Under the pieces are notes generated by a model. That model was not told where the DNA came from. It made no database searches and saw only the letters and a list, made by a program, of their open reading frames with translations. Both the position numbers and the translations under genes were made by a program. From Phenylobacterium sp. (GTDB lineage Bacteria; Pseudomonadota; Alphaproteobacteria; Caulobacterales; Caulobacteraceae): a stretch of 64,000 nt of DNA. This document shows positions 1-64,000 of this stretch, one piece after another (the first letter of the stretch is position 1; every line of letters begins with the position of its first letter). The stretch spans positions 1 through 64,000 of the forward strand of contig NZ_JAKRSA010000030.1 of the NCBI RefSeq assembly GCF_022402485.1, given 5' to 3'.

Positions 1-3
1 CCC

Positions 4-378
4 ATGAAACTGACTTCCCCCCGCCTGCTGGACGGGTCCGCCATCGGCCTGTCCGGCCTCTGCCTCCTGCACTGCCTGGCCCTGCCGGTGGCCGCAGGAT
101 TTGCCCCGCTGCTCGGCGTCTGGAGCGAGGCGGAGTGGGTTCATTTGGCTTTTGTCGCCCTGGCGGCCCCCATCTCGGCCGGTGCTCTGGTCCTGGCCAG
201 ACCCCGCAGGCCCGCGGCGATCGCCCTGGCCGCCACGGGGCTTGGCCTGCTGATCGCGGCCCTGTTCTTCCATGAGGCCGAGACCTTGATGACTGTGGCC
301 GGGGGGCTGACCCTGGCCACAGGCCATCTGGTGAACTGGCGGGGTCGCGCCCTGCCGCCCCATGCCCATGCGGCCTAG
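4..378 (+). CDS. MerC-domain integral membrane protein
   Basis: A 124-residue protein with about four hydrophobic helices (near residues 14-36, 46-65, 71-87 and 92-108) and a CxxxC pair (C20, C24) in the first helix, the arrangement seen in the MerC mercury-transport family. The tail is His-rich (HAHA). MerC-like proteins sit in the inner membrane and bind metal through the helix-1 cysteines. The physiological metal is not known here. The stop overlaps the start of the following DUF3299 lipoprotein gene, so the two are probably co-translated. Genes further upstream lie outside the window, so the operon head cannot be judged. Confidence 0.75.
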   Translation: MKLTSPRLLDGSAIGLSGLCLLHCLALPVAAGFAPLLGVWSEAEWVHLAFVALAAPISAGALVLARPRRPAAIALAATGLGLLIAALFFHEAETLMTVAGGLTLATGHLVNWRGRALPPHAHAA

Positions 379-994
379 GCTCGGCCTCGGACTGGCTCTG
401 CTGGTCCTGGCCGCCTGCGGGGAAAAGCCCTCTGAGGCGCCGCCGAGCGCCCTACAGGCGGCTGAACCGCCCGTGGACGCTTCCACCCTGGAAACAACCC
501 CCGCCCCGACGGGGGACGCCGACATGTGGGCGGAGTTTGAATCTGGCCGCATGCCGATCATCGACGAGCTGGCCGATGAGCGCGCCCTGCAGCTCACCTT
601 GCCTACTGCGGACGGCCCCCAGTGGGCCAAGCTGCGCAAGACCGAGGTCTGGATCGACGAGCCGACCCAGCTGTTCCGCGCCCGCCATCCCGCCGAGGTG
701 AGGGCCCTGGCGGGCAAGGCGTTCAAGATCCAGGGCTTCATGCTTCCCCTGGAGATGGCTGAGCGGACGACGCGCTTCCTGCTCTCGCCCTATACGCCGG
801 TCTGTTTCTATCACCCGCCGGCCGAGCCTAATGAGGTGATCGAGGTCTATCTCGATCGGCCCATCCGGGCCGGTTACCACCTCGTTGAGGTCGAAGGTGT
901 CCTGACCCTCACCGACAATGGCGAAAAGGGTCTGTTCTTCCAGATCCACAAAGGCGCGGCCCGGATCGTCCAGGAGGTGGACGGAGAGCTCTAG
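362..994 (+). CDS. DUF3299-family lipoprotein
   Basis: The N-terminus is a lipoprotein signal ending in the lipobox LAAC (Cys 19), followed by a low-complexity Ala/Pro/Glu linker and a C-terminal domain (about residues 110-205) with the pattern GKAFKIQGFMLPLE and a CFYHPP motif, typical of DUF3299. A second ATG two codons downstream (368) is an equally possible start. The gene overlaps the MerC-like gene by 17 bases and ends against the stop of the convergent acyl-CoA dehydrogenase gene. DUF3299 proteins often travel with ABC-type and MerC-like membrane genes and may help handle metals. The function is unproven. Confidence 0.75.
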   Translation: MPMRPRLGLGLALLVLAACGEKPSEAPPSALQAAEPPVDASTLETTPAPTGDADMWAEFESGRMPIIDELADERALQLTLPTADGPQWAKLRKTEVWIDEPTQLFRARHPAEVRALAGKAFKIQGFMLPLEMAERTTRFLLSPYTPVCFYHPPAEPNEVIEVYLDRPIRAGYHLVEVEGVLTLTDNGEKGLFFQIHKGAARIVQEVDGEL

Positions 995-2739
995 CCGGCC
1001 AGGGCCGCAGCGCTCACCGCCTCCAGGTCCGCAGCGCCCTGGGTCACCGCCGCCACCAGCCCCGGCGCGCCGGCCAGAACCTGTCCCGCATAGAGCCGCG
1101 CCAGGGGCAGGCGGGCCTGCATCCAGGGATCGTCGGAGCCAGAGGCGGCCAAGGCCTGCCGGCCCAGCACGAAGCCGCCGATCACATCTCCGGCCAGTTT
1201 CAGATAGGGGGTCGCGCCGGCGGCCGAGGGTGTCCCGCGATTGTTGAGCAGCCAGTCGGTGGCGGCCTCCAGGGCGCGCACGCCCTCGGCCAGCCGCTGG
1301 CCGGCCTCGGCGAGGTCTTGGCGGGCGGCCAGGGTCTCGGCGGTCATGGCCATCTCGGCGCAAAGGGCGTCCATCACCGCGCCCTCGGCCATGCCCAGCT
1401 TGCGCCCCGCCAGGTCCAGGGCCTGGATGCCGTTGGTGCCCTCATAGATCGGGCCGATCCGGGCGTCCCGATAGTGCTGGGCCGCCCCGGTCTCCTCGAT
1501 GAAGCCCATGCCCCCGTGGACCTGCACGCCCAGGGAGGCCACCTCGACCCCCACATCGGTGGACCAGGCCTTGGCGATGGGGGTCAGCAGTTCCTGGCGG
1601 GCCTTGGCGCTGGCCCGGGCGGCGGGGTCGGGGGCCAGCCGGGCCTGATCGGCCAGCACCCCGGTCATGAAACAGATCCCCCGGGCCGCCTCGATCTTGG
1701 CCTTCATCAGCATCAGGGTGCGGCGGACGTCGGGATGGTCATAGATCGGGGCGGGAGAAGCCCCGCCCCAGGCCGACTTGCCTTGCGTGCGGTCCTGGGC
1801 ATAGGCCAGGGCCTGCTGGAAGGCCCGCTCAGCGATGCCGACCCCTTCGACGCCCACCTGCAGGCGGGCAGCGTTCATCATGACGAACATGTGGGCCAGG
1901 CCCTGGTTCAGCTCGCCGACCAGTTCGGCCTTGGCGCCTTCGAACATCATCACGCAGGTGGGCGAGGCATGGATGCCCAGCTTGTGCTCGATGGAGGCCG
2001 CCCAGAGCCCGTTGGCCTCGCCCAGTGCGCCATCGTCCAGGACCGCCCGCTTGGTGGCCAGGAACAGGGAAATGCCCTTCACCCCGGGCGGGGCGTTGGG
2101 CAGCCTCGCCAGCACCAGATGGCAGATATTGTCCGCCGCATCGTGGTCGCCCCAGGTGATGAAGATCTTCTGGCCATAGAGCCTGTAGCCACCGTTTCCG
2201 TCGGGCTCGGCCCGGGTGGTCAGCGCGGCCAGGTCCGAGCCGGCCTGGGGCTCGGTGAGGTTCATGGTCCCGGTCCATTCCCCCGACACCAGCCTCGGCA
2301 GCACCAGTCGCTTCTGGCGCTCGGTCCCGTGCAGGGTCAGGGCCTCGATGGCCGCCTGGGTGAGCATGGGGCAGAGGCCAAAGGCCATATTGGCCGCATG
2401 GACCATTTCGAACACCGCCAGCTCCATGGCCTTGGGCAGCCCCTGACCCCCGTGTTCGGGCTCGGCGGCCAGGCTGTTCCAGCCCTGCTGGGCAAAGGCG
2501 CGATAGGCGTCGGCAAAGCCTGGCGCGGCGGTGACCTTGTTGTCCGCATGCCGGGCCCCTTCCTGGTCCCCGGTCCAGTTGAGCGGGGCAAGCACCCCGG
2601 TGGTGAAGGCACCGGCGGCCTCCAGCACGGCGGTGACGGTGTCGGCGTCCAGGTCGGGGAAGCTCGTCTCCACAAGGTCCCCATGGCCGGCGACGTTCAG
2701 GGCAAAGGCGATGTCGCGGACAGGGGCGCGGAAGGTCAT
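991..2739 (-). CDS. acyl-CoA dehydrogenase (DmdC/long FadE-like, ~582 aa)
   Basis: A FAD-dependent acyl-CoA dehydrogenase that introduces the alpha-beta double bond into acyl-CoA thioesters. It begins MTFRAPVRD, the N-terminal signature of the long 3-methylmercaptopropionyl-CoA-dehydrogenase-like class, has the FAD/substrate segment MNLTEPQAGSDL, and carries the catalytic glutamate in YEGTNGIQ near residue 433. An extra C-terminal helical domain (about 455-582) is normal for this class. The ORF track start at 2841 is too long: the ATG at 2739 is preceded by AGGAGCCTCCC, a good ribosome binding site. The true substrate (fatty acyl-CoA or methylmercaptopropionyl-CoA) cannot be read from sequence. 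No DMSP genes are adjacent. Confidence 0.92.
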   Translation of the reverse strand: MTFRAPVRDIAFALNVAGHGDLVETSFPDLDADTVTAVLEAAGAFTTGVLAPLNWTGDQEGARHADNKVTAAPGFADAYRAFAQQGWNSLAAEPEHGGQGLPKAMELAVFEMVHAANMAFGLCPMLTQAAIEALTLHGTERQKRLVLPRLVSGEWTGTMNLTEPQAGSDLAALTTRAEPDGNGGYRLYGQKIFITWGDHDAADNICHLVLARLPNAPPGVKGISLFLATKRAVLDDGALGEANGLWAASIEHKLGIHASPTCVMMFEGAKAELVGELNQGLAHMFVMMNAARLQVGVEGVGIAERAFQQALAYAQDRTQGKSAWGGASPAPIYDHPDVRRTLMLMKAKIEAARGICFMTGVLADQARLAPDPAARASAKARQELLTPIAKAWSTDVGVEVASLGVQVHGGMGFIEETGAAQHYRDARIGPIYEGTNGIQALDLAGRKLGMAEGAVMDALCAEMAMTAETLAARQDLAEAGQRLAEGVRALEAATDWLLNNRGTPSAAGATPYLKLAGDVIGGFVLGRQALAASGSDDPWMQARLPLARLYAGQVLAGAPGLVAAVTQGAADLEAVSAAALAG

Positions 2740-2870
2740 GGGAGGCTCCTCTTGGGTCGCGCCTATGTAGGCCCGATGACGTTGCGTCACCAAGGCTTGA
2801 GCGCGGGGGTGGCGACAAGCCGCGTCCTTTGCGGGTATCACCCGGCGGCCTTCAGGATGGGACAGACACC

Positions 2871-3803
2871 ATGACGCATGCCGATCCGACGGTCGAACAG
2901 GCCGCCCGCGCCCTGGCCGGCGGCGCCCTGGTGATCCTGCCCACCGAAACCGTCTACGGCCTGGCCGCCGACGCTGCCGAGCCTCGGGCCGTCGCCGCCC
3001 TGTTCGAGGCCAAGGGCAGGCCCCGGTTCAATCCGCTGATCGCCCATGTGACGGGCCTGGCCATGGCCGAGACCTTCGCCGGGTTTGATGACCGGGCCCG
3101 CGCCCTGGCCAAGGCCTTCTGGCCGGGCCCTTTGACCCTGGTCCTGCCGGTGACCGACGCGGCGGCGGTCTGCGATCTGGCCCGGGCCGGCCTGGACAGC
3201 GTGGCGGTGCGGGCCCCGGCCCATCCCTTGGCTAAAGGGGTGATCGCAGCCTTGGGCCGCCCCGTGGTGGCCCCCTCGGCCAATCGCTCGGGCCGGCCTA
3301 GCCCCACCACCTACGCGGACGCCCTGGAAGAGACCGGGGCCTTCGCCTTGGCCGCCCTGGACGGCGGGCCCTGCGCCGTGGGCCTGGAGTCCACCGTGGT
3401 GGCCCTGCTGGACGCCCCGCGCCTGCTGCGGCCCGGTGCGGTGACCCGGGCGCAGATCGAGGCGGTGATCGGTCCCCTGGCCGAGGCTGAGGACGATGCC
3501 AAGAGATCCCCCGGCCGCCTAGCCCGGCACTATGCACCGCAGGCGCCGGTTCGCCTGGACGTGATCGCGCCGGAACCGGACGAGGCTTATCTCGCCTTTG
3601 GTCCGGGCGCGCCTGAGGGCCCGCAGGTGTTCAATCTCAGCCCGACCGGCGACCTTGCCGAGGCCGCCGCCCATCTGTTTGCCTATCTGCGGGCCGCTGA
3701 CCGAACCGCACCCCGGGCTATCGCTGTGGCCCCGATCCCGGCCCACGGGCTCGGTGAAGCCATCACCGATCGCCTGCGCCGCGCGGCGGGCTTTGTCGGA
3801 TAG
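2871..3803 (+). CDS. tsaC: L-threonylcarbamoyladenylate synthase (Sua5/YwlC type)
   Basis: Makes threonylcarbamoyl-AMP from threonine, bicarbonate and ATP, the first step of t6A37 tRNA modification in the cytoplasm. The YrdC fold occupies about residues 8-200, with LPTETVYGLAADA near the N-terminus, KGRPRFNPLIAHV, and SANRSGRPSPT at the nucleotide site. Residues about 210-310 form the Sua5-specific domain, so this is the long form rather than short TsaC. The ORF track start at 2829 is replaced by the ATG at 2871, since homologues begin just before the VEQAARAL helix. It is divergent from the acyl-CoA dehydrogenase gene. Confidence 0.93.
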   Translation: MTHADPTVEQAARALAGGALVILPTETVYGLAADAAEPRAVAALFEAKGRPRFNPLIAHVTGLAMAETFAGFDDRARALAKAFWPGPLTLVLPVTDAAAVCDLARAGLDSVAVRAPAHPLAKGVIAALGRPVVAPSANRSGRPSPTTYADALEETGAFALAALDGGPCAVGLESTVVALLDAPRLLRPGAVTRAQIEAVIGPLAEAEDDAKRSPGRLARHYAPQAPVRLDVIAPEPDEAYLAFGPGAPEGPQVFNLSPTGDLAEAAAHLFAYLRAADRTAPRAIAVAPIPAHGLGEAITDRLRRAAGFVG

Positions 3804-3826
3804 GCTGAAGGCGCTAGATTTATCAC

Positions 3827-5236
3827 ATGACCATTTCCGTGCCCGCCGATGTCCTGTCCCGCCTGAAGGCCGTGCTTGGCGAGCGGGGCTGGAGCCAGGA
3901 CCCTGAGCGTCTCGCCCCCAAGCTGCTGGAATGGCGCGACCGCTGGAGCGGTCAGACGCCGTTCCTGGCCCTGCCGGGCTCGACCGAGGATGTGGCCGCC
4001 GTGGTTGGCATCTGTTTCGAGGCCGGGGTTCCGATCACCCCTCAGGGGGGCAATACAGGTCTCGTGGGCGGTCAGATCCCCATGGGCGAGATCCTGCTGT
4101 CCACCGAGCGCCTGACCGCTGTCCGCGACGTGGACGCCCTGGACGATGTCCTGGTGGTGGAGGCCGGCGTCACCCTGGCCGGCGCCCATGAGGCGGCCCT
4201 GGCCCAGAACCGCCGCTTCCCCCTGGACCTCGCCTCGCAAGGGACCGCCACCATCGGCGGGGTGATCTCCACCAATGCTGGCGGCACTGCGGTGCTGCGC
4301 TACGGCACCACCCGCGACCTGGTGCTGGGCCTGGAGGCGGTCCTGCCCAATGGCGAGGTCTGGAATGGCCTGAAGCGGCTGCGCAAGGACAATACCGGCT
4401 ATGATCTGAAGCAGTTGCTGATCGGCGCCGAAGGCACCCTTGGGGTCGTGACGGCCGCCAGTCTGAAGCTGTTTCCCATCCTGCCGTCCCGGGCGGTGGC
4501 CATGGTCGGCCTGGCCAGTCCGAGGGCGGCCCTGGACCTGCTGGCCCGGGCCAAGGAAAGCGCCGGCGGCGGGGTTGAAGCCTTTGAGCTGATGAGCCGG
4601 GTGGGGGTGGATTTCGCCCTCAAGAACATTGCCGGCCAGCGCGATCCCCTGGAGAAGATTCATCCCTGGTACGTGCTGATCGAGCTGGCCTCCGGGGAGC
4701 TTGGCTCCGCCGAACGAGCCCTGGAGCGGCTGTTGGGCCAAGCCCTGGAGACGGGCCTGATCGCCGACGCGGCGGTGGCCCAGACCGAAACCCAGGCCCG
4801 GGCGCTCTGGTCCCTGCGGGAGAACCAGTCCCCGGCCCAGAAGCCCGAGGGGGCCACCTGGAAGCACGACGTCTCGGTGCCAGTGAGTGCGGTGGCCGAG
4901 TTTCTCGACCAGGCCGGGGCGGCCATGAGCGCCTTTGCCCCGGGCTGCCGGATCTGTGCCTTCGGGCATGTGGGGGACGGCAACATCCACTATGATGTGC
5001 TGCGGCCAGATGGCGGGGACGATGCGGCCCATTCGGCGGCCCGGGACGAGGGATCGCGCCGGGTTCACGACATTGTTGCCGCCCTGCACGGCTCGATCTC
5101 CGCCGAGCACGGCCTGGGATCGATGAAGACCCAGGAGGCCATGCGCTATAAGGCCCCCGTCGAGGTCAACGCCCTGCGTGCGATCCGCGCAGCCCTTGAC
5201 CCCCAGCGCATCATGAACCCCCGCGTGCACTTCTAA
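3827..5236 (+). CDS. FAD-binding oxidase, D-2-hydroxyacid dehydrogenase type
   Basis: A 469-residue VAO/PCMH flavoprotein. The FAD-binding half (about 40-215) has PQGGNTGLVGG near residue 72 and GTATIGGVISTNAGG. The C-terminal substrate half has FGHVGDGNIHYD near 379, the metal/substrate histidine motif, and ends in the LDPQRIMNPR signature. This matches D-2-hydroxyglutarate / D-lactate dehydrogenase-like enzymes that pass electrons to cytochrome c or ETF. The exact substrate is unresolved. It follows tsaC by 23 bases and precedes yaaA by about 50, so all three may share transcription. Confidence 0.88.
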   Translation: MTISVPADVLSRLKAVLGERGWSQDPERLAPKLLEWRDRWSGQTPFLALPGSTEDVAAVVGICFEAGVPITPQGGNTGLVGGQIPMGEILLSTERLTAVRDVDALDDVLVVEAGVTLAGAHEAALAQNRRFPLDLASQGTATIGGVISTNAGGTAVLRYGTTRDLVLGLEAVLPNGEVWNGLKRLRKDNTGYDLKQLLIGAEGTLGVVTAASLKLFPILPSRAVAMVGLASPRAALDLLARAKESAGGGVEAFELMSRVGVDFALKNIAGQRDPLEKIHPWYVLIELASGELGSAERALERLLGQALETGLIADAAVAQTETQARALWSLRENQSPAQKPEGATWKHDVSVPVSAVAEFLDQAGAAMSAFAPGCRICAFGHVGDGNIHYDVLRPDGGDDAAHSAARDEGSRRVHDIVAALHGSISAEHGLGSMKTQEAMRYKAPVEVNALRAIRAALDPQRIMNPRVHF

Positions 5237-5287
5237 ACCGCCCCGGCGCCTTGGCTTTGTCACGAAGACCCGTCAAAGGACCGCCCT

Positions 5288-6073
5288 ATGCTGTTCGTCC
5301 TTTCACCAGCCAAGGCGCTGGACTTCTCCGCCCCTGAAAGCCGCCTGGGCATGACCGCCCCGCAGTTCGACCAGGACGTGGCCGAACTGTCCAAGACCAC
5401 CCGCAAGCTCAGCGTCGCCGACCTCAAGCGGCTGATGTCCCTGTCGGACAAGCTCGCCGAGTTGAACCGCGCCCGGTTCCAGGCCTTTGATCCCGAGAGC
5501 GAGGAGGGGCTGCAGGCGGCCCTGGCCTTTAATGGCGACGTCTATTCCGGCCTGCGCGCCCGGCAGATGAGCAAGGCGGATCTGGACTGGGCCCAGGATC
5601 ACCTGCGGATTCTCTCAGGGCTCTATGGGCTCCTGCGGCCCCTGGACGTGATTCAGCCCTATCGCCTGGAAATGGGGACGCGGCTGAAAACCCCGCGCGG
5701 GGCGACCCTCTACGACTTCTGGGCCGACCGGATCGCCCTGGCCCTGAACGCGGCGGCCAAGGATCACGCCGATCCCACCCTGGTGAATCTGGCCAGCCAG
5801 GAATACTTCGGCGCCGTGGACGCCCGGGCGCTCAAGCTGCCCGTGCTCGGGGTCAGGTTCCTCGAGGAAAAGGACGGTCATGCCAAGATCGTCAGCTTCT
5901 ACGCCAAGAAGGCCCGCGGCCTCATGGCCCGCTGGGCCATCGACAACCGCATCAGCCGGGTCGATGATCTGAAGGCCTTCGACCTGGAGGGCTACAGGTT
6001 CGCAGCCCTTCAGTCCCAGCCGGGTGAGTGGACCTTCACCCGCCCGCAACCGACCGCCGCCTCGGCGGCCTGA
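5288..6073 (+). CDS. yaaA: peroxide stress protein YaaA
   Basis: Full-length (261 residues) member of the UPF0246/DUF328 family. It begins with the characteristic MLFVLSPAKALDF and contains HLRILSGLYGLLRPLDVIQPYRLEMG and the C-terminal KIVSFYAKKARGLMARW block. In E. coli YaaA lowers free iron under peroxide stress and binds DNA. The role here is taken from the family. It sits 51 bases after the FAD oxidase gene and just before the 3-hydroxybutyrate dehydrogenase-like gene, all on the + strand. Confidence 0.93.
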   Translation: MLFVLSPAKALDFSAPESRLGMTAPQFDQDVAELSKTTRKLSVADLKRLMSLSDKLAELNRARFQAFDPESEEGLQAALAFNGDVYSGLRARQMSKADLDWAQDHLRILSGLYGLLRPLDVIQPYRLEMGTRLKTPRGATLYDFWADRIALALNAAAKDHADPTLVNLASQEYFGAVDARALKLPVLGVRFLEEKDGHAKIVSFYAKKARGLMARWAIDNRISRVDDLKAFDLEGYRFAALQSQPGEWTFTRPQPTAASAA

Positions 6074-6095
6074 GACACCCCACGGAGAGACGGTA

Positions 6096-6893
6096 ATGGC
6101 GGCAGATTATGGCATCGCCGGGCATGTGGCGATCGTCACCGGCTCCACCAGCGGCATCGGCTTTGCCATGGCCTCGGCCCTGGCCGAACAGGGGGTCCAT
6201 GTGATCCTCAATGGCCTGGGCGACCCCGCCAGGATCGAGACCGACCGCCGGGAGCTGCAGGCCCGCACCAACGCCTCGATCCGCTATCACGGTGCGGACA
6301 TGACGAGGCCCGACGAGATCGCCGACCTGGTGGACTATGCCCGCCGGGAGTTCGGCCGCCTCGACATCCTGGTCAACAATGCCGGCATCCAGCACGTCTC
6401 CCCCATCGAGGACTTCCCGCCCGAAAAGTGGGACGCCCTGATCGCCATCATCCTGTCCTCAGCCTTCCACGCCACCCGGGCAGCCGTGCCGATCATGAAG
6501 GCCCAAGGGCGCGGCCGGATCGTCAACATCGCCTCGGCCCACGGCCTGGTGGCCTCGCCCTTCAAGTCGGCCTATGTGGCGGCCAAGTTCGGGGTGGTGG
6601 GCCTGACCAAGGCCGTGGGCGTGGAGCTGGCCCGCACCGGCGTCACCTGCAACGCCATCTGCCCGGGCTATGTGAAGACCCCCCTGGTGGAGGCCCAGAT
6701 CGGCGACCAGGCCCGCTCGCGGGGCATTTCCGAAGACCGGGTGGTGGACGAGGTGATCCTGGCCGCCCAGCCCAACAAGGCCTTCGTCGAATACGACCAC
6801 CTGGCCGGTATGCTACTCTACCTTGTCTCCGACATGGGCGCCTCAGCGACAGGGGCGGCGCTGTCGGTGGATGGCGGCTGGACGGCGACCTGA
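6096..6893 (+). CDS. 3-hydroxybutyrate dehydrogenase-like SDR
   Basis: A classical short-chain dehydrogenase of 265 residues with the nucleotide motif TGSTSGIG, NNAG, and catalytic Ser (NIASAHG) plus YVAAK. The 3-hydroxybutyrate dehydrogenase hallmarks are present: CNAICPGYVKTPLVEAQI and the late QPNKAFVEYDHLAGM block. The expected reaction is NAD+-dependent interconversion of 3-hydroxybutyrate and acetoacetate, used in PHB turnover. The ORF track start at 6024 overlaps yaaA. The ATG at 6096 is preceded by CGGAGAGACGGTA and matches homologue starts. No PHB genes are visible nearby. Confidence 0.88.
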   Translation: MAADYGIAGHVAIVTGSTSGIGFAMASALAEQGVHVILNGLGDPARIETDRRELQARTNASIRYHGADMTRPDEIADLVDYARREFGRLDILVNNAGIQHVSPIEDFPPEKWDALIAIILSSAFHATRAAVPIMKAQGRGRIVNIASAHGLVASPFKSAYVAAKFGVVGLTKAVGVELARTGVTCNAICPGYVKTPLVEAQIGDQARSRGISEDRVVDEVILAAQPNKAFVEYDHLAGMLLYLVSDMGASATGAALSVDGGWTAT

Positions 6894-7126
6894 GGTTAGA
6901 GGGCGCGTTGGCCTTGGGAGCCGGGGAGACGCGCGCCGGGGTGGCCTGCCAGTCCGCAGGACGGAGGTTCTGGTTGGCGGCTGGAGCGGCCGTTGGGCTC
7001 GATACCAGATGCGGACCTTGGTGCGTGGGTGGGGAATGTCCCCTCTATGGAGGGCACCGGCAGTCCGGAGGCGACTGAGGCTGCCGAGATCAACCGATTT
7101 CGAGCGCTAAGCTCAGCCCACGCGGA
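6894..7126. other. intergenic stretch at the edge of the accessory patch
   Basis: This 233-base stretch between the hydroxybutyrate dehydrogenase gene and the 244-residue unknown gene keeps the high GC of the chromosome. I see no ORF with plausible coding use, no tRNA cloverleaf and no clear terminator. It is the left boundary of a region whose base composition changes. Confidence 0.5.
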
Positions 7127-7861
7127 TCACCGTCCCCCCTGCTGCGAGTCAAATGGAGTTTCCATCCCAATCTCCCGCAGCAGCATCCGTCCGAGATAGG
7201 ACACCTCGACTGTGTGCTTGAAGTCCCCCTTCCGAGCGTCGAACTCAGGGGTCTCGCCCTTCCGCGGCTGGCTGTAGTTCTTTTTTAGTAAATCCAGGCG
7301 GAGGAGGTGGTCCTTGCCAGCCTCGTAGAGATGACTCTGATCGACAGCTGAAGGCAGCGACCCCATGTGCAGAGGCTCCGGGCGATTGATGCGTTCGAAC
7401 GCCTGTCGGTCTGCCCCAGCATACGCCCGTCCATACGCGTTGAGCAGGTTCACCTCATCGTCGTCCAACTGTCCTAGAATCAATAGGAGCCGCTTCCTCC
7501 GAATGACGTCCGCGTCATCTTCGCTCAACCCCCGGTTCACGGCCTCCACGATATGGTCAATGCGCTCCTTGGAAGTCGCTCGTGCAGACTGGAAGCCTCC
7601 CTCTTCGATTAGATCAATCTTCTCCACGTTTGCCGCCAACCCATCTCTCACCTCCAAGCTGAGCAGGTCGACGCGGGCAGCCAGGGCGCGCAAGTAGGCG
7701 GCAATGCGGTCGGCGCGCTGGCCCGGGATAACCGATCCGACGACTTCGCCGACGAGACCGCCGGCTACCGGGATCGAGCCAGCTATGCCCTTGCCGATGG
7801 CGACTAACTTATCGCGCCACTCTTCGTCGAGCCGGTCACTGTTCGCCCTCGATTCAGTCAC
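7127..7861 (-). CDS. unknown protein with glycine-rich hydrophobic segment
   Basis: I do not recognise a named family. The 244-residue product has a charged N-terminus, then a Gly-rich hydrophobic stretch (about 22-50: GKGIAGSIPVAGGLVGEVV) resembling a glycine zipper, then long amphipathic helices (about 50-150) and a charged C-terminal part. There is no signal peptide. Codon choice is more relaxed than in the neighbours, with many A/T third positions, which suggests recent acquisition. It lies 140 bases downstream of the broken HEPN-like gene on the same strand. A membrane-active or membrane-associated role is possible from the zipper but is only inference. Confidence 0.6.
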   Translation of the reverse strand: MTESRANSDRLDEEWRDKLVAIGKGIAGSIPVAGGLVGEVVGSVIPGQRADRIAAYLRALAARVDLLSLEVRDGLAANVEKIDLIEEGGFQSARATSKERIDHIVEAVNRGLSEDDADVIRRKRLLLILGQLDDDEVNLLNAYGRAYAGADRQAFERINRPEPLHMGSLPSAVDQSHLYEAGKDHLLRLDLLKKNYSQPRKGETPEFDARKGDFKHTVEVSYLGRMLLREIGMETPFDSQQGGR

Positions 7862-8001
7862 ACCTCACGCTCCTGGAATTTCTGGTCGCGGCTACGCTGA
7901 AAGGGGAGGTGCCAGCGCGGACCAGCGCGGCGCGCTTGTCGTAGATGACCGCACCGAACATCGCGGCGCGGTGGAGACTCCCCCTAATCTTGTCTCAGCA
8001 C

Positions 8002-8631
8002 TCATGGGGAGCGACCCGCGGGATGGCTCGGCGGGCGGCTTTCCAGATGCTGCTCCAACGCATCAGTCATGGCGTCGACCAGATGCCTGAACCGGTAGGC
8101 ATCTGCAGGAGTTAGGCCGCCTTGGTGCGCGGCAATATTGCGTAGCTTTCTTAGCTCCCCAAGCATATATGCAACCTCTTTACTCAATATTTCCTTTTGT
8201 TTGAGTCCTTCTATAGTTTTCGACAATGTGCGGGGTCGGTCTTGATTGACGTAGTGCTCGTCATTCAGTTCATCGAGCATCATCTCAATTGGCCCCCACG
8301 AATCGAGGATCGCAGCGTCCGGAGAGATGGCCAGCAGATTTTCGAAGCGACTCTCGCCGGGCGAGGTATATTCTCTTGTAGACTGCACGTTGTCCCGCCG
8401 GGACGCAACTTCGAGTTTGTCGAGTTTGGCGGCGAAGTCTAAGGTCTTGTCCCCCCATGTCAGCTTACTCACCTTTCCGAGCAAGCCTCGCAGTTAAGAT
8501 CGAAACATCAATGCGACAATAACAATCGCGACCGGCCACGCGAGAGAATGGACGATCGACGAAGACCACTGGAGCAGATCCATTGCCTTCTCCGAGGTGG
8601 ATGCTTTCAGTTGAAGGTCAGTAGGATTCAT
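8002..8631 (-). pseudogene. membrane-anchored HEPN-like protein split by an in-frame stop
   Basis: Two ORFs (8494-8694 and 8002-8484) are in the same frame and together read as one protein. The first part ends ...IVIVALMFRS, then a TAA, then LRGLLGKVSKLTWGDKTLDF. One transmembrane helix (about residues 22-44) is followed by a cytosolic domain with LRKLRNIAAH, a Rx4H motif like that of HEPN/DUF4145 domains. A CAA-to-TAA change would explain the break (Ser-Gln-Leu-Arg). The downstream half could still be made from a TTG at 8484, but it would lack the membrane anchor. The intact start is the ATG at 8631. A sequencing error cannot be excluded. Confidence 0.65.
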
Positions 8632-8942
8632 CCGCGCAATCTCTTCGCTAACGCATTGAGGCAAATGACGACAAGCTGCGAAACTTGATCCCAAAGCGGA
8701 GATAGATGAATCGGCGAGGGCGCGAAATCGGGCGAATGAACGTAGCGGTTCATCGTGTCGAAGGAGAAGATGCCATCAGGGCTCCCGGATCTCGGGGACA
8801 GGACATTATACCAATCGCTGCGGTGAAGCGTCTCAACAGCCTAAATCCCATTCTCCGAATCCCAGCCTTGGTACCTGAGCTTGTTTTGAGTACGCTTTTT
8901 GTTCTGGTCAAGCCTGGCCGTGCAACGGGGTTTAGAGAGCGA
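8632..8942. other. divergent intergenic region between the two HEPN-like genes
   Basis: About 310 bases of lower-GC DNA separate the broken HEPN-like gene (- strand) from the MltR-like gene (+ strand). The ORF track extends the + strand gene to 8706, but residues 1-79 of that extension show no family resemblance. Divergent promoters probably lie here. I could not fix a convincing -35/-10 pair. Confidence 0.4.
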
Positions 8943-9515
8943 ATGGTTCGAGGTCAGTCGGGTGGCGGGGCAGAGCTAAAGCGGTTGGCGAAGCGCGTCC
9001 CAGACGGAACGGACTTTCGCGCGCTGCTTGATGGAATTGAGGACCCTGCGCACAGCATCGCGTCACGCGACCGGTACATCGCTATCGTTGCCAGCGGTGC
9101 TGTCGAACATGCTCTCAAATTGGCGATCGAGCGCCACTTGGCAGCCGATCTTACAGAAGGCGAACGTGCAAGCCTCTTTCGGCAGCCGCTAGGAAACTTC
9201 GCAAGCCGTATCACGATGGCGCGTGCGCTCGGGGTGGTGAGCGCTGAGCAAGCGGTGGAGCTCAATCGCATCCGGGATATTCGCAATGCATTCGCGCACA
9301 CGATTGAGGCGCTGAGTTTTGATGCGCCGGAAGTTACCGACCTGCTCGGACGTATGTGGCACTATCCGGTGGCCGACTGGGCAGCTTACTTCGCGCCCGC
9401 CTTTCCGGCGCACCGTCAGTTCCTGATAATCTGTGCTAGCTTCTACGATGAATTGGTCCGGCACCAACTAGACCGAACTCGAGCAACTCCGCGGCGGAAG
9501 AGCGGGGGGCATTGA
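8943..9515 (+). CDS. MltR-like HEPN-fold protein
   Basis: From the ATG at 8943 the product is about 190 residues and mainly helical. It contains DRYIAIVASGAVEHALKLAIERHL followed by LNRIRDIRNAFAH, whose RNAFAH fits the HEPN Rx4H pattern. The arrangement resembles the MltR (mannitol operon repressor) family, which has a HEPN-like four-helix fold. No mannitol genes are near, so a regulatory role in sugar uptake is not supported. A role in a toxin or immunity setting is possible. The upstream 79 codons in the track (from 8706) look non-coding. Codon use differs from housekeeping neighbours. Confidence 0.6.
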   Translation: MVRGQSGGGAELKRLAKRVPDGTDFRALLDGIEDPAHSIASRDRYIAIVASGAVEHALKLAIERHLAADLTEGERASLFRQPLGNFASRITMARALGVVSAEQAVELNRIRDIRNAFAHTIEALSFDAPEVTDLLGRMWHYPVADWAAYFAPAFPAHRQFLIICASFYDELVRHQLDRTRATPRRKSGGH

Positions 9516-9688
9516 AGCATAGCCGCAAGGAGTACATGTTCTCCGCAGGGCACAAATCGAGCGTTCGAAGCACCTATGAGCCCATCTCCGACGCCCCGCC
9601 ATCCCCACCCCCACCCTCGCCCTTGACCTCCCGCCTTCGCCGCGCCTCTCTTCACGCCCAACACGTGTTTGAAAATGAGGAGGACGCC

Positions 9689-10468
9689 GTGGCCTATAAA
9701 CCCTTCGACCTGACTGGAAAGGTGGCCCTGGTCACCGGCGGTAATGGCGGGATCGGCTTTGGCATGGTCGAGGCGATGGCGCAGGCCGGCGCCGACATCG
9801 TCATCTGGGGCTCCAATCCCGACAAGAACCGGGCGGCCGAAGAGAGGCTGAAACCCACCGGCGTGCGGGTGCTGACCCAGGTGGTCAATGTGGCCGACGA
9901 GACCGCGGTGGCTGAAGGCATGAAGGCCGCCGTGGCCAAGATGGGCGCGGTCCATACGGTGGTGGCCAACGCCGGGATCGGCGGCGGAGCGCGGTCGTTT
10001 TCGGAGTTTCCCACCGAGACCTATCGCAAGGTGCTGTCGGTCAATCTGGACGGGGTGTTTTTCACCTTCCGCGAGGCGTGCAAGCACATGGTCGCCCGGG
10101 GCGGGGACGGGCAGGGGGGCTCGCTGGTGGCGATCTCGTCCCTGTCGGCCCTGGACGGGGCGGCGCGCAACCAGGCCTATGCGGCGACCAAGGGGGCCCT
10201 GATCCCCATGGTCCGGGCCATCGCCGTGGAGCATGCGCGATACGGGGTCCGGGCCAATGTGATCCTGCCAGGCTGGATCGCCACCGACATGACGGCGGCG
10301 GCCCAGGACAACGACAAGTTCAATGAGAACGTCATCAAGCGGGTGCCCATGCGCCGCTGGGGCGATCCGGCGGATTTCGGCGGCATGGCGGTCTATCTGG
10401 CTTCGGACGCCTCGCGGTTCCACACCGGCGACTCCTTCCTGATCGACGGCGGCTACGGAATCTTCTGA
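9689..10468 (+). CDS. SDR family oxidoreductase
   Basis: A classical SDR of 259 residues: TGGNGGIG cofactor loop, NAG (VANAGIGGG), catalytic Ser in ISSLSALDG and YAATK, ending in the usual FLIDGGYG. It starts from GTG at 9689, because AGGAGG lies seven bases upstream and the residues before it (from the track start 9512) are Pro/Ser-rich with no family match. The substrate is unknown. Closest in pattern to gluconate/glucose dehydrogenase-like SDRs. It lies just right of the low-GC patch and 36 bases before the palindromic repeat. Confidence 0.85.
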   Translation: MAYKPFDLTGKVALVTGGNGGIGFGMVEAMAQAGADIVIWGSNPDKNRAAEERLKPTGVRVLTQVVNVADETAVAEGMKAAVAKMGAVHTVVANAGIGGGARSFSEFPTETYRKVLSVNLDGVFFTFREACKHMVARGGDGQGGSLVAISSLSALDGAARNQAYAATKGALIPMVRAIAVEHARYGVRANVILPGWIATDMTAAAQDNDKFNENVIKRVPMRRWGDPADFGGMAVYLASDASRFHTGDSFLIDGGYGIF

Positions 10469-10503
10469 CCCCGATGCCTCGCGCCGCAGGCGCAACCGTT
10501 TTC

Positions 10504-10580
10504 GACCACGAAGCTCACAAAGGACACGAAGGGATCGAAAGGGCTTCCAGCCCTTCGTGTTCTTTGTGCTCTTCGTGGTT
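10504..10580. repeat. long imperfect palindrome built of 9-base units
   Basis: The left arm (10504-10533) and right arm (10551-10580) are reverse complements at 26 of 30 positions, with a 17-base loop. Each arm is three related 9-base units: ACCACGAAG, CTCACAAAG, GACACGAAG. The element lies between the SDR and nitronate monooxygenase genes. Transcribed, it would form a long hairpin. It lacks a clear U-tract, so it looks more like a dispersed palindromic repeat than a simple terminator. Confidence 0.75.
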
Positions 10581-10679
10581 CAAGATTCGGGCTTCGCCCC
10601 CTGACGCAGGGTCAGTGTTTGCGGCGGCGGCGGTCGGCGCCATGGTGGGGACAAAGAGAACACCACGGGAGACGACGCC

Positions 10680-11657
10680 ATGACCCTGCACACGCCCCTC
10701 TGCGACCTGTTGAAGGTCAAGCACCCGATCATGCAGGCCGGCATGGGCGGGGTGGCCTATGCCGAGCTGGTGGCTGCGGTCTGTGAGGCCGGCGGCTATG
10801 GGGTGCTGGGCATGGCCGGCCGGTCGCCGGACTTTATCCGCGAGGAGATGCGCAAGGTCCGCAAGCTCACCGACAAGCCCTTCGGCGTCGACCTGCTGGC
10901 CGCCTCGCCCGAGAGCCTGACCGCGTCGGTGGAGATCATCATCGAGGAGGGGGCCTCGTCGTTCATCGCGGGCTTGGGCGTGCCCATGCCGATCATGGAA
11001 AAGCTGAAGGCTGCTGGCCTGCTGGTGATGGTGGTCTGCGGGGCTGTGAAGCACGCGGTCAAGGCCGAGCAGGCCGGCTGCGACGCCGTCATCTGCCAGG
11101 GCGGGGAGGGCGGCGGGCATACGGGCCTGGTCGGCACATTGCCCCTGGTCTCCCAGGCGGTTGAGGCGGTGAAGATCCCTGTGGTGGCGGCGGGCGGCAT
11201 TTCCGATGGCCGGGGTCTGGCGGCGGCGCTGGCGCTGGGCGCCCAGGGAGTCTGGATCGGCACCCGGTTCATCGCCTCGACCGAGGCCCATGCGGGCCAG
11301 GCCTATCGCGAGGCGGTGGTGGCGGCCCAGGACGTGGATACGGTGCGCACCCGTTGCTATTCGGGCAAGCCCATGCGGGTGATGAGCAACCCCTATGTGG
11401 CTGACTGGGAAAGCCGGCCCCAGGAGATCCAGCCCTTCCCCATGCAGGCCATGCTGTCCACCCAGACCGGGGTGATGGGGGGGATCGGCGGCCAGATCGA
11501 GGGACTCGATCCTGACCGCTCCTGCTTTGCCATGGGCCAGTCGGCCGGGGGCATCCATGACATCAAGCCCGCCGCCCAGATCGTCGCCGAGATGGTGACT
11601 GAGGCTGAGGCCGCCATCGACCGGGTTGCCCGGCTGCGGGGTCTGGTTCGGGCCTGA
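10680..11657 (+). CDS. nitronate monooxygenase-family flavoprotein
   Basis: A 325-residue FMN-dependent TIM-barrel enzyme of the NMO / 2-nitropropane dioxygenase family. It begins with the HPIMQAGMGG block, has CQGGEGGGHTG with the conserved His, and PVVAAGGISDGRGLAAALALGAQGV for FMN phosphate binding. Members oxidise alkyl nitronates or act as enoyl reductases. The true substrate is unclear. It is monocistronic by appearance, preceded by the palindromic repeat and followed by a convergent small exported protein gene. Confidence 0.88.
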   Translation: MTLHTPLCDLLKVKHPIMQAGMGGVAYAELVAAVCEAGGYGVLGMAGRSPDFIREEMRKVRKLTDKPFGVDLLAASPESLTASVEIIIEEGASSFIAGLGVPMPIMEKLKAAGLLVMVVCGAVKHAVKAEQAGCDAVICQGGEGGGHTGLVGTLPLVSQAVEAVKIPVVAAGGISDGRGLAAALALGAQGVWIGTRFIASTEAHAGQAYREAVVAAQDVDTVRTRCYSGKPMRVMSNPYVADWESRPQEIQPFPMQAMLSTQTGVMGGIGGQIEGLDPDRSCFAMGQSAGGIHDIKPAAQIVAEMVTEAEAAIDRVARLRGLVRA

Positions 11658-11687
11658 GGCCCTGTCAGAGCGCCATCAGGCCGGGGC

Positions 11688-12182
11688 TCAGGGCGCGCCC
11701 AGGAAGCCATCGGGGTCGTTGGCGAGGCTAGCGAAGGACCCCAGGCAGCGTTGCCAGACGGCGACCTGGTCTCGCAGGTCGCCCTCGGTCTGGCTGTCGG
11801 CCAGCAGCAGGCCGTAGCGGATTTCGACCTGCTCAGCCCTGGCGATCGCCCGGCAAAGGATATCGCGGCTGTTGAAGGCGTTGAGGTGCTCCAGGGTCAT
11901 GGCGCGCTTCTCGACGTTGGCCAGAAGGCCCAGCGCCCGGCAGGCCCGACCGGCCTCATCGCAGCCGATGAACTCCGCGCCGAAGATGCCCCCAGGCGTG
12001 ATGACATTGAGGCGCACCAGGCCGCCCTCCCGGCTCACCATCTCGCCCCGGGCGCCCATGCCGGCCAGGACGGCGATCAGGGTGCTGGGGTCTCTGGCCG
12101 GGCCCTGCGCCTGGGCGGTACCTGCGGCCAGGGCGAGGGTAAGGCCAAGGACCAGGGTCCTGGCGAATTGAACTGACCCCAT
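11688..12182 (-). CDS. exported YbjN-domain protein
   Basis: 164 residues beginning with a clear Sec signal (MGSVQFARTLVLGLTLALAAGTAQA) and then a YbjN-like domain (about 32-155) with two cysteines (GCDEAGRAC) that may pair. The track start at 12431 is an over-extension. The ATG at 12182 puts the signal peptide at the N-terminus. YbjN proteins are sensory or regulatory in E. coli. This exported form is common in Alphaproteobacteria and has no assigned function. It is divergent from the TIGR02301-like gene. Confidence 0.75.
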   Translation of the reverse strand: MGSVQFARTLVLGLTLALAAGTAQAQGPARDPSTLIAVLAGMGARGEMVSREGGLVRLNVITPGGIFGAEFIGCDEAGRACRALGLLANVEKRAMTLEHLNAFNSRDILCRAIARAEQVEIRYGLLLADSQTEGDLRDQVAVWQRCLGSFASLANDPDGFLGAP

Positions 12183-12302
12183 GAACGCGCTCCCTCGTCT
12201 GCCCGTCCCAGCGGCTACCAGAACTTGCGGTCCGGCGCGAGCATTCGCCCGAGAGGCGCGAGGTCGTGACAAGCTAGGGCTTGGCCCTCTAACCTGCCTC
12301 CC

Positions 12303-12755
12303 ATGAGATCTGCCGCCGTCCTCTTTGCTGCCTCTCTGCTGGTCCTGGCCCTGCCGGCCCAGGCGCAGGAGCGCACCCCTGCCCAGCGTCAGACCCTGGC
12401 GGACATCGCCTATGTGCTCGGCGAGAGCCACGCCCTGCGTCAGGCTTGCGAGGGGGCCTATGATCAGTACTGGCGTGACCGGATGATGGGGCTGACCGAT
12501 GCCGAGACGCCTGACGCGGCCCTGGATCGGCGGCTGAAGGAGGCTTTCAACTCGGGCTTCGCCAGCCGGCGTGCGGAGTTCCCTGAGTGCAGCCGCGCCA
12601 GCCGTATCGCCGAGGCCGCTGCGGCCCGCCGGGGTCAGGCGCTGGCCTCACGTCTCGCCGCCGTCCGACACCAGGTCGATCCTCGGGAAGCCGAGGCCCG
12701 GCGACAGGCCGAACAGATGGAGCAGATGGAGACCGACCTCTCCCTGCGTCCTTGA
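12303..12755 (+). CDS. TIGR02301-family exported protein
   Basis: A 150-residue protein with a signal peptide (to about residue 21, LPAQAQ) and a helical body containing LADIAYVLGESHALRQAC and FNSGFASRRAEFPEC, the pattern of the alphaproteobacterial TIGR02301 family. The two Cys (about 42 and 95) are placed to form one disulfide in the periplasm. The C-terminal third is Arg/Ala/Gln-rich and probably an extended helix. Function unknown. Confidence 0.75.
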   Translation: MRSAAVLFAASLLVLALPAQAQERTPAQRQTLADIAYVLGESHALRQACEGAYDQYWRDRMMGLTDAETPDAALDRRLKEAFNSGFASRRAEFPECSRASRIAEAAAARRGQALASRLAAVRHQVDPREAEARRQAEQMEQMETDLSLRP

Positions 12756-12999
12756 GGTCGGCCCCACCCCGCAGGTGAGCGCCCTTGACAGACAGGCTCG
12801 TCTCACCACTTTGACTCAGCGGGCCGGGCCCCTCTGACAGTCGTGGTGACTGTGATGTCGGACCGCATCGAGGGTGCTCGATGACTGGGCTCGGACCGAT
12901 CCTGCCAGATTGTGCGTTTGAAGGTCGTGTGCGCCGCCTTGTCGTCAGTGCTGCGCTTGCCATGGACCTGGCCGGTCCCCCTGGAGATTTCGAATTACG

Positions 13000-13947
13000 A
13001 TGATGACCGCCCTGCTCATTCTAGGTGGATTGATCCTGCTCGCCGTGGGCGGCGAGTCCCTTGTCCGGGGGGCCGTGGGCGTCGCCCGTACCCTGGGGGT
13101 CTCCCCACTGTTGAGCGGCCTGGTCATCGTTGGCTTCGGCACCTCGACTCCAGAATTGGTCACCAGCCTGATTGCCGCGATGCAGAACGCGCCGGGCATC
13201 GCGGTGGGCAATGTGATGGGGTCCAACATCGCCAACATCCTGCTGATTCTCGGCGTCACGGCGGTCATCACCCCGATCCTGATCCGGCCTTCAGCGATCC
13301 AGCGGGACATGCTGGTTCTTGGCCTGTCATCGGGTGCCGCCCTTCTGGCTGTGCTTGCGGGCTTCATTGATCGGTGGTTTGGCGGGTTACTTGTGGTGAC
13401 GCTGATTGCCTATGTGGCCTATGCCTATATCCGGGAGCGCAACCGGATGGCGGCCGAGGAGGCCGCCGCTGAGGGTGAGCGTGCGAAGGTCGAGCCCATG
13501 GTACTGGGCAAGTTCCTGCTCATGGCGATCGGTGGGATCGCCCTGACCATATTTGGTGCCCGCCTGCTGGTCGGCGGTGCGATTGATCTGGCCGAGGGGT
13601 TCGGCGTCTCCCAGACCATCATCGGGCTGACCATCGTGGCCGTGGGCACCTCGCTGCCTGAACTGGTGGCCTGTGTCGTCGCCGCGCTGCGTCGCCATCC
13701 TGAAGTGGCCGTGGGCAATGTGATCGGCTCAAATATCTACAATGTCTTCGGTGTGCTTGGGGTCACCGCCATGGTGTCGCCCATCCGCATTCCCCCTGAG
13801 ATCGCCAGCCTGGACATCTGGGTGCTGGTGGCCGCCACGGGTCTGTTTGCGGTGTTCCTGCGCACAGGCGGTGGTCTGCAACGCCTGGAAGGGGTCGCCT
13901 TCCTGATCGCCTACGCGGCCTATGTCGGTTATCTGGCCTTGGGGTGA
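13000..13947 (+). CDS. calcium/sodium antiporter (YrbG/CaCA family)
   Basis: A 315-residue inner-membrane exchanger with about ten helices and the two inverted alpha repeats of the CaCA family: VIVGFGTSTPELVTSL with GNVMGSNIANI in the first half, and IVAVGTSLPELVACV with GNVIGSNIYNVFGVLG in the second. The acidic residues in the two PEL motifs bind the cation. A charged cytoplasmic loop (about 140-165) separates the halves. The start has two adjacent ATGs (13000 and 13003). It ends 16 bases before the convergent rnhA. Confidence 0.92.
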   Translation: MMTALLILGGLILLAVGGESLVRGAVGVARTLGVSPLLSGLVIVGFGTSTPELVTSLIAAMQNAPGIAVGNVMGSNIANILLILGVTAVITPILIRPSAIQRDMLVLGLSSGAALLAVLAGFIDRWFGGLLVVTLIAYVAYAYIRERNRMAAEEAAAEGERAKVEPMVLGKFLLMAIGGIALTIFGARLLVGGAIDLAEGFGVSQTIIGLTIVAVGTSLPELVACVVAALRRHPEVAVGNVIGSNIYNVFGVLGVTAMVSPIRIPPEIASLDIWVLVAATGLFAVFLRTGGGLQRLEGVAFLIAYAAYVGYLALG

Positions 13948-13963
13948 GGGTGAAACGGTCCGA

Positions 13964-14413
13964 TCAGACCCCTGCGGCCTGGGCCTCTCGCAGGCCCTGA
14001 CCAGCCAGGGCGTCGGCCCGCTCGTTCAAAGGGTGACCGGCATGGCCTTTGACCCAGCGCCAGTCCACCTGGTGCCGGAGCCTCGCCTCATCCAGACGCT
14101 GCCAGAGGTCGGCATTCTTCACTGGCGCCTTGGCGGCGGTCTTCCAGCCTCGGGCCCTCCAGCCGGGGAGCCACTCGGTGATGCCTTTCATGACATACTG
14201 GCTATCGGTGTGCAGTTCGACCTGGCAGGGACGGTTCAGGGTCTCCAGGGCCTGGATGGCGGCCATCATCTCCATGCGGTTGTTGGTGGTTGCAGGCTCC
14301 CCGCCGCAGATCTCCTTTTCCCGCTCGCCGTAGATCAGGATCGCGCCCCAGCCGCCGGGCCCTGGATTGCCGCTGCAGGCCCCGTCGGTGAAGATCGTCA
14401 CCTTGGGGGTCAA
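13964..14413 (-). CDS. rnhA: ribonuclease HI
   Basis: A 149-residue RNase HI that cleaves the RNA strand of RNA-DNA hybrids. The DEDD acidic residues are visible: Asp in [15 protein letters not shown], Glu in NNRMEMMAA, Asp in LHTDSQYV, and the late NERADALA Asp; the His lies in KGHAGH. It is the last gene of an ispH-thrB-rnhA operon and overlaps thrB by four bases (ATGA), implying coupled translation. Confidence 0.97.
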
Positions 14414-15375
14414 GACGGGTCCCCGAACAGGACGAGGTCGGCAGCGCTGCGATGAACGGCGAGCTTTCGCTCGTATTCCAGCGGGTCCTTCGGCCGCACC
14501 AGGGCACCCGCCGGTGTGGCACCCCAGTCATTCAGCCGCGTCAGGAAGAACCGCATGGCCGCCCCATGGGCCAGGATCGGCAGGGCGGCGCGCTCAGCCT
14601 CGCTCAGGGGGCGATGGCGCTCATAGCCGGCCAGCATGGCCCGGGCGCTGGTAATGTTGAAGCTGCCGTCGGCCTCGAAGCACCAGGCGTTCAGCGCCAC
14701 CGCGATGTCATAGGCGAGCGCGTCCACACAGGCGAAATAGAAGTCGATGGCGGCGGCGAACCGGTCGCCCTGGAAGAACACATTGTCCGGGAAATAATCG
14801 GCGTGGATGACCCCGCTCGGGAGGCCCTTGGGCCAGTTGGCGGCCAGATGGGCCAGATCGGCCTCGATGGTGGCCGCAAGGCCAGGCTTCAGCCCCTCGG
14901 CCGCTTCGGTGAGCCCTGAGAACAGGGGTGCCCATGCCCCCTGGCCAAGGTCGTTGTCGCGGCCCATCCCAAAGCCCTCGGCCGCCAGATGCAGCCGCGC
15001 CAGGCCTTCGCCGGCTTCCCGGCAGTGGGTGGCCGAGGGGCGGCGAACCGACAGGCCTGGCATGAAGCCGACAATGGCCGCAGGCTTGCCCCGCACCGAC
15101 TGGATCAGGGCCCCGTCCCGTCCCGGCATCGGGGTGGCGCAAGGGTAGTCATGGTCGGCCAGCCAATGCATGAGGCCGAGGAAGAACGGCAGGTCCTCCG
15201 GGCGCACCCGCCGCTCATAGATGGTCAGGATGAAGCGGCCCCGGTCGGTCTCCAGCAGGAAGTTGGAGTTCTCCACCCCCTCGGCGATGCCTTTGAAGGT
15301 CTGCGCCACGCCAAGGTCATAGCGGGCGAGCAGCTCGGCGAGCTCCTCATCGGAAATGTCGGTATAGACGGCCAT
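14410..15375 (-). CDS. thrB: homoserine kinase (ThrB, APH-fold type)
   Basis: A 321-residue homoserine kinase of the aminoglycoside-phosphotransferase fold, phosphorylating homoserine in threonine synthesis. It begins [16 protein letters not shown], has [11 protein letters not shown] near the N-terminus, [13 protein letters not shown] as the catalytic loop with Asp and Asn, and [17 protein letters not shown] as the metal-binding segment. Placement between ispH and rnhA is the usual alphaproteobacterial order. It overlaps rnhA by four bases. Confidence 0.95.
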
Positions 15376-15458
15376 TGCGGGGGCATGGGCGAGGCCGTCG
15401 GCGCGGTCAAGACGGCGAAACGGCAGGGCCCACTTTTTCAGGTCGATATCCGAGCCGC

Positions 15459-16415
15459 CTAGGCCTCGGTCAGCAGCCTGGGCAGTTTGAAGGTGACGGC
15501 CTCGCGGGCAGCTTCGTCCATTTCGATGGTCAGGTCGAACCGCTCGGCCAGCTTGTCCAGGAGCCCCTGGACCAGGTCCTCAGGGGCAGAGGCGCCAGCG
15601 GTGACGCCGACGGTTCGAACCCCCGACAGCCAGGCAAAGTCCAGGGCCTCGGCGTCATCGATCAGATGGGCGGGGCATCCGGCCCGGGCACCGACCTCGG
15701 CCAGTCGCACCGAGTTCGAGGAATTGGCCGACCCGATCACCAGCAGAAGGTCAGCCCTGGCCGACACCGATTTGACCGCTTCCTGGCGATTGGTGGTGGC
15801 GTAGCAGATGTCTTCCTTGTGGGGTGCGGCCATCAGCGGGAACCGGTTTCGCAGGGCTGAGACGATATCGGCGGTGTCGTCCACCGACAGGGTCGTCTGG
15901 GTTGCGAAGGCGAGGTTGGCCGGGTCCTTGGGTGTGAAGGCCAGGGCGTCCTCGACGGTCTCGATCAGGGTGACGGCCCCGTCGGGCAGCTGACCGATGG
16001 TGCCGATGACCTCGGGATGTCCGGCATGACCGATGAGGACAATCTCCTTACCGGAGTCATGGTGGCGTTGAGCCTCCACATGCACCTTGGAGACCAGGGG
16101 GCAGGTGGCGTCCAGATAGATCATCTGGCGGCGTCCGGCTTCGGCCGGCACAGACTTGGGCACCCCGTGGGCGGAAAACACCACCGGCCGATCATCGGGG
16201 CATTCATCGAGCTCTTCGACAAACACTGCGCCCAGGGCCCGGAGCCGGTCGACCACGTGTCGGTTGTGGACGATTTCATGGCGCACATAGACCGGCGCCC
16301 CGAATTTCTCGAGGGTCCGCTCGACGATCTGAATGGCCCGGTCGACGCCGGCGCAGAACCCCCGGGGGGCGGCCAGCAGGATGGTCAGGGGCGGGCGAGG
16401 GGCAGGGGTGTTCAT
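15459..16415 (-). CDS. ispH: 4-hydroxy-3-methylbut-2-enyl diphosphate reductase
   Basis: The last enzyme of the non-mevalonate (MEP) isoprenoid pathway, an Fe-S protein that converts HMBPP to IPP and DMAPP. The three cluster cysteines are in [22 protein letters not shown] and [13 protein letters not shown]-preceding [10 protein letters not shown]. Substrate histidines lie in HEIVHN and GHAGHPEV. The track start at 16469 is extended; the ATG at 16415 has TCTCCCC just before it and gives 318 residues, the normal length. It heads the ispH-thrB-rnhA operon. Confidence 0.96.
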
Positions 16416-16533
16416 GGGGAGAAATCTAGGGGTTATGCCGCCTCGCCGCCAGCCGCGTTGCGGCCTCAATCGAGAACCATTAGTAGAGGCTCCTCATGCG
16501 CGGTCTCGCCGCGCCGACAGAGTTGGACGTTTT

Positions 16534-17217
16534 ATGCGCCGTTCCCTGCTATCGGTCATCGCCCTTGCGCTTGCCGTCACTTCGTTTCCGCTGGAAAGCG
16601 CGGCCCAAAACCGACGTGGCCAGGAGGCCGAAGGTCAGGAGGACGCCTCCGACCGCCGCCGCCGGGAGTCCGAATGGGGCGATCGCCAGGCACCTTTGCC
16701 GCAATTGCGCAATGCTGGCCCCTGCCCCTTCGCCAAGGTGCTCTATGACGCCGGCCGCTATGTGGAGTTCGAAGGCGGGCGCGAAGCCTCGGCCGCCGTG
16801 GGCTATGCCGGTGAGATCCAGGGGATTTCGGCCGGCTGTTCCTACGAGGATGACGAGCCGATCAAGGTGGCCATGGAAGTGCTCTTCGAGCTGGGCCGGG
16901 GCCCGGCCGCCCAGGGGGCGCAGAAGACCTATCGCTACTGGGTCGCCGTGACCAAGCGCAATGACGCGGTCATCGCCAAGGAGTACTTCGACCTGCCGGT
17001 GTCGTTCGCTCCGGGCCAGGACCGCACCTATGCCCGGCAGATGATCGAGGGCATCGTGATCCCGCGCGCCCAGCTGACCACCAGCGGTGCCAATTTCGAA
17101 GTCCTGGTGGGTTTCGATGTCACGCCGGAAATGGCCGAGTTCAACCGTGCTGGTAAGCGGTTCCGTATTGATGTCGGAACCGGTGTCGCCACTGGGACCT
17201 CTCAAGCCAACCCATGA
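16534..17217 (+). CDS. conserved exported protein, coupled to argS
   Basis: 227 residues with a Sec signal (about 1-24, ending ESAAQ), a charged disordered linker (about 25-55, rich in Arg, Glu and Asp), then a beta-rich domain with two cysteines (CPFAK and GCSYEDD). I do not recognise a named family. Similar exported proteins occur upstream of argS or elsewhere in Caulobacterales, from memory only. Its TGA overlaps the ATG of argS (ATGA). No strong ribosome binding site is seen before the chosen ATG. Function unknown. Confidence 0.7.
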
Positions 17218-19013
17218 GTGATCTCAAGCGGGGTCTTGGGGAGGCGGTTTCGGCCGCTTTCGCCTCTGCGGGTCTGTCGGCTGAACTGGGCCGTGTGACC
17301 CCGTCAGACCGGCCCGATCTGGCGGATTTCCAGTGCAATGGGGCCCTTGCGGCGGCCAAGCAGGCCCGCCGCGATCCCCGGGAGATCGCCGCTGGCGTGG
17401 TGGCGGTTCTGGCCAAGGATCCGCGCCTGGCCTCGGTGGAGATCGCCGGGCTCGGCTTCATCAATATGCGCGTCGCCCCCGAAGCCCTCTCAGCCCGGGC
17501 CAATGAGATTGCCGCCGATCCGCGCCTGGGGGCAGGGGCGGTAGAGACATCGCGCCGGGTTCTGGTGGACTATGGCGGCCCCAATGTGGCCAAGCCCATG
17601 CATGTGGGCCATCTGCGCTCGTCGATCATCGGGGAGGCCATCAAGCGACTCTACCGGTTCCGGGGGGACGAGGTGGTGGGCGACGCCCATTTCGGCGACT
17701 GGGGCTACCAGATGGGCCTGCTCATTGGGGCGGTCTGCGACGAAGATGCCTTCGTCGCCAAGCTGGTGGAACAGGTCAACGCCCGGTCCGCCCCCCTGAC
17801 CCCCGAGGACGAGGTCCAGGCCTTCACCGCCCTGGCTGAGCGGATCAGCCTGGCTGACCTTGACCGGCTCTATCCATTGGCAGCGGCCAAGGGCAAGGAG
17901 GACCCGGATTACCGTGACCGGGCCCGCAAGCTGACGGCTGACCTGCAGGCCCACAACCGGGGCTATCATCTCCTCTGGCGACATTTTGCCAAGGTGACCC
18001 AGGTGGCCCTGGCCCGGGACTTCCATGCTATCGGCGTGGATTTCGACCTCTGGAAGGGGGAGAGCGACGCCGATCCCCTGATCCCCGGCATGGTCTCGGA
18101 CCTTGAGGCCAAGGCCCTCCTGGTCGACGATCAGGGTGCGCGGATCATTCGGGTGAACCGCCAGGGGGATAAGCGCGAGCTGCCTCCCTTGCTGGTGGTC
18201 TCCTCCGAGGGCTCGGCCATGTATGGCACCACAGACCTCGCCACCATTGTCGACCGCCGGCAGAGTTTCGATCCCCACCAGATTCTCTATGTGGTCGACC
18301 AGCGCCAGGCCGACCATTTCGAGATCGTGTTCCGGGCCGCCTATCTGGCGGGCTATGCCCAGGAGGGCAGCCTGGAGCATATCGGCTTTGGCACCATGAA
18401 CGGGACCGACGGCAAGCCGTTCAAGACCCGCGAAGGCGGCGTGCTCAAGCTGCATGACCTGATCGAGATGACTCGGGACAAGGCTCGTGAGCGCCTGAAG
18501 GAAGCCGACCTCGGGGCAAGCCTTGACGCCGAGGCTTTTGAAGACACCGCCCACAAGGTCGCGGTCGCGGCCCTGAAGTTCGCTGATCTGCAGAATTTCC
18601 GCGGCACGTCCTACGTTTTTGATCTCGATCGCTTCACCAGCTTCGAGGGCAAGACCGGCCCCTACCTGCTCTACCAGGCGGTGCGGGTGAAGTCGGTCCT
18701 GCGCAAGGCCGCCGACGAGGGCGCTCTGGCTGGCGAGATCGTCGTCGCTGAGCCGGCCGAACGGGAGCTGGCCCTGTTGCTGGACGCCTTCGACCAGGCC
18801 CTGGCCGAGGCCTATGAGCGCAAGGCGCCCAATTTCATAGCCGACCATGCCTACAAGCTGGCGCAATCGTTCTCGCGCTTCTATGCGGCCTGTCCGATCC
18901 TAATCGCCGAGCCGCCGACTAAGGGCTCCCGCCTGGCCCTGGCGGCGGTCACCCTTCGCCAGCTTGAGCTGGCCCTCGACCTGCTGGGCATCGCCATCCC
19001 CGAACGGATGTAG
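17214..19013 (+). CDS. argS: arginyl-tRNA synthetase
   Basis: A class I synthetase of 599 residues that charges tRNA-Arg. The N-terminal Add1 domain (about 1-110) is followed by the HIGH motif as HVGHLRSS, the FGDWGYQMG block, and a C-terminal DALR anticodon-binding domain ([15 protein letters not shown] onward). The KMSK region reads [14 protein letters not shown], so the lysine loop is the degenerate type common in ArgRS. The start overlaps the stop of the exported protein gene by four bases. The gcv riboswitch begins soon after the stop. Confidence 0.97.
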
Positions 19014-19070
19014 ACGCAACTTGCGCGTTGACTCCCGCCAGGTGATCGCAGAGTTTCGGGGCTTCTCCTC

Positions 19071-19262
19071 GCGGGAGAGACCGGCCCTTCAAGGGGTCGG
19101 CGCCGAAGGCGCAACCGCCCCGGAAACGCTCAGGCAAACGGACCGCGAAGAGCTGATGAACGCTGGAAAGCAGTCCGCCGAAAGGTAGGGCTCGCCGAAG
19201 GAGCAATGGGCGCGGGCCTCACCGCCCGCCTCTAAATCTCTCAGGCTCAGGGACAGCGGGGG
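19071..19262 (+). promoter_or_regulatory. tandem glycine riboswitch upstream of gcvT
   Basis: Two consecutive glycine aptamers. The first runs from GCGGGAGAGACCGG through GCGCCGAAGGCGCAA to CTCAGGCAAACGGACCGCG. The second runs from GCTGGAAAGC through CGCCGAAGGAGCAATGGGCG to TCTCTCAGGCTCAGGGACAGCGG. The repeated GCCGAAGG...CTCAGGCn...GGAC signature is diagnostic. In the known family glycine binding turns on the glycine cleavage operon. Here the gcvT start lies about 60 bases downstream. Boundaries are by eye. Confidence 0.93.
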
Positions 19263-19324
19263 CGCGTAAGGGGACTGGGCGACCAAGCCCCCGGCGCGTC
19301 GTAACATCAGCCGGAGGCGCTTCC

Positions 19325-20434
19325 TTGTCGGACGAGACGCTTAAACTCACCCCGCTTCATGCCGCCCATCTTGAGGCCGGTGCCCGGATGGTGCCCTTTG
19401 CCGGCTATTCCATGCCGGTGCAGTACAAGGACGGCGTGCTCAAGGAGCACATCTGGACCCGTGAGAGCGCGGGTCTGTTTGATGTGTCGCACATGGGCCA
19501 GGCGCGCCTGCGGGGCGTCTCTCCCCTTTCGGCCTTCGAGGAGGTCACACCGGGGGATTTCATTGGCCTCAAGCCCGGCAAGCAACGCTATTCGGTCCTG
19601 CTGAACAAGAAGGGTGGGATCATTGACGACCTGATGGCCGGCCGCCCCGACGAAGACGGGCTGTTTGTGGTGGTCAACGGGGCCTGCAAGGACAACGACT
19701 TCAAGATCATCGATGCTGAACTGGCCGGCCAGGTGCGGATTGACCGCCTGGAGGACCGGGCTCTCCTGGCCCTTCAGGGGCCAAAGGCCGCCGAAGTGCT
19801 GGCCAATCATGCGCCCGACGCTGCAAAACTGGCCTTCATGGAGACCGCCGCCCTCCAGGCCTTCGGCGTCGACGCCATCATCTCCAGGTCGGGCTACACC
19901 GGCGAGGACGGCTACGAGATCTCCGTGCCGGGCGAGGCGGCGATGCGCATCTGGAACACCCTGCTGGCGGACGCGCGGGTCAAGCCCATAGGTCTGGGCG
20001 CCCGCGACAGCCTGCGTCTGGAGGCCGGACTTCCCCTCTATGGCCACGACCTGGATGAGACCGTGTCTCCCATCGAGGCCGGACTGGCCTTTGCGGTGTC
20101 TAAGAAACGCCGTGACGCCAGGGACTTCCCCGGCGCCAGCCGGATCGCCGCCGAGCTTGGCGGCGAGCTGAGCCGCAAGGCGGTTGGCCTGAAGGTCGAG
20201 GGCGCGCCGGCCCGGGAAGGCGCCGAGATCGCCGATGCGGACGGTACCGTGGTCGGTGTGGTCACTTCCGGCGGCTTTTCTCCCAGCCTTGGCTATCCCA
20301 TCGCCCTGGGTTTCGTGCCGCCAGCCCTGGCTGTTGCAGGCACGGTCCTCAAGGTCATCGTCCGGGGCAAGGCCCAGACTGCCCAGGTGGTCCCCACCCC
20401 GTTCGTTCCCCATCGCTATGTGCGCAAGGTCTAG
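19325..20434 (+). CDS. gcvT: glycine cleavage system T protein (aminomethyltransferase)
   Basis: A 369-residue folate-dependent aminomethyltransferase that releases ammonia from the aminomethyl-lipoyl H protein and forms methylene-THF. It has [24 protein letters not shown] at the N-terminus, LFDVSHMGQ, and [12 protein letters not shown] plus [19 protein letters not shown] in the folate domain. The start is a TTG at 19325 with GGAGG seven bases upstream. No ATG or GTG lies nearby in frame. First gene of gcvT-H-PA-PB, under the glycine riboswitch. Confidence 0.96.
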
Positions 20435-20450
20435 AGAAGGAAGCTCCCCA

Positions 20451-20816
20451 ATGCGTTTCACCAAGGATCATGAGTGGGTTTCCCTGGACGGGGACGTGGC
20501 CACCATTGGCATCACCGCCTATGCCGCCGAGCAACTGGGGGACGTGGTGTTCGTAGAAACCCCTGAGGTGGGCAAGAGCTTTGCCGCCGGTGAGGGCCTG
20601 GCTGTGGTCGAGAGCGTCAAGGCCGCCTCCGATGTCTACGCCCCGGTGTCCGGCGAGGTGCTGGAGGCCAATAGCGCCCTGGCTGAGGCTCCGGAAACCG
20701 TCAACCAGGCGCCGGAGGCCGACGGCTGGTTCGCCAAGGTCAAGATCGCTGATCCGTCGACCTATGAGGCGCTGATGGATCGCGCCGCCTACGACGCCTA
20801 TCTGGAGACCCTGTAA
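20451..20816 (+). CDS. gcvH: glycine cleavage system H protein
   Basis: A 121-residue lipoyl carrier protein that shuttles the aminomethyl group between P and T proteins. It begins [15 protein letters not shown] and carries the lipoylation lysine in [19 protein letters not shown] (about residue 60). The track start at 20235 lies inside gcvT; the ATG at 20451 follows GAGAAGGAAGCTCCCCA. It sits 16 bases after gcvT and 4 before gcvPA. Confidence 0.97.
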
Positions 20817-20820
20817 GCCC

Positions 20821-22167
20821 ATGCGCTACCTGCCGCTTACGCCCGATGACCGCGCCCAGATGCTGGGGGTGATTGGCGCCGCCTCCATTGACGATCTGTT
20901 TGCAGACGTTCCTGTCGCCGCCCGGAAGTCCGAGCCCTTCGATCTGCCCTATCATGCGGGCGAACTGGAGGTAGAGCGCGAGCTCTCTGGGCTTGCTGCG
21001 ATGAACCGCGCGGCGGGGGCGGGGCCTTTCTTCTGCGGGGCGGGCGCCTATCGTCACCACGTGCCGGCCACGGTGGATCATATCATCCAGCGCTCGGAGT
21101 TCCTGACCAGCTACACCCCCTACCAGCCGGAGATCGCCCAGGGGACCTTGCAGGTTCTGTTCGAGTTCCAGACCCAGGTCGCCGCCCTGACCGGTCTCGA
21201 TGTGGCCAACGCCTCGATGTACGACGGCTCCACGGCCTGCGCTGAAGCGGTGATGATGGCCAGGCGGGTGACCCGCCGCAAACGCGCCGTGCTGTCGGGC
21301 GGTTTGCATCCGCACTATGCCGCCACCACCCAGACCATCGCCCATGCTGAGGGGATGGACATCGTCCGTCAGACCGTGGCCATCGACGCCGAGGCGGCCG
21401 TGATCGCGGCGATCGACTCCGAGACCGCCTGCGTCGTGGTTCAGACCCCCAATGTGTTCGGTGTCGCCACTGATGTCACCGCGATTGCCGAAGCCGCCCA
21501 TGCAGCGGGTGCCCTGCTGATCGTGGTGACGACCGAGGCGGTGTCCTTTGGCTTGCTCAAGTCGCCTGGCGAGATGGGCGCTGACATCGCCGTGGCTGAA
21601 GGCCAGTCCATCGGCAATGCCCTCAACTTCGGCGGTCCCTATATCGGCCTGTTCACCTGCCGGGAGAAGCTGGTCCGCCAGATGCCTGGCCGCCTTTGTG
21701 GCGAGACCGTTGATGCCCAGGGCCGTCGGGGGTTTGTCCTGACCCTGTCCACCCGCGAGCAGCATATCCGCCGGGACAAGGCGACCTCCAACATCTGCAC
21801 CAATTCGGGCCTCTGCGCCCTGGCGTTCACGGTGCATCTCTCCCTGCTGGGGGAGACCGGGCTGCGCCAACTGGCCGAGATCAATCACGACAAGGCCCGG
21901 CGGCTAGCCAAGGCGCTGAGCGCCGTACCGGGCGTCGAGGTGCTGACCCCGCGCTATTTCAATGAGATCGCCGTGCGCTTACCCGGCGACGCCAGCCAGA
22001 TGGTGGAGGCGTTGCTGGAGGATGGGATCGTCGCCGGCGTGCCCTTCTCCCGGCTCGACCCGACGGCAGGCCTGGACGATGTGCTGCTTTGCGCAGCCAC
22101 CGAAACCACCCTGGACGCCGATATTGACGCCTTTGCTCAGGCCCTGGCCCGGAGGATCGCCCGATGA
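20821..22167 (+). CDS. gcvPA: glycine decarboxylase subunit 1
   Basis: The N-terminal half of a split P protein (448 residues), which pairs with GcvPB to decarboxylate glycine using PLP. It starts [15 protein letters not shown] and includes [34 protein letters not shown] and [15 protein letters not shown], all typical of subunit 1. It lacks the PLP lysine, as expected. The stop overlaps the start of gcvPB by four bases (ATGA), fitting a stoichiometric complex. Confidence 0.96.
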
Positions 22168-23744
22168 CCATGCAGAATGTTGGCCGGCCCACCCGGCCTG
22201 AGGAGACTCAGTCTCTGGACGCGGGGTTCACCTCTCTGACCGGTGGCCGTGGGCTGTTGCAGGATGAGGCCCTGATCTTCGAGCGGGACGGCTGGGGCAA
22301 GACTGGCGTCGATCTGCCCAAGGTCGATGCCCCTGCAGATGATCTGGGTGAGCTGGTGCGCAGGAGCCCGATTGGCCTGCCCGGCCTCTCGGAGCCCGAG
22401 GCCATGCGCCACTATGTGCGCCTGTCCCAGAAGAACCATGCCATCGACCTGGCGCTCTACCCGCTGGGCTCGTGCACCATGAAGCACAATCCGCGCCTCA
22501 ACGAGAAGATGGCGCGGTTGGCCGGCTTCGCCGACCTTCACCCCCTTGCCCCCCTGTCCACGGCTCAGGGGGCCCTGACCCTGATGGACCGGCTGTCCCA
22601 TTGGCTGAAGACCCTGACCGGCATGCCCGCGGTCGCCCTGTCGCCCAAGGCTGGTGCCCATGGGGAGCTGTGTGGCCTGCTGGCGATCCGGGCGGCCCAT
22701 GAAGCCAAGGGCGATCCCCGCCGGCGGGTGCTGGTGCCCACCTCGGCCCACGGGACCAACCCGGCCACAGCCGCCTTCGTGGGCTATTCGGTGACCGAGA
22801 TCGCCCAAACGGACGACGGCCGGGTGGACCTTGCCGATCTCGCCGCCAAGCTCGGCCCAGACGTGGCGGCCATCATGGTCACCAATCCCAATACTTGCGG
22901 CCTGTTCGAGCGCGACATCATTGAGATCGCTCGGCTGACCCATGAGGCGGGGGCGTACTTCTATTGCGACGGCGCCAATTTCAACGCCATCGTCGGTCGG
23001 GTGCGTCCCGGCGACCTGGGCGTCGATGCCATGCATATCAACCTGCACAAGACGTTCTCGACGCCCCATGGCGGCGGCGGGCCGGGCTCTGGCCCTGTGG
23101 TGCTGTCTGCGGCCCTGGCGCCCTTCGCGCCGGCGCCTTGGGTGGTGCACGGGGCCGACGGTCTGACCCTGGTGGAGGAGACGGTGGACGCCGCCGCCCA
23201 GGCCTTTGGCCGCATGAGCGCCTTCCATGGCCAGATGGGCATGTTCGTTCGCGCCTATGCCTATATGCGCAGCCATGGTGCCGATGGTCTGCGGCAGGTG
23301 GCCGAGGATGCGGTGCTCAACGCCAACTATGTGAAGGCCAGACTGTCTGGTTCCATGACCCCGGCCTTCCCGGAAGGGCCGTGCATGCATGAAGCCCTGT
23401 TCGATGACTCCTGGCTGGAAGGCACGGGCGTCACCACCCTCGATTTCGCAAAGGCGATGATCGACGAGGGCTTCCACCCGATGACCATGTACTTCCCGCT
23501 GGTGGTACATGGGGCGATGCTGATCGAGCCGACCGAGACCGAGTCAAAGCAGGAACTGGACCGCTTCTGTGAGGCCCTGCTGGCCCTGGCTGAGGCTGCC
23601 AAGGCCGGAGACGTGGAGCGGTTCAAGGGGGCACCCTTTCTCGCGCCCATGCGACGGCTGGACGAAACCCTGGCCGCCCGCAAGCCGCGACTCACTTGGA
23701 AGCCGGATCAGGGTGTGGCGCCGGCGCCGCTCGCGGCAGAATAG
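22164..23744 (+). CDS. gcvPB: glycine decarboxylase subunit 2 (PLP-binding)
   Basis: The C-terminal half of the split P protein, 526 residues. The PLP-binding lysine lies in [16 protein letters not shown], with [14 protein letters not shown] and ISFQPNAGAHGE-equivalent [13 protein letters not shown] upstream, and [32 protein letters not shown] downstream. Last gene of the riboswitch-controlled gcv operon. No sharp terminator was found after it; a GC-rich hairpin lies about 70 bases downstream. Confidence 0.96.
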
Positions 23745-23812
23745 CGCCGGCGGGGCCACCAAAGCGCCCGACGTTCGCCTTACTTTCACGCTGTTGGTGC
23801 ACATATGAGTCT

Positions 23813-23857
23813 GACGCGCGGGACCTCCGACTCCCCGGACGGGCCGGCCCGCGCGTC
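23813..23857. other. 10-bp perfect inverted repeat after gcvPB
   Basis: GACGCGCGGG (23813-23822) is the exact reverse complement of CCCGCGCGTC (23848-23857), with a 25-base GC-rich loop. No T-run follows on either strand. It could slow transcription after the gcv operon or form part of the leader of the next small membrane protein gene. Confidence 0.45.
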
Positions 23858-23874
23858 ACTCCAGGTCTTTCAGC

Positions 23875-24282
23875 GTGTCCTTCGCACCCTTCGCGCGGCC
23901 CCAGGTCCGCACCGCCTCGACCGACGGGATCGGCCGGCTGTCTCGCCGGCTCGCTCGGTTTGGGATGATGCTGCTTGGGGGCGCGATCGTGCTGGTGGGC
24001 ATTCTGATCGCCCCCTTGCCAGGGCCCATGGGTTTGCCCGTGGCGACGGTGGGGCTGATCCTGATCCTGCGGAATTCATATATGGCCCGCCGGGCCTTTG
24101 TCCGGTTCCAGCGCGCCCATCCTAGGACGCTCTATCCGGTGAGACGGCTACTGAGGCGCCGCCCTGAAGTCTTGCCCGTGTTCTGGCAGCTCGTGCTTCG
24201 CTCTGAGCGCCTGCTGATCCCGAAGCGCTATCGCGTGGCGATCCAGGGGCGGCACCTGTTCCGGCGCCGCCGCAGGACCTGA
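23875..24282 (+). CDS. small PGPGW-type transmembrane protein
   Basis: About 135 residues from a GTG at 23875. Two close hydrophobic segments (about 28-48 and 54-70) are joined by PLPGPMGLP, the PGPGW-family hairpin motif with W replaced. The C-terminal half is very basic (RRLLRRRPEVL, RHLFRRRRRT) and probably cytoplasmic. Members are inner-membrane proteins of unknown function. The start is uncertain; ATGs at 23965 and 23968 would begin at the first helix. Confidence 0.6.
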   Translation: MSFAPFARPQVRTASTDGIGRLSRRLARFGMMLLGGAIVLVGILIAPLPGPMGLPVATVGLILILRNSYMARRAFVRFQRAHPRTLYPVRRLLRRRPEVLPVFWQLVLRSERLLIPKRYRVAIQGRHLFRRRRRT

Positions 24283-24286
24283 AGGC

Positions 24287-24778
24287 CTATTGCAGTTTAG
24301 CGGCCATCTGGCTGATGGCCTTGTCCACCAGGGGATCGGAGCTGGCAGCGGCGAGGCGGCCAGCCAGAACGGTGCGGGCCGCTTCAGCCGCCAGTTCAGC
24401 GGCGGCTGACTTCACGTCCGCCATGGCCTGAGCCTCGGCGGTGGCGATTTTCCGTTCCGCCATTTCCGTCCGGCGAACAATCTGTTCTTCGAGCTTGATG
24501 GCGGCGTCCTTGCGCATCCGCTCGGCGTCGTCCTTGGCCTGGGCCAGCATGTCGGCAGCCAGACGTTCAGTCTCTTCCCGCTGGACCTTGATCTGAGCGA
24601 GCAGACGTTCAGCCTCGGTGCGCAGGTTCTGGGCTTCATCAAGTTCCGCCTGGATACGCTCTGCGCGCGCATCCAGCGCCCCGGCGATGGCGGCGGGGAC
24701 CTTGAAATAGGCCAGCAGGCCCAGGAAGATCACAACGGCGGATAGGATCCAGAACTCGGGTGTCGCGAATAGGGACAT
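24287..24778 (-). CDS. atpF: ATP synthase F0 subunit b
   Basis: A 163-residue peripheral stalk subunit: one N-terminal membrane helix (about 7-26, [17 protein letters not shown]), then a long Ala/Glu/Arg-rich coiled coil running to the C-terminus, which contacts F1 delta. It is the last gene of the F0 operon atpI-B-E-b'-b and lies 11 bases after b'. Alphaproteobacteria use a b/b' heterodimer, which fits. Confidence 0.93.
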
Positions 24779-24789
24779 CGGGTCTCTCC

Positions 24790-25389
24790 TCAGGCCGCGT
24801 TACGGGAAAGCGCAGAGTCAACTTCAGCCCGCGTGGGGGCCTTGCCGCTCAGCTTCTCGACAATGGCTTCGGCCGTCTCGGCGGCCAGATTGCGCACATT
24901 GGCCATGGCCTGCTCACGCCCGGCCTGGATGCTGGCTTCAGCGGCGGCCAGGCGTTCGTGCAGCTTGGCTTCCTCTGCAGCATTGCGGGTCTCAGCCTCG
25001 GCCTTGGCGGCGGCCTTGGCATCCGCGGCGGTCTTCTGCGCCCTGGCGCGCGCCTGGGCCAGTTCGGCTGCGGCTTCGGAGGACTGACGCTCGGCCTCAT
25101 CCCGTGCCGTGCGCGCGTCAGCGAGGTCGCCCTCGATCTTCGCGGCCCGCGCCTCGATGACCCCGCCCACCCGGGGCAGGAACAGCTTGGACAGAATGAC
25201 GTAGAGAATCACAAAAACGATGAGCAGCCAGAAGATCTGGCCGGGCCAGTAGCCGAACTCGAACTGCGGCAAGCCCGATGAGCCCTGATCAGCCTCAGTC
25301 GTGGTCGCGTAGGTGTCCTGGCTCGGGGTCCCATAGGGGGTGTCGACGGGCGCCGCGCCCGGATCGAGCTCTGGTGTGGTCTGGGCCAT
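24790..25389 (-). CDS. ATP synthase F0 subunit b'
   Basis: A 199-residue b'-type stalk subunit. A Thr/Pro/Gly-rich cytoplasmic head (about 1-45) precedes a membrane helix (about 52-72, [19 protein letters not shown]) and then [19 protein letters not shown], the b' signature, and a long coiled coil. The track start at 25488 is over-extended; the ATG at 25389 (MAQTTPELD) fits homologues. Lies between atpE and atpF. Confidence 0.92.
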
Positions 25390-25506
25390 CAAGGCGCTCC
25401 GTTCAGTCTGCTCAGGTCCATGCGGCAGGTTGGTTGTCCGCAGGGCATGCCATGCGAAAGGCGGGCTGATCGACAGCCCGCCCCCCAACGCACGGATAGT
25501 CTCGCC

Positions 25507-25734
25507 TTAGGCGGCGAACAGGATCAGCAGCGCGACCACGAAGGCGAAGATGCCGAGGGCTTCGGTCAGAGCCATGCCCAGGAAGAGCATCGGACGCTCG
25601 CCGGCCGAGGCCGACGGGTTGCGCAGGGCGCCGTTGAGATACTGGCCGAACATGGTGCCGAGGCCGATACCGGCTCCGATCATGCCCAGCATCGCCAGGC
25701 CGGCGCCGATGTACTTAGCTGCAAGGGGATCCAT
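25507..25734 (-). CDS. atpE: ATP synthase F0 subunit c
   Basis: A 75-residue hairpin of two membrane helices that forms the proton-turning ring. The first helix has the glycine motif [18 protein letters not shown]; the polar loop is RNPSA; the proton-carrying Glu is in [12 protein letters not shown] (about residue 58). Follows atpB in the F0 operon. Confidence 0.97.
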
Positions 25735-25791
25735 CGAAAGTGCTCCGTGAAAGCGATGGGGTCGGGAAACGGGGTGAATAGACGGTCGTGA

Positions 25792-26544
25792 TCAGTGGCT
25801 GTGCAGGTTCACGACGTCGTTCAGATAGACGCAGGCCAGCACGGCGAAGACGAACGCCTGCAGGAACGCGACCATGAACTCAAGGGCGGTGATGGCCACG
25901 ATGCCCGTCAGGGTCACCAGGGCACCCGCGACCCCCATGACGCCCAGGGCGCCGAGGGACACGACGAAGCCGCCGAAGACCTTCAGGACGACGTGTCCGC
26001 CAACCATGTTGCCGAACAGACGCAGGGCGAGCGTCACCGGACGGACCAGGAAGGAAATGACCTCAATCACCACCACCAGGGGCAGGACGAAGATGGGCAC
26101 GCCTGAGGGGACAAAAAGCTTGAAGAAACCAAGGCCGTTGCGGGCAAAGCCCACACCGATGACCACACTGATCACCAGCAAACCCAGGGTGGCGGTCACC
26201 GCCAGCTGCGAGGTCGAGGTGAAGAAGTAGGGGATCAGCCCGAGCATATTCATGCACAGAATGAAGGCAAACAGGGTGAACACGAAGGGGAAGTACTTCT
26301 TGCCCTCGTGGCCGATGATCGAGTCTGTGAGGTTGTGGATCAGCTCATAGAGCATCTCGCCCACCGACTGCAGTCGGCCCGGGACCACCGCTGCCTTGGC
26401 CGACGCTGCGGCAAAGAACAGAGTCACGGTGGCTGCGGAAATGATCATCCACAGGGCCGAATTGGTGATCGAAAGATCGAAGCCCGCGACGGCAGGAAGT
26501 TCGAGAACCTGCTTGATCTCGAACTGCTTCATCGGATCGGCCAC
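25792..26544 (-). CDS. atpB: ATP synthase F0 subunit a
   Basis: A 250-residue membrane subunit forming the proton half-channels against the c ring. The essential arginine is in RPVTLALRLFGNMVGGH (about residue 170), and the late VAFLQAFVFAVLACVYLNDV helix is conserved. About five to six membrane helices. It starts three bases after the atpI stop, so the genes are co-transcribed. Confidence 0.97.
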   Translation of the reverse strand: MADPMKQFEIKQVLELPAVAGFDLSITNSALWMIISAATVTLFFAAASAKAAVVPGRLQSVGEMLYELIHNLTDSIIGHEGKKYFPFVFTLFAFILCMNMLGLIPYFFTSTSQLAVTATLGLLVISVVIGVGFARNGLGFFKLFVPSGVPIFVLPLVVVIEVISFLVRPVTLALRLFGNMVGGHVVLKVFGGFVVSLGALGVMGVAGALVTLTGIVAITALEFMVAFLQAFVFAVLACVYLNDVVNLHSH

Positions 26545-26547
26545 GCG

Positions 26548-26946
26548 TCAGTCCCTTTTGCTCTGGCCAGGCCCTGCGGGCCAGCCGTCGTCGTCGTCTT
26601 CATCGTCGAAGGGGACCGATGTGGCTGGTCCGGCCTTCGTCGTCGCCTGCGCGCTCATGCGTCCCGCCGAGCGCGAGATCAAGAACATCGCCAGGGCGGT
26701 ACCCACTAGCACGCCCAGGAGCAAGCCCCAGGGTGAGGTCCCGGCCCATTGATCGAAGAGCCAGCCTAGGCCGAGCCCCCCGAGTACGCCCCCGATCAGT
26801 TCGGCCACCAACTTGTAGCCAGCCCCAATCGCCCCCGTGTCGAACTTACCCCTACGGTCCCGCGCCGCGCGCTGGACATTGACGGCGTCCAGTTGAGCTT
26901 CGAGGCGTTTTAGCGCCTCTTGGTGCGGATCGGTCGGTTGCGACAT
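26548..26946 (-). CDS. atpI: AtpI-family ATP synthase accessory protein
   Basis: A 132-residue protein with a charged N-terminal helix, two membrane helices (about 45-65 and 72-91) and an acidic tail (DDEDDDDG). The FDTGAIGAGYKLVAELIGGVLGGLGLGW block matches the AtpI/gene 1 family, which assists c-ring assembly or magnesium uptake. First gene of the F0 operon; its promoter is proposed in the 170-base gap upstream. Confidence 0.88.
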   Translation of the reverse strand: MSQPTDPHQEALKRLEAQLDAVNVQRAARDRRGKFDTGAIGAGYKLVAELIGGVLGGLGLGWLFDQWAGTSPWGLLLGVLVGTALAMFLISRSAGRMSAQATTKAGPATSVPFDDEDDDDGWPAGPGQSKRD

Positions 26947-27009
26947 AAGCCGTTGACGCCTTCCCGGGGCCTGGGCGGCCAGCCGGCACCCCTGGTTCGA
27001 TCGCGGCGG

Positions 27010-27038
27010 AACCTAAAGGGGCGAGGGTACAGCGTCAA
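27010..27038 (-). promoter_or_regulatory. candidate housekeeping promoter of the ATP synthase F0 operon
   Basis: On the - strand TTGACG (27033-27038) is followed by exactly 17 bases and then TAGGTT (27010-27015), a near-consensus -35 and a fair -10. The -10 lies 64 bases before the atpI start. It is the only good candidate in the gap between smc and atpI. Not experimentally supported. Confidence 0.5.
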
Positions 27039-27114
27039 GGCGCTGGCGCCTGCGTCTAATTCTTTGATTTGTATTGAGTATCGCGCGTGTCTGCCGATTC
27101 GCCCCCCGACGGGC

Positions 27115-30100
27115 CTACTCGGCGGCCAGGGCCTCGGCCTGACGAAGGTCCACCGAGACCAGTTGCGACACCCCGCGCTCGGCCATGGTCACCCCAAACA
27201 GCCGGTCCATGCGGGCCATGGTCACAGGATTGTGGGTGATGGCGATGAACCGGGTCTCTGTGCGGCTGCGCATCTCGTCGAGCATATTGCAGAACCGGTC
27301 GACATTGGCGTCGTCCAGGGGCGCGTCGACCTCATCAAGGACACAGATCGGCGCAGGGTTGGCCAGGAAGACCGCGAAGATCAGGGCGGCAGCTGTCAGG
27401 GCCTGCTCGCCGCCGCTCATCAGGCTCATGGTGGCCATGCGTTTGCCCGGCGGGCAGGCGTAGATCTCCAAGCCTGCCTCCAGAGGGTCCTCGGACTCCA
27501 CCAGGCGAAGCTCCGCCTGGCCCCCTTCGAACAGGGTCTGAAACAGGGTCTTGAAGTGGCCGTTGATCACGTCAAAGGCGGCGACCAGGCGTTCACGGCC
27601 CTCGCTGTTCAGCTCATCAATGCCCTGACGCAGGCGGGCGATGGCACCGGTCAGATCGGCGCGCTCGGTCTGCATGGTCTCAAGCCGGGCAGCACTCTCG
27701 CGGGCCTCGTCCTCGGCTCGCAGATTGACGGGGCCAATCGATTCTCTCTGGCGTTCGAGCGCCGAGAGATGCGCCTCCAGGCCGCCGGCGTCTGCGGGAA
27801 TGGCCACGGCCTCGTCGGCCAGGCGTCGGGCCAGGGCGTCCGGGTCCAGCCGGGTGGTCTCAAGAATCTGGTCGGCCAGTTCCCCTAGTCGCTGAAGTGC
27901 GGCTTCGAGGCGGGCGTCCAAGGCGACGCGGCTCTCCCGCGCCTGGGCGGCGGCGGCGTCAGCGGCCCTCAGCGCACGCTCGGCCTCGCTGCGGGCGGCC
28001 TCTCCGGCCTGCAGGGCATCATGGGTCTGGCTCCGGCGGGTTTCGGCGGCGGCGAACGCATCGAGCAAGGCTATGCGGCGGCTCTCGAGCTGCTGGGGCG
28101 CCTGCCGCGCTAAATCCAGGACGCCCAGGGCGCGAACCCGATCGGCCTCCAGGACCGCCAGCCGCTGGGCGGCACCCTCAGCCCGACGGGCCCAGTCGTC
28201 TCTTTCGCGGGTCAGAGTCGCCAGGCGGCGGGCTCGACCATCCTTCTCTCGGGTCTCCACATCCAGGGCCGAACGGGCCGCGGCTGCGGCTTCCCGGGCC
28301 GGGCCAGCGCGATGGCGGGCCTCTATGAGCGCAGCGCTCAGATCCTGGCCGGCACCGCCTGTGTCCACCTCGGCCAGCACCAAGGCCTGCTGAGATTCGG
28401 CTTCCGCCAATTCGGCGGTGAACCGCCCGATCATATCGTCAAGGGACTGGGCCTGGGCCTCCCGCCGGGCGTCCTCCCGCTCCAGACGCTCTAGAACGCT
28501 TCGGGCCTGGCCCAGGCGTTGTTCGCAGGCGGGGGGCTCGCGACGGGCGGCCTTCTGAGCAGCCTCTGCGTCAGCCAGCGCCCCACGGGCGGCGGTCAGG
28601 GCGTCTCTGGCCAGCTGGGCGACTGGCGCCAGGGCTTCGAGCTCGGCCTCCACCTCGGCCAGGCGAGACTTCTGTTCCAGGCGCACGGCGGCAGGCTTCT
28701 TGGCCTCCGCCCGGGCGGTGAAGCCATCCCAGCGCCAGAGGTCGCCCTCCCGCGACACCAGCCGACAGCCCGGCGAAATCCGTTGCGCCAGGGCCGCGCC
28801 ATGCGACCGGTCCACCAGGGCCACATAGGCCAGCCGGGCGGCCAGCTGCGGCGGTGCCTGCACATGGTCTGCCAGGGGTGAGACCCCAGGGGGCCAGACG
28901 GGAGCTTGGGCGGTTCCTCCAGCCCAATGGGCCGGCGCCTTGGGGTCCAGGGCGGCCTCAAGATCATCCCCCAGGGCGGCCGCCAGGGCCATTTCATAGC
29001 CCCGTGCGGGGGCTATGGCATCCAGGGCCGGGGCGAAGCCACCGCGCAGCTGGGGGGCGACGATCTGGGCCAGGGCCCTGGCCTCGGCGGTGAGGCGCGA
29101 AACCTGTTCGTCCTGGCGCCGGGCGGCTTCCCGAGCTGCAGCCTCGGCCGCCTGAGCCGCAGCCTGGGCCTCCTCAGCGGCGGTCTGGCCCTGGCGGGCA
29201 ACGGTCAGGGCCGCCAGGGCCTGCTCGAACTGACCCCTGGCCTCGGCCATCTGCGGGCTTTCCAGGGGACCCAGGGCGGCGCGCTCGGTGCGGGTCTGTT
29301 CCAGGGTCCTGCGGCTACGGGCGACCCGGGTTTCGGCTTCGCTGATTCGGGCTGTGGCCGCGCGCCACTGGGCGTCTTCAGCGGCGACCGCGGCGGCCAG
29401 CCGCTCGACCTCGGTGTCGGTGCTTGCCCGGGCTGCTTCAGCCAGGGCCAAGGCGGCCTCCAGTTCGGGGATGCGTTCTGGGGCGGCAGACACTTCCGCC
29501 TCAAGGATAGCGATGTCATCCAACAGGCGGGCGAGGGCGGCTTGAGCGTCCTCGGCCATCTGGCTCTCACGGCCGCGATCGGCGTCGATGCGGGCGATCT
29601 CAGCCTCGCTGCGGCTGACCTCAGCGGCCAGGGCCTCGGCCTCCCGCTCAATCCGGTCCCGGTCGATGGCCAGCTTACCCAGGACGGCGGCGGCGATGGT
29701 CTCGGCGTCCCGCAGGGGTGCCAGGGCAGCGTCAGCCGCAGCCGCCGTGGTGGCCGACGTCGCTGCGGTTCGGGCGCTGGCCTCCACCTCCCGGGCGGCG
29801 GCGGCGGCTTCGGCCTTCAGCTGTTCAGCGGCCTGTTGGGCCTGGCTCCAGCGGGCCAGGAGCACTGCCCCCTGCAGGGTGCGAATCTCCGCCGACAGCC
29901 GGCGATAACGCTCGGCCTGACGGGCTTCGCGGCGCAGGCGGGCGAGCCCCCCCACAAGTTCCTGGGCCACGTCGTCCAGGCGCGCCAGATTGGCCTCAGC
30001 CGCCCTCAGCCGAAGCTCAGCTTCATGGCGCCTGGAGTGCAGGCCTGAGACCCCGGCGGCTTCTTCCAGGATCAGACGTCGGTTCTGCGGTTTGGCGGCG

Positions 30101-30558
30101 ATAAGCTCGGAGATCTGTCCCTGGCGGACCAGAGCCGGAGAATTGGAGCCGGTGGAGGCGTCTGCAAACAGCAGCTGGACGTCCCGGGCGCGGACCTCTT
30201 TGCCGTTGATGCGGTAGGTAGAGCCAGCCCCGCGATCGATCCTGCGCACCACCTCCAGCACCGGGTGGTCGTTATAGGCCGCAGGCGCCCGGCGTTCGGC
30301 ATTGTCGATGGTCAGGGTGACATCGGCATGGTTGCGGGATGGACGCTTGCCGGAGCCGGCGAAGATCACATCGTCCATGCCGCCGGCCCGCATGGCCTTG
30401 GCCGAATTGGCACCCATGACCCAGCGCAGGGCTTCCAGCAGGTTCGACTTGCCGCAGCCGTTCGGCCCGACGATCCCGGTCAGCCCCGGCTCGATCCGGA
30501 ACTCCGTCGGATCGACGAAGGACTTGAAGCCGGTCAGCCGAAGCCGCTGAAAGCGCAC
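27115..30558 (-). CDS. smc: chromosome segregation protein SMC
   Basis: A 1147-residue condensin ATPase that compacts and segregates chromosomes with ScpA/ScpB. Walker A is GPNGCGKSN (31-39); the signature [14 protein letters not shown] and Walker [15 protein letters not shown] lie near 1045-1085. Two long Ala/Arg/Glu coiled coils flank a globular hinge (about 505-640). The start is a GTG. The arms are unusually Ala-rich, which fits the base composition. Last gene of dciA-dsbA-smc, 24 bases after the DsbA-like gene. Confidence 0.96.
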
Positions 30559-30581
30559 GGGCGCCTAGGTCCCCCTCAGGC

Positions 30582-31193
30582 CTATTTCTGGGCTGCGGCG
30601 ATGGCGGCGTCGATCTCGGCCATGGTCATGGCGCCTTCCTTGGCCACCTTGCCATTGATCATGATCGTCGGGGTCGAGGTGATACGAGCGTCACGCTGGG
30701 TCTTCTCGATCCGGGCGTTGAGCGCGCGCAGGCCCTCTTCATTGGAGATACAGGTCTGGAACTGCTGTTCGGTAAGGCCGGCCGAGCGCGCGACCCGCAG
30801 CAGGGTGCCGCGGACATCGCCTGTGGCGAACATGTCCTGCTGGCTGTGGAAGATGGAGTCGATGACGTTAAAGTACTTGTCCTCGCCGGCGCAGCGGGCC
30901 AGCAGGAAACCGGCTGCGGCCACCTCGGCGGGCGGGGTCAGGAACTCCTTGAAGGTGTAGTGCACCTTGCCGGTGTCGATATATTTTTCCTTCACCCCCG
31001 GGAACACATCCTTGTGGAAGCTGGCGCAGTGGACGCAGCTTAGGGAGGCGTATTCGACCATCTTCACCGGCGCATTGGGGTCGCCCATGGTCATGTCGCC
31101 ATCGGCGGCGGCGGACGATTGACCCGAGCAGGCCCCCAGAAAGAGGGTCGCGGCGGCGACGGCCATCATAAGGCGGCGGCTGAGGTTCGGCAT
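30582..31193 (-). CDS. DsbA-family thioredoxin-fold lipoprotein
   Basis: About 203 residues with a lipoprotein signal (lipobox LGAC, Cys 22) and a thioredoxin fold. The active site is CVHC (53-56) and the cis-Pro loop is TSTPTIMING. It resembles DsbA/BdbD-type thiol oxidoreductases facing the periplasm. The track start at 31214 is seven codons upstream; the inner ATG at 31193 gives a better lipoprotein signal. It lies between dciA and smc on the same strand. Confidence 0.87.
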   Translation of the reverse strand: MPNLSRRLMMAVAAATLFLGACSGQSSAAADGDMTMGDPNAPVKMVEYASLSCVHCASFHKDVFPGVKEKYIDTGKVHYTFKEFLTPPAEVAAAGFLLARCAGEDKYFNVIDSIFHSQQDMFATGDVRGTLLRVARSAGLTEQQFQTCISNEEGLRALNARIEKTQRDARITSTPTIMINGKVAKEGAMTMAEIDAAIAAAQK

Positions 31194-31302
31194 GAAGGTC
31201 GGCCCTTTGGTCATGAGAGTCCGGAAGACAAGTTAAAGCGCGATTCTCTGGGCCTGGCCCATGGCGCCTCTGGATGGCAAGAACCGCCCCGGCGGATCAA
31301 TG

Positions 31303-31863
31303 TCAACGGCGCTGGGTCCGTTGGGCGTTTCGCAGTACCCCACGCCCCAGGGCCAGCAGCGCGGCCTTGAGGGGGCCGTCCGGCGCCAGGGCCAGGCCCT
31401 GGGTCAGCTCGGCCTCCTGGGCGGCGTCGAGCGGGGCCTCCCGGCGCTTTGGCCCCTGGGCCGGGCTCACCGCCGCCGGTCGAAGGGGTCCTTGGACGAT
31501 CCGCAGGCGTTCCACCGCCCCGGAACCGAGAAAAAGGTTCACCCGGGCGAGGATCTCAGGGGCCTGATGCTGAATCAGCGACGCCGCCGGTCCGGCCACC
31601 CGGATTTCCAGGGCCGCCCCGGCCCCGTTGCGGCCCTTGACAAGCTTTACCGGCTCGGTTCGCCGGGCGATCTGTTCGCCGACGATCTCCCGCCAGCGGG
31701 CCTGCAGGGCACCGGGGCCCTGGCCAAACCGGGCGTCGAGGTCGCGGATCAGCTTGGTCAGGCCGCGCCCCGCCGGCGGCGGTGGCCGTGGCGCCGGGCG
31801 CGTGCGACGGCGCGCCAGAATCTGGCGAGTCTCTTCCAGGTCAGGGAGCGGGCGGGGGGCCAT
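31303..31863 (-). CDS. dciA: DUF721 protein, DciA-type helicase loader candidate
   Basis: 186 residues. The DUF721 core is about 30-115, with LTKLIRDLDARFGQGPGALQARWREIVGEQIARRTEP and LEIRVAGPAASLIQHQAPEILARVN. DciA is the ancestral DnaB loader in bacteria lacking DnaC. The C-terminal region (about 120-186) is an Ala/Pro-rich extension of unknown role. First gene of dciA-dsbA-smc, and divergent from mutY, with 80 bases between the starts. Confidence 0.85.
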   Translation of the reverse strand: MAPRPLPDLEETRQILARRRTRPAPRPPPPAGRGLTKLIRDLDARFGQGPGALQARWREIVGEQIARRTEPVKLVKGRNGAGAALEIRVAGPAASLIQHQAPEILARVNLFLGSGAVERLRIVQGPLRPAAVSPAQGPKRREAPLDAAQEAELTQGLALAPDGPLKAALLALGRGVLRNAQRTQRR

Positions 31864-31943
31864 GGTGGGTCAGATTACACCGAGCGCCTCGCAAGTCAGA
31901 GTCCCCCTGCCCAGGAACGGTTTGAGGCCTTAAGTCTGTAGGC

Positions 31944-32990
31944 GTGAGCCCTGAACAGATCCGCCGCCGACTTCTTGCCTGGTATGACGCCCATGCCCGG
32001 GACCTGCCGTGGCGTGTCCCGCCGGCTGCGGGCCAGGGCGGGCTGCGCTCTGATCCCTACCGAGTCTGGCTCTCGGAGGTGATGCTGCAGCAGACCACCG
32101 TCCCCCACGCGGCCCCTTACTTCCTGAAGTTCACCGCCCGATGGCCCACCGTTTCGGATCTTGCGGCAGCCCCCGATGACGAGGTGATGGCCGCCTGGGC
32201 CGGGCTTGGCTACTACGCCCGGGCCCGTAACCTGTTAGCCTGCGCCAGGGCGGTGGCCCGCGACCATGGGGGGGTGTTTCCTGGCACGGAAGCGGCCCTG
32301 CGCGCCTTGCCAGGTCTTGGCCCTTACACAGCCGCAGCTGTGGCGGCGATTGCCTTCGATGAGGCGACCAATGTGGTCGATGGCAATGTCGAGCGGGTCA
32401 TGGCCCGGCTGTTTGCCGTGGAGACGCCGCTGCCGGCCGCAAAGCCGGAGCTGAAAGCCTTGGCCGGAGACCTTGTGCGTGAGGATCGACCGGGCGACTG
32501 GGCCCAGGCGCTGATGGACCTGGGGGCTACAATCTGCCGGCCCAAGTCGCCGCTATGTGATCGCTGTCCTGTGACGGAGGCCTGTGCTGGGCACGCCACG
32601 GGGGCTCCGGAAACCTATCCGCGCAAGACGGCCAAGGCTTCCAGGCCGCACCGACATGGGGTGGCCTACATCCTGACCCGCGCCGAAACGGTGGCCCTGG
32701 TGCGCCGGCCACCCAAGGGCTTGTTGGGGGGCATGCTTGGGCTGCCCACCAGCGACTGGCGGGCAGCACCCTGGTCAGATGCCGAGGCGAGGTCGGCGGC
32801 ACCGGTACAGGCCGACTGGCGCAGCGCTGGAGAGGTGGAGCACGTCTTCACGCACTTCTCCCTCACCCTCCGACTGCTGAGGGCTGAAGGGTCGGCGGAC
32901 GGTGTGATCTGGACCGATAGGCGCGATCTGGAGGCCCTGCCCAGCCTATTCCTGAAAGCCGCCCGCGCCGGGCTGTCGAACCTGCTTTAG
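31944..32990 (+). CDS. mutY: A/G-specific adenine glycosylase
   Basis: Removes adenine mispaired with 8-oxoguanine. The catalytic Glu is in SEVMLQQTT, the helix-hairpin-helix is LPGLGPYTAAAVAAIAF followed by the catalytic Asp in VVDGNVERV, and the 4Fe-4S cysteines are in CRPKSPLCDRCPVTEAC. The C-terminal NUDIX-like domain (about 235-348) reads 8-oxoG. It starts with GTG at 31944 and runs toward ccrM; the stop codons are about 8 bases apart. Confidence 0.96.
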   Translation: MSPEQIRRRLLAWYDAHARDLPWRVPPAAGQGGLRSDPYRVWLSEVMLQQTTVPHAAPYFLKFTARWPTVSDLAAAPDDEVMAAWAGLGYYARARNLLACARAVARDHGGVFPGTEAALRALPGLGPYTAAAVAAIAFDEATNVVDGNVERVMARLFAVETPLPAAKPELKALAGDLVREDRPGDWAQALMDLGATICRPKSPLCDRCPVTEACAGHATGAPETYPRKTAKASRPHRHGVAYILTRAETVALVRRPPKGLLGGMLGLPTSDWRAAPWSDAEARSAAPVQADWRSAGEVEHVFTHFSLTLRLLRAEGSADGVIWTDRRDLEALPSLFLKAARAGLSNLL

Positions 32991-32998
32991 GGGGTGCC

Positions 32999-34123
<1,125 letters not shown>

Positions 34124-34156
34124 CTATCGTAGTGAAGGGGCCGTTTCGAAACGTGG

Positions 34157-34171
34157 TGAACGAGGAATTAA
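34157..34171 (-). promoter_or_regulatory. candidate CtrA box upstream of ccrM
   Basis: On the - strand TTAA-N7-TTCA matches the CtrA consensus TTAA-N7-TTAA at seven of eight positions. It lies about 70-85 bases upstream of the ccrM start, where CtrA acts in Caulobacter. Inferred from sequence and known biology. Confidence 0.45.
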
Positions 34172-34216
34172 GCCAAGCGCGTCCCATTGAGCCCGGTGAA
34201 CCTGGCCCTTCGGGGC

Positions 34217-34843
34217 TCATTCGCCCCGCAGCGCCTTCTGCACCGGCGCCCAGGTGGTGCGGTGAATCTCGCAGGGACCCAGGCGCGCCAGGGCGCTGAT
34301 ATGGGCTGGAGCGCCATAGCCCTTGTGGCCGGCAAAGCCATAGCCAGGGTAGCGGGCGTCCATCTCGATCATCAGCCGGTCGCGGGCCACCTTGGCCAGG
34401 ATCGAGGCTGCGGCGATGGACAGGGACTTGCCGTCCCCGCCCACCACTGTCCTGACCGGGCAGGGCAGTTGGAAAGGATAGTTGCCGTCCACCAGGGCGA
34501 AGGCTGGGGACACCCCAAGGCTCTCGACGGCGCGGCGCATGGCCAGACCTGCGGCATGCAGAATGTTGAGTTCGCTGATTTCGTCCACCGAGGCGAACCC
34601 GACTCCCCAGGCAATGGCTGAGGTCTTGATCTCGATTTCCAGACCCTCCCGGGCCCTGGCGGTCAGCTTCTTGGAGTCGTTCAGACCATGCGGAATACGC
34701 GCGGGGTCGAGGATCACGGCCCCGGCGCTCACAGGTCCCGCCCATGGGCCGCGGCCAGCCTCATCCACGCCACAGACCGGCGCGGGGCAGGCAGATTCCA
34801 GCAGGAGGTCCGGGGCTCTGAGGGCAGCCGTCTTGCGGGCCAT
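34217..34843 (-). CDS. rnhB: ribonuclease HII
   Basis: A 208-residue RNase HII that removes single ribonucleotides and RNA primers from DNA. The catalytic acids are in [14 protein letters not shown] and in VDGNYPF (Asp) and the later [16 protein letters not shown]. It starts at 34843 where the tag stop codon overlaps it by one base (TGATG). The neighbouring ORF 34104-34745 is a shadow. Downstream lies ccrM on the same strand. Confidence 0.95.
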
Positions 34844-35433
34844 CAGGCGCTCATCGCCGCGACTTCGTCATGCCGGAAGCAGCCGGTGAGGTGGTCATTG
34901 ACCATGCCCACCGCCTGCATGAAGGCATAGACGATCACCGGACCGACGAACTTGTAGCCCTGGGCTTTCAGCGCCTTGGACACCTCCACCGCGAGCGGCG
35001 TCTGGGCCGGGACCTGACCGATCTCGGTCCACTGGTTCTGGATCGGTTTGCCGTCGGTGAAGGTCCAGAGAAAGCTCGACAGGTCCTGACCCTTCTTGCG
35101 CATGTCCAGATAGATCCGCGCGCTGGCGATCGCCGCATCGATCTTCGCGTTGGACCGGACAATGCCGGCGTCAGCCATCAGCCGGGCGCGATCAACCTCG
35201 CCGAAGCGGGCGACGATCTCAGGATCAAAGCCCGCAAAGGCCTCGCGGAACGCCTCGCGCTTGCGCAGGATGGTGATCCAGGAGAGTCCGGCCTGGAAGC
35301 CGTCCAGCACCAGCTTTTCCCACAGCGCGCGGGCGTCGTATTCCGGCACGCCCCAGTCGGTGTCGTGATAGGCCTCATACAGCGGGTCCCCCGCCATGCC
35401 CCGCCAGCCGCATCGAATCAGGTCGCTGCTCAT
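34843..35433 (-). CDS. tag: DNA-3-methyladenine glycosylase I
   Basis: A 196-residue Tag enzyme excising 3-methyladenine. It has RCGWRG at the N-terminus with a metal-binding Cys, [26 protein letters not shown], and the late [30 protein letters not shown] with the other metal-binding residues. The ATG at 35433 is chosen over 35475; the product then matches the family length. One-base overlap with rnhB, 45 bases after ygfZ. Confidence 0.94.
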
Positions 35434-35478
35434 GGGCTGCAGTTTTGCGGCCGCAGCCCCCTGGGGCAAGCTCACCGC

Positions 35479-36303
35479 CTAGGGTTCGAGCGCCCGCTCA
35501 AACCAGTCTGGCCGCACGACCCGCACGGGGCGTCCGTCCACCGTCAGCTCAGCACCTGCGATCCGGTCCAGGCGCAGGGAGGCCATGGCCAGGCCCTTTG
35601 CGCCGCTCAGTACCTCGCCGGCTCGCAACTCGCCCGCCAGCACCTCGGCACCCGGGGGCGGCATCTCGCCCTCAAAGGTGATCGGAAGAAACCGCGTCTT
35701 CACCGTGCCCCGTCGCTTCATGCGCGAGGTGGTTTCCTGGCCGACAAAGCAGCCCTTCTTGAAGTCGATCCCGTTCAGCAGGTCGAAATTGGCCTCAATG
35801 GGATAGGTCTTCTCCACCCCCCAGTCGGCGGCGACCGGCACACCCAGGGCGTGGGCGAAGGCGACATAATCCGCTTCAGGTACTTCGGACGCGCCGTTTG
35901 GAGATGCCAAACCATAGCCCCTCCAGCCCAGGGCCGGCAGGCGGGGATCAGCCAGGCAGCCATCGCCTGGGGCGAGGTCCTCGCCGAACAGGGCTGCGAC
36001 CCCAGGCTCAATGGCGGTAATCGTCACCTTGGCCCGCAGGCGATAAATCATCAGCCGCTGCACAATCACGTCCCGGTGCTGGGCGGCCACATCCAGCCAG
36101 CAGCCCTCCGCCGTGCCGATCACGAACAGGTCGTAGAGCACCTTGCCCTGGGGGGTGAGCAGCGCGCCGAAGCGAATCTCCCCTTCGGCCAGGGTCTCGA
36201 CGTTCTGGCTGATCAGATTGTGCAGAAAGTCCCGCCAGTCGGCCCCGCCCAGGGCGATAAGGGCGCGGCTTTCCAGCCGGGCGTAGCTCAGGGTCTGGAC
36301 CAT
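35479..36303 (-). CDS. ygfZ: YgfZ/GcvT-domain folate-binding protein
   Basis: A 274-residue protein related to GcvT with the YgfZ signature KGCFVGQETTSRM (about residues 185-200). YgfZ assists maturation or repair of certain Fe-S enzymes in a folate-dependent way. The ATG at 36303 (MVQTLSYARL) is used rather than the upstream track start. It is divergent from the glycosyltransferase gene with about 60 bases between them, and precedes tag-rnhB on the same strand. Confidence 0.9.
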   Translation of the reverse strand: MVQTLSYARLESRALIALGGADWRDFLHNLISQNVETLAEGEIRFGALLTPQGKVLYDLFVIGTAEGCWLDVAAQHRDVIVQRLMIYRLRAKVTITAIEPGVAALFGEDLAPGDGCLADPRLPALGWRGYGLASPNGASEVPEADYVAFAHALGVPVAADWGVEKTYPIEANFDLLNGIDFKKGCFVGQETTSRMKRRGTVKTRFLPITFEGEMPPPGAEVLAGELRAGEVLSGAKGLAMASLRLDRIAGAELTVDGRPVRVVRPDWFERALEP

Positions 36304-36364
36304 GTCGCTCCACTTAGGATCGAGGCGGCTCGCGCGCCAGCCAAGGGACATCTATAACAAGTCC

Positions 36365-37354
36365 ATGACGCAAGGGTCGTTTCCCATTCTGTTCATCACC
36401 ACGCCCCGGATCGGGGATGCGGTGCTGTCCTCGGGGCTGATGGCCAAGCTGCGCGACGAGATCCCCCATGCGCGCTTCACCATTGTCGCGGGCCCGGCGA
36501 GCGCGCCGCTGTTTGCCGATGTGCCTGGGCTCGATGAGATCCTCACCCTGCCGAACCCGGACCGCCCCGCCCACTGGCTTTCCCTGTGGCGCCGGGTCCG
36601 ACGCCGCCGGTGGGGGCTGGTGGTCGACCTGCGGGGCTCGGCCATGGCCAGCTTCGTGCGCACCCGACGTCGGGCGATCCTGAAACCCCAGGCCGGGCCT
36701 GCAGTGCATAAGGTCATCGAAGCCGCGCGTTTGCTGAAGCTGGAGGATGATCCCCCCGCCCCGCATATCTTTCTCTCCCCCGAGACGGAGGCCGCGGCGC
36801 TATCCCTGACCGAAGGCGAGGGACCGATCCTGGCGGTGGCCCCGGCGGCGAACTGGGTGGGCAAGACCTGGCCCCTGGAGCGGTTTGCTCAACTGGCCAT
36901 TCGACTGCTGGGCGAAGGCGGCGCGCTGCAAGGGGCGCGGCTGATGGTGCTGGGCGGCCAGGAGGACGCTGGGGTCGTTGCCTCCCTGCGCCATGTGGTC
37001 CCCAAGGCGAGGTTCATCGATCTGGTGGGCAAGGCCGACCTGCTGACCAGCTATGGCGCCCTCCGGCAGGCCAGGCTGTTCGTCGGCAATGACACGGGGC
37101 TGATGCATCTGGCCGCCGCTGCTGGCGTCCCGACCCTGGGACTGTTTGGCCCCTCCGATGAAACGCTCTACGGCCCCTGGGGATCCTTCACCCAGGTCGT
37201 GCGGGGCGGGCGAACCTTCGAGCAGATTCGAGCGCAGGATCCGGAGCTGAATCAGAGTTTCTGTCACATGATGGATCTGAGTGTCGATCATGTCGCTGGG
37301 TGCGCAGATCAGTTGCTCAAAGAGACTGAGCAAACCCATAAACGCGTCGTGTGA
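36365..37354 (+). CDS. glycosyltransferase family 9 (heptosyltransferase-like)
   Basis: A 329-residue GT-B fold enzyme. It begins FPILFITTPRIGDAVLSSGL, the phosphate-near N-terminal loop, has PAANWVGKTWPLERFAQLA and the donor-binding FVGNDTGLMHLAAAAGVPTLGLFGPSD. Family 9 enzymes add heptose or similar sugars to lipid A core in the cytoplasm before export. The true acceptor is not known. The track start at 36302 overlaps ygfZ; the ATG at 36365 is preferred. Confidence 0.85.
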   Translation: MTQGSFPILFITTPRIGDAVLSSGLMAKLRDEIPHARFTIVAGPASAPLFADVPGLDEILTLPNPDRPAHWLSLWRRVRRRRWGLVVDLRGSAMASFVRTRRRAILKPQAGPAVHKVIEAARLLKLEDDPPAPHIFLSPETEAAALSLTEGEGPILAVAPAANWVGKTWPLERFAQLAIRLLGEGGALQGARLMVLGGQEDAGVVASLRHVVPKARFIDLVGKADLLTSYGALRQARLFVGNDTGLMHLAAAAGVPTLGLFGPSDETLYGPWGSFTQVVRGGRTFEQIRAQDPELNQSFCHMMDLSVDHVAGCADQLLKETEQTHKRVV

Positions 37355-37476
37355 TCTCGCCTAACGCGGAGGGCAGGCGGCGTTCCGCACCCCGGACGAG
37401 CACCGTCTGGCCGACAAGGGCCAGCCGACGCGTTCACCCCCTTTCCAGGCACCGCCGCCCGCGTCCATAAAGTCGC

Positions 37477-39249
37477 ATGGACGCAGAGCTTCGCATCGAA
37501 ACCGCCCCTTTCCGTGACCCGCGCTATGCGCCGCGGCGACTGGAGGTGGAGCGTCGGCCCGACGGGAGCCTGGTGCTCGCCAATCCGACCCCTTTTTCCC
37601 AGGCCCTTCAGACCCCGCATGAAGCCCTGCGGCACTGGAGTCAGGCCGCGCCCGATCGTGTCTGGCTGGCCGAGCGTGAGGGTAAGGGATGGCGGACCCT
37701 GACCTATGGCCAGGCCTGGCAGGCGGTGACTCAGCTGGCCGGGGGGCTGGCGGCCCGAGGCCTGACCGGGCCCCGACCGATCCTGATCCTGGCCCACAAC
37801 GGCATCGATCACGCCCTGCTGATGTATGCGGCCATGAGCCAGGGTACGCCTGTGGCACCGGTGTCGCCGCAATATGGCCTGGCGGGCGCCAATCTGGCGC
37901 GGCTGACCCACGCCTGCGAGGTGCTGCGGCCCGCAGCCGTATTCACCGAGGACGCCAAGCTGTTTGCCACGGGCTTGTCAGCGGAGATCCTGGCTGGCCT
38001 GCCAGTGGTGTCGGTCCGTAATGGCGCGGACGGCCACGTCGACTTCAGCGATCTCTATGGGGCCCCTGTGGCCCCCACGGCCCGCCCGGACCACCATGCC
38101 AAGTACCTGCTGACCTCGGGCTCCACCGGCCTGCCCAAGGCGGTGATCATCACCCAGCAGGCGCTCGCCCTGAACTCGGCCCAGATCGCCGCCTGTTTCG
38201 AGGATGACGAGCCGCCGGTGATGGTCAATTCCGCCCCCTGGAGTCACAGCCTGGGTGCCAATTCGATCCTGCACATGGGCGCCACCCGGGGCGGCAGCGT
38301 CTATATCGACGCTGGACAGCCGACGGCGGCGCGGTTTGCCGAGACGGTGCGCAACCTGCGGGAGATTGCGCCCACCTATCACAACATGGTCCCGGCCGGC
38401 TGGATGCTGCTGGTGGATGAGCTGGAGAAGGACGAGGCCCTGGCCCGCACCTTCTTTTCCCGCCTTCGCCTCATGCAGTATGGCGGCGCCAGCCTTGGCC
38501 AGGACATCAGCGACCGCATCCAGGCCGTGGCGGTGCGCACCGTGGGCGAAAAGATCAGCTTCGCCAGCGGCTATGGCGCCACCGAGACTGGACCCACGGC
38601 CTGCAACGTCCACTGGCCCAATGACCGCATGGGCCTCATCGGCCTGCCGATCCCCGGCACGGCGGTGAAGCTGGTCCCGGTGGCCGGCAAGCTGGAATTC
38701 CGGGTCAAGGGGCCGCAGGTGAGCCCAGGCTATCTGGGGCGCCCTGAGCTTTCGGCCCAGGCCTTTGATGAGGACGGCTTCTACATCCTGGGGGACGCCG
38801 CAAAGCTGGTTGATCCCGAACGCCCGGAGCTTGGCCTGTCCTTCGACGGCCGGATTTCGGAGAACTTCAAGCTGGCCAGTGGCACCTTTGTCCCTGTGGG
38901 AGAGGTGCGGATCGCCGCCCTGTCGGCCATCGGCGGGGCGGTCTCCGATGCGGTGGTCTGCGGCGAGGGTCAGGCGGCGCTTGGCCTGATGTTCTATCCC
39001 GACCCCCGCCGGGCCCGCGCCGAGATCGAGGCTGCCGTCGCCCAAGGGCTGGTCGCCTACAATGCCCAGGCCCGTGGCGGTGGGCGGATCGCCCGGGCCC
39101 TGGTGCTGGCCGATGGGCCGGACGGTGCCTCAGGGGAAATCACCGACAAGGGCTATATCGCCCAGGCGCTCGCCCGCACCCGCCGCGCCGAGGCGCTGTC
39201 GCGTCTCTTCGCTGATCCCCCGCCCGCTGATGTGATGGTGTTTGACTGA
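37477..39249 (+). CDS. feruloyl-CoA synthase-type AMP-binding enzyme
   Basis: A 590-residue ANL adenylate-forming ligase. Motifs: LTSGSTGLPKAVIITQQ (about residues 210-225), YGATETGPTACN, FYILGDAAKLVD, and a late GEITDKGYIAQ with the catalytic Lys. The N-terminal APRRLEVERRPDGSLVLANPTP block is typical of feruloyl-CoA synthase, which activates hydroxycinnamates such as ferulate. The substrate remains inferred. Its stop overlaps the start of the TPP-enzyme gene by one base, implying a shared role. Confidence 0.85.
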   Translation: MDAELRIETAPFRDPRYAPRRLEVERRPDGSLVLANPTPFSQALQTPHEALRHWSQAAPDRVWLAEREGKGWRTLTYGQAWQAVTQLAGGLAARGLTGPRPILILAHNGIDHALLMYAAMSQGTPVAPVSPQYGLAGANLARLTHACEVLRPAAVFTEDAKLFATGLSAEILAGLPVVSVRNGADGHVDFSDLYGAPVAPTARPDHHAKYLLTSGSTGLPKAVIITQQALALNSAQIAACFEDDEPPVMVNSAPWSHSLGANSILHMGATRGGSVYIDAGQPTAARFAETVRNLREIAPTYHNMVPAGWMLLVDELEKDEALARTFFSRLRLMQYGGASLGQDISDRIQAVAVRTVGEKISFASGYGATETGPTACNVHWPNDRMGLIGLPIPGTAVKLVPVAGKLEFRVKGPQVSPGYLGRPELSAQAFDEDGFYILGDAAKLVDPERPELGLSFDGRISENFKLASGTFVPVGEVRIAALSAIGGAVSDAVVCGEGQAALGLMFYPDPRRARAEIEAAVAQGLVAYNAQARGGGRIARALVLADGPDGASGEITDKGYIAQALARTRRAEALSRLFADPPPADVMVFD

Positions 39250-40793
39250 TGAACGGCGCCGACGCCCTGATCGAGACCCTGTTGGCCAATGAGGTCGACG
39301 CGTGCTTCGCCAATCCTGGCACCAGCGAGATGCAGTTCGTGGCCGCCCTGGACGGCCAGCCGAAGATGCGGCCGGTGCTCTGCCTGTTCGAGGGCGTGGC
39401 CACGGGTGCCGCCGACGGCTTTGGCCGGATGGCCGATCGACCCGCCTGCACCCTGCTGCATCTGGGGCCTGGCTACGGCAATGGCCTGGCCAATCTGCAC
39501 AATGCCCGGCGGGCCTTCACGCCCCTGGTCAATGTGATCGGCGACCACGCCACCTATCACCGGCAATATGACGCGCCGCTCAATTCCGACATTCCGACTT
39601 TGGTGGGGCCAAACTCCCTGTGGGTGAAGTCGGCTGACGCCGCCGATGACGTGTCGGCTGTCGCAGCCGAGGCGGTTGCCGCCAGCTTCGGGCCCCCTGG
39701 TGGTCCCGTCAGCCTGATCCTGCCCGCCGACTCCGCCTGGACCGAGACGACCGTCGGGGCGGTAAAGGCGCGCAAGCCTGAACGGCTTCCCCCCACCGGT
39801 GAGGCCATCGAGGCTGCGGCCCGGGCGGTGCGCGCCGCCAAAAAGACCGTCCTGCTGATCGGCGGCCAGGCCTGCCGGGCCGAGGCCATGGTCCAGGCCG
39901 CCCGGCTTTCGGCCTATGGTGTACGGGTTCTGGCTGACACCTTCGTTGCCCGGCAGGTCCGGGGGGCGGGTCACTTCCAGCCGGGGCGGATGCAGTATTT
40001 CGGCGAAGCGGCCCTTGCCGATCTGGCCGGAACCGACCTCATGCTGCTGGCCGGGACCAGCCAGCCGGTGGCCTTCTTCGCCTATCCGGACCGCCCGAGC
40101 CTGCTGGTGCCGGATGGCTGTTCCCTGATGACCCTGGCCAGCCGGGGCGAGGACGCTGCGGCGGGCCTTAAGGCCCTGGCAGACGCCCTAGGCGCTCCAG
40201 CTTCCGGGCCAGCCCAGCCCCTGAAACGGCCGGAAGCCGCCCCCACCGGACCCATGACCCCCCAGGCTGCCGGCGTTTCCATCGCCCGGCACCTGCCGGA
40301 AGGTGCCATCATCTGCGACGACTCGGTGACCTCGGGCGGCGGGGCGGCCAGCCAAGCCGGCACGGCCGCCCCCCATGAGGTCCTGGCCCTGACCGGTGGG
40401 GCCATCGGCCAAGCGATCCCGCTGTCGATTGGCGCTGCCGTGGCCTGTCCTGATCGAAAGGTGCTGTCTCTGAACGGCGACGGGGCGGCGATGTACACCG
40501 TCCAGGGACTGTGGACGATCGCCCGGGAGAACCTGGACGTGACCGTGGTGGTGTTCGCCAACCACGCTTACCGGATCTTGGGCATCGAGCTGACCCGCAC
40601 CGGCGCGGGCGAGGCGGGGCCCTCGGCGGCCAAGCTGCTGGACCTGGGCGATCCCCGCATCGACTGGGTGTCCATGGCCAAGGCCATGGGCCTGCCGGCG
40701 GTGCGGTGCGAGACCGCCGAGTCCTTCGAGACCGCGTTCGCCGCCGCCATGCGCCAGACCGGTCCCATGTTCATCGAGGCGGCGATCGGCTGA
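39249..40793 (+). CDS. thiamine-diphosphate enzyme, acetolactate synthase-like
   Basis: A 514-residue TPP enzyme. The catalytic Glu is in LCLFEGVATGAADG (about residue 49) and the TPP-binding motif is NGDGAAMYTVQGLWTIARENLDVTVVVFANHAYRILGIE. The pattern is that of the IlvB-like/benzoylformate-decarboxylase-like 'acetolactate synthase large subunit' group, but no small IlvH subunit is adjacent. It is coupled to the feruloyl-CoA synthase gene (TGATG), so it may act on an aromatic or acyl aldehyde. A strong hairpin terminator follows. Confidence 0.8.
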   Translation: MNGADALIETLLANEVDACFANPGTSEMQFVAALDGQPKMRPVLCLFEGVATGAADGFGRMADRPACTLLHLGPGYGNGLANLHNARRAFTPLVNVIGDHATYHRQYDAPLNSDIPTLVGPNSLWVKSADAADDVSAVAAEAVAASFGPPGGPVSLILPADSAWTETTVGAVKARKPERLPPTGEAIEAAARAVRAAKKTVLLIGGQACRAEAMVQAARLSAYGVRVLADTFVARQVRGAGHFQPGRMQYFGEAALADLAGTDLMLLAGTSQPVAFFAYPDRPSLLVPDGCSLMTLASRGEDAAAGLKALADALGAPASGPAQPLKRPEAAPTGPMTPQAAGVSIARHLPEGAIICDDSVTSGGGAASQAGTAAPHEVLALTGGAIGQAIPLSIGAAVACPDRKVLSLNGDGAAMYTVQGLWTIARENLDVTVVVFANHAYRILGIELTRTGAGEAGPSAAKLLDLGDPRIDWVSMAKAMGLPAVRCETAESFETAFAAAMRQTGPMFIEAAIG

Positions 40794-40826
40794 CCGTTCA
40801 GGCCGTTTCACGCTCCCGCAATGCAA

Positions 40827-40860
40827 AGGGCCCGCAGCTTGTGCTGCGGGCCCTCTTTCT
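40827..40860 (+). terminator. intrinsic terminator after the FCS/TPP-enzyme pair
   Basis: A 12-bp perfect stem AGGGCCCGCAGC / GCTGCGGGCCCT with a four-base loop TTGT, followed by CTTTCTT. It ends the + strand pair and also lies just after the end of the convergent five-repeat gene, which it may serve weakly. Confidence 0.85.
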
Positions 40861-40878
40861 TAGGTCGGGTCTAACCGA

Positions 40879-42210
40879 TCAGCTGTTTCCGGGCAGCTTG
40901 CAGCCGCCGGCGATCCCCTTGGCGAAGGCGCAGCCAATGGCTTCCACCGAGCTGATGGGGTCTTGCTTGTACTGGATCATGTAGCCAGCCAGACCGTCGG
41001 CGCAGGCGACCTCGATATAGGCCGATCCGTCGGCGGTCTTGCCCAGGTACCGCTGAGCCGAGACCACGCAGCTGTCGCGGCCGTGCTTCTTCAGGTCAGC
41101 GGTCAGGGTGAGATAGGCGCTGCTTTCGGGGTTCAGGCCGCAGCGATAACCGACAATCGGCGCATAGGCGCAGTTGTGGATGGTGCTCTTATTGAGTTCA
41201 AAGACACCAACGCCGCCCGGCTTGCCGCCTTGGCAGACCAGTTCCACCACGTCCTTGGCGCCCTGAGCCGGGAACACTGCGTACTTTTCAACGTCGCAGT
41301 CGAAGCCAGCGGCCTTGGACAGGCGGGTGTAGAGCGCGGCCTGCTCGGTGGCCGCTTCACGGGCGTCGGTCAGGGTGCAACCGCCGAGGACGCCCAGGGC
41401 GCGGGCGCAGTCCCAGGAGTCCGCCAGCTGACCTGCGGTGCTGACCTTGTAGATGTAACCCTTGCCGTCCTCACAGGCGGCTTCGAAATAGGTGCTGCCA
41501 TCAGTGGTGGCGCCCACAAAGCGGCGTTGGGTGATCGCGCAGCTCTTGGCGTCAGCCGCAGCCATCTGGTCGACGACTTGCAACCGCGAGGCCGCATCGC
41601 CCAGTTCGCAACGGATGTTGGTGTCAGCCTGGTCGTAGATCAGGCAGTTGGTGGCATCGACCGTAGCGTCGGGGGTGGCCGGATTGCTGGTGTTCAGGAT
41701 GTAGCCCGAAGCACCGCCCTCGCAGGCGACTTCGAAGAAGCTGTTGGTCGCGCTGCGGCCAATGAAGCGGCTGTTGATGATGGGGCAGGTGACCCCGTCC
41801 TTGGCGGCGAGCTTGGCCAGTTCGGCCTGGGGGTTCTGGTTGCCGGGCAGCTGGCAGGCCAGGGCTGAAGGCTTGCCGTCTTCGGTGGGGGCCGACGCTT
41901 CAAGACAGGTATAGGCGCTGGTGGCGCCGCCAGCCACGGCCTCGATCGCAAAGCCCATGCCCTCCTGGCAGTCGACCTCGTAATAGGAGGTGGAGGTCTT
42001 GGCCCGGCGGTTCTCGTTCTTGCCGATCAGGCGGGCATCAACGACCTGACAGTTCAAGCCGGCGGCCGCCACCACGGCGGGGGCCTCGGCCATGCCCTGG
42101 GTGCGGGCCTTCTCAGTGACACCGGCGTCGCGGGACTGCGACATCACAGCGGCCGGCGCCAGGGCGACCAGGGCCAGGGCTGCGGCGAGCCCGATTGTCT
42201 TGCGCCTCAT
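40879..42210 (-). CDS. exported protein of five tandem four-cysteine repeats
   Basis: 443 residues with a Sec signal (to about residue 24). The mature part is five repeats of about 76-88 residues, beginning near 52, 140, 222, 303 and 379. Each has exactly four Cys (for example C54, C81, C102, C119 and C381, C403, C427, C437), and 20 cysteines account for all in the protein. The shared pattern is C-x5-10-R-x-(IVL)-G ... (YF)-x-E-(VA)-x-C-x-(DG)-G-x-x-G-(YF), with repeat 4 the most diverged. Probably two disulfides per repeat in the periplasm. No known family recognised. Confidence 0.75.
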   Translation of the reverse strand: MRRKTIGLAAALALVALAPAAVMSQSRDAGVTEKARTQGMAEAPAVVAAAGLNCQVVDARLIGKNENRRAKTSTSYYEVDCQEGMGFAIEAVAGGATSAYTCLEASAPTEDGKPSALACQLPGNQNPQAELAKLAAKDGVTCPIINSRFIGRSATNSFFEVACEGGASGYILNTSNPATPDATVDATNCLIYDQADTNIRCELGDAASRLQVVDQMAAADAKSCAITQRRFVGATTDGSTYFEAACEDGKGYIYKVSTAGQLADSWDCARALGVLGGCTLTDAREAATEQAALYTRLSKAAGFDCDVEKYAVFPAQGAKDVVELVCQGGKPGGVGVFELNKSTIHNCAYAPIVGYRCGLNPESSAYLTLTADLKKHGRDSCVVSAQRYLGKTADGSAYIEVACADGLAGYMIQYKQDPISSVEAIGCAFAKGIAGGCKLPGNS

Positions 42211-42498
42211 GATAAGCTCATCTCCTGGGGGTGGTTCCTCTGGGCGGAGATAAGACTCCGCGAACGATTGGGGTCAAGGTGGCGTCTTGCGACGACCAAA
42301 CTGTGGCGCCCGTCTTTTGCCCCTTGAACCGGCGCCTTTCGATAGCGTTCGCCGGCCTTTCGGGGTTTTCAGATCCTGCAGCGGGGACGATGAACGGGGG
42401 CTGACGGGGCTGAGCAAGCCTTCGGCGCCAGAACGCCGTCGACGCTCGCCCTGCGCCCGCCTAGAGTTTACCCAGTAAGATAAAATGAGAGGACCGAC
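42211..42498. other. divergent intergenic region
   Basis: This 288-base gap separates the five-repeat gene (- strand) from the enoyl-CoA hydratase gene (+ strand). It must hold both promoters. The listed 78-residue ORF on the - strand has no family resemblance and is rejected. Confidence 0.4.
42248..42277 (-). promoter_or_regulatory. weak candidate promoter of the five-repeat gene
   Basis: On the - strand TTGACC (42272-42277) is followed 18 bases later by TTATCT (42248-42253), 38 bases before the start codon. The -35 is good and the -10 poor, so this is tentative. Confidence 0.3.
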
Positions 42499-43284
42499 AT
42501 GAACGCCCATGTCATCGCCGAAACGTCTGACGGGGTCCTGACCCTGACCCTGAACCGCCCGGAAAAGAAAAATGCCCTGACCCGGGCCATGTATCAGGCC
42601 CTGGGCGACGCCATCGACGGGGCGGAGTTCGACAAGGACGTCCGCTGCGTGCTGATCCAGGCCGAGGGCGACATGTTCACCGCCGGCAACGATCTGGCCG
42701 ACTTCGCCGCGGTCAATGCCGGCGAAGGCGCGGCCAACGACGCCCGTCGGGATGGCAACCCCCTGCTGGCGGCCCTGGCCCGGGCCAAGACCCCCCTGGT
42801 AGCTGCGGTCAATGGCCGCGCCGTCGGCGTCGGCGTCACCATGCTACTGCACTGCGACCTGGTCTATCTCACCGAGGACTCGGTTCTGACCACGCCCTTC
42901 GTCAATCTGGCCCTGGTGCCGGAAGCGGCTTCCAGCCTGACCCTGCCTGACCGAATCGGCCACGCCCGGGCCTTTTCCATGTTCGTGCTGGGTGAAGCCG
43001 TAGACGCCCAGAAGGCCCTGGCCTGGGGCATCGCCAATGAAGTCCTGCCCCGCTCAGAGCTCCGCGCCCGTGCCCGGGCTGCGGCTATGGCCGTCGCCGC
43101 CCGTCCGCCAGCCGCCGTCATCATCACCAAGGCCCTGATGCGCGACCCTGTGGCGCTCGCCGAACGCATGGACCGGGAGGGCGTGCACTTCTCCGATCAG
43201 CTGAAGTCGCCGGAAGCCAAGGAGGCCTTCGCCGCCTTCGCCGAAAAGCGGGCACCGGACTTCGCCAAGGTCGGTGGCCGGTGA
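42499..43284 (+). CDS. enoyl-CoA hydratase/isomerase family protein
   Basis: A 261-residue crotonase-fold protein with LNRPEKKNALTRAMY, the oxyanion-hole loop AGNDLADF, and the second oxyanion/catalytic region VNGRAVGVGVTMLLHCDLVY and LVPEAASSLTLP, in which the Glu is in the usual catalytic position. It hydrates enoyl-CoAs or isomerises them; the exact substrate is unknown. First gene of an operon with two SDRs; its stop overlaps the next gene's GTG (GTGA). Confidence 0.9.
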   Translation: MNAHVIAETSDGVLTLTLNRPEKKNALTRAMYQALGDAIDGAEFDKDVRCVLIQAEGDMFTAGNDLADFAAVNAGEGAANDARRDGNPLLAALARAKTPLVAAVNGRAVGVGVTMLLHCDLVYLTEDSVLTTPFVNLALVPEAASSLTLPDRIGHARAFSMFVLGEAVDAQKALAWGIANEVLPRSELRARARAAAMAVAARPPAAVIITKALMRDPVALAERMDREGVHFSDQLKSPEAKEAFAAFAEKRAPDFAKVGGR

Positions 43285-44231
43285 AGTTCGGCGCCTTTAC
43301 CCCGGCCCGCATTGTCGCGGGCGAGCATGACCTCAATGGCCGCAACATCATCGTCACTGGCGGCGCCAGTGGCATCGGCCTGGAGACCGCCCGGGCGCTG
43401 GCCGGCGCCGGGGCCGACGTCATGCTAGCGGTCCGGGACCGCTCGGCCGGGGAACGGGCGGCGGTTCAGATCAATGAAAGCATCGGCGCCGACAAGGTGG
43501 TGGCCGGGACCCTCGATCTGGCCAGCCTGTCCTCAGTCAGTTCCTTCGTCGACGCCTGGGGTGACGAACCCCTGGACGTGCTGATCAACAATGCCGGGGT
43601 CATGGCCTGTCCGCAGGCCTATACCTCCGACGAGCTGGAGATGCAGATCGGGGTCAACCACTTCGGCCACTTCCTGCTCAGCGTGGGCCTCGCCCGGGCG
43701 CTGATGAACGCCGCCGACGAGGACCGCGCCGCCCGGGTGGTGGCCCTGTCCTCCATCGGTCACCGCCGCAGCCCGATCCATTTCGACGACATCCACTATC
43801 GCCAGCGCCCCTACGACAAGTGGGAGGCCTATGGGCAGTCAAAGACCGCCAACGCCCTGTTCGCCCTGGCCTTTGATGAGCGCTTCGCCGAGCACGGGAT
43901 CAACGCTAACGCGGTCATGCCCGGGGGCATCATGACCCCGCTTCAGCGCTTCCTCTCTCACGAGGAGATGGCGGCCATGGGCTGGCTGGACGAGGACGGC
44001 AAGCCGGTGGAGGGCTTCAAGACGCCGGAACAGGGTGCCTCCACCAGCGTCTGGGCCGCCGTGGCCGAGGAGCTGGAAGGCGAAGGCGGCCTCTATCTGG
44101 AGGACTGCTCGGTGGCCATGCCCTGGACCAAGGACAAACCCAATCATGGCGTGATGGACCACGCCCAGGACCCGGAAGCCGCTGAACGGCTGTGGATCCT
44201 GTCAGAAGAAACCGTGGGAGCGACCCTATGA
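43281..44231 (+). CDS. SDR, retinol-dehydrogenase-like
   Basis: A 316-residue SDR starting at GTG 43281, which overlaps the previous stop by four bases. It has TGGASGIG, NNAGVM, catalytic Ser (ALSSIGHRR) and YGQSK, and an LNGRNIIVTGG start typical of the retinol-dehydrogenase/WWOX-like group. The C-terminal section (about 250-316) is longer than in classical SDRs. Substrate unknown; operon context with crotonase suggests a role in fatty-acid, alcohol or terpenoid metabolism. Four-base overlap with the next gene. Confidence 0.85.
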   Translation: MKFGAFTPARIVAGEHDLNGRNIIVTGGASGIGLETARALAGAGADVMLAVRDRSAGERAAVQINESIGADKVVAGTLDLASLSSVSSFVDAWGDEPLDVLINNAGVMACPQAYTSDELEMQIGVNHFGHFLLSVGLARALMNAADEDRAARVVALSSIGHRRSPIHFDDIHYRQRPYDKWEAYGQSKTANALFALAFDERFAEHGINANAVMPGGIMTPLQRFLSHEEMAAMGWLDEDGKPVEGFKTPEQGASTSVWAAVAEELEGEGGLYLEDCSVAMPWTKDKPNHGVMDHAQDPEAAERLWILSEETVGATL

Positions 44232-45085
44232 GCCTGCAAGGCAAGACCCTGTTCGTCACCGGCGCCAGCCGCGGCATTGGCCTGGCCATCGCCCTCCGCG
44301 CCGCCCGGGACGGCGCCAATGTGGCCATCGCCGCCAAGACCGCAGAGGCCCACAAGCACCTGCCCGGCACCATCTATTCGGCCGCCGAAGAGATCGAGAA
44401 GGCCGGCGGCAAGGCCCTGCCGCTGATCGTCGACGTCCGCGACGAGGCCAATGTCCTGGAGGCCGTCGAGCAGGCCGCGGCCAAGTTTGGCGGCATCGAT
44501 ATCTGCGTGAACAACGCCTCGGCCATCCAGCTGACCGGCACCCTTGCGACCGACATGAAGCGCTATGACCTGATGAACCAGGTCAATGCCCGCGGGACCT
44601 ATCTGACGTCCAAGGCCTGCATTCCGCACCTGAAGCGCAGCGCCAATCCCCACGTCCTGATGCTGTCGCCGCCGCTCGACATGAACCCCCGCTGGTTCAA
44701 GGGCCATGTGGCCTACACCATGGCCAAGTTCGGCATGAGCATGTGCGTGCTGGGCATGGCCGAGGAGTTCCGCGAGGACGGGATCGCCTTCAATGCGCTG
44801 TGGCCCCGCACCGGCATCGCCACGGCCGCCATTCAGTTCGCCCTGGCCGGCGAGGAAGGCATGAAGAGCTGCCGCACCACCGACATCATGGCTGATGCGG
44901 CCTACGCCATCTTCAACAAGCCCGCGCGGGACTTCACCGGCAATTTCCTGATCGACGACACCTTCCTCTATGGCGAGGGCGAGCGGGACTTCGACAAGTA
45001 CCGGGTCGATCCCACCGCCCCCCTGATGCCCGACTTCTTCGTGCCGGAGGACTCCGTTCCGCCGCCCGGCGTGAAGATCGGTTAG
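44228..45085 (+). CDS. SDR, HSDL2-like
   Basis: A 285-residue SDR resembling the N-terminal domain of hydroxysteroid dehydrogenase-like protein 2. It begins LQGKTLFVTGASRGIGLAIALRAA, has VNNASAIQ, YTMAK, and WPRTGIATAAIQ with the typical late GNFLIDDTFL. The catalytic Ser is in LSPPLDMNP. Starts at ATG 44228 overlapping the previous stop (ATGA). Third gene of the crotonase-SDR-SDR operon. Physiological substrate unknown. Confidence 0.88.
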   Translation: MSLQGKTLFVTGASRGIGLAIALRAARDGANVAIAAKTAEAHKHLPGTIYSAAEEIEKAGGKALPLIVDVRDEANVLEAVEQAAAKFGGIDICVNNASAIQLTGTLATDMKRYDLMNQVNARGTYLTSKACIPHLKRSANPHVLMLSPPLDMNPRWFKGHVAYTMAKFGMSMCVLGMAEEFREDGIAFNALWPRTGIATAAIQFALAGEEGMKSCRTTDIMADAAYAIFNKPARDFTGNFLIDDTFLYGEGERDFDKYRVDPTAPLMPDFFVPEDSVPPPGVKIG

Positions 45086-45158
45086 GGCACCAGGCCATGA
45101 GCGCCTTGCCGACCGGGGCATGTTGGCCTCAGGCAAGCGAGCAAAGGGAGCGCACCGG

Positions 45159-46088
45159 TTGAAGGCCGTCTTCGATGCAAAGCCGAACTCCGGCTATGAC
45201 GACGAAATCGTGCGCCGTTATCACTTCCCGACCAGAGGCGAAGACTATCTTGCATCTGCAGAAGCGGCCGTTGGGGACTGGATCGTCTACCGAGGAACCC
45301 GGAGAGGGGGGCAGCCGGGCTATTTCGCGGTAGCGCGGGTAACCCACCTTGAAGCCGATCTGGCGCGCCCTGCCCACATGTACGCTTATGTGTCTGACTA
45401 TTTGCCGTTCGACAGGGTGATTCCGTTCGAAGTTGGGGGACGGTACTGGGAAGCCCCTGTGCGCGCCGTAGACCGACGCGCTGTCGGTCGAAGTGTCCAC
45501 GGCAAGTCGGTGCGCCCACTTTCAGACCAAGACTTCGGCGCCATTGTTGCCGCTGGTCTGGAAAAGACCTTGGCTCCAGAGAACGCCATCAGGCTAGGCC
45601 TGACGGATGTCCCTGTTCCCGGCCTTGGGGAAATTGCAGCACACTTCGACGATGGCGCCGTACCCGGTCTCGGCCATGTGCGACAGGTCGAGGAGATTCT
45701 TGTTAGCCGAAAGATCCGGGACGCCAGTTTTCGCCGCCAGATTTGCGAGGCTTACGATGATCGCTGCGCCGTTACCGGCCTGAGGATCATAAATGGCGGA
45801 GGGCGTTCTGAGGTGCAGGCGGCGCATATCTGGAGCGTCGCCGATGGAGGACCTGACGTTGTCCAGAACGGCCTGGCACTGTCAGGAACAGTCCATTGGC
45901 TATTTGATCGCCACCTGATTTCGCTGACCGACAGGTTCGAGTTGCTTGTGTCTCACAACAAAGTTCCGGCTGAATTGAGGGGCCTATTTGCTAGCCAGAT
46001 GAACCGAATTCATCTGCCGCATGACGAGCGACTTTGGCCTCACCCCACCTATCTTGAACGACATAGGGAACGCTTCATAGCTGCTTAG
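45159..46088 (+). CDS. HNH endonuclease with N-terminal PUA-like domain
   Basis: About 309 residues. The N-terminal half (about 1-130) contains a beta-rich block WIVYRGTRRGGQPGYFAVARV resembling EVE/PUA-type modified-base readers. The C-terminal half has RRQICEAYDDRCAVTG and EVQAAHIWSVADGGPDVVQNGLAL, the HNH-type motif found in predicted restriction endonucleases (COG3440 type). A TTG at 45159 is chosen, with GGGAG about eight bases upstream and MKAVFDAKP as the resulting start; the ATG at 45120 is an alternative. Base use is less GC-biased than in neighbours. No methyltransferase lies adjacent. Confidence 0.75.
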   Translation: MKAVFDAKPNSGYDDEIVRRYHFPTRGEDYLASAEAAVGDWIVYRGTRRGGQPGYFAVARVTHLEADLARPAHMYAYVSDYLPFDRVIPFEVGGRYWEAPVRAVDRRAVGRSVHGKSVRPLSDQDFGAIVAAGLEKTLAPENAIRLGLTDVPVPGLGEIAAHFDDGAVPGLGHVRQVEEILVSRKIRDASFRRQICEAYDDRCAVTGLRIINGGGRSEVQAAHIWSVADGGPDVVQNGLALSGTVHWLFDRHLISLTDRFELLVSHNKVPAELRGLFASQMNRIHLPHDERLWPHPTYLERHRERFIAA

Positions 46089-46118
46089 GCCTGATGACCC
46101 CTATGCCCCCCAATGAAA

Positions 46119-46146
46119 AGGCCCCGGTTCCTGCGAACCGGGGCCT
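46119..46146. terminator. bidirectional intrinsic terminator
   Basis: A 12-bp stem AGGCCCCGGTTC / GAACCGGGGCCT with loop CTGC separates two convergent genes. On the - strand it is followed by TTTTCATT and so ends the SDR gene best; on the + strand the T-run is weaker (CTATGTTT). Confidence 0.8.
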
Positions 46147-46175
46147 CTATGTTTGGTCGTGTGACCGGCTGACGC

Positions 46176-47108
46176 TTAGGTGCTGGCCGGGGCCGGGGCG
46201 GCGCCCTGGCTGGCGAGGGGACCGCGCGAGAGCGGCAGGAACTTGTCGCTCATGGCCGGCATGGCTTCGGAGAGGATGGTGTCGACGCTCCAGCCGGTGT
46301 CCTTGGTCTGGGTGGCGATCGGACGGGGCTGCGAGTAGAGGATGATGTTCTCACCCGAAGCACCGAACACCTGGCCCGAGATGTGCGCGGCCGAGGGCGA
46401 GACCAGGGCCACCGACAGGCGGGCCGGCTGGTCGGGACGGATGGCCTGGGCCATGGCCTCGCGGCGCTTGGCGGCGGCTTCGTCCTTCACCGGGACCGAC
46501 TGGGTCATGCGGGTCCAGGCGACGGGGGCCAGGCAGTTGGCGCGGACGTTATTGCGTTCGCCCTCCATGGCGATGATCCGCGACAGGCCAGCGATCCCCA
46601 TCTTGGCCGCGCCGTAATTGGCCTGGCCGATGTTGCCGATCAGGCCCGAGGTCGAGGTGAAGAACATGTAGGCACCGTCGTTCTGATTGCGGAACAGCTC
46701 GATGGTGGCGCGGGCCACATTGAACGAGCCGCGCATGTGCACGTCGATGACCTTGTCCCAGTCGTCTTCCGACATCTTGTGGAACATCACGTCACGCAGG
46801 ATCCCGGCCGGATTGATCACCGCATGCAGGCCGCCAAAGGTGTCCATGGCCTGCTCGACCATGCCTTCCACCGCCTTGTAGCTGGTGACGCTCTCGGAGT
46901 TCGACGCCGCTTCGCCGCCGGCGGCGCGGATTTCCTGGGCCACCTGTTCGGCAGGACCGGCAGAGCCTTCGTCTTCACCCTTCAGGCCACCGCCCAGGTC
47001 ATTGACCAGAACCTTGGCGCCCTGCTGCGCGGCAATCAGCGCGCATTCCCGTCCAATACCGTTGCCGCCGCCGGTGACGAGGACAACCTTGCCGTCTAAT
47101 ACGCCCAT
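46176..47108 (-). CDS. SDR resembling multifunctional beta-oxidation dehydrogenase domain
   Basis: A 310-residue SDR close to the 3-hydroxyacyl-CoA dehydrogenase domain of peroxisomal multifunctional enzyme type 2: VLVTGGGNGIGRECAL, LVNDLGGGLKGEDEG, LRDVMFHKMSEDDWDKVIDVHMRGSF, and YGAAK. The usual NNAG is NPAG here (VINPAGILRD). The C-terminal 60 residues (from about 245) extend past the normal end and are low in similarity to classical SDRs. It lies downstream of an MFS gene on the same strand, 35 bases away. Confidence 0.85.
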   Translation of the reverse strand: MGVLDGKVVLVTGGGNGIGRECALIAAQQGAKVLVNDLGGGLKGEDEGSAGPAEQVAQEIRAAGGEAASNSESVTSYKAVEGMVEQAMDTFGGLHAVINPAGILRDVMFHKMSEDDWDKVIDVHMRGSFNVARATIELFRNQNDGAYMFFTSTSGLIGNIGQANYGAAKMGIAGLSRIIAMEGERNNVRANCLAPVAWTRMTQSVPVKDEAAAKRREAMAQAIRPDQPARLSVALVSPSAAHISGQVFGASGENIILYSQPRPIATQTKDTGWSVDTILSEAMPAMSDKFLPLSRGPLASQGAAPAPAST

Positions 47109-47143
47109 GGATCTATCTCCCTAAAAGAATATTGCGCGGATTG

Positions 47144-48400
47144 TTATTCGAGGCGGTCAGCCTTGCGCAAGTCGGGAAAGAGCTTGGCCCAAAGGCCGGT
47201 CACGATCAACGTGCCTACGCCGCCCACCACGGCGGCTGCCACCACCCCCATGAAGCGGGCGAAGACCCCGGCCCGGAATTCCCCCAGTTCGTTGGAGGCG
47301 CCGATGAACAGGGTCGAGACCGCCGCCACCCGGCCGCGCATATGGTCGGGAATGACCAGCTGGATCAGGGTCTGGCGCACATAGACGCTGAGCATGTCGG
47401 CCCCGCCGAGGATGACCAGGGCCGCCACCGACAGCCAAAGGGACTGGGAGACGCCAAACACGATGGTGGCCAGGCCAAACACCGCCACGCCGGCGAACAT
47501 GGTGATCCCGGCGTTCGAGCGGATCGGCCGGGCGGCCAGCACCAGGGCAACGATGGTGGCCCCTATGGCTGGGGCGGCGCGCAGCAGGCCAAAGCCCTCC
47601 TCGCCCACATGCAGGATGTCCCGGGCAAACACCGGCAGCAGGGCCGTGGCCCCGCCCAGCAGCACGGCGAACAGGTCCAGCGAGATGGCCCCGAAGACGA
47701 TCTTCTGACGCCACACATAAACCAGGCCCTCCTTGATCAGGGCCAGGCGCGAGCCGGGCTGGAGATCGGGCTTGGTGCGACCGCTGATGAAGAACGTCAG
47801 GACGGCACCCGCCAGATAGAGGCAGAACGCCGTCTCGTAAGCGAGCGCCGTGGAGCGGGCCAGCAGCAGCCCGCCAATGGCCGGGCCAATGATCGAGGCG
47901 GTCTGCCAGGCTAGCGAATTCCAGGCGATGGCCCGGGGCAGCAGGCTGCGGGGCACCAGCATGGGGCCTAAGGCCGTGCCCGCTGGCGACATGAAGGCCC
48001 GTCCGGCCCCGAACACGGCGGCGACGCAAAGCAGCAGGGGCACCGAGGCAAAGCCCTGCCAGGTGGCCACGGCCAGCACGCCGGCGCTGGTCATCTCCAC
48101 CGCGTAGCAGATCAGCAGGATCTTGCGCCGGTCATAGCGGTCGACGGCCTCCCCGGCCGGCAGGGTCAGCAGGAAGACCGGAATGAAGGTGACCAGCCCC
48201 ACCATGCCGACCACAAAGGCCGCCTCGGCGACGCTCATGGTCTGGCGGGCCAGCTCATAGATGTGCCAGCCCAGCGCCACGCTCTGGATCTGCACCGCGA
48301 GCGATCCTGCCCAACGCGAGCCCCAGAACAGCAGATAGGGCCGCTGGCTCAATAGAGCGCGGGCGGATGGGAGCGGTTCTGAGTCGGGGGCGTGGGTCAT
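47144..48400 (-). CDS. MFS transporter (EntS/MFS_3 type)
   Basis: A 418-residue exporter with twelve predicted membrane helices. It starts YLLFWGSRWAGSLAVQIQSVALGWHIYEL, the typical first helix of MFS_3 members such as EntS, and has DRYDRRKILLICYAVEM as the loop 2-3 motif A. Substrate unknown. It is transcribed before the SDR gene and ahead of a gap where a small ORF lies in the opposite direction. Confidence 0.85.
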   Translation of the reverse strand: MTHAPDSEPLPSARALLSQRPYLLFWGSRWAGSLAVQIQSVALGWHIYELARQTMSVAEAAFVVGMVGLVTFIPVFLLTLPAGEAVDRYDRRKILLICYAVEMTSAGVLAVATWQGFASVPLLLCVAAVFGAGRAFMSPAGTALGPMLVPRSLLPRAIAWNSLAWQTASIIGPAIGGLLLARSTALAYETAFCLYLAGAVLTFFISGRTKPDLQPGSRLALIKEGLVYVWRQKIVFGAISLDLFAVLLGGATALLPVFARDILHVGEEGFGLLRAAPAIGATIVALVLAARPIRSNAGITMFAGVAVFGLATIVFGVSQSLWLSVAALVILGGADMLSVYVRQTLIQLVIPDHMRGRVAAVSTLFIGASNELGEFRAGVFARFMGVVAAAVVGGVGTLIVTGLWAKLFPDLRKADRLE

Positions 48401-48412
48401 GGACGGGGCAAC

Positions 48413-48565
48413 TTGGCCCGCGTCGGGTGGGGCGGCAACGCCCGTTTCGGGTTTCCATTGACCTTCGAGACCTGGAGCCTTATCCGCCCGGTCACCGACG
48501 ACCTGTTCGTCGAGGCTGACTGCGAGGGGCGCTCATGTGCGCGCTGCGACGAACCGGGCGCGTGA
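48413..48565 (+). CDS. possible small Cys-containing protein (50 aa)
   Basis: Below the ORF track's length limit. From a TTG at 48413, preceded by GGACGGGG, a 50-codon frame reads with good codon use, ends with VEADCEGRSCARCDEPGA and stops at TGA. Three cysteines in C-x4-C-x2-C could bind metal. It lies in the 240-base gap between the MFS and GNAT genes. It may be chance; support is codon bias and the Cys pattern only. Confidence 0.25.
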   Translation: MARVGWGGNARFGFPLTFETWSLIRPVTDDLFVEADCEGRSCARCDEPGA

Positions 48566-48643
48566 TCCGCGCCCTCTAGAGCTCCCTGGCCCCGCTGACC
48601 TGCGGGCCGGGTTCGTCTGTCCCGTAGCCTGCAAAGTTGCCCC

Positions 48644-49183
48644 ATGACCACCGCCATCTCCCCCGTTGCGGAGCCTGTTTCGGCTTCTGCCCCAGACATT
48701 CGCCCCGAGGCCCCCCAGGACAGCGCCGCCATTGAGGTGTTGCTGGACCACGCCTTTGGACCTGGCCGTTTCGCCAAGGTCTCCGAACGGGTTCGGGAAA
48801 TCGCCCCTTTGCGCCGTGATCTGTCCTTCTGTGCCTTTGAGGCGGGTCGGCTGGTGGGGGTGGTGCGTCAATCGGAGATCGCTGTGGGCGGCCACCGGAT
48901 GATCTTTCTGGGTCCCCTGGCGGTGGACGCCCAGGCGCGGCGCCTTGGGACTGGGGGCGCGCTGGTGGAGGCGGCCTGTGCGGCGGCGGCCCAGGCGGGC
49001 TTTGGCCAGGTGCTGCTGGTGGGGGCTCCGACGTACTTCGAGCGGCTTGGCTTTTCAGCCCAGGCCACCGGCCAGATCGTCATGCCTGGCCCGGTCGATC
49101 CTCGCCGCCTGATGCTGCGGCGGCTGGGTCCAGAGGATCAGGATGCCGGGGTCGTTTTCCAGGGCGCGGTCACGGCACCTTGA
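48644..49183 (+). CDS. GNAT N-acetyltransferase (YhbS-like)
   Basis: A 179-residue acetyltransferase of the GNAT superfamily. It has IRPEAPQDSAAIEVLLDHAFGPGR, LVGVVRQSEIAVGG and FLGPLAVDAQARRLGTGGALVEAA, whose RxxGTG segment is the CoA pyrophosphate loop. The late LVGAPTYFERLGFS fits. Substrate unknown. First gene of the + strand run that continues to the amidotransferase gene. Confidence 0.85.
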   Translation: MTTAISPVAEPVSASAPDIRPEAPQDSAAIEVLLDHAFGPGRFAKVSERVREIAPLRRDLSFCAFEAGRLVGVVRQSEIAVGGHRMIFLGPLAVDAQARRLGTGGALVEAACAAAAQAGFGQVLLVGAPTYFERLGFSAQATGQIVMPGPVDPRRLMLRRLGPEDQDAGVVFQGAVTAP

Positions 49184-49214
49184 GGCCTCCCGCCCCCACG
49201 CTTACCTTCTGGCC

Positions 49215-49793
49215 ATGACAGAGGTTGAACCCAAACCCGGCCTGGACGGGGTGATCGCAGCGGCCAAGCAGGCACCTGGGCGGGGGTTGCCGCCGGTTCA
49301 CCTGTGGAACCCGGCCCATTCCGGCGAGATCGACATCGTGATCACCGCCGATGGCCGCTGGATCCATGAGGGGGCGGCGATCAACCGGGCACCCCTGGTG
49401 CGGCTGTTCTCCACCGTGCTTCGGAAAGACCCCGACGGTTATTGGCTGGTGACGCCGGCCGAGAAGATGAAGATCACCGTCGATGACGCCCCCTTCATCG
49501 CCATCGCCCTGGATCAGGACCACGACGAGGCCGGCCGCCCTGTCCTGCGGTTTACCACCAATGTGGGCGACGTGGTCGAGGCGGGCCCCGACAACGCCCT
49601 GCGGGTGGAGATCGACCCCGTCACCCAGGAGCCCAGGCCCTATGTGCATGTCCGGCGGGGTCTGGAGGCCCTGGTGAGTCGCCCGGTGTTCTATGAGCTG
49701 GCGGCTATGGCCGACGAGCAGGACGGCATGCTCAGCGTGGAGTCGGGGGGCGTGCGTTTTCCCATCGGTCCGGTGGAGGCCCCGGTCTCGTGA
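49215..49793 (+). CDS. DUF1285 family protein
   Basis: 192 residues without signal or membrane helix. VHLWNPAHSGEIDIVITADGRWIHEGAAINRAPLVRLFSTVLRKD is the characteristic DUF1285 start. Function unknown; these proteins occur widely in Proteobacteria. The ATG at 49215 is chosen over the track start at 49143, which overlaps GNAT. Its stop overlaps the following GTG (GTGA), so it is coupled to the Nudix gene. Confidence 0.85.
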   Translation: MTEVEPKPGLDGVIAAAKQAPGRGLPPVHLWNPAHSGEIDIVITADGRWIHEGAAINRAPLVRLFSTVLRKDPDGYWLVTPAEKMKITVDDAPFIAIALDQDHDEAGRPVLRFTTNVGDVVEAGPDNALRVEIDPVTQEPRPYVHVRRGLEALVSRPVFYELAAMADEQDGMLSVESGGVRFPIGPVEAPVS

Positions 49794-50434
49794 GCCCCAC
49801 ATCGCCCGTGGGCGCCCTGCGCGACTGGATCACCCAGCGCCTGGATCCCCTGGAAGACCGAGCGCCCGCCGAGGGCCCCGTGGAATCCGACTTTGGGCCA
49901 CCCAGCGCCGATCCCGCCGTCGAGCCAGCGCCCCTGACCCCGGCCGCGGTGCTGGTCGGGCTGGTGGAGCGGGAGCATGGCTATTCCGTGCTGCTGACCC
50001 GGCGGGCCGATACCCTGCGCCGGCATACGGGGCAGATCGCCTTTCCCGGCGGCCGGCGTGATCCAGGCGAAACCATCTGGGAAACCGCCCTGCGGGAGAC
50101 CGAGGAGGAGGTCGGGATCCCCCGTCAGCTGGTGACCCTGGGGGGCCTTTCGACCCCCTACCGGACCGGCACCGGCTTTCTGGTGACGCCGGTAGTGGGC
50201 TTCATCGCCCCGGAGTTCACTGTGACCCCCAACCCCGCCGAGGTCGCCGACGTGTTCGAGACGCCGTTCGGCTTTCTCATGGATCCCACCAACCATGAGG
50301 AGCATGAGCGGGAATTCTCAGGCCAGTTGCGACGGTTCTACGCCATGACCCACGAGAACAGGTTCATATGGGGCGCTACGGCCGGAATGCTCCGGTCCCT
50401 GTACGACCGGCTCTATGGAGGCGCAGTTGCTTAG
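49790..50434 (+). CDS. Nudix hydrolase, CoA pyrophosphatase type
   Basis: 214 residues with the Nudix box GGRRDPGETIWETALRETEEEVGI (about 84-107), preceded by LLTRRADTLRRHTGQIAFPGG, the CoA-pyrophosphatase (NudL-like) signature. It cleaves CoA derivatives to phosphopantetheine. Starts GTG, overlapping DUF1285 by four bases and the DUF6111 gene by 20. Confidence 0.9.
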   Translation: MSPTSPVGALRDWITQRLDPLEDRAPAEGPVESDFGPPSADPAVEPAPLTPAAVLVGLVEREHGYSVLLTRRADTLRRHTGQIAFPGGRRDPGETIWETALRETEEEVGIPRQLVTLGGLSTPYRTGTGFLVTPVVGFIAPEFTVTPNPAEVADVFETPFGFLMDPTNHEEHEREFSGQLRRFYAMTHENRFIWGATAGMLRSLYDRLYGGAVA

Positions 50435-50705
50435 GATCATCCTCGTCCGCGCGGTGCTCATCGCGCTGCCCTTCATTGCCTGGTTCATCTGGGCTGAGTG
50501 GTCCAAGCGAACGGGGCGGCCCATGGGTGCCACCCCCTGGGCCTGGTTGATCACCGCCTCGGCGGTGCTGTTTGGCCTTTCGCTGGTGGCGACGGGCGTG
50601 TTCCAATCGGACAACCGCGGCGACGTCTATGTTCCGGCGGAAGTCAGAGAAGACGGTCGGGTCATCCCGGGCCACTTCGAGGAAAAGGAAACCCCCGCCC
50701 CATGA
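50415..50705 (+). CDS. DUF6111 small membrane protein
   Basis: 96 residues with two membrane helices (about 7-28, LRIILVRAVLIALPFIAWFIW, and 43-64) and an acidic periplasmic or cytoplasmic tail. Matches the alphaproteobacterial DUF6111 family found between Nudix and CCA-adding genes. Function unknown. Overlaps both neighbours. Confidence 0.8.
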   Translation: MEAQLLRIILVRAVLIALPFIAWFIWAEWSKRTGRPMGATPWAWLITASAVLFGLSLVATGVFQSDNRGDVYVPAEVREDGRVIPGHFEEKETPAP

Positions 50706-51952
50706 GCGAGCGTCTTGGTCCCCGCCCCTGGTTGAACGCACCGGCGACGGTCGCGGTGTTCGATGCCCTGGAGGCCAAGGGTGGGCCAGGCTGCGCCCGG
50801 GTGGTCGGGGGCGCGGTGCGCAACACCGTGATAGGCGCGCCCGTGGACGATATCGACATCGCCACGACCCTGACGCCGGAGGAGGTCACCGCCGCCCTGG
50901 TCGATGCAGGTCTCAAGGCCATTCCCACAGGTGTCGATCACGGCACGGTGACGGCGCTCGCCCATGGACGGAGCTTCGAGATCACCACCCTGCGCCGGGA
51001 TGTGGAGACCGACGGTCGCCGCGCCGTGGTCGCCTACACCACCGACTGGACCGAAGACGCCCAGCGCCGGGACTTCACCCTCAACACCCTCTATGCCGAC
51101 CGTGACGGGACCGTGCATGATCCCTTGGGCACGGGCCTGGCTGACGCCAGGGCGCGCCGGGTCGTGTTTGTGGGCGAGGCGCGCACCCGCATCGCCGAGG
51201 ACTATCTGCGAATTCTGCGGTTCTTCCGTTTCCAGGCCTGGTATGGCCGCGGGCCGGCCGATCCGGAGGCCCTGGCCGCCTGCGAGGCCCTGCGCGACAC
51301 CCTGGCTGAGCGTCCAGGGGAGCGGATCTCCAAGGAATTTCTGAAGCTGCTCGCCGCCGATGATCCCAGGGCCAGCGTCCGCCAGATGGCCGCCGCCGGC
51401 ATTCTCCAGGTGATCTTGCCTCCGATGGACGATCTCCACGATTTCGAGGCCCTGGTGGAGATCGAAAGCGAGATGCTGTTCGAGTGTGATCCGATCCTGC
51501 GACTGGCGACCCTGTTGCCGGCCGACCAGATCTCCGTGGCTCAGGCGGCAGAACGCCTGCGGCTATCCGGTGCAGAGCGCGACCGTCTGGTCGCCGCCAA
51601 GGGGCATGGCCCGCGCATCACTAGCTGGATGAGCCCCAGGGAGACCCGCCGGGCGATCTATGCTCTGTCGGCACCGACCTTCCATGACCGGATCAAGCTC
51701 GCCTGGGCCAAATCCAACCGCACCGCCACCGCTGCTCAGTGGCGGGGCCTGCTGGCCCTCTGTGACAGCTGGACGCCGCCGGCCTTCCCGCTGAGCGGCG
51801 AGGAAGTGGTCCATGCCGGGGTGCCCAAGGGCCCAATGGTCGGCCAGGTCCTGCAGGAGGTCGAGGACTGGTGGATCGACCACGATTTTCTCCAGGACAA
51901 GTTCTCGGCCATCGAAAAGCTCAAGGCCGTGGCTCAGGGGCTGGCCTACTAG
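50702..51952 (+). CDS. CCA tRNA nucleotidyltransferase
   Basis: A class II polymerase-beta-fold enzyme of 416 residues that completes or repairs tRNA 3' ends. VVGGAVRNTVIGAPVDDIDIAT (about 31-55) contains the nucleotidyl-transfer GGAVRN and catalytic DDID; RRDFTLNTLY and RIAEDYLRILRFFRFQ follow. The start is the ATG at 50702, overlapping the DUF6111 stop. The C-terminal arm is poorly conserved, as usual. It may add CCA fully or only A; not resolved. Confidence 0.93.
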   Translation: MSERLGPRPWLNAPATVAVFDALEAKGGPGCARVVGGAVRNTVIGAPVDDIDIATTLTPEEVTAALVDAGLKAIPTGVDHGTVTALAHGRSFEITTLRRDVETDGRRAVVAYTTDWTEDAQRRDFTLNTLYADRDGTVHDPLGTGLADARARRVVFVGEARTRIAEDYLRILRFFRFQAWYGRGPADPEALAACEALRDTLAERPGERISKEFLKLLAADDPRASVRQMAAAGILQVILPPMDDLHDFEALVEIESEMLFECDPILRLATLLPADQISVAQAAERLRLSGAERDRLVAAKGHGPRITSWMSPRETRRAIYALSAPTFHDRIKLAWAKSNRTATAAQWRGLLALCDSWTPPAFPLSGEEVVHAGVPKGPMVGQVLQEVEDWWIDHDFLQDKFSAIEKLKAVAQGLAY

Positions 51953-51956
51953 GGCG

Positions 51957-52673
51957 ATGAGAGTCGGAATTCTGAAGACTGGGGCACCGCCGGAGCCCCT
52001 TGAAACTCAGTTCGGCGGCTATCCCGACATGTTGCGGCGTCTGCTGGGCGAGCGGGCCCATGACTATGTGGAGTTCGATGCCTCATCCGGCGTCCTGCCG
52101 CCGGCTCCGGACGCCTGTGACGCCTATCTGATCACAGGCTCCTCGGCGGGGGTATACGACACCCACCCCTGGATCGCTGAGCTGATCGCCTTTTTGCGGT
52201 CTGCCCGGGGGAAGGCGGGACTGGTAGGGGTCTGTTTTGGCCACCAGGTCATGGCCGAGGCCTTTGGCGGCCAGGTCATCAAGTCCCCCAAGGGCTGGGG
52301 GGTGGGACTGCACACCTACGACCTGCACGAGCCGGTTCCAGGGCTTGCAGGGCTTAGCGCCCTGGCGGCGGCGGCGTCCCATCAGGATCAGGTGGTGGTT
52401 CCCCCTCCGGGGGCCAGGGTGCTGGCGTCCAGCGCCTTCACCCCGTTCGGCATGCTGGCCTATGGGGATCAATCGGCCATTTCCATCCAGCTGCATCCTG
52501 AGTTCGAGCCGGCCTATGCCAAGGCCCTGATCGAGGCCAGACGTGGTGCGCGATACAGTGATCTGCAAGCCGATCAGGCGGTGGCTAGCTATCAGGCACC
52601 CGACGACCGGGCGGCCCTCGGGGGCTGGATCACGGCCTTTCTCAACGGTCTGCCAGCCAACAGGTCCGTGTGA
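51957..52673 (+). CDS. class I glutamine amidotransferase-like protein
   Basis: 238 residues. GVCFGHQ holds the nucleophile Cys, and HPEFEP the His and Glu, giving a complete triad. MRVGILKTGAPPEPLETQFGGYPDMLRRLLGE resembles GMP-synthase-like type I GATase proteins that act on small molecules. The reaction is unknown. The ATG at 51957 lies four bases after the CCA gene stop. Confidence 0.88.
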   Translation: MRVGILKTGAPPEPLETQFGGYPDMLRRLLGERAHDYVEFDASSGVLPPAPDACDAYLITGSSAGVYDTHPWIAELIAFLRSARGKAGLVGVCFGHQVMAEAFGGQVIKSPKGWGVGLHTYDLHEPVPGLAGLSALAAAASHQDQVVVPPPGARVLASSAFTPFGMLAYGDQSAISIQLHPEFEPAYAKALIEARRGARYSDLQADQAVASYQAPDDRAALGGWITAFLNGLPANRSV

Positions 52674-52684
52674 GGCTTAAGGCC

Positions 52685-53281
52685 TCAATCGGCGGTCCAG
52701 ACGAATGCACTCAGTCTGGCGCCCTTTTCGAGGAGCGCCTCGCTAAGGACCGAATCGGCGGGGCCCTCGAAGTCTGGGAGCACGAAGATGTATCCCAGCC
52801 TCGGCTCACCTGGCCGGTAGCAGACCAGGGTCAGGGCTGAGCCCTCCTGCCCACGGACGCAGAGGTCTGGGGTAAAGCCGGCCGCGATCCATCCGGTGCC
52901 CAGCTCTTCCCCAAGGGGCCCCACCACCGGCCCGCCTCGTCCCAGGATGCGGCCAACGCGCTTGGGATCAATTCCCGGGTGAAGGTCGACCCTCAAGCCA
53001 TCGGGGCGGCGAATGGTGATGATGTCGGGCTCGCCATTCCGCTCCCGCTGCACCTCGGCATTGGGAAAATGGCCCTTGATGCGGTCTACGGTCAGGGGTG
53101 TGGCGCCGTTGATCTCGCCCGCACCCATCTCGTTGAAGGTGATCAGGATCGGTCCCACCACCGCCCGGCTCTGGGCTGGTTCTGGGCCAGCCTCAGGGGC
53201 CGGCTCGACAGACCCGGGTGTCTGCGGGCCGCAGGCCACCAGAAAGAGGCCGACTGCGGCGATACTCAAAAGGGCTCGCAT
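52685..53281 (-). CDS. DUF1131 (YfeY-like) lipoprotein
   Basis: 198 residues with a lipoprotein signal (lipobox LVAC, start ATG 53281) and a DUF1131 domain: VGPILITFNEMGAGEINGATPLTVDRIKGHFP and LGTGWIAAGFTPDLCVRGQEGSALTLVCYRP, whose two Cys may pair. In E. coli YfeY is a sigma-E-regulated lipoprotein. Convergent to the amidotransferase gene. Confidence 0.83.
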   Translation of the reverse strand: MRALLSIAAVGLFLVACGPQTPGSVEPAPEAGPEPAQSRAVVGPILITFNEMGAGEINGATPLTVDRIKGHFPNAEVQRERNGEPDIITIRRPDGLRVDLHPGIDPKRVGRILGRGGPVVGPLGEELGTGWIAAGFTPDLCVRGQEGSALTLVCYRPGEPRLGYIFVLPDFEGPADSVLSEALLEKGARLSAFVWTAD

Positions 53282-53334
53282 CACCCGACCCTCGCATAGC
53301 CAAGCCGTCGGAGGCAAATCCAATGGGCCGGCGC

Positions 53335-54210
53335 TCAGGGCCAGCTGACCATCGGGGGCATGGAGGAGAGGATCGAGGTGATGTTGCCGCCGGTCTTCAG
53401 GCCGAACATGGTGCCCCGGTCATAGAGGAGGTTGAACTCCACATAGCGACCCCGGCGGACCATCTGCTCCTGGCGGTCGGCTTCGGTCCAGGGTGTGGCC
53501 ATCCGACCCCTGGCGATGGCGGGATAGACCTGGGCAAAGGCCTTGCCCACGTCCTGGGTGAAGGCGAAGTCCCGCTCCCAGTCGCCGGAATTGTGGTGAT
53601 CATAGAAGATGCCGCCGATCCCCCGGGGCTCATTGCGATGGGGCAGGAAGAAATACTCGTCGCAGCGGGCCTTGTAGGGGCCGTACCAGGCCGGGTCATG
53701 GGCGTCGCAGGCGCCCTGCATGGCGGCATGGAAAGCCACGGCGTCGGGGTTTTCCTGCGTGCGCTGATAGTCCTGGGTCGGGGTCAGGTCTGCACCGCCC
53801 CCAAACCAGCTCTTCCGGGTGGCCAGGAAGCGGGTGTTCATGTGCACCGCCGGGACATGCGGATTGCGCATGTGGGCGATCAGGCTGATTCCAGTGGCGG
53901 TGAATGAAGGGTCCTCATCGGCACCAGGCATGGTGGCGGCCATTTCCGGGGTGAACGTCCCGTGCACCAGGCTGATATGGACACCGCACTTCTCAAAGAA
54001 GCGGCCCCCCCGCATGAAGCCCATCACGCCGCCGCCGCCAGCCGGTCGGTCCCAGGGGGTCAGTTCAAAGCGCCCTGGGTCGCCGGGATAGAGATCGGCG
54101 GGTGCCTCATCCTCCAGGGCCTCAAAGGCGGCGACAATCTGGTCGCGGAGGGCGTCAAACCAGGCCCGGGCCCGGCGGTTGCGGTCATCGAGGGTGGCGG
54201 CGTCTGTCAT
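53335..54210 (-). CDS. hemF: oxygen-dependent coproporphyrinogen III oxidase
   Basis: A 291-residue enzyme of aerobic heme synthesis. It has [39 protein letters not shown] and the C-terminal [21 protein letters not shown] signature. Overlaps trmL by four bases (ATGA), transcribed with it. Full-length. Confidence 0.96.
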
Positions 54211-54677
54211 GGGACAAGGGGCTTAGGGAATCCATCGGTCTGGCGCAACGCCTCCGAAAGACCAATGGCGGCCGAAACGGTGAGATTCAGCGAGCGGGCC
54301 TCCGGCGCCAGGGGGATCAAGAGGCGCGCCTGGGCTGCGGCATGCACCTCGGGCGGGACCCCAGAACTCTCTCGGCCAAAGAGCAAGGTGTCGCCAGGCT
54401 GGAAGGTAAAGCTGTGCAGGGGCTGGGCTGCGCGGGTGGTGAACAGCACCAGCCGGCCTTCCTGTCGCTCCGGGGCAGCCAGAAAGGACTCGAAGCTGTC
54501 GCGCCGCGTCCACCGGGCCAGACGGCCATAATCCAGGGCTGCGCGCTTGACCGCCTTATCGGATAGCGGGAAGCCGCAGGGCTCTATCACCTCGAATTCG
54601 ACGTCCAGACAGGCGGCCAGCCGGAGGGCAGCACCGACGTTTTGCGGAATGTCCGGTTGAAAAAGGGCCAAACGCAT
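54207..54677 (-). CDS. trmL: tRNA (cytidine/uridine-34-2'-O)-methyltransferase TrmL
   Basis: A 156-residue SPOUT methyltransferase: [39 protein letters not shown] and [17 protein letters not shown] form the trefoil knot that holds SAM. It modifies the ribose of the wobble base in tRNA-Leu in E. coli. The track start at 54896 is much too far upstream; the ATG at 54677 fits. Coupled to hemF. Confidence 0.93.
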
Positions 54678-54916
54678 TCTAAGCGAACCACCGACGGAAT
54701 TAGCTGGGGCGTGGGACGAATCGCGAGGCTTGTCGCCGCACTTGTGTGGCATGGCTAGTGCGACATTTCCTGCGGCCCTATATGGGTTCCAGAGCAGGCC
54801 TGTGACAGAGCTTCTGATCAGGCCGACAGACGGGGCGTCGCGGTCCTCATCGTGAGCGTCCGAACGGGCAGAGGTTCTATTTTGGGCCGACGCCAAAACC
54901 GAAGGGTAGCTTAAAG

Positions 54917-55471
54917 GTGGCTGACACCGTCGTGGGCGAAAATCCCGATCCGCATGCCGCGGGCGAAGACCCGAACCGGCGCGACTTCATCCATATCGCC
55001 GCAGGGGCTGCGGCGGTGGGTGCCGTGGGCGTTATGGCCTGGCCGTTCATCGATCAGATGAACCCGTCGGCCGACACCCTGGCCCTGGCCTCGGTGGAGT
55101 TTGACCTGTCCAAGGTCGCCCTGGGCCAACAGGTGACCATCAAATGGCGGGGCAAGCCCCTGTTCATTCGAAAGCGCACCGATAAGGAAATCGCTGCGGC
55201 GGTCGCTGACGATACGGCCAGCATGCCCGATCCCCAGGCCGACGAGGCCCGCCATAAGCCGGGCAAGGCCGAGTGGATGATCCTGATCGGTGCCTGCACC
55301 CATCTGGGCTGCGTGCCGACCTTCGCTGGCGGTGACTATGGCGGCTGGTTCTGCCCCTGCCACGGCTCGCACTATGACACCTCAGGCCGGATCCGCAGGG
55401 GCCCTGCGCCCACCAATCTGCCGGTGCCGGACTACGAGTTCCTCTCCGACACCAAGGTCAAGGTGGGCTGA
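54917..55471 (+). CDS. petA: ubiquinol-cytochrome c reductase, Rieske Fe-S subunit
   Basis: 184 residues starting from GTG 54917. A twin-arginine-like [22 protein letters not shown] anchor (about 21-43) inserts it in the inner membrane. The 2Fe-2S ligands are in CTHLGC and CPCHGSHYD. First gene of petABC, the bc1 complex. The 240 bases upstream, shared with the divergent trmL gene, should contain the promoter. Confidence 0.96.
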
Positions 55472-55476
55472 CAGCG

Positions 55477-56796
55477 ATGAGCGGACATTCCACTTACGAA
55501 CCCAAGACGGGCTTTGAGCGCTGGCTCGACACCCGCCTGCCGATCGTCCGGCTGGGCTGGGACAGCATTGTCGATTATCCGACGCCGAAGAACCTGAACT
55601 ACTGGTGGACCTTCGGGGGCATCCTCGCCGTCTGCCTGGTGATCCAGATCGCCACAGGCATCGTGCTGGCCATGCATTATGTGCCGCACGTCGACTACGC
55701 CTTTTCGTCGGTCGAGCGGATCATGCGCGACGTGAACTACGGTTGGCTGGTGCGCTACATGCACTCCAACGGCGCGTCGATGTTCTTCATCGCCGTCTAC
55801 ATCCACATGTTCCGCGGTCTCTATTACGGGTCCTACAAGGCACCCCGCGAGGTGCTCTGGATCCTCGGCTTCATCATCTATCTGCTGATGATGGCGACGG
55901 CCTTCATGGGCTATGTGCTGCCCTGGGGCCAGATGAGCTTCCACGGCGCGGTCGTGATCACCAACCTGTTCGGCGCCCTGCCGCTGGTTGGCGAGGCCAT
56001 CACCACCTGGCTGTGGGGCGGGTTTGCGGTGGATAACGCCACCCTGAACCGCTTCTTCTCCCTGCACTTCCTGCTGCCGTTCATGATTGCCGGCGTCGTT
56101 GGCCTGCACATCTGGGCTCTGCATGTGCCGGGGAACAACAACCCCATCGGCGTGAACGTGAAGTCCAAGGCCGACACCGTCCCCTTCCACCCGTACTATA
56201 CGGTGAAGGACGGCTTCGCGATCGTGCTGTTCCTGATCCTGTTCGCCACCTTCCTGTTCTTCAATCCGAACGCCCTGGGCCATCCGGACAACTACATCCC
56301 GGCGAACCCCCTGGTGACCCCCGCTCACATCGTGCCCGAATGGTACTTCCTGCCGTTCTACGCGATCCTGCGGGCGGTGCCGGACAAGCTGGGCGGCGTG
56401 CTGTTGATGTTCGGTGCCATCGCGGTGCTGTTCGTCCTGCCCTGGCTCGACACCTCCAAGGTCCGGTCCATGCGCTACCGTCCGACGGGCAAGCTCTATT
56501 TCCTGATCTTCGCCCTGGCCTGCATCGTGCTCGGCTATTGCGGCGGTCAGCTTCCCGACGACAAGGTGATCCCGGGTCTGTCGACCTTCATCCTGATCGA
56601 TGCTGACCTCAACAGCTTCGTCTGGCTGTCACGTCTGGCCACCCTCTACTACTTCGCCTACTTCCTGGTGGTCCTGCCGATCCTCGGCCTAACCGAGACG
56701 CCAACAGCTCAGCCGGAATCGATATCCACGCCCGTCCTGTCACACCCGGCAGGCCTGCCGGCCGGCGCTGTCGCTGCGCCTGAAAAGAAGGGTTGA
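55477..56796 (+). CDS. petB: ubiquinol-cytochrome c reductase, cytochrome b
   Basis: A 439-residue core subunit with eight to nine membrane helices. The heme-ligand histidines lie in [12 protein letters not shown]-type [24 protein letters not shown] and [24 protein letters not shown] is the quinol-site PEWY. Six bases after petA. Normal length for a split-free alphaproteobacterial cytochrome b. Confidence 0.97.
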
Positions 56797-56802
56797 GCCC
56801 AG

Positions 56803-57645
56803 ATGCTGCGTAAAGGTATCGCTCTGGCTGCGCTGGGTCTGGCCCTGGTGGCGGGTCCGGCCCTGGCCGCAGGGTCCGCAAAGAGCCCTGAGCCGGTGGA
56901 TTTCAGCTTCAAGGGCCCGTTCGGCAGGTTCGATCAGGGCCAGTTGCAGCGGGGCTACAAGGTCTATCGGGAGGTCTGCGCGGCCTGCCACGGCATGGAC
57001 CTGCTGTCGTTCCGCAACCTGGGTCAGAAGGGCGGGCCGTTCTACGATCCGGCCTATCCGAACCCGAACGATAATCCGTACGTGAAGACCATCGCGGCGG
57101 AGTACCAGATCAACGACATCGACTCCGAAACCGGTGACGTAATCCAGCGTCCGGGCACCTCGGCCGACGCCTTCCCCAACCCCTATCCCAACGAGGCGGC
57201 GGCGCGGGCGGGCAATGGCGGCGCTATGCCGCCAGACCTGTCGGTGATGGCCAAGGCCCGTAAATACGGTCCGGATTACATCCACGCGCTGATGGCCGGC
57301 TATGTCGACCCGCCGGCGGGACTGCAGGTCACGCCGGGCCAGTATTACAACCCCTATATGGCGGGGGACACGACCCCGTTCTGGACCGGTGAAGGCCATG
57401 CGCCCAAGGGGGGCTTCATCGCCATGCCCCCCCAGCTGGCTGCCGATAAGGTGACCTTCGACGACGGCACCCCGTCCACCATCGACCAGCAGGCCAAGGA
57501 CGTGGCGGCCTTCCTCTACTGGGCCGCAGAGCCCAAGATGGAGGAGCGCAAGGCCTTCGGCTTCGGCGCCATGATCTATCTCGTGATCTTCGCTGGCCTG
57601 CTCTATGCGAGCTATCGCCGCATCTGGCGCAACGTCGCCCACTAG
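56803..57645 (+). CDS. petC: ubiquinol-cytochrome c reductase, cytochrome c1
   Basis: 280 residues with a signal peptide (to about residue 23, GPALAA), the heme c motif CAACHG (C59, C62, H63) and a C-terminal membrane anchor (GFGAMIYLVIFAGLLYASYRRIW). Passes electrons from the Rieske protein to soluble cytochrome c. Last gene of petABC, followed by a strong terminator. Confidence 0.96.
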   Translation: MLRKGIALAALGLALVAGPALAAGSAKSPEPVDFSFKGPFGRFDQGQLQRGYKVYREVCAACHGMDLLSFRNLGQKGGPFYDPAYPNPNDNPYVKTIAAEYQINDIDSETGDVIQRPGTSADAFPNPYPNEAAARAGNGGAMPPDLSVMAKARKYGPDYIHALMAGYVDPPAGLQVTPGQYYNPYMAGDTTPFWTGEGHAPKGGFIAMPPQLAADKVTFDDGTPSTIDQQAKDVAAFLYWAAEPKMEERKAFGFGAMIYLVIFAGLLYASYRRIWRNVAH

Positions 57646-57670
57646 GGGTCTTGTCAGATCAGAATGAAGG

Positions 57671-57704
57671 AACCCGCCGGGGCAATCCGGCGGGTTTTTT
57701 TTTA
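57671..57704 (+). terminator. strong intrinsic terminator after petABC
   Basis: A 10-bp perfect stem AACCCGCCGG / CCGGCGGGTT with a six-base loop, followed by TTTTTTTT. It ends the petABC transcript 25 bases after the petC stop. Its T-run overlaps the end of the convergent retropepsin-like gene. Confidence 0.93.
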
Positions 57705-58478
57705 CTCTTCGACCAGATGCAGCCGTCCCGCCGGGAAGTCGAACCGCAGCCGCCAGCGGCCAAGCACCTGCAGCCCCACCGCGCCCTCAGCGTCCACCTG
57801 CCCATCGCTCAGGCCCGCCTGCAGGTTTTCAAAGAGCCGGTTACCCAGGGACAGGGCTCGCAGCTCGGCCCGACCCTGCCCATAGGGGGCCATGGTCTTA
57901 GGGTCGCCCCCTGGAACCACAGCCAAGGTAGGCGAGAGGCGGACTGCGGCGTCCAGGCCGGTCGCCGGGATAAGCCCCACAGCCCGCGCTGTGGGGCCGT
58001 CACTGAGCGCCCCAGGCACCACAGGCAGGGTGCCGCGCCAGCTGATCGGCAGGCTGGCACCGCCGGGCGAGGGCAGAACGCCGGCTGAAGCCAGGGTCAG
58101 ACGACAGGGGGTCGTGTCCAGCTCGACCACGAAGTCTCTCAGGATGTCGGCCCCGATGACCCCGGCGATCGGCGTGGGAAAGGCCCAGGTCCGGGCGTCC
58201 AGGTCTTCGATCGCCAGGTCTCGCTCAGCCACCTGGATGCCGGCCAGACGAACCTCCCCGGCCAAGGAGTCGCCCTCGATGCCGGCGGCCTGGGCCCGGG
58301 TGTTGTGCACCACGCTGTGCTTGGTGCCGGTGTCGATGATGAAATCGCCGCTCACGCCGGCGGCTGTGGCGGGTGCCACCAGAACCCCACGATCCAGCCA
58401 GCAGGCGATCTCAGCGCCCAGGGCCTCGCCGCTCCAGGCGGCCAGGCCGCAGGCCAGCAGGGCGGCGCGCGCAACCAT
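57702..58478 (-). CDS. retropepsin-like aspartic protease family protein, exported
   Basis: 258 residues with an N-terminal signal (to about residue 22). The first lobe has FIIDTGTKHSVV with the aspartic-protease DTG at 49-51 and the following GVIGADIL flap region. A second, similar loop (GLIPATGLDAAVRL, about 168-181) has ATG where a second DTG would stand, so the protein looks like a fused dimer with one active Asp lost. Whether it cleaves proteins is unknown. Convergent with petABC. Confidence 0.75.
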   Translation of the reverse strand: MVARAALLACGLAAWSGEALGAEIACWLDRGVLVAPATAAGVSGDFIIDTGTKHSVVHNTRAQAAGIEGDSLAGEVRLAGIQVAERDLAIEDLDARTWAFPTPIAGVIGADILRDFVVELDTTPCRLTLASAGVLPSPGGASLPISWRGTLPVVPGALSDGPTARAVGLIPATGLDAAVRLSPTLAVVPGGDPKTMAPYGQGRAELRALSLGNRLFENLQAGLSDGQVDAEGAVGLQVLGRWRLRFDFPAGRLHLVEE

Positions 58479-58556
58479 GGTCTAATCCCATCGCGGCCAT
58501 AGCCAGGGCCGCACCCCTTCGGCCATAACAGAGGCCCGTCAGAGAGGGGAGGGGCC

Positions 58557-59084
58557 ATGGACCTGCGCGCCGCTATTCGTACGATTCCGGACTATCCTAA
58601 GCCTGGGATCCAGTTCCGCGACATCACCACCCTGCTCGCCGACGCCCGGGCTTTCCGCCAGGCGGTGGATGAATTGGTGCAGCCCTTTGCCGGTCTGAAG
58701 ATCGACAAGGTGGCGGGTATCGAGGCCCGAGGCTTCATCCTCGGCGGCGCGGTGGCCCATCAGCTCTCGGCGGGGTTTGTGCCCCTGCGCAAAAAGGGCA
58801 AGCTGCCGCACAGGACCCGCTCGGTGGAATACGCCCTGGAATACGGTTCTGATGCCCTGGAGATCCATCTGGACGCCTTCCAGGCGGGTGAGCGGATCAT
58901 GCTGGTGGATGATCTGATCGCCACCGGCGGTACGGCCCTGGCGGCGATCGACCTGCTGCGGCAGGGCGGTGCCGAGATCGTCGCCGCCGGCTTTGTGGTG
59001 GATCTGCCAGACCTGGGTGGCGCAGCTAGGCTGGCGGCTGCCGGCGTGCCGGTCTCAACCCTGATTGAGTTTTCCGGCCACTGA
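58557..59084 (+). CDS. apt: adenine phosphoribosyltransferase
   Basis: A 175-residue purine salvage enzyme making AMP from adenine and PRPP. It has [18 protein letters not shown] at the N-terminus and the PRPP-binding loop [16 protein letters not shown] (about 115-130). Divergent from the retropepsin-like gene. The ATG at 58557 follows GAGAGGGGAGGGGCC, a good site. Confidence 0.96.
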
Positions 59085-59091
59085 GCCCTCC

Positions 59092-59784
59092 TCAGGCCCC
59101 CTCGCCGCGACCGCCGCTGCTGCGGGCGAACAGCTGCAGGGTGCGCAGGCGGGCAAGACGTGCGGCGTCGGGGTGGAAGTCCTTGCGCCGGTCCGAGGCA
59201 AACCCGTGGCCGGCGTCATAGAGGTGCACGGGCAGGTCGGGATAGCGGGTGCGAATCTCCTCGACCTTCTCCAGCGGAATCGAGGCGTCGGTCTTGCCGA
59301 AGTGCAGGATGGTCGGACAGCGGGGCACCTCATCCAGCAGCTCGCTGATCCGCCGCCCATAGAAGCAGGATGCCCCTGACACGCCCTCACAGCGCGCCGC
59401 CACCGCCCAGCTGGCCGCCCCGCCCCAACAGAAGCCGGCGACAAAGACCGGCCCCTGAAGGGCGTCTATGGCGCTCTGGGCATCGCCTGCGACCTGGTCC
59501 CAGGGCGCGGCCTGGGACAGGGCCACGGCCCTGGCCATGTCGTCGGGGTCGTAGCTTGCCTCAAAGCCCCGCTGCTGCCGGTCGAAGAAGGCCGGCGCGA
59601 TCACCTCATAGCCATCCTCGGCGAAGCTGTCGGCCACCTCGCAGATATGGTCGGTGACGCCGAAGATCTCCTGGATCAGCACCAGACCACCCCGCCGGGC
59701 GTCGCCGGGCTTCACATGGTAGGCGTCAAAGGAAAACCCGTCGGCCCGGCTCTCCAGACGGATGGTCTCCCCGGCCCGGCTCAT
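59092..59784 (-). CDS. dienelactone hydrolase family protein (copy 1)
   Basis: A 230-residue alpha/beta-hydrolase. The nucleophile elbow is GFCWGG (Cys), with Asp in LPVHLYDAGHGF and the His in the same segment, completing the Cys-Asp-His triad of dienelactone hydrolases. The second of two tandem genes on the - strand; they overlap by four bases. Substrate is unknown; no chlorocatechol genes are nearby. Confidence 0.9.
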   Translation of the reverse strand: MSRAGETIRLESRADGFSFDAYHVKPGDARRGGLVLIQEIFGVTDHICEVADSFAEDGYEVIAPAFFDRQQRGFEASYDPDDMARAVALSQAAPWDQVAGDAQSAIDALQGPVFVAGFCWGGAASWAVAARCEGVSGASCFYGRRISELLDEVPRCPTILHFGKTDASIPLEKVEEIRTRYPDLPVHLYDAGHGFASDRRKDFHPDAARLARLRTLQLFARSSGGRGEGA

Positions 59785-60452
59785 ACGCTTTCGAACAGTT
59801 CGCGGGTCCGCAGGCGGGCGAGGTCGGCGGCCTCCTCGTGATAGCGCTCAGGGCTCTGATTGTTGAAACCGTGGCCCGCGCCCTCATAGACATAGACGGG
59901 GACGTCGGGGTGAGCGGCCTTGACGGCGGCTTCCACCTCGTCGGCCTTGATCCCTGGATCGGTGTGGCCGAGGTGGACGATGATCGGGCAGGCCAGCGGC
60001 AGATCGGCATTGGCCTTGACCATGCTGCCATAATAGCTGGAAGCCGCTGCGATCCCCTCGACCTTGGACGCACTGATCCAGGCCAGCGAGCCGCCATAGC
60101 AGTAGCCCACCACGCAGACCTTGCCCCGGGACGACAGGAAGTCCCGGGCTGCGGCGATGTCGGCCAGGGCCTGCTCCATCGGCGTGGCACGGGCGTGTGC
60201 AATGCCGGCGGCCATGCCGTCTGCGTCGTGGCCGGCGGTGAAGCCTCGCTCTCGGCGGTCAAACAAGGACGGCGCAATGGCCTCGTAGCCAGCCTTGGCC
60301 CAGCGCTCCACATCGGCCCGGACATACTGGTCGATGCCGAAGATCTCCTGCAGCACGATGACCCCGCCCTTGCGCGGGGTGAACGGTACCTCGTGATAGG
60401 CCGACAGCTCATAGCCGTCGGCGCTGCTCTTCAGTGTAATGGTCTCGCCCAT
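59781..60452 (-). CDS. dienelactone hydrolase family protein (copy 2)
   Basis: A 223-residue paralogue of the next gene (nucleophile elbow GYCYGG, VYVYEGAGHGFNNQ for Asp and His). The N-terminal GGVIVLQEIFGIDQYVRADVERWAKAGYEAIAPSLFDRRERGF is the family signature. The two copies share order and overall pattern, suggesting duplication and divergence. First gene of the pair. Confidence 0.9.
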   Translation of the reverse strand: MGETITLKSSADGYELSAYHEVPFTPRKGGVIVLQEIFGIDQYVRADVERWAKAGYEAIAPSLFDRRERGFTAGHDADGMAAGIAHARATPMEQALADIAAARDFLSSRGKVCVVGYCYGGSLAWISASKVEGIAAASSYYGSMVKANADLPLACPIIVHLGHTDPGIKADEVEAAVKAAHPDVPVYVYEGAGHGFNNQSPERYHEEAADLARLRTRELFESV

Positions 60453-60519
60453 GGCTGGTCTCCCTTGGCGCGAAGCCTAGGACCACAGACGGGCACCTGT
60501 CACGTCCCCTGGACGAGGC

Positions 60520-61617
60520 CTAGACGTTGAATCTGAAGTTCATCACGTCGCCGTCCTGGACGACGTACTCCTTGCCTTCCTGGCGCAGCTTGCCGGCGTC
60601 GCGGGCACCGGCTTCACCGTTGAACTTGATGTAGTCATCAAAGGCGATGGTTTCGGCCCGGATGAAGCCCTTTTCGAAATCGGTATGGATGACCCCGGCC
60701 GACTGGGGGGCGGTGGCACCCACAGGGATGGTCCAGGCGCGGGTCTCCTTGGGGCCACAGGTAAAATAGCTCTGCAGGCCGAGCAGCTTGAAGGCCTCGC
60801 GGATCATCCGGTTCAGGCCCGGCTCTTCCAGACCCAGGGTCTCCAGGAACTCCGCCCGCTCGGCGGCGTCCAGCATGGCGATCTCGCTCTCGATCTGGGC
60901 AGAGATGACCACGCTCTCGGCGTCATCCCGCTTGGCCCGCTCGGCCACAGCGACCGACATGGCATTGCCGGTTCCCGCGTCACCTTCGTCCACATTGCAA
61001 ACATAGAGGGTCGGCTTGGAGGTCAGGAGCTGCAGCATCCGCCAGGCCTTTTCGTCTTCCTCGGCGATCTTGGCGGTGCGGGCCGGCCGGCCGGCATTGA
61101 GCTCTTCGAGGGCCAGCTTCACCAGACGCAAGGTGTTGGCGCTGTCCTTGTCCCCCGTCTTGGCGCGCTTATCGAGATTGGCGACGCGCTTCTCCAGGCT
61201 CTCCAGATCGGCCAGCATCAGCTCGGTCTCGATGATCTCCAGGTCGGCGATGGGATCGATGCGGCCCTCGACGTGGGTGATGTCGTCGTTCTCGAAGCAC
61301 CGGGCAACAAAGGCCACGGCATCACAGTCGCGTATATTGGCCAGGAACTGGTTGCCGAGACCCTCGCCCTTGGAGGCGCCCCGGACCAAGCCGGCCACAT
61401 CGACGAAATTGATACGGGCCGGGATGATTTCCTTGGAGCCGGCAATCTTGGCCAGGGCCTCAAGACGCGGTTCGGGCACCGCCACATCCCCGACGTTCGG
61501 CTCGATGGTGCAGAATGGATAGTTGGCCGCCTGGGCCGCCGCCGTCTGGGTCAGGGCGTTGAACAGGGTGGACTTGCCGACATTGGGCAGGCCGACGATG
61601 GCGACTTTGAGAGCCAT
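60520..61617 (-). CDS. ychF: redox-regulated ATPase YchF (OLA1 family)
   Basis: A 365-residue Obg-family P-loop ATPase. Walker A is GLPNVGKSTLFNAL, followed by NYPFCTIEPNVG (switch I), DVAGLVRGASKGEGLGNQFL and, in place of the GTP-specific NKxD, the YchF-type nucleotide loop NVDE. The C-terminal TGS domain (about 280-363) reads GPKETRAWTIPVGATAPQSAGVIHTDFEKGFIRAET. Third gene of rplY-pth-ychF. Confidence 0.96.
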   Translation of the reverse strand: MALKVAIVGLPNVGKSTLFNALTQTAAAQAANYPFCTIEPNVGDVAVPEPRLEALAKIAGSKEIIPARINFVDVAGLVRGASKGEGLGNQFLANIRDCDAVAFVARCFENDDITHVEGRIDPIADLEIIETELMLADLESLEKRVANLDKRAKTGDKDSANTLRLVKLALEELNAGRPARTAKIAEEDEKAWRMLQLLTSKPTLYVCNVDEGDAGTGNAMSVAVAERAKRDDAESVVISAQIESEIAMLDAAERAEFLETLGLEEPGLNRMIREAFKLLGLQSYFTCGPKETRAWTIPVGATAPQSAGVIHTDFEKGFIRAETIAFDDYIKFNGEAGARDAGKLRQEGKEYVVQDGDVMNFRFNV

Positions 61618-61688
61618 GGAGTCCTCGGAGAAATGGAACCGGCGTCGTCTTAGCTGAGCCGGTCGGAAATGTCGTCAGCGGCGGGCGC

Positions 61689-62315
61689 TCAGGGGGTCTC
61701 GCGGTCCTGACGCAGCTGCCGGGTGTCGGCCTTCTCGGCTGGGGCCAGGCGCATGACCTCGGCCTGATACTTTTCGTCCTCACCGGCCGCCAGCAAGGGG
61801 GCTGCGTCGGCGCAGGCCAAAAGCAGGTCGTTCAACCAGGCCTGCTCGACCTTGTGGAAGTCCGACAGCACGTGGCCTTGAACCAGGTCCTTGTGGCCCG
61901 GGTGGCCGACCCCCAGACGGGCCCGGCGGAAGTCTGGCCCGACCTGGCCAGTGATCGAGCGAATGCCGTTATTGCCAGCGGCCCCGCCGCCGGCCTTCAT
62001 GCGGAAGCGACCCGGCGCGAGATCGATCTCATCATGGAACACCACGAGGTCAGCTGGTGAGAGCTTATAGAACTTCAGCGCCTCGCCCACGGCATTGCCG
62101 CTGTCGTTGTAATAGGTCTGGGGCTTCAGGATCAGCGCCTTGATGGCGCCCTGCGGCGTCTCGATCACGCCTTCACGGGCCAATCCCTGAAAGCGCGATC
62201 GCTCCGGGCCAAAGCCCCAGCGGCGCGCAATCTGGTCGACGGCCATGCACCCCACATTGTGCCGATTGCCGGCAAAGCGAGGTCCAGGATTGCCCAAACC
62301 GGCCAGGATCAGCAT
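61689..62315 (-). CDS. pth: peptidyl-tRNA hydrolase
   Basis: A 208-residue enzyme that recycles peptidyl-tRNA. It begins LILAGLGNPGPRFAGNRHNVGCM with catalytic His, and has LILKPQTYYNDSGNAV, VFHDEIDLAPGRFRMKAGGGAAGNNGIRSI with the catalytic Asp. The C-terminal tail is slightly longer than usual. Lies between rplY and ychF, as in many bacteria. Confidence 0.96.
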   Translation of the reverse strand: MLILAGLGNPGPRFAGNRHNVGCMAVDQIARRWGFGPERSRFQGLAREGVIETPQGAIKALILKPQTYYNDSGNAVGEALKFYKLSPADLVVFHDEIDLAPGRFRMKAGGGAAGNNGIRSITGQVGPDFRRARLGVGHPGHKDLVQGHVLSDFHKVEQAWLNDLLLACADAAPLLAAGEDEKYQAEVMRLAPAEKADTRQLRQDRETP

Positions 62316-62354
62316 GCGACCTTCCGGTTTGGGCCTGTCCTTAGCGGAGAGGCT

Positions 62355-62954
62355 TTAGGCCTCGCCGTCAGCCGCGGCGTCTTGTGCCGCCTGAGCCGAG
62401 CTGCCGGCCAGGGTGGCGATGACGAAGTCGCGGTCGACAGTGGGGGTCACACCCTTGGGCAGCTTGAAGCCCGAGATGCGGATGGTGTCGCCAATGTCCA
62501 GACCGGTCAGGTCGAAGACGAGTTCTTCGGGGATGGCATCGGCGGGGCAGGACAGCTCGACGTCATGACGCACCACATTGAGGGTGCCGCCGCGCTTCAG
62601 GCCCGGGGACTCTTCCTGGTTGATGAAGTGCACAGGCACCGAAATCTTGATCTGCTGATGCTCGTCAACCCGATAGAGGTCGAAATGCCACGGCTCATCG
62701 GTCACCGGATGCATGTCGATGGCCTTGGCGATGACCGGCTGGGTCTCGTCGCCATACTTCAGGGTCACCAGGTGGCCCAGCAGCTTGCCCGTGTAGAGCG
62801 CCTTGCGGAACTCGTTGGCCGGCACGGCAATCGCCACCGGATCCTTGGCGCCGCCATAAAGCACGCCTGGGACCTTGCCGCTGCGGCGCACACTGCGCGC
62901 AGCGCCGGTGCCAGTCTGCTCACGCACTTCCACGTTCAATACGATATCGGCCAT
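62355..62954 (-). CDS. rplY: 50S ribosomal protein L25 (long, Ctc/TL5 type)
   Basis: A 199-residue L25 with the 5S rRNA-binding N-domain (about 1-95, VEVREQTGTGAARSVRRSGKVPGVLYGG) and the C-terminal TL5 beta domain (about 96-185). An acidic, Ala-rich tail follows. First gene of rplY-pth-ychF. A stable hairpin stands in its leader. Confidence 0.95.
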   Translation of the reverse strand: MADIVLNVEVREQTGTGAARSVRRSGKVPGVLYGGAKDPVAIAVPANEFRKALYTGKLLGHLVTLKYGDETQPVIAKAIDMHPVTDEPWHFDLYRVDEHQQIKISVPVHFINQEESPGLKRGGTLNVVRHDVELSCPADAIPEELVFDLTGLDIGDTIRISGFKLPKGVTPTVDRDFVIATLAGSSAQAAQDAAADGEA

Positions 62955-62977
62955 CGCCCTGCCTCAAAACGAAACCG

Positions 62978-62999
62978 CCGCGCGAACCCGCGCGGCGTG
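62978..62999 (-). terminator. hairpin in the rplY leader, possible terminator or attenuator
   Basis: A perfect 9-bp stem CGCCGCGCG / CGCGCGGCG with a four-base loop. On the - strand it is followed by GTTTCGTTTT, a partial U-tract, and lies 24-45 bases before the rplY start. It may end the transcript of the gene upstream or act in attenuation of rplY. Confidence 0.55.
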
Positions 63000-63077
63000 G
63001 GTCGCGATCCCATGGGGGATCGGAAGGTCGGCGTCATTACACAGAAGTTGACCCTCTGGCAACGGCGCCCGCTGACT

Positions 63078-64000
63078 TCAGCGCGTTTTAGCCGGGCTGA
63101 AGGCCCCAGCCTCGGACACGGCCACAGTTTCAGCCACCTGAACCGGGGTAATCTTGGCCGGATCGGCCAGACCAGCGCCCTTGGCCAGGCATTGTCCGGT
63201 GTCCATCAGCGCGTGCTGCCCCAGGCAGAACACATCCTCATAGTGCGGCTTGGAGACGGCCAGGCACTGGTAGAGATTTAGCTTGGCCATGTTCAGGCAG
63301 GAGGCGGAGGTGGGTTCCACCATGACGGCCGTCAGGAGATCGGCGCGATTCTCGCCGGCCTCCCCGAGGACCGCCAGAGCCGCGACAGCCAGGCTACGGG
63401 AGACCATGCGGCTGTAGGGCGGATCGACGGGGCTGGATGACAGGTTCAGGACGGCTGCGCCCATGGCGGCCTGCTGCAGACGCGCGGTCTCCTCAACATC
63501 GCCGACAATCGGCGTCGCCGACAGGGCCTTGGCCTGAGACAGGCGCAGGGCGCGGTTTTCCACGTCAGCCCGGGACCAGCGCGCCCTCTGCACGTCATAG
63601 GCCGCCTGCTTGACCGCCGCGCCCGTGCGGAACAGCTGCTGGCCCTCCGCCCCATAGGCGGCGACAACCAGGCCTGCTGCGCTGCGGGCGCCCGGCAAAT
63701 TGGCCGCATAGGTGGGATTGGCCACCAGCTCCGCCATCATCTGCGCGCGGGTCTCAGGATTGACGGAATAGCGGCGGACCGCTGCGACAAAGTCTGGGTC
63801 CTGCAAAGCCGCTATGGCGCCATAGGCCACAGCACCCTTCAGGAGTTGCACCGGCTCATAGGCTGCGGCTGTGCGCAGGGATTCAGCGATCGCCGCCCCA
63901 TCGCCGAAGACCGGCGAAATGGCCGAGGAGCGCGAAATGTAGAAGCGATAGGCGCTGGCCTGTTCGATCAGGTAGGGCGCCAGGGCCACGGCTGGCGGCG
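63078..64000 (-). CDS. unknown protein, N-terminus beyond the window
   Basis: At least 303 residues; the frame is open to the right edge, so the listed start at 63989 (a GTG) is probably internal. The product is Ala-rich and helical, with several short repeats of the pattern VAAYGAEGQQLFRTG. Four Cys lie near the C-terminus (SCLNMAKLNLYQCLAVS and VFCLGQHALMDTGQCL). I recognise no family. It lies 123 bases upstream of rplY on the same strand. Confidence 0.6.
   Translation of the reverse strand, partial: PPAVALAPYLIEQASAYRFYISRSSAISPVFGDGAAIAESLRTAAAYEPVQLLKGAVAYGAIAALQDPDFVAAVRRYSVNPETRAQMMAELVANPTYAANLPGARSAAGLVVAAYGAEGQQLFRTGAAVKQAAYDVQRARWSRADVENRALRLSQAKALSATPIVGDVEETARLQQAAMGAAVLNLSSSPVDPPYSRMVSRSLAVAALAVLGEAGENRADLLTAVMVEPTSASCLNMAKLNLYQCLAVSKPHYEDVFCLGQHALMDTGQCLAKGAGLADPAKITPVQVAETVAVSEAGAFSPAKTR

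Follow-up and report, generated by a model that had tools for sequence, protein, structure and literature searches.

A near-universal Caulobacteraceae protein with an export signal, five tandem four-cysteine repeats and no named domain

Results

A 20-cysteine protein with an export signal

The window, a stretch of 64,000 nucleotides from a Phenylobacterium contig, carries on its reverse strand a gene whose 443-residue product contains exactly 20 cysteines, arranged in five repeats (Table 1). The DNA around the gene is GC-rich and long antisense open reading frames overlap it, for example 40963-41868 (+). Despite these, the frame at 40879-42210 is a genuinely translated one, as dN/dS is 0.15-0.23 against relatives 83-88% identical in protein and most of the differences from close relatives sit at codon third positions; together with the conserved length of the product, the dN/dS values rule out a spurious reading frame. 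The original prediction described the protein as exported, which agrees with a conserved N-terminal signal peptide, its basic N-terminus and hydrophobic stretch being kept across the full-length homologues. The protein sequence shows no sign of a lipobox, an anchor, an autotransporter or a C-terminal secretion signal; it contains two histidines and neither CxxC nor CxC motifs.

Table 1. Features of the gene, its product and the more distant neighbours, with positions in the window
Feature	Position	Strand	Details and basis
Gene for five-repeat, 20-cysteine protein with export signal	40879..42210	-	443 aa plus stop; ORF, dN/dS, homologues
Predicted signal peptide, residues 1-24	42139..42210	-	MRRKTIGLAAALALVALAPAAVMS; no lipobox Cys; sequence and conservation
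Repeat 1, residues 32-125	41836..42117	-	Cys 54, 81, 102, 119; Glu 78; helix and four strands predicted
Repeat 2, residues 126-206	41593..41835	-	Cys 142, 163, 189, 201; Glu 160; helix and four strands predicted
Repeat 3, residues 207-283	41362..41592	-	Cys 224, 246, 268, 278; Glu 243; helix and four strands predicted
Repeat 4, residues 284-361	41128..41361	-	Cys 305, 326, 347, 357; Glu 323; most divergent
Repeat 5, residues 362-443	40882..41127	-	Cys 381, 403, 427, 437; Glu 400; single-domain model
CcrM cell-cycle methyltransferase	32999-34087	-	sequence
MutY	31944-32990	+	sequence
DsbA-like thiol-disulfide protein	30582-31214	-	CVHC motif; sequence; about 10 kb from the cysteine-rich gene

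Genomic neighbourhood

In the window, the gene is flanked on one side by a GT9 heptosyltransferase-family gene, an AMP-binding enzyme and a TPP enzyme, and on the other by an enoyl-CoA hydratase and two short-chain dehydrogenases. The syntenic locus comprises an MBL-fold hydrolase, enoyl-CoA hydratase, SDR, TPP enzyme, AMP-binding enzyme, amidohydrolase, heptosyltransferase and the ccrM region. The MBL-fold hydrolase, with domains PF00753 and PF21221 in the two loci tested (L041 and L045), stands next to the gene in divergent orientation in many other genera (eleven loci) and is absent beside the gene in the window and in its closest relatives (L031 and L039). Soluble metabolic enzymes and an LPS-type heptosyltransferase make up the neighbourhood and, since these are mainly cytoplasmic enzymes, the locus points to no function or partner. 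Between 6 and 12 kb from the gene lie CcrM, MutY, RNase HII and a DsbA-like gene, all judged by sequence; the CcrM, MutY and DsbA-like genes are close together, and locus numbers in C. crescentus also suggest closeness.

In C. crescentus, mutY is CC0377 and tag is CC0382 (PMC1839093), while CCNA_00379 (DsbA) and CCNA_00390 (ADP-heptose-LPS heptosyltransferase) are both tabulated as essential (PMC3973325). Going by synteny, the homologue in C. crescentus is expected one or two genes away from CCNA_00390. CCNA_00379 and CCNA_00390 themselves are different genes, and neither CCNA_00375 nor CCNA_00388 is at the distance that synteny predicts. A literature search by the inferred locus tags found no mention of the gene, and no ligand, localisation or phenotype data for the protein were found in the searchable literature.

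Five homologous repeats with regular cysteine spacing

The original prediction of a five-fold tandem repeat with four cysteines in each is exact for the cysteine count, and the spacing ranges it gave (21-27, 21-26 and 10-17) coincide with the measured gaps. For repeats 1 to 5, the gap from the first to the second cysteine (C1-C2) is 27, 21, 22, 21 and 22, that for C2-C3 is 21, 26, 22, 21 and 24, and that for C3-C4 is 17, 12, 10, 10 and 10. In 200,000 random placements of 20 cysteines, this regularity was never matched. In the single sequence, repeats 1, 2, 3 and 5 are strongly alike (z 6-20 in pairwise shuffles), and the similarity of repeat 4 to the others is faint or undetected in most pairings. 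When profiles built from 44 full-length homologues were compared with hhalign, all ten repeat pairs proved homologous (97-99.5% probability), and this homology survives masking of the cysteines to X (88-99%). The tandem repeat therefore stands for all five units.

A shared core was also proposed, consisting of an (IVLF)-G turn, an aromatic-x-E-(VA)-x-C strand and a G-(YF) turn. This holds for repeats 1, 2, 3 and 5 but not for repeat 4, which has FP, VVELVC and GG at these three softer sites. Universal to the five repeats are the four cysteines and the glutamate of E-x-x-C; four cysteines at set spacings and this glutamate define the domain family, and all five repeats carry both.

Invariant cysteines and glutamates

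The cysteine spacing is preserved well beyond close relatives, as all 20 cysteines are invariant in the 44 full-length homologues, which span 21 genera and reach down to 25% identity. The five glutamates of E-x-x-C are invariant in the same 44 proteins and thus as constant as the cysteines, and just one extra cysteine occurs, in one of the 44. At the level of single repeats, the four cysteines are kept in 399/399 complete distinct repeats, the sole member of the 400 without a cysteine being cut by a contig end, and the glutamate is seen in 598/598 aligned domain hits; both sets were picked by a profile containing the cysteine and glutamate positions, which biases them towards conserved repeats. 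Predicted proteins contain 20, 16, 12 or 8 cysteines, tracking the number of domains in the five-, four-, three- and two-repeat forms. Because a cysteine is never lost from a complete repeat, the alignment carries no co-loss signal for disulfide pairing.

Predicted structure of the repeat

In a full-length model (mean pLDDT 78.6, pTM 0.51, 18 aligned sequences), each repeat forms a helix and four strands, the packing of the domains in that model being unreliable. A model of a single repeat, residues 358-443, reached a pLDDT of 86.5 and a pTM of 0.80 with 65 aligned repeats, and its DSSP assignment is H9-18, E26-34, E40-46, E52-58 and E63-69. The domain fold is therefore predicted to be one helix and a four-stranded antiparallel sheet, or beta-meander. 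This confident single-repeat model had no significant match in the PDB (best E 0.6) or among viral-protein structures (best E 0.09).

Within the single-repeat model, C1 lies before strand 1, C2 at the end of strand 2, C3 after strand 4 and C4 in the tail. These positions relative to the strands suggest the pairs C1-C2 and C3-C4, both at one edge of the sheet. The E-x-x-C glutamate lies on strand 2 and probably belongs to the core of the domain, although an invariant glutamate in every domain could instead be functional.

No match to known families

Searches of Pfam, NCBIfam, PHROGs and PDB sequences with the protein, the 44 homologues and the repeat profile gave no meaningful match, and profile searches of the protein and its homologues found no enzyme family. 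The best Pfam score, for the prokaryotic metallothionein PF02069, reached 11 bits where the cut-off is 33 (E 0.52). The best NCBIfam score, for MakCD (NF049870), was 14.7 bits against a cut-off of 110 and extended across 32 residues only; as the match is weak and partial, the reading as a MakCD regulator was rejected. The statement in the original prediction that no named domain has this pattern is upheld both by these searches, including that with the repeat profile, and by the structural comparison of the single repeat. By these comparisons the domain belongs to an unnamed family for which no solved relative was found.

A core gene of the Caulobacteraceae

Homologues are present in 295 of the 299 sampled Caulobacteraceae genomes, covering 22/22 genera, and in 267 of the 268 high-quality genomes of that sample, where one match per genome is the usual state. 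In a first sample, 35 of the 36 genomes of the same genus matched, the genome of origin counted, as against 0/24 genomes drawn from four further families of the order. The full-length profile found no match among 159 genomes of the order outside the Caulobacteraceae, the single-repeat profile found none among 286 further genomes of the class, and a plasmid collection yielded none. Larger single-repeat searches at E up to 0.05 returned two weak hits among genomes of the phylum outside the family and seven among about 300 genomes of the order outside it. These numbers are not above chance and most of the hits proved on inspection to be fragments or nonsense frames, so that there is no convincing relative outside the Caulobacteraceae. 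The gene is a core, lineage-restricted gene of this family.

One of the outside sequences, a 118-residue open reading frame from a sister family (genome G1288, L188 1369-1725 (+), E 0.0036), has four cysteines at the spacing of one repeat and a serine where the invariant glutamate is expected. It is possibly a distant single-domain relative, or a chance match.

Repeat number and history of the array

Most homologues (95 distinct open reading frames) have five repeats. The shorter forms comprise 11 with three repeats, three with four (including L086, truncated by the end of its contig) and single cases with two repeats and with one. The three-repeat forms come from one large genus, g13, in which the domain occurs in 130/131 genomes, mostly in three copies and at most in 14. 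One locus (genome G325, L143) carries three three-repeat paralogues in direct tandem, at 6683-7690, 7979-8977 and 9041-10066 (+).

Position-specific profiles identify the shorter forms as contiguous, ordered subsets of the array: r1-r2-r3, r2-r3-r4-r5, r1-r2 and r1 alone. Mean identity is 39.5% between repeats at the same position in different proteins, as opposed to 25% between different positions within one protein. Together with the ordered subsets, this implies that the array predates the diversification of the Caulobacteraceae, and the position-wise likeness points to distinct constraints on each position with no recent repeat shuffling. In genus g25, repeat 1 has been lost and L085 1357-2481 (+) retains r2-r5 and 16 cysteines, indicating that the array can be truncated at either end. 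The family therefore presents an array of unequal repeats that is held at five in most genera and has been cut to three in one large genus.

Discussion

The protein described here combines an export signal with five homologous repeats, invariant cysteines and glutamates, repeat positions that each have their own character, and retention throughout a bacterial family. We favour, with moderate confidence, a reading in which it represents an unnamed-domain family and acts as a fixed, five-domain, disulfide-locked and non-catalytic envelope scaffold that is likely to bind a partner. Its near-universal presence in the Caulobacteraceae, the invariance of its cysteines and its absence from almost everywhere else suggest that it is probably a core part of the envelope.

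In this model, a type I signal peptide would send the protein across the inner membrane and it would fold in the oxidising periplasm, where each domain of about 75-90 residues would form a helix and a four-stranded antiparallel sheet held together by two disulfides. The C1-C2 disulfide would link the beginning of strand 1 with the end of strand 2, and C3-C4 would pin the tail after strand 4. The five domains would not be interchangeable, each position having its own conserved features and a fixed place in the order, and together they would make up a rigid, elongated scaffold, either periplasmic or at the outer envelope, that binds a fixed partner such as an envelope protein, peptidoglycan or LPS. 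Disulfides, which the original prediction also proposed, find good indirect support. The cysteines are invariant and come in multiples of four across the five-, four-, three- and two-repeat forms, and a cysteine count that follows the domain count fits disulfides; moreover, the genome encodes DsbA and DsbB homologues, making oxidative folding possible.

The original prediction further suggested that the array could bind a surface ligand or polymer. In the adhesin-like form of this idea, the domains would be displayed on or secreted from the cell and would bind polysaccharide or another surface polymer, a role that tandem disulfide domains behind an export signal could fit. Sugar-binding propeller lectins do occur among the whole-protein Foldseek matches, but these are not real superpositions (TM 0.11-0.15, rmsd about 25 A), and none of the anchoring or secretion signals listed above is apparent. 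Adhesins usually vary fast in repeat number and sequence, whereas this gene is conserved and usually single-copy in essentially every Caulobacteraceae species, with five repeats in most. Such near-universal conservation argues for a housekeeping envelope role over that of a niche adhesin, and we regard the adhesin reading as unlikely. The surface-ligand idea more broadly has no specific support, and the data do not distinguish the periplasm from the cell surface.

It is also improbable, and somewhat more so, that the domains guard the envelope against proteases, acting in tandem as cystatin- or BLIP-type inhibitors of an envelope enzyme. Cystatins have a helix followed by four antiparallel strands, the order predicted for our repeat, and the weak matches of the single repeat include single-chain monellin, itself of cystatin-like fold (TMt up to 0.43). 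The likeness stops short of a significant structural match, the Pfam Inhibitor_I69 hit in two homologues (E 0.022) is at chance level, and no inhibitor loop is known for the sequence.

We consider it very unlikely that the cysteines serve redox buffering or metal handling in the periplasm in place of structural disulfides. Twenty invariant cysteines, the weak metallothionein hit (E about 0.5) and the DsbA-like gene in the window could be read in this way, but thiols oxidise in the periplasm, and cysteines spaced at about 21/22/10 do not resemble CxxC metal sites; CxxC and CxC motifs are lacking and histidines are few. Metallothionein-type metal binding was rejected on the wrong spacing and the score far under the cut-off. 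Finally, a closed five-bladed beta-propeller with one blade per repeat is suggested by five repeats of four antiparallel strands and by the propellers that dominate the whole-protein Foldseek list, but is scarcely plausible and was set aside, as those matches reflect local strand order only and do not superpose (TM about 0.10-0.13, rmsd 24-29 A, from a query model with pTM 0.51), every repeat has a helix, and the natural one-, two-, three- and four-repeat forms would be unable to close a five-blade ring as monomers.

Returning to the disulfide-locked envelope scaffold, a bolder version can be proposed, in which the domain is specific to the Caulobacteraceae and has a new fold or topology, and the five-domain, ten-disulfide envelope component is one of the main clients that make oxidative folding indispensable in the family, a reading prompted by the listing of DsbA (CCNA_00379) as essential in C. 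crescentus (PMC3973325). We hold this to be a long shot. An envelope protein this widespread, with all 20 of its cysteines invariant, would be an obvious candidate Dsb client, and this is directly testable in C. crescentus. The main interest of our analysis lies in a protein that is nearly universal in a model bacterial family and apparently unstudied: a core gene of a well-studied group that includes Caulobacter, yet one that falls in no named domain family.

Comparison with known systems places the protein close to several of them and within none. The single-repeat model would share its order of a helix and then four antiparallel strands with the cystatin/monellin-like fold, and monellin variants appear among its weak matches at E above 2 and TM about 0.4; to our knowledge, monellin lacks the four invariant cysteines and the E-x-x-C motif, and it has no sequence match to our repeats. 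BLIP-type proteins are exported and carry small alpha+beta domains in tandem, as does our protein, but BLIP is absent from the best 50 structural matches of the single repeat and the four-cysteine pattern of our repeats is different. PF11396 (BLIP-like) was not detected in the protein or in any of the 44 homologues; proteins of PF11396 are described as periplasmic and as resembling BLIP (PMC2954215). Beta-propeller lectins and nucleoporins have tandem four-stranded meanders in common with our protein, whose repeats differ in their extra helix and variable number (global TM about 0.1, rmsd about 25 A). The likeness to the PF02069 metallothioneins is confined to a cysteine-containing stretch in repeat 5, and their clustered CxC/CxxC motifs are absent from our protein. 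Our protein is probably of an already-known kind, that of exported tandem disulfide-domain proteins, built from a domain family that is as yet unnamed.
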